From contig CAMLLF010000228.1 of NCBI GenBank assembly GCA_946480705.1, positions 1 to 6,725 of the forward strand: a DNA stretch of 6,725 bases. Direction: 5' to 3'. Position numbers and translations under genes: made by a program. This DNA is from an uncultured Lysobacteraceae bacterium (GTDB taxonomy: Bacteria; Pseudomonadota; Gammaproteobacteria; Xanthomonadales; Rhodanobacteraceae). Below are positions 1 to 6,725 of this stretch, in pieces (position 1 is the first letter of the stretch; every line of letters begins with the position of its first letter). A model generated the notes under the pieces. The model did not search any database and was not told where the DNA came from. It was given only the letters and a program-made list of their open reading frames with translations.

Positions 1-2127
1 GGAACCGCCGCGATTCAGGATTGGGAATACACCTACGACAAGCACACGAACGTGACGAGCCGCTGGAACCGTACGAGCGGCTACGACATGAAAGAGGCCT
101 TCACCTACGACAGCCTCGATCGCCTTGGCACGGTCACGTTGGCGCGCTTGAACGGAGCCGCGGTCAACCAGACTCAGACGATGGGCTACGACCAGCTTGG
201 CAACATCAAGACACGAACAGTCGGCAGTGCAACATCGACCTGGACTTACGGCGCAACCGGAACGCAGGGCTGCACGCGCAACGCCGGCCGCCACGCCGTG
301 GCGAGTTTCGACAACAACCGCTACTGCTACGACGCCAACGGCAATCAGATCGAGGCGCGCTACCCCGGAAACCTGACCCGCACGATCGTCTATACCGGTT
401 TCGATTTGCCCGAGACGATAACGACAAACGGTTATCCCGCGAACGCGACGGTGAGTTTCAAGTACGCTCCGGATCGCTCTATGTGGAAGCGCGTCGATGG
501 CGCAGTCGGCACGGATCGCATCTTCTGCAGCGGTTTCCAGTCGGCTGCTTGCGCCGGGGGGACGGGCGGAATTCCGGGCTCCACCACGTATCTCGTCGGC
601 AACCTCGAAATCCGCGTCGAAGGTTCGCTGACGACCACCAAGCGGTATGTCGGCTCGTATCTCGTCGTTACGACGACCAGCTCCGCGCCTACACCGCAAT
701 ACGCGTACCTGTTCCGCGATGCGCTCGGTTCGCTCGATGCGATAGCCGATCAAGCCGGCACCGTTCAGCAGCGTCTGAGCTTCGATGCCTGGGGCAAGCG
801 GCGCTACGCGGAACCGCCCGGCAGCGGATCGCTCTGGAGCCCGTTGCCGAGTGGGACGTCGGCCACCTTCGACGCGAGCCGGACGCGCCAGGGGTATACG
901 GGCCATCAGCAAGTCGATGGCGTCGGACTCGTCCACATGAAGGGGCGCCTCTACGACCCCGAACTTGGGCGCTTCATCCAGGCAGACGATGTGGTCGAGC
1001 CGGACGCGACGCAGGGACTCAACCGCTACAGCTACGTACTCAACAACCCGCTGAGCCTAACGGACCCAACGGGGCATCTGAGCACCCGTCAATGGGTGGC
1101 GATAGCCATTGCGGTCGTTGCGGCCTACTTCGGTCAGTATTATTTCGCGAAAGACATGCTGGCAGCTTCCTTCGCCGTTACCGTGGCGGGCGGCTTCGCA
1201 TCAGCGTATGTCGCAACGGGAAGCTGGCGAGCGGGGTTGTGGGGAGCTTTCGCCGCCGGCGTTTTCTGGGGAATCGGAACGGGGTTCAGCTCGATACGAG
1301 GCGAAGCAGGGACGGGCGTATTCGGGAGTGGTTTTACCAGTGGCCAGTACGTTGCCAAGATTGCCGCTCATGGCTCCGCCGGTGGAGTCCTCGCCGAGTT
1401 GCAAGGCGGCGAATTCGGGCATGGATTTCTGGCCGCGGGCGCCACTCAAGCCGTCGCACCGATGATCGAGTCTCTGCCGCCGGCCGTCCAGTTCGTGACG
1501 AGTGCCGTCGTGGGCGGAACTATTTCAGAAGCAACGGGTGACTCCTTCGCAAACGGCGCGGTTACGTCGGCGTTCCAGTTCCTGTTTAATGGAGCGCTTC
1601 ATGAGGCGGGCGACCCCGCTCAGGAGGCCATTTACAAGGAACTGCAAGCCCGCGGGGTCACGTTCGTGAAACAAGCGCGAATCAAGGTCGTGGTGGCCGG
1701 GGAAGAGATAGTCGCTGTTGCGGATTACATCGCGCGTGATGGCGACAAGATCATCTTTGGGGAGATCAAGGACGGCATGGGGTCAAAGTTGTCCAGGAAC
1801 CAGAAGGCGGTCTACGCGGCAATCGAAAAGGGTGAGGTGCTGATAGTCAATGCCGTAAAAGCAATGCGGCTTGGTTTGACGAATCCTGTGGTTGGCAAGG
1901 GCGTGTCTAAGGTTGTGCTCCACGCACTGGAAGGGAGTCGCGCTGCTGGCCAAGCGACGAGGCTTCTTGGCAAAGGTGTATTTTCGGCCCTTAAGTTCAC
2001 TGCGTCGGCAGCGTTCACAGGCGTTACTCTGTATTTCGAGACGAAGGAGGCGACGCCAATGCAATCGTTGCTCATGGAATGTCCTCAGTGCTATCCATCG
2101 GCGACTTACGATATGGGTAAACAGTGA
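1..2127 (+). CDS. RHS polymorphic toxin, C-terminal part, with PD-(D/E)XK nuclease-like toxin domain (5' partial)
   Basis: The frame is open from base 1, so the N-terminus lies outside the window; 708 codons are visible (numbered from base 1). Codons 1-240 carry YD-type repeats (TYDSLDRLGTV, GYDQLGNIKTR, CYDANGNQIEA). The RHS-associated core follows: YLFRDALGSLDAI (236-248), GRLYDPELGRFIQADD (316-331) and RYSYVLNNPLSLTDPTGH (342-359). In known RHS proteins this core closes a beta-cocoon shell, and cleavage near DPxG frees the toxin. Codons 364-430 are hydrophobic and Gly/Ala-rich, a plausible pretoxin or membrane-insertion segment. The variable tip (about 530-605) has D575, E588-x-K590 (GEIKDG) and Q601, the pattern of a restriction-endonuclease-fold nuclease, so DNA is the likely target (inference). 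About 100 further residues follow, including CPQC near the end. The next gene overlaps the stop codon. The delivery route cannot be judged without the N-terminus. Confidence 0.93.
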   Translation, partial: GTAAIQDWEYTYDKHTNVTSRWNRTSGYDMKEAFTYDSLDRLGTVTLARLNGAAVNQTQTMGYDQLGNIKTRTVGSATSTWTYGATGTQGCTRNAGRHAVASFDNNRYCYDANGNQIEARYPGNLTRTIVYTGFDLPETITTNGYPANATVSFKYAPDRSMWKRVDGAVGTDRIFCSGFQSAACAGGTGGIPGSTTYLVGNLEIRVEGSLTTTKRYVGSYLVVTTTSSAPTPQYAYLFRDALGSLDAIADQAGTVQQRLSFDAWGKRRYAEPPGSGSLWSPLPSGTSATFDASRTRQGYTGHQQVDGVGLVHMKGRLYDPELGRFIQADDVVEPDATQGLNRYSYVLNNPLSLTDPTGHLSTRQWVAIAIAVVAAYFGQYYFAKDMLAASFAVTVAGGFASAYVATGSWRAGLWGAFAAGVFWGIGTGFSSIRGEAGTGVFGSGFTSGQYVAKIAAHGSAGGVLAELQGGEFGHGFLAAGATQAVAPMIESLPPAVQFVTSAVVGGTISEATGDSFANGAVTSAFQFLFNGALHEAGDPAQEAIYKELQARGVTFVKQARIKVVVAGEEIVAVADYIARDGDKIIFGEIKDGMGSKLSRNQKAVYAAIEKGEVLIVNAVKAMRLGLTNPVVGKGVSKVVLHALEGSRAAGQATRLLGKGVFSALKFTASAAFTGVTLYFETKEATPMQSLLMECPQCYPSATYDMGKQ

Positions 2128-2921
2128 TGGCGCTGCGACGCGCAAAAAAGACGAAGTTCTGGGATGGTCAAACTGACCATCCCTTCTTTTCGTTCCTGTC
2201 TGGCAGGATCGACAGCAGCGAGTTCGCGTGGGCGGGTGCTCATTTCGACGCCGAGGTGGGCGTCGCAAACTGGCGTCGCCCGTTGTTCGACGGCTATGAA
2301 CTTGAACTTTCGCTCATGGCTGACGATGCTCGGCTAGCTGCGGGGTACTTCGGGTTCACGCCCAATCTATCTGTGGTTTCCCAGCGCCAGACGCACGTCT
2401 GGAATGAGCTGAGACTCTGGGAATGCATCAATCTGATGCGCCCGAATATTTCCAAAGCTCCATCTGGGCCACTTGCAATCCTCACAACAGGGTTGCGTTG
2501 GCTTCTGCGTGCATGGCACTTACCGCAGGGGGAGGCTTGGCCTGTACCTGCATGGAGCAAGGTGACGAATGGCGACGCTATGGTTTGCGCGAACGAGCTT
2601 GGGGATTTTCTCGACCTGCATCTTCCGCGTTTTCTGGCGTTGACTGCTACGCCCGAAGCGCTTGCTCATACTATGCTCAATCTAGAGACCTTCCCCGGAA
2701 AGTTCGATGGGAACGGTCCGCTCAGTGCGTGTCGAAGTGTATTTTCTGCAGTTCTGCTTCACGATTTGGGGCGGACAGATGAAGCGACGAGGGAGCTAGA
2801 GCTGCAACGGCGACACGATGAGGCTGCCGTTGAGCGGGGTCTTGATGCTCGATACCTGGAAGTCACACGCTGTCAGAATCTTCGGGTGATGCACTGGATG
2901 GAGGGCAGGACGTCGTCATAG
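2127..2921 (+). CDS. putative cognate immunity protein of the RHS toxin
   Basis: This 264-aa protein starts at ATG 2127, whose A is the last base of the toxin TGA. An in-frame GTG at 2124 is an alternative start one codon earlier. The overlap implies translational coupling, and no strong Shine-Dalgarno is seen apart from a weak GGGT inside the toxin gene. There is no signal peptide or membrane segment, so the protein is probably cytoplasmic, as expected for an inhibitor of a nuclease toxin. It is rich in Trp and Leu. Residues about 215-245 (LLHDLGRTDEATRELELQRR) look like a TPR-style helical hairpin, an observation by eye only. I do not recognise the family, and the immunity role rests on position alone. 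GC appears lower than in the RHS core, consistent with toxin-immunity modules being exchanged as cassettes. Confidence 0.85.
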   Translation: MALRRAKKTKFWDGQTDHPFFSFLSGRIDSSEFAWAGAHFDAEVGVANWRRPLFDGYELELSLMADDARLAAGYFGFTPNLSVVSQRQTHVWNELRLWECINLMRPNISKAPSGPLAILTTGLRWLLRAWHLPQGEAWPVPAWSKVTNGDAMVCANELGDFLDLHLPRFLALTATPEALAHTMLNLETFPGKFDGNGPLSACRSVFSAVLLHDLGRTDEATRELELQRRHDEAAVERGLDARYLEVTRCQNLRVMHWMEGRTSS

Positions 2922-3001
2922 AAGTTCGCGAGTGTCGTCGTCGGTGCCAAGGTGGACACTTGCCCCAAGACCGTTGACGCGGTCTGCCGGCGCCTGCACT
3001 C

Positions 3002-3232
3002 ATGAGCACCGAGGCGGCTGTCAACGCAACTGGGCTGGCGGCGCTCGTCGGCGATCAGCTTTTTCCTCCGCCGTACCGGACCGAAGACGGCGATGGTTGG
3101 CTCGCAGTCGACGTGCAAGCGCGGATTCACGGCCAAGTACGCCGTAACGTTGCTGAACGCAAAATCTCCGGTCGTCAGATTCTCAAGTGGGCCGAGTTTC
3201 TAGCAAAATTGATACTGACTTTGATGCGATAG
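3002..3232 (+). CDS. small hypothetical ORF, possibly a remnant of a displaced toxin-immunity module
   Basis: A 76-codon ORF from ATG 3002 to TAG 3230. Its product is mixed in composition and looks protein-like (for example GWLAVDVQARIHGQV and GRQILKWAEFLAKL), unlike the Arg/Pro-rich shadow translations elsewhere in the window. No clear Shine-Dalgarno precedes the ATG. After the immunity stop, the same frame reads 27 more codons (2922-3002) and ends at a TGA that overlaps this ATG as ATGA. Either the two are coupled ORFs or an older gene has been frameshifted. No family is recognised. Regions just behind an RHS immunity gene often hold orphan toxin tips or immunity remnants, so that is the preferred guess. 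Confidence 0.35.
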   Translation: MSTEAAVNATGLAALVGDQLFPPPYRTEDGDGWLAVDVQARIHGQVRRNVAERKISGRQILKWAEFLAKLILTLMR

Positions 3233-3263
3233 GCGACTCAACGAGAAACTTTCAGAGAAGGCG

Positions 3264-3974
3264 CTAAGGTTTGCTGCCATCAGCCTCGACTACAAACCGA
3301 ATACTTCCTCCATTTACCTCTATAACTCGGATGACAGTGTCGCGAAATCGAATGGTCTTCAAGTCCGGCTCGTAGGTAAGATTTTGGCTGAAAGCCGGAC
3401 GCGCGTAGTCATTTAAGGTGTATTCCCTGTAGAGTAGATTGATCGCGTCCTTGGTCTTGCCGCTGTAGATGATTTCGTGGTTCGTGGCGATCGCGTCGGG
3501 GCGCACACGCCTGACGATTTTTCTCTCGAACTGGATTTCGCGCGGTCGGACGGCGATGAAGATATTGGCGCCGGCGCTGATGACCTTGTGCTGACCCTTC
3601 ACATAACCGATGAACAGGTTGTTCTCATCGATCATCAGCCGATAGTCTTTCAGCATCGGGCTCGGGAGTTCCAGCTCGGTGTACACCTTGCCGTTTAACG
3701 ACTCGGCGCCTTTCTTGCGTAACTCGGTTCCGGCGCCAAAGCGTGTGTCCGGCCCTACCGTGAGCTTGAACCAGAAGTCGACCGTCGGCGCATAGATCTC
3801 CTCGTCCCACGAGGACACCATGAACGACTTACTGCGGATCATCGGCTCACCGACGTACGACATCTTCTCTTCGCCGATGACGTAGTTCTTGTCCCCGATC
3901 TCGCGCGTCTGAAAGTCTGCTGCAGTAGCGGCCGAGCTTGCGAGCAAAAGCGTTGCTAAAAGTCGGGTCGACAT
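3264..3974 (-). CDS. exported protein of unknown function
   Basis: A 236-aa protein that begins with a clear Sec signal peptide: Arg at residue 4, hydrophobic LLATLLLASSAA, and a likely signal peptidase I site after ATA (residue 18), leaving mature ADFQTREIGD. There is no lipobox Cys, so the mature protein should be periplasmic or secreted. The body alternates charged and aromatic residues (SSWDEEIYAPTVDFWFKL, YRLMIDENNLFIGYVKG) and looks beta-rich; no family is recognised. The start at 3974 is chosen because AGGGGGAG (3977-3984, minus strand) precedes it and the signal peptide begins there. The reading frame stays open further upstream, but that extension would run through the structured region and antisense to the 92-aa gene. 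It is convergent with the toxin-immunity genes, and no terminator was found in the short gap after its stop. Confidence 0.88.
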   Translation of the reverse strand: MSTRLLATLLLASSAATAADFQTREIGDKNYVIGEEKMSYVGEPMIRSKSFMVSSWDEEIYAPTVDFWFKLTVGPDTRFGAGTELRKKGAESLNGKVYTELELPSPMLKDYRLMIDENNLFIGYVKGQHKVISAGANIFIAVRPREIQFERKIVRRVRPDAIATNHEIIYSGKTKDAINLLYREYTLNDYARPAFSQNLTYEPDLKTIRFRDTVIRVIEVNGGSIRFVVEADGSKP

Positions 3975-4006
3975 TACTCCCCCTGAAGTGTCGAGTACGC
4001 CAGAAA

Positions 4007-4012
4007 AGTATA
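4007..4012 (-). promoter_or_regulatory. putative -10 box for the exported-protein gene
   Basis: The minus strand reads TATACT here, five of six matches to TATAAT, placing a start near 4000 and leaving a leader of about 25 nt that contains the AGGGGGAG ribosome site. No good -35 lies at 17 nt; the nearest candidate is TTGCCG (4033-4038) at a 20-nt spacing. This is a weak call based on position and the -10 match. Confidence 0.35.
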
Positions 4013-4058
4013 GATCACAACTCTGCGGTCGGCGGCAATGCAACGAGCAATCCGTACC

Positions 4059-4087
4059 TTGACGAAGCTCGCAACCCGGTAAACAAT
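4059..4087 (+). promoter_or_regulatory. putative sigma-70-type promoter upstream of the C4-like RNA cassette
   Basis: TTGACG (4059-4064, five of six to TTGACA) is followed after exactly 17 nt by AACAAT (4082-4087, four of six to TATAAT). Transcription would begin near 4095 and run through the hairpin cluster, the C4-like RNA and the two small ORFs. TAAACA at 4080 with a 15-nt spacing is an alternative -10. It lies back to back with the putative minus-strand promoter. The assignment is by consensus match only. Confidence 0.35.
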
Positions 4088-4093
4088 CCGCCT

Positions 4094-4129
4094 GTTGCCA
4101 CCAATTAGGCAACCGGGCTTGGCGGCCCG
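4094..4129. repeat. two adjacent small inverted repeats
   Basis: GTTGCC (4094-4099) is inverted at GGCAAC (4108-4113) around an 8-nt loop. Immediately after, CGGGC (4114-4118) is inverted at GCCCG (4125-4129) around TTGGCG. They stand at the expected 5' end of the proposed + transcript and so could form a folded leader. TTAGGC also occurs twice, at 4105 and 4133. Stems of 5-6 bp are individually weak evidence. Confidence 0.4.
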
Positions 4130-4145
4130 AACTTAGGCGCACACA

Positions 4146-4196
4146 GCGCCGCACCGAACGTCGGCGTTTTTTTACGCCCGAAATTCGGTGCGGCGC
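4146..4196. repeat. 13-bp perfect inverted repeat with a nested hairpin and T7 run
   Basis: GCGCCGCACCGAA (4146-4158) is perfectly inverted at TTCGGTGCGGCGC (4184-4196). Inside the 25-nt loop, GGCGT (4163-4167) pairs with ACGCC (4174-4178), and T7 (4167-4173) overlaps that inner hairpin. An alternative fold on the + strand pairs CCGA (4154-4157) with TCGG (4161-4164) just before the T run, which would look like a weak terminator. The element lies between the putative + promoter and the C4-like RNA, so it may act as an attenuator, or it may be a REP-like palindrome. Confidence 0.6.
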
Positions 4197-4217
4197 GTTC
4201 TGCCGATTTCTGGCGGG

Positions 4218-4287
4218 CGGTGTGCGGGGAGCCGCAAGGCTCGCCGGTCCTAAGCCGGTCCGCCAACCTGCACACCGTTCGCCACCC
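4218..4287 (+). ncRNA. C4-like antisense RNA (phage P1/P7 c4 type)
   Basis: The sequence folds as a three-way junction. The outer stem is CGGTGTGC (4218-4225) with GCACACCG (4270-4277). Hairpin A is GAGCC-GCAA-GGCTC (4229-4242). Hairpin B is CCGG (4244-4247) with CCGG (4255-4258). The closing stem is followed by TTCGCCACCC, with a CCA like the 3' end of an RNase P substrate. Two segments, TGCGGGGAG (4223-4231) and TCGCCACCC (4279-4287), match a split antisense: together they are complementary, with one mismatch, to the contiguous 18 nt at 4302-4319 beside the ribosome site of the downstream ORF. In P1 and P7, C4 RNA is cut from the leader and uses two boxes to block translation of icd-ant. 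The length of about 70-77 nt fits. The identification comes from structure and complementarity recognised by eye; no covariance search was possible. Confidence 0.62.
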
Positions 4288-4301
4288 TCTTTCACCGTTT
4301 C

Positions 4302-4326
4302 GGGTGGCGACTCCACGCAAAGGGAG
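4302..4326 (+). promoter_or_regulatory. proposed antisense target (a'/b'-like boxes) and Shine-Dalgarno of the 32-aa ORF
   Basis: GGGTGGCGA (4302-4310) is the perfect complement of 4279-4287, and CTCCACGCA (4311-4319) is complementary at 8 of 9 positions to 4223-4231. The Shine-Dalgarno AGGGAG (4321-4326) follows one base later, six bases before ATG 4333. Pairing with the C4-like RNA, in cis or in trans, would cover the ribosome landing site. In cis, 4279-4287 and 4302-4310 form a 9-bp hairpin with a 14-nt loop. Confidence 0.55.
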
Positions 4327-4332
4327 TTGTCC

Positions 4333-4431
4333 ATGGATATTCGGTATGCGTTCCGCAGCATCGGCATCAGGTCCGGCTGCTTTGTCCGCATTGGCGGCGT
4401 TGTTCCTTCATCCACGAGGAGCGCGCCATGA
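4333..4431 (+). CDS. 32-aa small ORF, coupled leader of the 92-aa gene
   Basis: ATG 4333 is preceded by AGGGAG at an ideal 6-nt spacing. It encodes a basic 32-residue peptide (MDIRYAFRSIGIRSG... ending SSTRSAP), and its TGA (4429-4431) overlaps the next start codon as ATGA, a classic coupling arrangement. It occupies the position that icd has between c4 and ant in phage P1, but no sequence similarity to Icd is claimed. The peptide may be functional, or it may serve only to let ribosomes reach the next gene. The frame is open upstream to about 4222, but that part overlaps the structured RNA and is not expected to be translated. Confidence 0.55.
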   Translation: MDIRYAFRSIGIRSGCFVRIGGVVPSSTRSAP

Positions 4432-4706
4432 ATCGCCTCGGGTCTTTCTATCCGCTGCGCCGCGATGTCGTGTCGGCCGAGCCGGTGATGTTTGCGTATG
4501 TGCTGGATACGGCCGCGCAACGCGAAGCCTTGCAGGAAGAAATGCTGGACCGCATCGCTGCCATCCAGGCGCTCAGCGAAACGATGGCATCGGCGCAGCT
4601 CGAAGCGCCGGATTCACGCTCGCATGGCGGCATTCTCGAAGCGCTCGCGATTCTGTCGCGCGACGTGCGCGGGTTGATGGAAGCGAGTTTCCATCCGGGG
4701 CCTTGA
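4428..4706 (+). CDS. 92-aa hypothetical protein, end product of the C4-like cassette
   Basis: ATG 4428 has the Shine-Dalgarno GAGGAG (4416-4421) six bases upstream and overlaps the stop of the 32-aa ORF. The product has a short polar N-terminus with FYPLRRD, then a long amphipathic helix (residues about 27-56: AAQREALQEEMLDRIAAIQA), a small loop, and a second helix (about 67-87: GGILEALAILSRDVRGLMEA). This is the layout of a small helical-hairpin, possibly dimeric, protein. There is no signal peptide, membrane segment or cysteine. I recognise no family; its small helical form would suit a protein-binding or regulatory role (inference). An intrinsic terminator begins 10 nt after the stop, so it ends its transcript. 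Confidence 0.82.
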   Translation: MNRLGSFYPLRRDVVSAEPVMFAYVLDTAAQREALQEEMLDRIAAIQALSETMASAQLEAPDSRSHGGILEALAILSRDVRGLMEASFHPGP

Positions 4707-4716
4707 GGCTGTTGCT

Positions 4717-4755
4717 GCCGGAGCGGTGCTTTGCCGCTCCGGCCTTTGTGTTCTT
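4717..4755 (+). terminator. rho-independent terminator after the 92-aa gene
   Basis: GCCGGAGCGG (4717-4726) and CCGCTCCGGC (4734-4743) form a perfect 10-bp GC-rich stem with a 7-nt loop, followed by the T-rich tail CTTTGTGTTCTT. It starts 10 nt after TGA 4704-4706. Confidence 0.85.
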
Positions 4756-5118
4756 GAGCGCGCGGCGCCTGCCGCGCGGACGAAGCGACGAGACCCGCGG
4801 ATACACGGCGCAATGCTCTTCGGTGATTGCGCCCTTCGCCGCTGTCCGCCACACGAAAGCTGTCCTCGCCTATCGCGGGCCACGTTCGCGGTACGCGGTC
4901 AGGCAGCTCGCGCGCATTCCCGCCAGCGAGCGTTCGCGCCAGCGAGTGCGCGATCGAGGTCAAGGCAATGCGATACGTCCCGGTCGTGCGGTCGCCGACG
5001 CGGCCACACGTGACGCGGGATGTGGCGACTGATCGCCGGCAGTGCGCGTTTCGCGCGCCATCCCGCTCGCCCGCGCCACGAAGCCAGGGCCGCCCTGCGC
5101 GGGCGCGGGTTTCTCAAC
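4756..5118. other. GC-rich stretch without a convincing gene
   Basis: Many open frames exist on both strands, but their translations are Arg/Pro/Ala-rich and look like high-GC shadows. No Shine-Dalgarno-supported start with a credible product was found. The most gene-like reading is 57 codons from ATG 4968 to a TAA near 5139, still Arg/Pro-rich. The stretch holds a 10-bp direct repeat CGCCAGCGAG (4921-4930, 4937-4946) and the inverted repeat listed separately at 5068-5105. Confidence 0.5.
5068..5105. repeat. 9-bp inverted repeat, possible weak terminator
   Basis: CGCCCGCGC (5068-5076) is perfectly inverted at GCGCGGGCG (5097-5105). A competing hairpin CAGGG/CCCTG lies at 5085-5097. Only a short T run (GGGTTTCTC) follows on the + strand, so a terminator role is doubtful. 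Confidence 0.4.
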
Positions 5119-5127
5119 TGCTAGACT
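5119..5127 (+). promoter_or_regulatory. possible extended -10 promoter
   Basis: TGCTAGACT matches the extended -10 form TGn followed by a four-of-six -10 hexamer (TAGACT, 5122-5127). No -35 is evident. Its interest is that a strong terminator lies about 50 bases downstream, so transcription from here would give an RNA of roughly 65-70 nt. Confidence 0.2.
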
Positions 5128-5175
5128 CGGCACCGGAATAACTCAGGGGTATTTCCATGCTGTCCACGAACCGTC

Positions 5176-5201
5176 CGCGCCGTGTCGGCGCGTTTTGTTT
5201 T
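5176..5201 (+). terminator. strong orphan rho-independent terminator
   Basis: CGCGCCG (5176-5182) and CGGCGCG (5186-5192) form a perfect 7-bp stem with a TGT loop, followed by TTTTGTTTT (5193-5201). No recognised gene ends just upstream. It lies inside a 41-codon ORF (ATG 5158 to TAG 5283) that has AGGGG (5145-5149) eight bases before its ATG. It is therefore either the end of a small RNA, an attenuator inside a leader, or the end of an unrecognised short gene. Confidence 0.7.
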
Positions 5202-5919
5202 CCGGCGACGGCCGTCGTCGTTCCTGCGCCACTTTCGGCCGTCGCGCATCGGCCCGCGCGCTACGGGCCGGCCCCGTGGTAGCGGCGTGGCATTGACCTG
5301 ACCGCGAACGGCGCCCGGGCTGGAATCCCAGCCAGGCTCATTGGGGACGCTGCGGCGCCGCCAACGGCGCGAACCGCGCCGCAACGGCCGGGGCATTGGC
5401 ATGCATGATGCAGTCCCCGGGCGAGGTGGCCGGCGTCAATGCGCGCCGCCGCCGCACTGGCACGTCACGGGAGGGACGGTTCAACGCATACCTGGTCGAG
5501 CGCGAGCCGTTTACTGGCTTGTGGCCGCAACATCGTACTGAACCCGAGATGCGCCCGGATCGCGGCGACCGCCGCCGACTGTCGCAGGCTGCGTCATGTG
5601 CGCAATGCCCACGGCCGGTGCGATCTGGCCACGCGTTCCGCATTCGAGCCATCGAGGCGTGGGAAAAGATGCTGCGACGCGACGAGCGGTCTACCGAAGA
5701 TCGCTTTTCCGGGTCGGCCGGGACGCGGGAGCATGAAGCGCACCCCGCGGCCCGCCGAATCCGATCAATTCGAACCGCAGCCACCCGGGTGTCACCGATG
5801 ATCACGGCACTGCCGGCCGGGATGCAAACCGGCGGGGTGCGATGCTTGGCCAGAGTTACGCGCGCAGCTGTTGAAAGCGAGTGCGATTTTTCAGCGAATA
5901 TCAAACGGGGGAATCAAAA
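5202..5919. other. GC-rich intergenic region with no supported gene
   Basis: About 700 bases in which every long frame on either strand translates to an Arg/Ala/Ser-rich product without domains or a good ribosome site. A 6-bp hairpin GGCTGG-AATC-CCAGCC lies at 5318-5333. Near the 3' end, base composition becomes more A/T-rich. TTGAAA (5871-5876) could serve as the -35 of the gene at 5920, but no good -10 follows. The stretch may be decayed coding sequence. Confidence 0.5.
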
Positions 5920-6725
5920 ATGTTGTCTTGGAAACTCATTCCATTTTTTTTGCTGCTGGCGGCCACTCTGGGCAGCGCCAGCGCGCAAACCAGCAATAAC
6001 GCGGACACCTTCACCTACCAGGGCTATCTCAAACTCTCTGGAGAGCCCGTCGACGGCGTCTGTGATTTCCAGTTCAGCGTCCATGATGCGCTCACCAACG
6101 GATTCCAGATGGGCGTGTCACAAACGATTGCCGGCGTTCTGGTCACCGAAGGCGTCTTCAGCGCCCAGCTTCATATCTACGTTCCGGCGATTCCGCTCAG
6201 CATCTTCAACGGCCAGGACCGCTGGCTGCAGATCGCGGTCAATGACTGTGCCGGCGGCTCGAGCTTTACCACGCTTGCCCCGAGGCAGGTGATTACGCCC
6301 GCGCCGTATTCGTCCTATGCGATCTATGCAGGTACCGCAGCGACCATCGGCTGGTACAGCATTTCGAATATGCCGCCCGGCTTTGCCGACGGTATCGACA
6401 ACGACACGACCTATACCGCCGGTTCCGGCCTGACTCTCAACGGCACGCAGTTCAGCGTATCCGGCCTCGACTGGAACGCCCTGGGCAATGTTCCCGGCGG
6501 TTTTGCCGATGGTATCGACAACGACACCCTCTATACCGCGGGAACCGGCTTGAGCTTGAGCAGCAACCAATTCAGCATTTCAAATATCGGCTGGAACATG
6601 CTGAGCAACGTTCCTGCCGGGTTTGCCGACGGCGTCGACAACGACACCACGTACAGTGCCGGCGCAGGCCTGAATTTGACCGGGACGACGCTCAGCGTTC
6701 CTGCCAATACCTTCTGGAAGGCCGA
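5920..6725 (+). CDS. exported repeat protein with N-terminal FTYQGYL domain (3' partial)
   Basis: ATG 5920 follows GGGGGA (5907-5912) with a 7-nt spacing, and the frame is open to the window end (268 codons visible). Residues 1-22 form a signal peptide (LIPFFLLLAATLG core, cleavage after ASA). Residues about 29-135 match a style common in bacterial secreted proteins: TFTYQGYL, GEPVDGVCDFQFSVHDA, GVFSAQLH, FNGQDRWLQIAV, then APRQVITPAPYSSYA. The two Cys (in VCDF and NDCAGG) could form a disulfide. From residue 142 come three 40-residue repeats with W near the start and GFADG(I/V)DND plus Y(T/S)AG-x-GL. Proteins with this N-domain and tail-fibre-like repeats may carry a C-terminal trimerisation or autoprocessing domain; that part is beyond the window. 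Likely location is periplasmic, surface or secreted. The exact role is unknown. Confidence 0.9.
   Translation, partial: MLSWKLIPFFLLLAATLGSASAQTSNNADTFTYQGYLKLSGEPVDGVCDFQFSVHDALTNGFQMGVSQTIAGVLVTEGVFSAQLHIYVPAIPLSIFNGQDRWLQIAVNDCAGGSSFTTLAPRQVITPAPYSSYAIYAGTAATIGWYSISNMPPGFADGIDNDTTYTAGSGLTLNGTQFSVSGLDWNALGNVPGGFADGIDNDTLYTAGTGLSLSSNQFSISNIGWNMLSNVPAGFADGVDNDTTYSAGAGLNLTGTTLSVPANTFWKA
6343..6702 (+). repeat. three tandem 120-bp (40-aa) coding repeats
   Basis: The units are 6343-6462, 6463-6582 and 6583-6702, in register with codons and without gaps. Each reads W-x5-N(M/V)P-x-GFADG(I/V)DNDT-x-Y(T/S)AG-x-GL(T/S/N)L and then a variable (F/L)S(V/I) end. The GFADG(I/V)DNDT block is the best conserved. 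The DG(I/V)DND cluster resembles calcium-binding Asp/Asn-rich loops such as thrombospondin type 3 repeats, an analogy only. Confidence 0.9.

Follow-up and report, generated by a model that had tools for sequence, protein, structure and literature searches.

Multi-copy C4 antisense RNA cassettes of the Tahibacter clade appear to recognize their own leader RNAs

C4 antisense RNAs form a family described from phages, in which processing by RNase P yields an RNA of about 77 nt. In the immI operon of phage P1 (C4-icd-ant1; AF234172), the two boxes of C4 lie in a junction strand (a'; CTGTCAA) and in the P3 loop (b'; TCACTAAC), and the record annotates a1 and b1 sites upstream of C4, termed putative, as well as a2 and b2 sites downstream that match the same boxes. 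Upstream of C4, the P1 leader can form competing hairpins, while downstream a short open reading frame (icd) overlaps the next gene (ant1) by 4 nt. In the P4 CI system (seqA/seqC), a processed RNA of the operon pairs with an upstream site and thereby causes premature transcription termination, with a second site located downstream (as outlined in PMC4825925). The Gifsy-1 prophage locus IsrK/STnc1160/orf45/anrP comprises a leader RNA with a terminator, followed by a stable RNA and a short open reading frame that is translationally coupled to the next, antirepressor-like gene; modulation of the IsrK terminator by STnc1160 is raised in the accessible text as a possibility only, and a co-expression result was unfavourable to it (PMC4825925). 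Multi-copy chromosomal C4-like RNAs were already reported in Acinetobacter in 2016: A. baumannii carries 21 similar Group 1 sequences that differ in the a' loop and, based on RNA-seq, are apparently processed at a GG motif, with targets left open and no leader target assigned in the accessible parts of that report (PMC5320573).

A stretch of 6,725 nt from an uncultured Lysobacteraceae bacterium (contig CAMLLF010000228.1; the window) encodes a bona fide member of this RNA family. As the initial annotation had proposed from the fold, the locus is a C4 RNA: the match to the Rfam C4 covariance model (RF01695) covers model positions 1-87 and scores 64.8 bits (E 2.9e-11; gathering threshold 45). By analogy with the P1 annotation, the mature RNA is predicted at ~4212-4286, with GG at 4212 as the expected 5' end of the putatively processed form. 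The b' box occupies the P3 loop and the a' box an unpaired junction strand, and both are complementary to sites upstream of C4, a' to a1 and b' to b1 (Table 1); the best runs downstream are 5 (a') and 3 (b'). The 125 bases preceding C4 also contain matches below gathering to c4-a1b1 (RF03163; 4081-4133; 35.7 vs 46.7) and isrK (RF01394; 4094-4171; 40.0 vs 50), as expected for the leader of a C4 operon. Among 25 related loci, the gathering threshold is reached by c4-a1b1 in 11 and by isrK in four (L001, L010, L013 and L019).

Table 1. Features of the C4 cassette, with positions given in the window.
Feature	Position	Strand	Basis
Sigma-70-type promoter; -35 TTGACG (4059-4064), 17 bp spacer, -10 AACAAT (4082-4087)	4059..4087	+	Scan
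Leader hairpin 1, predicted start of IsrK-like leader	4094..4113	+	6 pairs, 100% paired in 24 loci
a1 target TTGGCGG, in loop of leader hairpin 2 (stem 4114-4117 with 4126-4129)	4119..4125	+	Match to a'
b1 target CTTAGG, overlapping antiterminator 5' arm	4132..4137	+	Match to b', covariation
Antiterminator hairpin GGCGC-ACACA-GCGCC (4136-4140 with 4146-4150)	4136..4150	+	Covariation
Predicted leader terminator, CGCCG (4147-4151) with CGGCG (4162-4166), then seven T	4147..4173	+	Conservation, folding
C4 antisense RNA	4206..4289	+	Rfam bounds, covariance model
b' box CCTAAG, P3 loop	4249..4254	+	P1 comparison, pairing with upstream b1
a' box CCGCCAA, unpaired junction strand	4260..4266	+	P1 comparison, covariation
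Local inverted repeat, C4 3' arm TCGCCACCC (4279-4287) with GGGTGGCGA (4302-4310)	4279..4310	+	
CTCC (4311-4314) facing GGAG (4323-4326), possible hairpin over Shine-Dalgarno AGGGAG (4321-4326)	4311..4326	+	Sequence
32-aa leader ORF, final 4 nt overlapping next start	4333..4431	+	ORF conservation
92-aa protein, Tahibacter-clade family, predicted two-helix hairpin	4428..4706	+	ORF, protein search, predicted structure
Cassette terminator	4717..4743	+	Terminator scan

The C4 RNA is part of a dispersed cassette of ~700 bp, in which a promoter, an IsrK-like leader containing a1 and b1, a predicted leader terminator, C4, a leader ORF, the gene for a 92-aa protein and a terminator follow one another. 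Only 4041-4749, from promoter to terminator, is homologous between the window and other loci, with homology ending by 4749; certain loci also have flanks in common, above all the pair L002 and L003. The promoter was the single one found by the scan (shuffles, mean 0.0); its TTGAC is present in 22 of the 24 aligned loci (absent from L015 and L019), with a -10 element that varies in a few. Five genomes, which contain most of the related loci, hold four to nine cassettes each and together encode 30 C4 RNAs (10, 6, 6, 4 and 4), all but one of which precede a member of the 92-aa family (29/30; the exception is L041). The family itself was present in 6 of the 99 relatives searched, including copies that lack C4. 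C4 scores at or above gathering in 23 of the 25 related loci; L024 and L025 carry the 92-aa gene with no C4 over threshold.

Downstream of C4, the cassette resembles the described operons in layout and differs from them in gene content. The leader ORF encodes 27-35 aa and starts 41-48 nt after C4 in all 30 loci, and its end never lies more than 8 nt from the main start, with an exact 4-nt overlap in 27. This corresponds to the overlap of icd and ant1 in P1 and is consistent with a putative translational coupling like that of Gifsy-1 (PMC4825925, accessible text). Searches of Pfam and PHROGs assigned the leader ORF to no family. For the 92-aa protein, helices are predicted at residues 29-59 and 67-88 (mean pLDDT 73.8; pTM 0.60). 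No Pfam match was obtained at E<=1, SymE included; one NCBIfam match lay far under its cut-off, and the best PHROG match (E 0.036) was to a family of unknown function. Its gene stands where P1 and Gifsy-1 have an antirepressor or antirepressor-like gene, and none of the scanned ORFs of the window (one minus-strand ORF within 3264-4032 was left out) is recognizable as an antirepressor, in agreement with the initial annotation. The protein search returned 76 relatives, of which the few that are named belong to Tahibacter or Rhodanobacteraceae. The 25 loci with such relatives come from genome contigs whose titles name Tahibacter, Rhodanobacteraceae, Lysobacteraceae or Lysobacterales, and no relatives were found in viral, phage or plasmid collections. 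The setting therefore looks chromosomal, as had been supposed.

Each copy of the cassette appears, from the pattern of sequence change among loci, to recognize its own upstream leader RNA and not the downstream ribosome site. Across 24 Tahibacter-type loci, the mean run of complementarity between b' and b1 is 6.25 for cognate and 3.53 for non-cognate pairs, and that between a' and a1 is 6.88 and 5.47, respectively; none of 20000 permutations reached either value. A run of at least 6 joins b' to its own b1 in 21 of these loci. Against the downstream region of the same 24 loci there is no cognate excess (the observed sums were reached in 17153 and 4235 of 20000 permutations), and P1-type a2 and b2 sites were not found in any of them (b' run of at least 6, 0/24; a' run of at least 7, 0/24). 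In the alignment, from the counts of which L015 was excluded for its non-homologous leader, the a1:a' helix is 98.2% paired with changes on both sides at three of seven pairs, and the antiterminator hairpin is 100% paired with such changes at two of five. Taken jointly over 24 loci, these two helices and the two leader hairpins are 99.4% paired, against 20.8-50.6% in slid-register controls. They contain 23 double-change cells, compared with 5.2 in alignment shuffles that leave the relatedness among loci in place (0/500), while further pair types do not exceed shuffles (9 vs 10.6). Pairing of a1 and b1 with the C4 boxes is thus supported by covariation, which does not in itself give the consequence of that pairing. 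A long hairpin (4146-4158 with 4184-4196) was also considered but is weakly supported, being 83.9% paired with double-change cells reached in 33 of 500 shuffles, and forms no part of the model.

Specificity resides chiefly in b'. There are 17 distinct P3 loops among the 24 loci, and only 22 of 552 non-cognate b' pairs reach a run of 6, compared with 236 of 552 for a'. Two pairs of loci share a b' box (L001 with L003, and L004 with L005), and a' differs within both. The most closely related copies illustrate the concerted change: L002 and L003 share a downstream flank that is 91.6% identical over 3767 bp and modules that are 93.3% identical, and nonetheless b1 and b' have switched together. Given that box and own target have diverged together, little cross-recognition is expected between most copies within a genome, which would thus be insulated. 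At L015 (1-165), C4 is retained behind an unrelated leader, with a1 and b1 lost.

The initial annotation had placed the recognition boxes elsewhere, at 4223-4231 (TGCGGGGAG) and 4279-4287 (TCGCCACCC), 47 bases apart, which would join over one target and block translation at the ribosome site of the leader ORF. Its positions and letters are accurate: joined, the segments form the reverse complement of 4302-4319 except at a single base (17/18), leaving one spacer base (4320) before the Shine-Dalgarno sequence. The match also exceeds chance: when the 60 bases that follow C4 were dinucleotide-shuffled 1000 times, no shuffle attained it (best 16), and the next best site for these fixed segments on either strand of the window reaches 14/18. 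As a regulatory pairing, however, it is improbable. The segments differ from the P1 boxes, whose homologues in the window match a1 and b1 upstream and lack a cognate downstream excess in the 24 loci, and in the predicted fold they are held in C4 stems (4223-4231 and 4279-4284) with only 4285-4287 unpaired. Moreover, the second half of the proposed target (CTCCACGCA), which would face the first box, differs in 8 of 25 loci. The box follows at one position in L021 alone, and six further loci carry this box change although their target has stayed the same at that position.

The remaining half of that match, a perfect 9-mer, is a local inverted repeat in cis between the 3' arm of C4 and the sequence that follows (Table 1). 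It is widely kept: a run of at least 7 is present in 24 of the 25 Tahibacter-type loci and, among 102 other C4 loci, in 36. Across these 102 it shows a cognate excess (6.38 vs 5.60; 0/5000 permutations). Both observations would also suit a pairing at the ribosome site; the strict run in P1 is 5. The C4 identity and the probable chromosomal setting put forward initially are supported, whereas the boxes were misplaced and the ribosome-site target is not supported. When split boxes were searched for as flexible 8-mers in 112 C4 loci, little signal was obtained (cognate mean 13.7, non-cognate 13.5 and shuffled 12.7 of 16; all 30 shuffles beaten in 25 loci). The possible CTCC/GGAG pairing over the Shine-Dalgarno sequence is kept in L017, L018 and L022, and L055 has CCCT with AGGG.

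The position of b1 in the leader suggests what its pairing with C4 may do. The 3' arm of the antiterminator hairpin is also used by the terminator-like hairpin preceding the seven T, and the two are consequently mutually exclusive. The terminator hairpin comprises 5 pairs around a loop of 10 bases and is 99.2% paired among loci, with one-sided (G-U) changes only; it was absent from the simple terminator scan, the loop limit of which is 8. Switching of the leader terminator by the antisense RNA, as described for P4 CI, is predicted by computed folds. Forcing b1 to be single-stranded raises mean terminator-arm pairing from 0.42 to 0.94 over 24 loci, with an increase above 0.05 in 23, compared with a mean of 0.48 for same-length blocks elsewhere (20/1061 equal the b1 block). 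In the window, where the free leader already favours the terminator, pairing rises from 0.83 to 0.97, a value that one control block out of 43 also attains. Most paralogues therefore show a stronger predicted switch than the window does. The same block shifts pairing from 0.66 to 0.98 in 27 dual-target loci that were hand-picked from the box/target match analysis (control 0.60; 83/1166 control blocks equal) and from 0.50 to 0.79 in the P1 leader. The attenuator layout of the window cassette recurs in P1 (L193, 440-530): its b1 overlaps the hairpin TGCGG-ACAA-CCGCA, and this hairpin is in competition with a terminator-like one upstream of C4, CCGCA..TGCGG-TATTTTT.

Because b1 overlaps the antiterminator and its blockage raises terminator-arm pairing, it is proposed that C4 causes termination in the leader. 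Under this model, which we judge to be probable, each cassette is self-contained: C4 would be cut from the read-through transcript, presumably by RNase P as in P1, and would pair with the nascent leader transcribed from the same cassette, through its P3 loop at b1 and through its junction strand at a1. Pairing at b1 would remove the antiterminator hairpin and allow the leader terminator to form, halting transcription upstream of C4 and the coding region and so closing a negative feedback loop. C4 thus probably shuts off transcription of its own cassette, by the mechanism described for P4 CI (PMC4825925, accessible text); the likeness is one of described mechanism. The opposite direction of control would follow from the very same pairing if a short leader RNA (~4094-4173), released by termination, were the active partner, either sponging free C4 or pairing with the C4 domain of the read-through mRNA through a1 and b1 and opening translation of the leader ORF. 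Such activation has been reported for IsrK and orf45-anrP of Gifsy-1, which have the same gene order (PMC4825925, accessible text), and it would fit both the b'/b1 and a'/a1 covariation and the isrK matches above gathering in four related leaders. It is nevertheless less likely, since it explains neither why b1 is located beside or within the antiterminator arm across aligned loci nor why blocking b1 increases terminator pairing, and the isrK score of the window itself is under gathering.

More widely, C4 loci fall into two kinds, which match their boxes either both ways or upstream only (chance rates: b' 0.07 upstream and 0.07 downstream; a' 0.10 upstream and 0.04 downstream). C4 exceeds the cut-off in 49 of 299 sampled genomes of the order, several of which have 6-14 copies, in 24 of 369 genomes of a class-level sample and in one of three genomes in the genus of G391; 110 of 113 loci could be parsed (L106, L108 and L147 were left out for an atypical fold). 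Besides P1, the both-ways group contains five distant Tahibacter loci (b' 5 upstream and 5 downstream), a set of 24 loci drawn one per genome except for three from G113 (b' 19 and 18; a' 23 and 18), and a class-level set of 18 (b' 17 and 15), the latter being those counted out of 24 after omission of L171, L175, L178, L186 and L191, in which C4 was not located by pattern, and of one unparsed locus. By comparison, the 24 main Tahibacter loci match upstream only (b' 21 and 0; a' 21 and 0), and 49 loci from ten multi-copy genomes of the order mostly do so (b' 34 and 4; a' 45 and 5), these being the counted part of 52 fetched from 107 C4 hits. In 41 of these 49 loci, the last 75 leader bases lack a run of four T. 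Intrinsic termination is therefore unlikely there, and the outcome of pairing may be different. In the ten genomes, each with 6-14 copies, the fetched C4s (L105-L141 and L145-L159) precede small ORFs mostly without a Pfam family, for example of a ~120-aa 'PWPERHQLPGRCLQLADADCALAGLRVV' type.

Could the cassette be what is left of a prophage in decay, with C4 kept by chance in a P1-like immunity operon after loss of the antirepressor? The description of the family from phages and the dual targets common to P1 and the distant Tahibacter paralogues would agree with such an origin. Decay is, however, hard to reconcile with concerted changes of box and target, a promoter, a conserved 92-aa protein without relatives in phage, plasmid or viral collections, and a leader ORF whose end coincides with the main start in all 30 loci. 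Of the 25 related loci, moreover, only L015 lacks a homologous leader, and this explanation is regarded as very improbable. The cassette instead represents a phage-type antisense RNA turned into a multi-copy bacterial gene cassette, with a proposed termination step. Whereas P1 is a phage locus with downstream sites, five bacterial genomes carry 4-10 C4 copies each, and copy-specific C4 cassettes without a2 and b2 constitute a distinct architecture, which also differs in this respect from P4 CI with its second downstream site (PMC4825925, accessible text). Covariation names a target for a multi-copy C4 set, namely the leader of each copy itself. The finding lends support to a transcription-terminating role for a1 and b1, sites that are only putative in the P1 record. 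No report of self-targeting multi-copy C4 cassettes was found in the literature searched, where most subscription papers lay outside reach, nor in the accessible portions of PMC5320573, PMC2864571, PMC4825925, PMC8201110 and PMC12197685.

A broader reading is offered tentatively, as possible though not favoured: that Xanthomonadales domesticated C4, on one or perhaps several occasions, as an attenuator that is insulated and self-addressed, and that the proteins it controls are dose-sensitive effectors. If so, copies would have spread through the genome, each then altering box and leader target in concert, and several to a dozen cassettes per genome would act as independent self-limiting switches, much as antisense copy-control systems of plasmids escape incompatibility. 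For the small, lineage-specific proteins, toxin or anti-phage roles would then be conceivable, as loci that combine C4 with SymE suggest.

Six such loci (L081, L084, L086, L089, L091 and L092), in which C4 lies directly upstream of a SymE-type toxin gene (PF08845), were observed among 94 first ORFs after C4 outside the Tahibacter family (96 candidates of 40-400 aa less L100 and L116). L081 was named by Pfam and the other five from 33-87% identity to it. The remaining assignments include two AntA, one Rha and one Bro-N, with six Pfam families in all at E 0.001 and several PHROG anti-repressor families. The six loci match their boxes both upstream and downstream, and their C4 RNAs are candidate type I antitoxins; SymE together with C4 antisense RNA was not found in the literature searched. 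In them, as in the window cassette, C4 precedes a protein gene, but the 92-aa protein of the window is not SymE.

Other genes of the window were also noted. Positions 52-2127 encode the end of an RHS-repeat-like protein, the C-terminal region of which weakly resembles PDDEXK and Holliday-junction nucleases (all matches below cut-off). It overlaps a 265-aa ORF (2124-2921) with no Pfam match, and the pair may represent a polymorphic toxin with the matching immunity protein. An ORF at 5881-6723, open at the window end, contains GFADGIDNDT.YTAGSGL-type repeats and has a fibre-like look, with no clear family.
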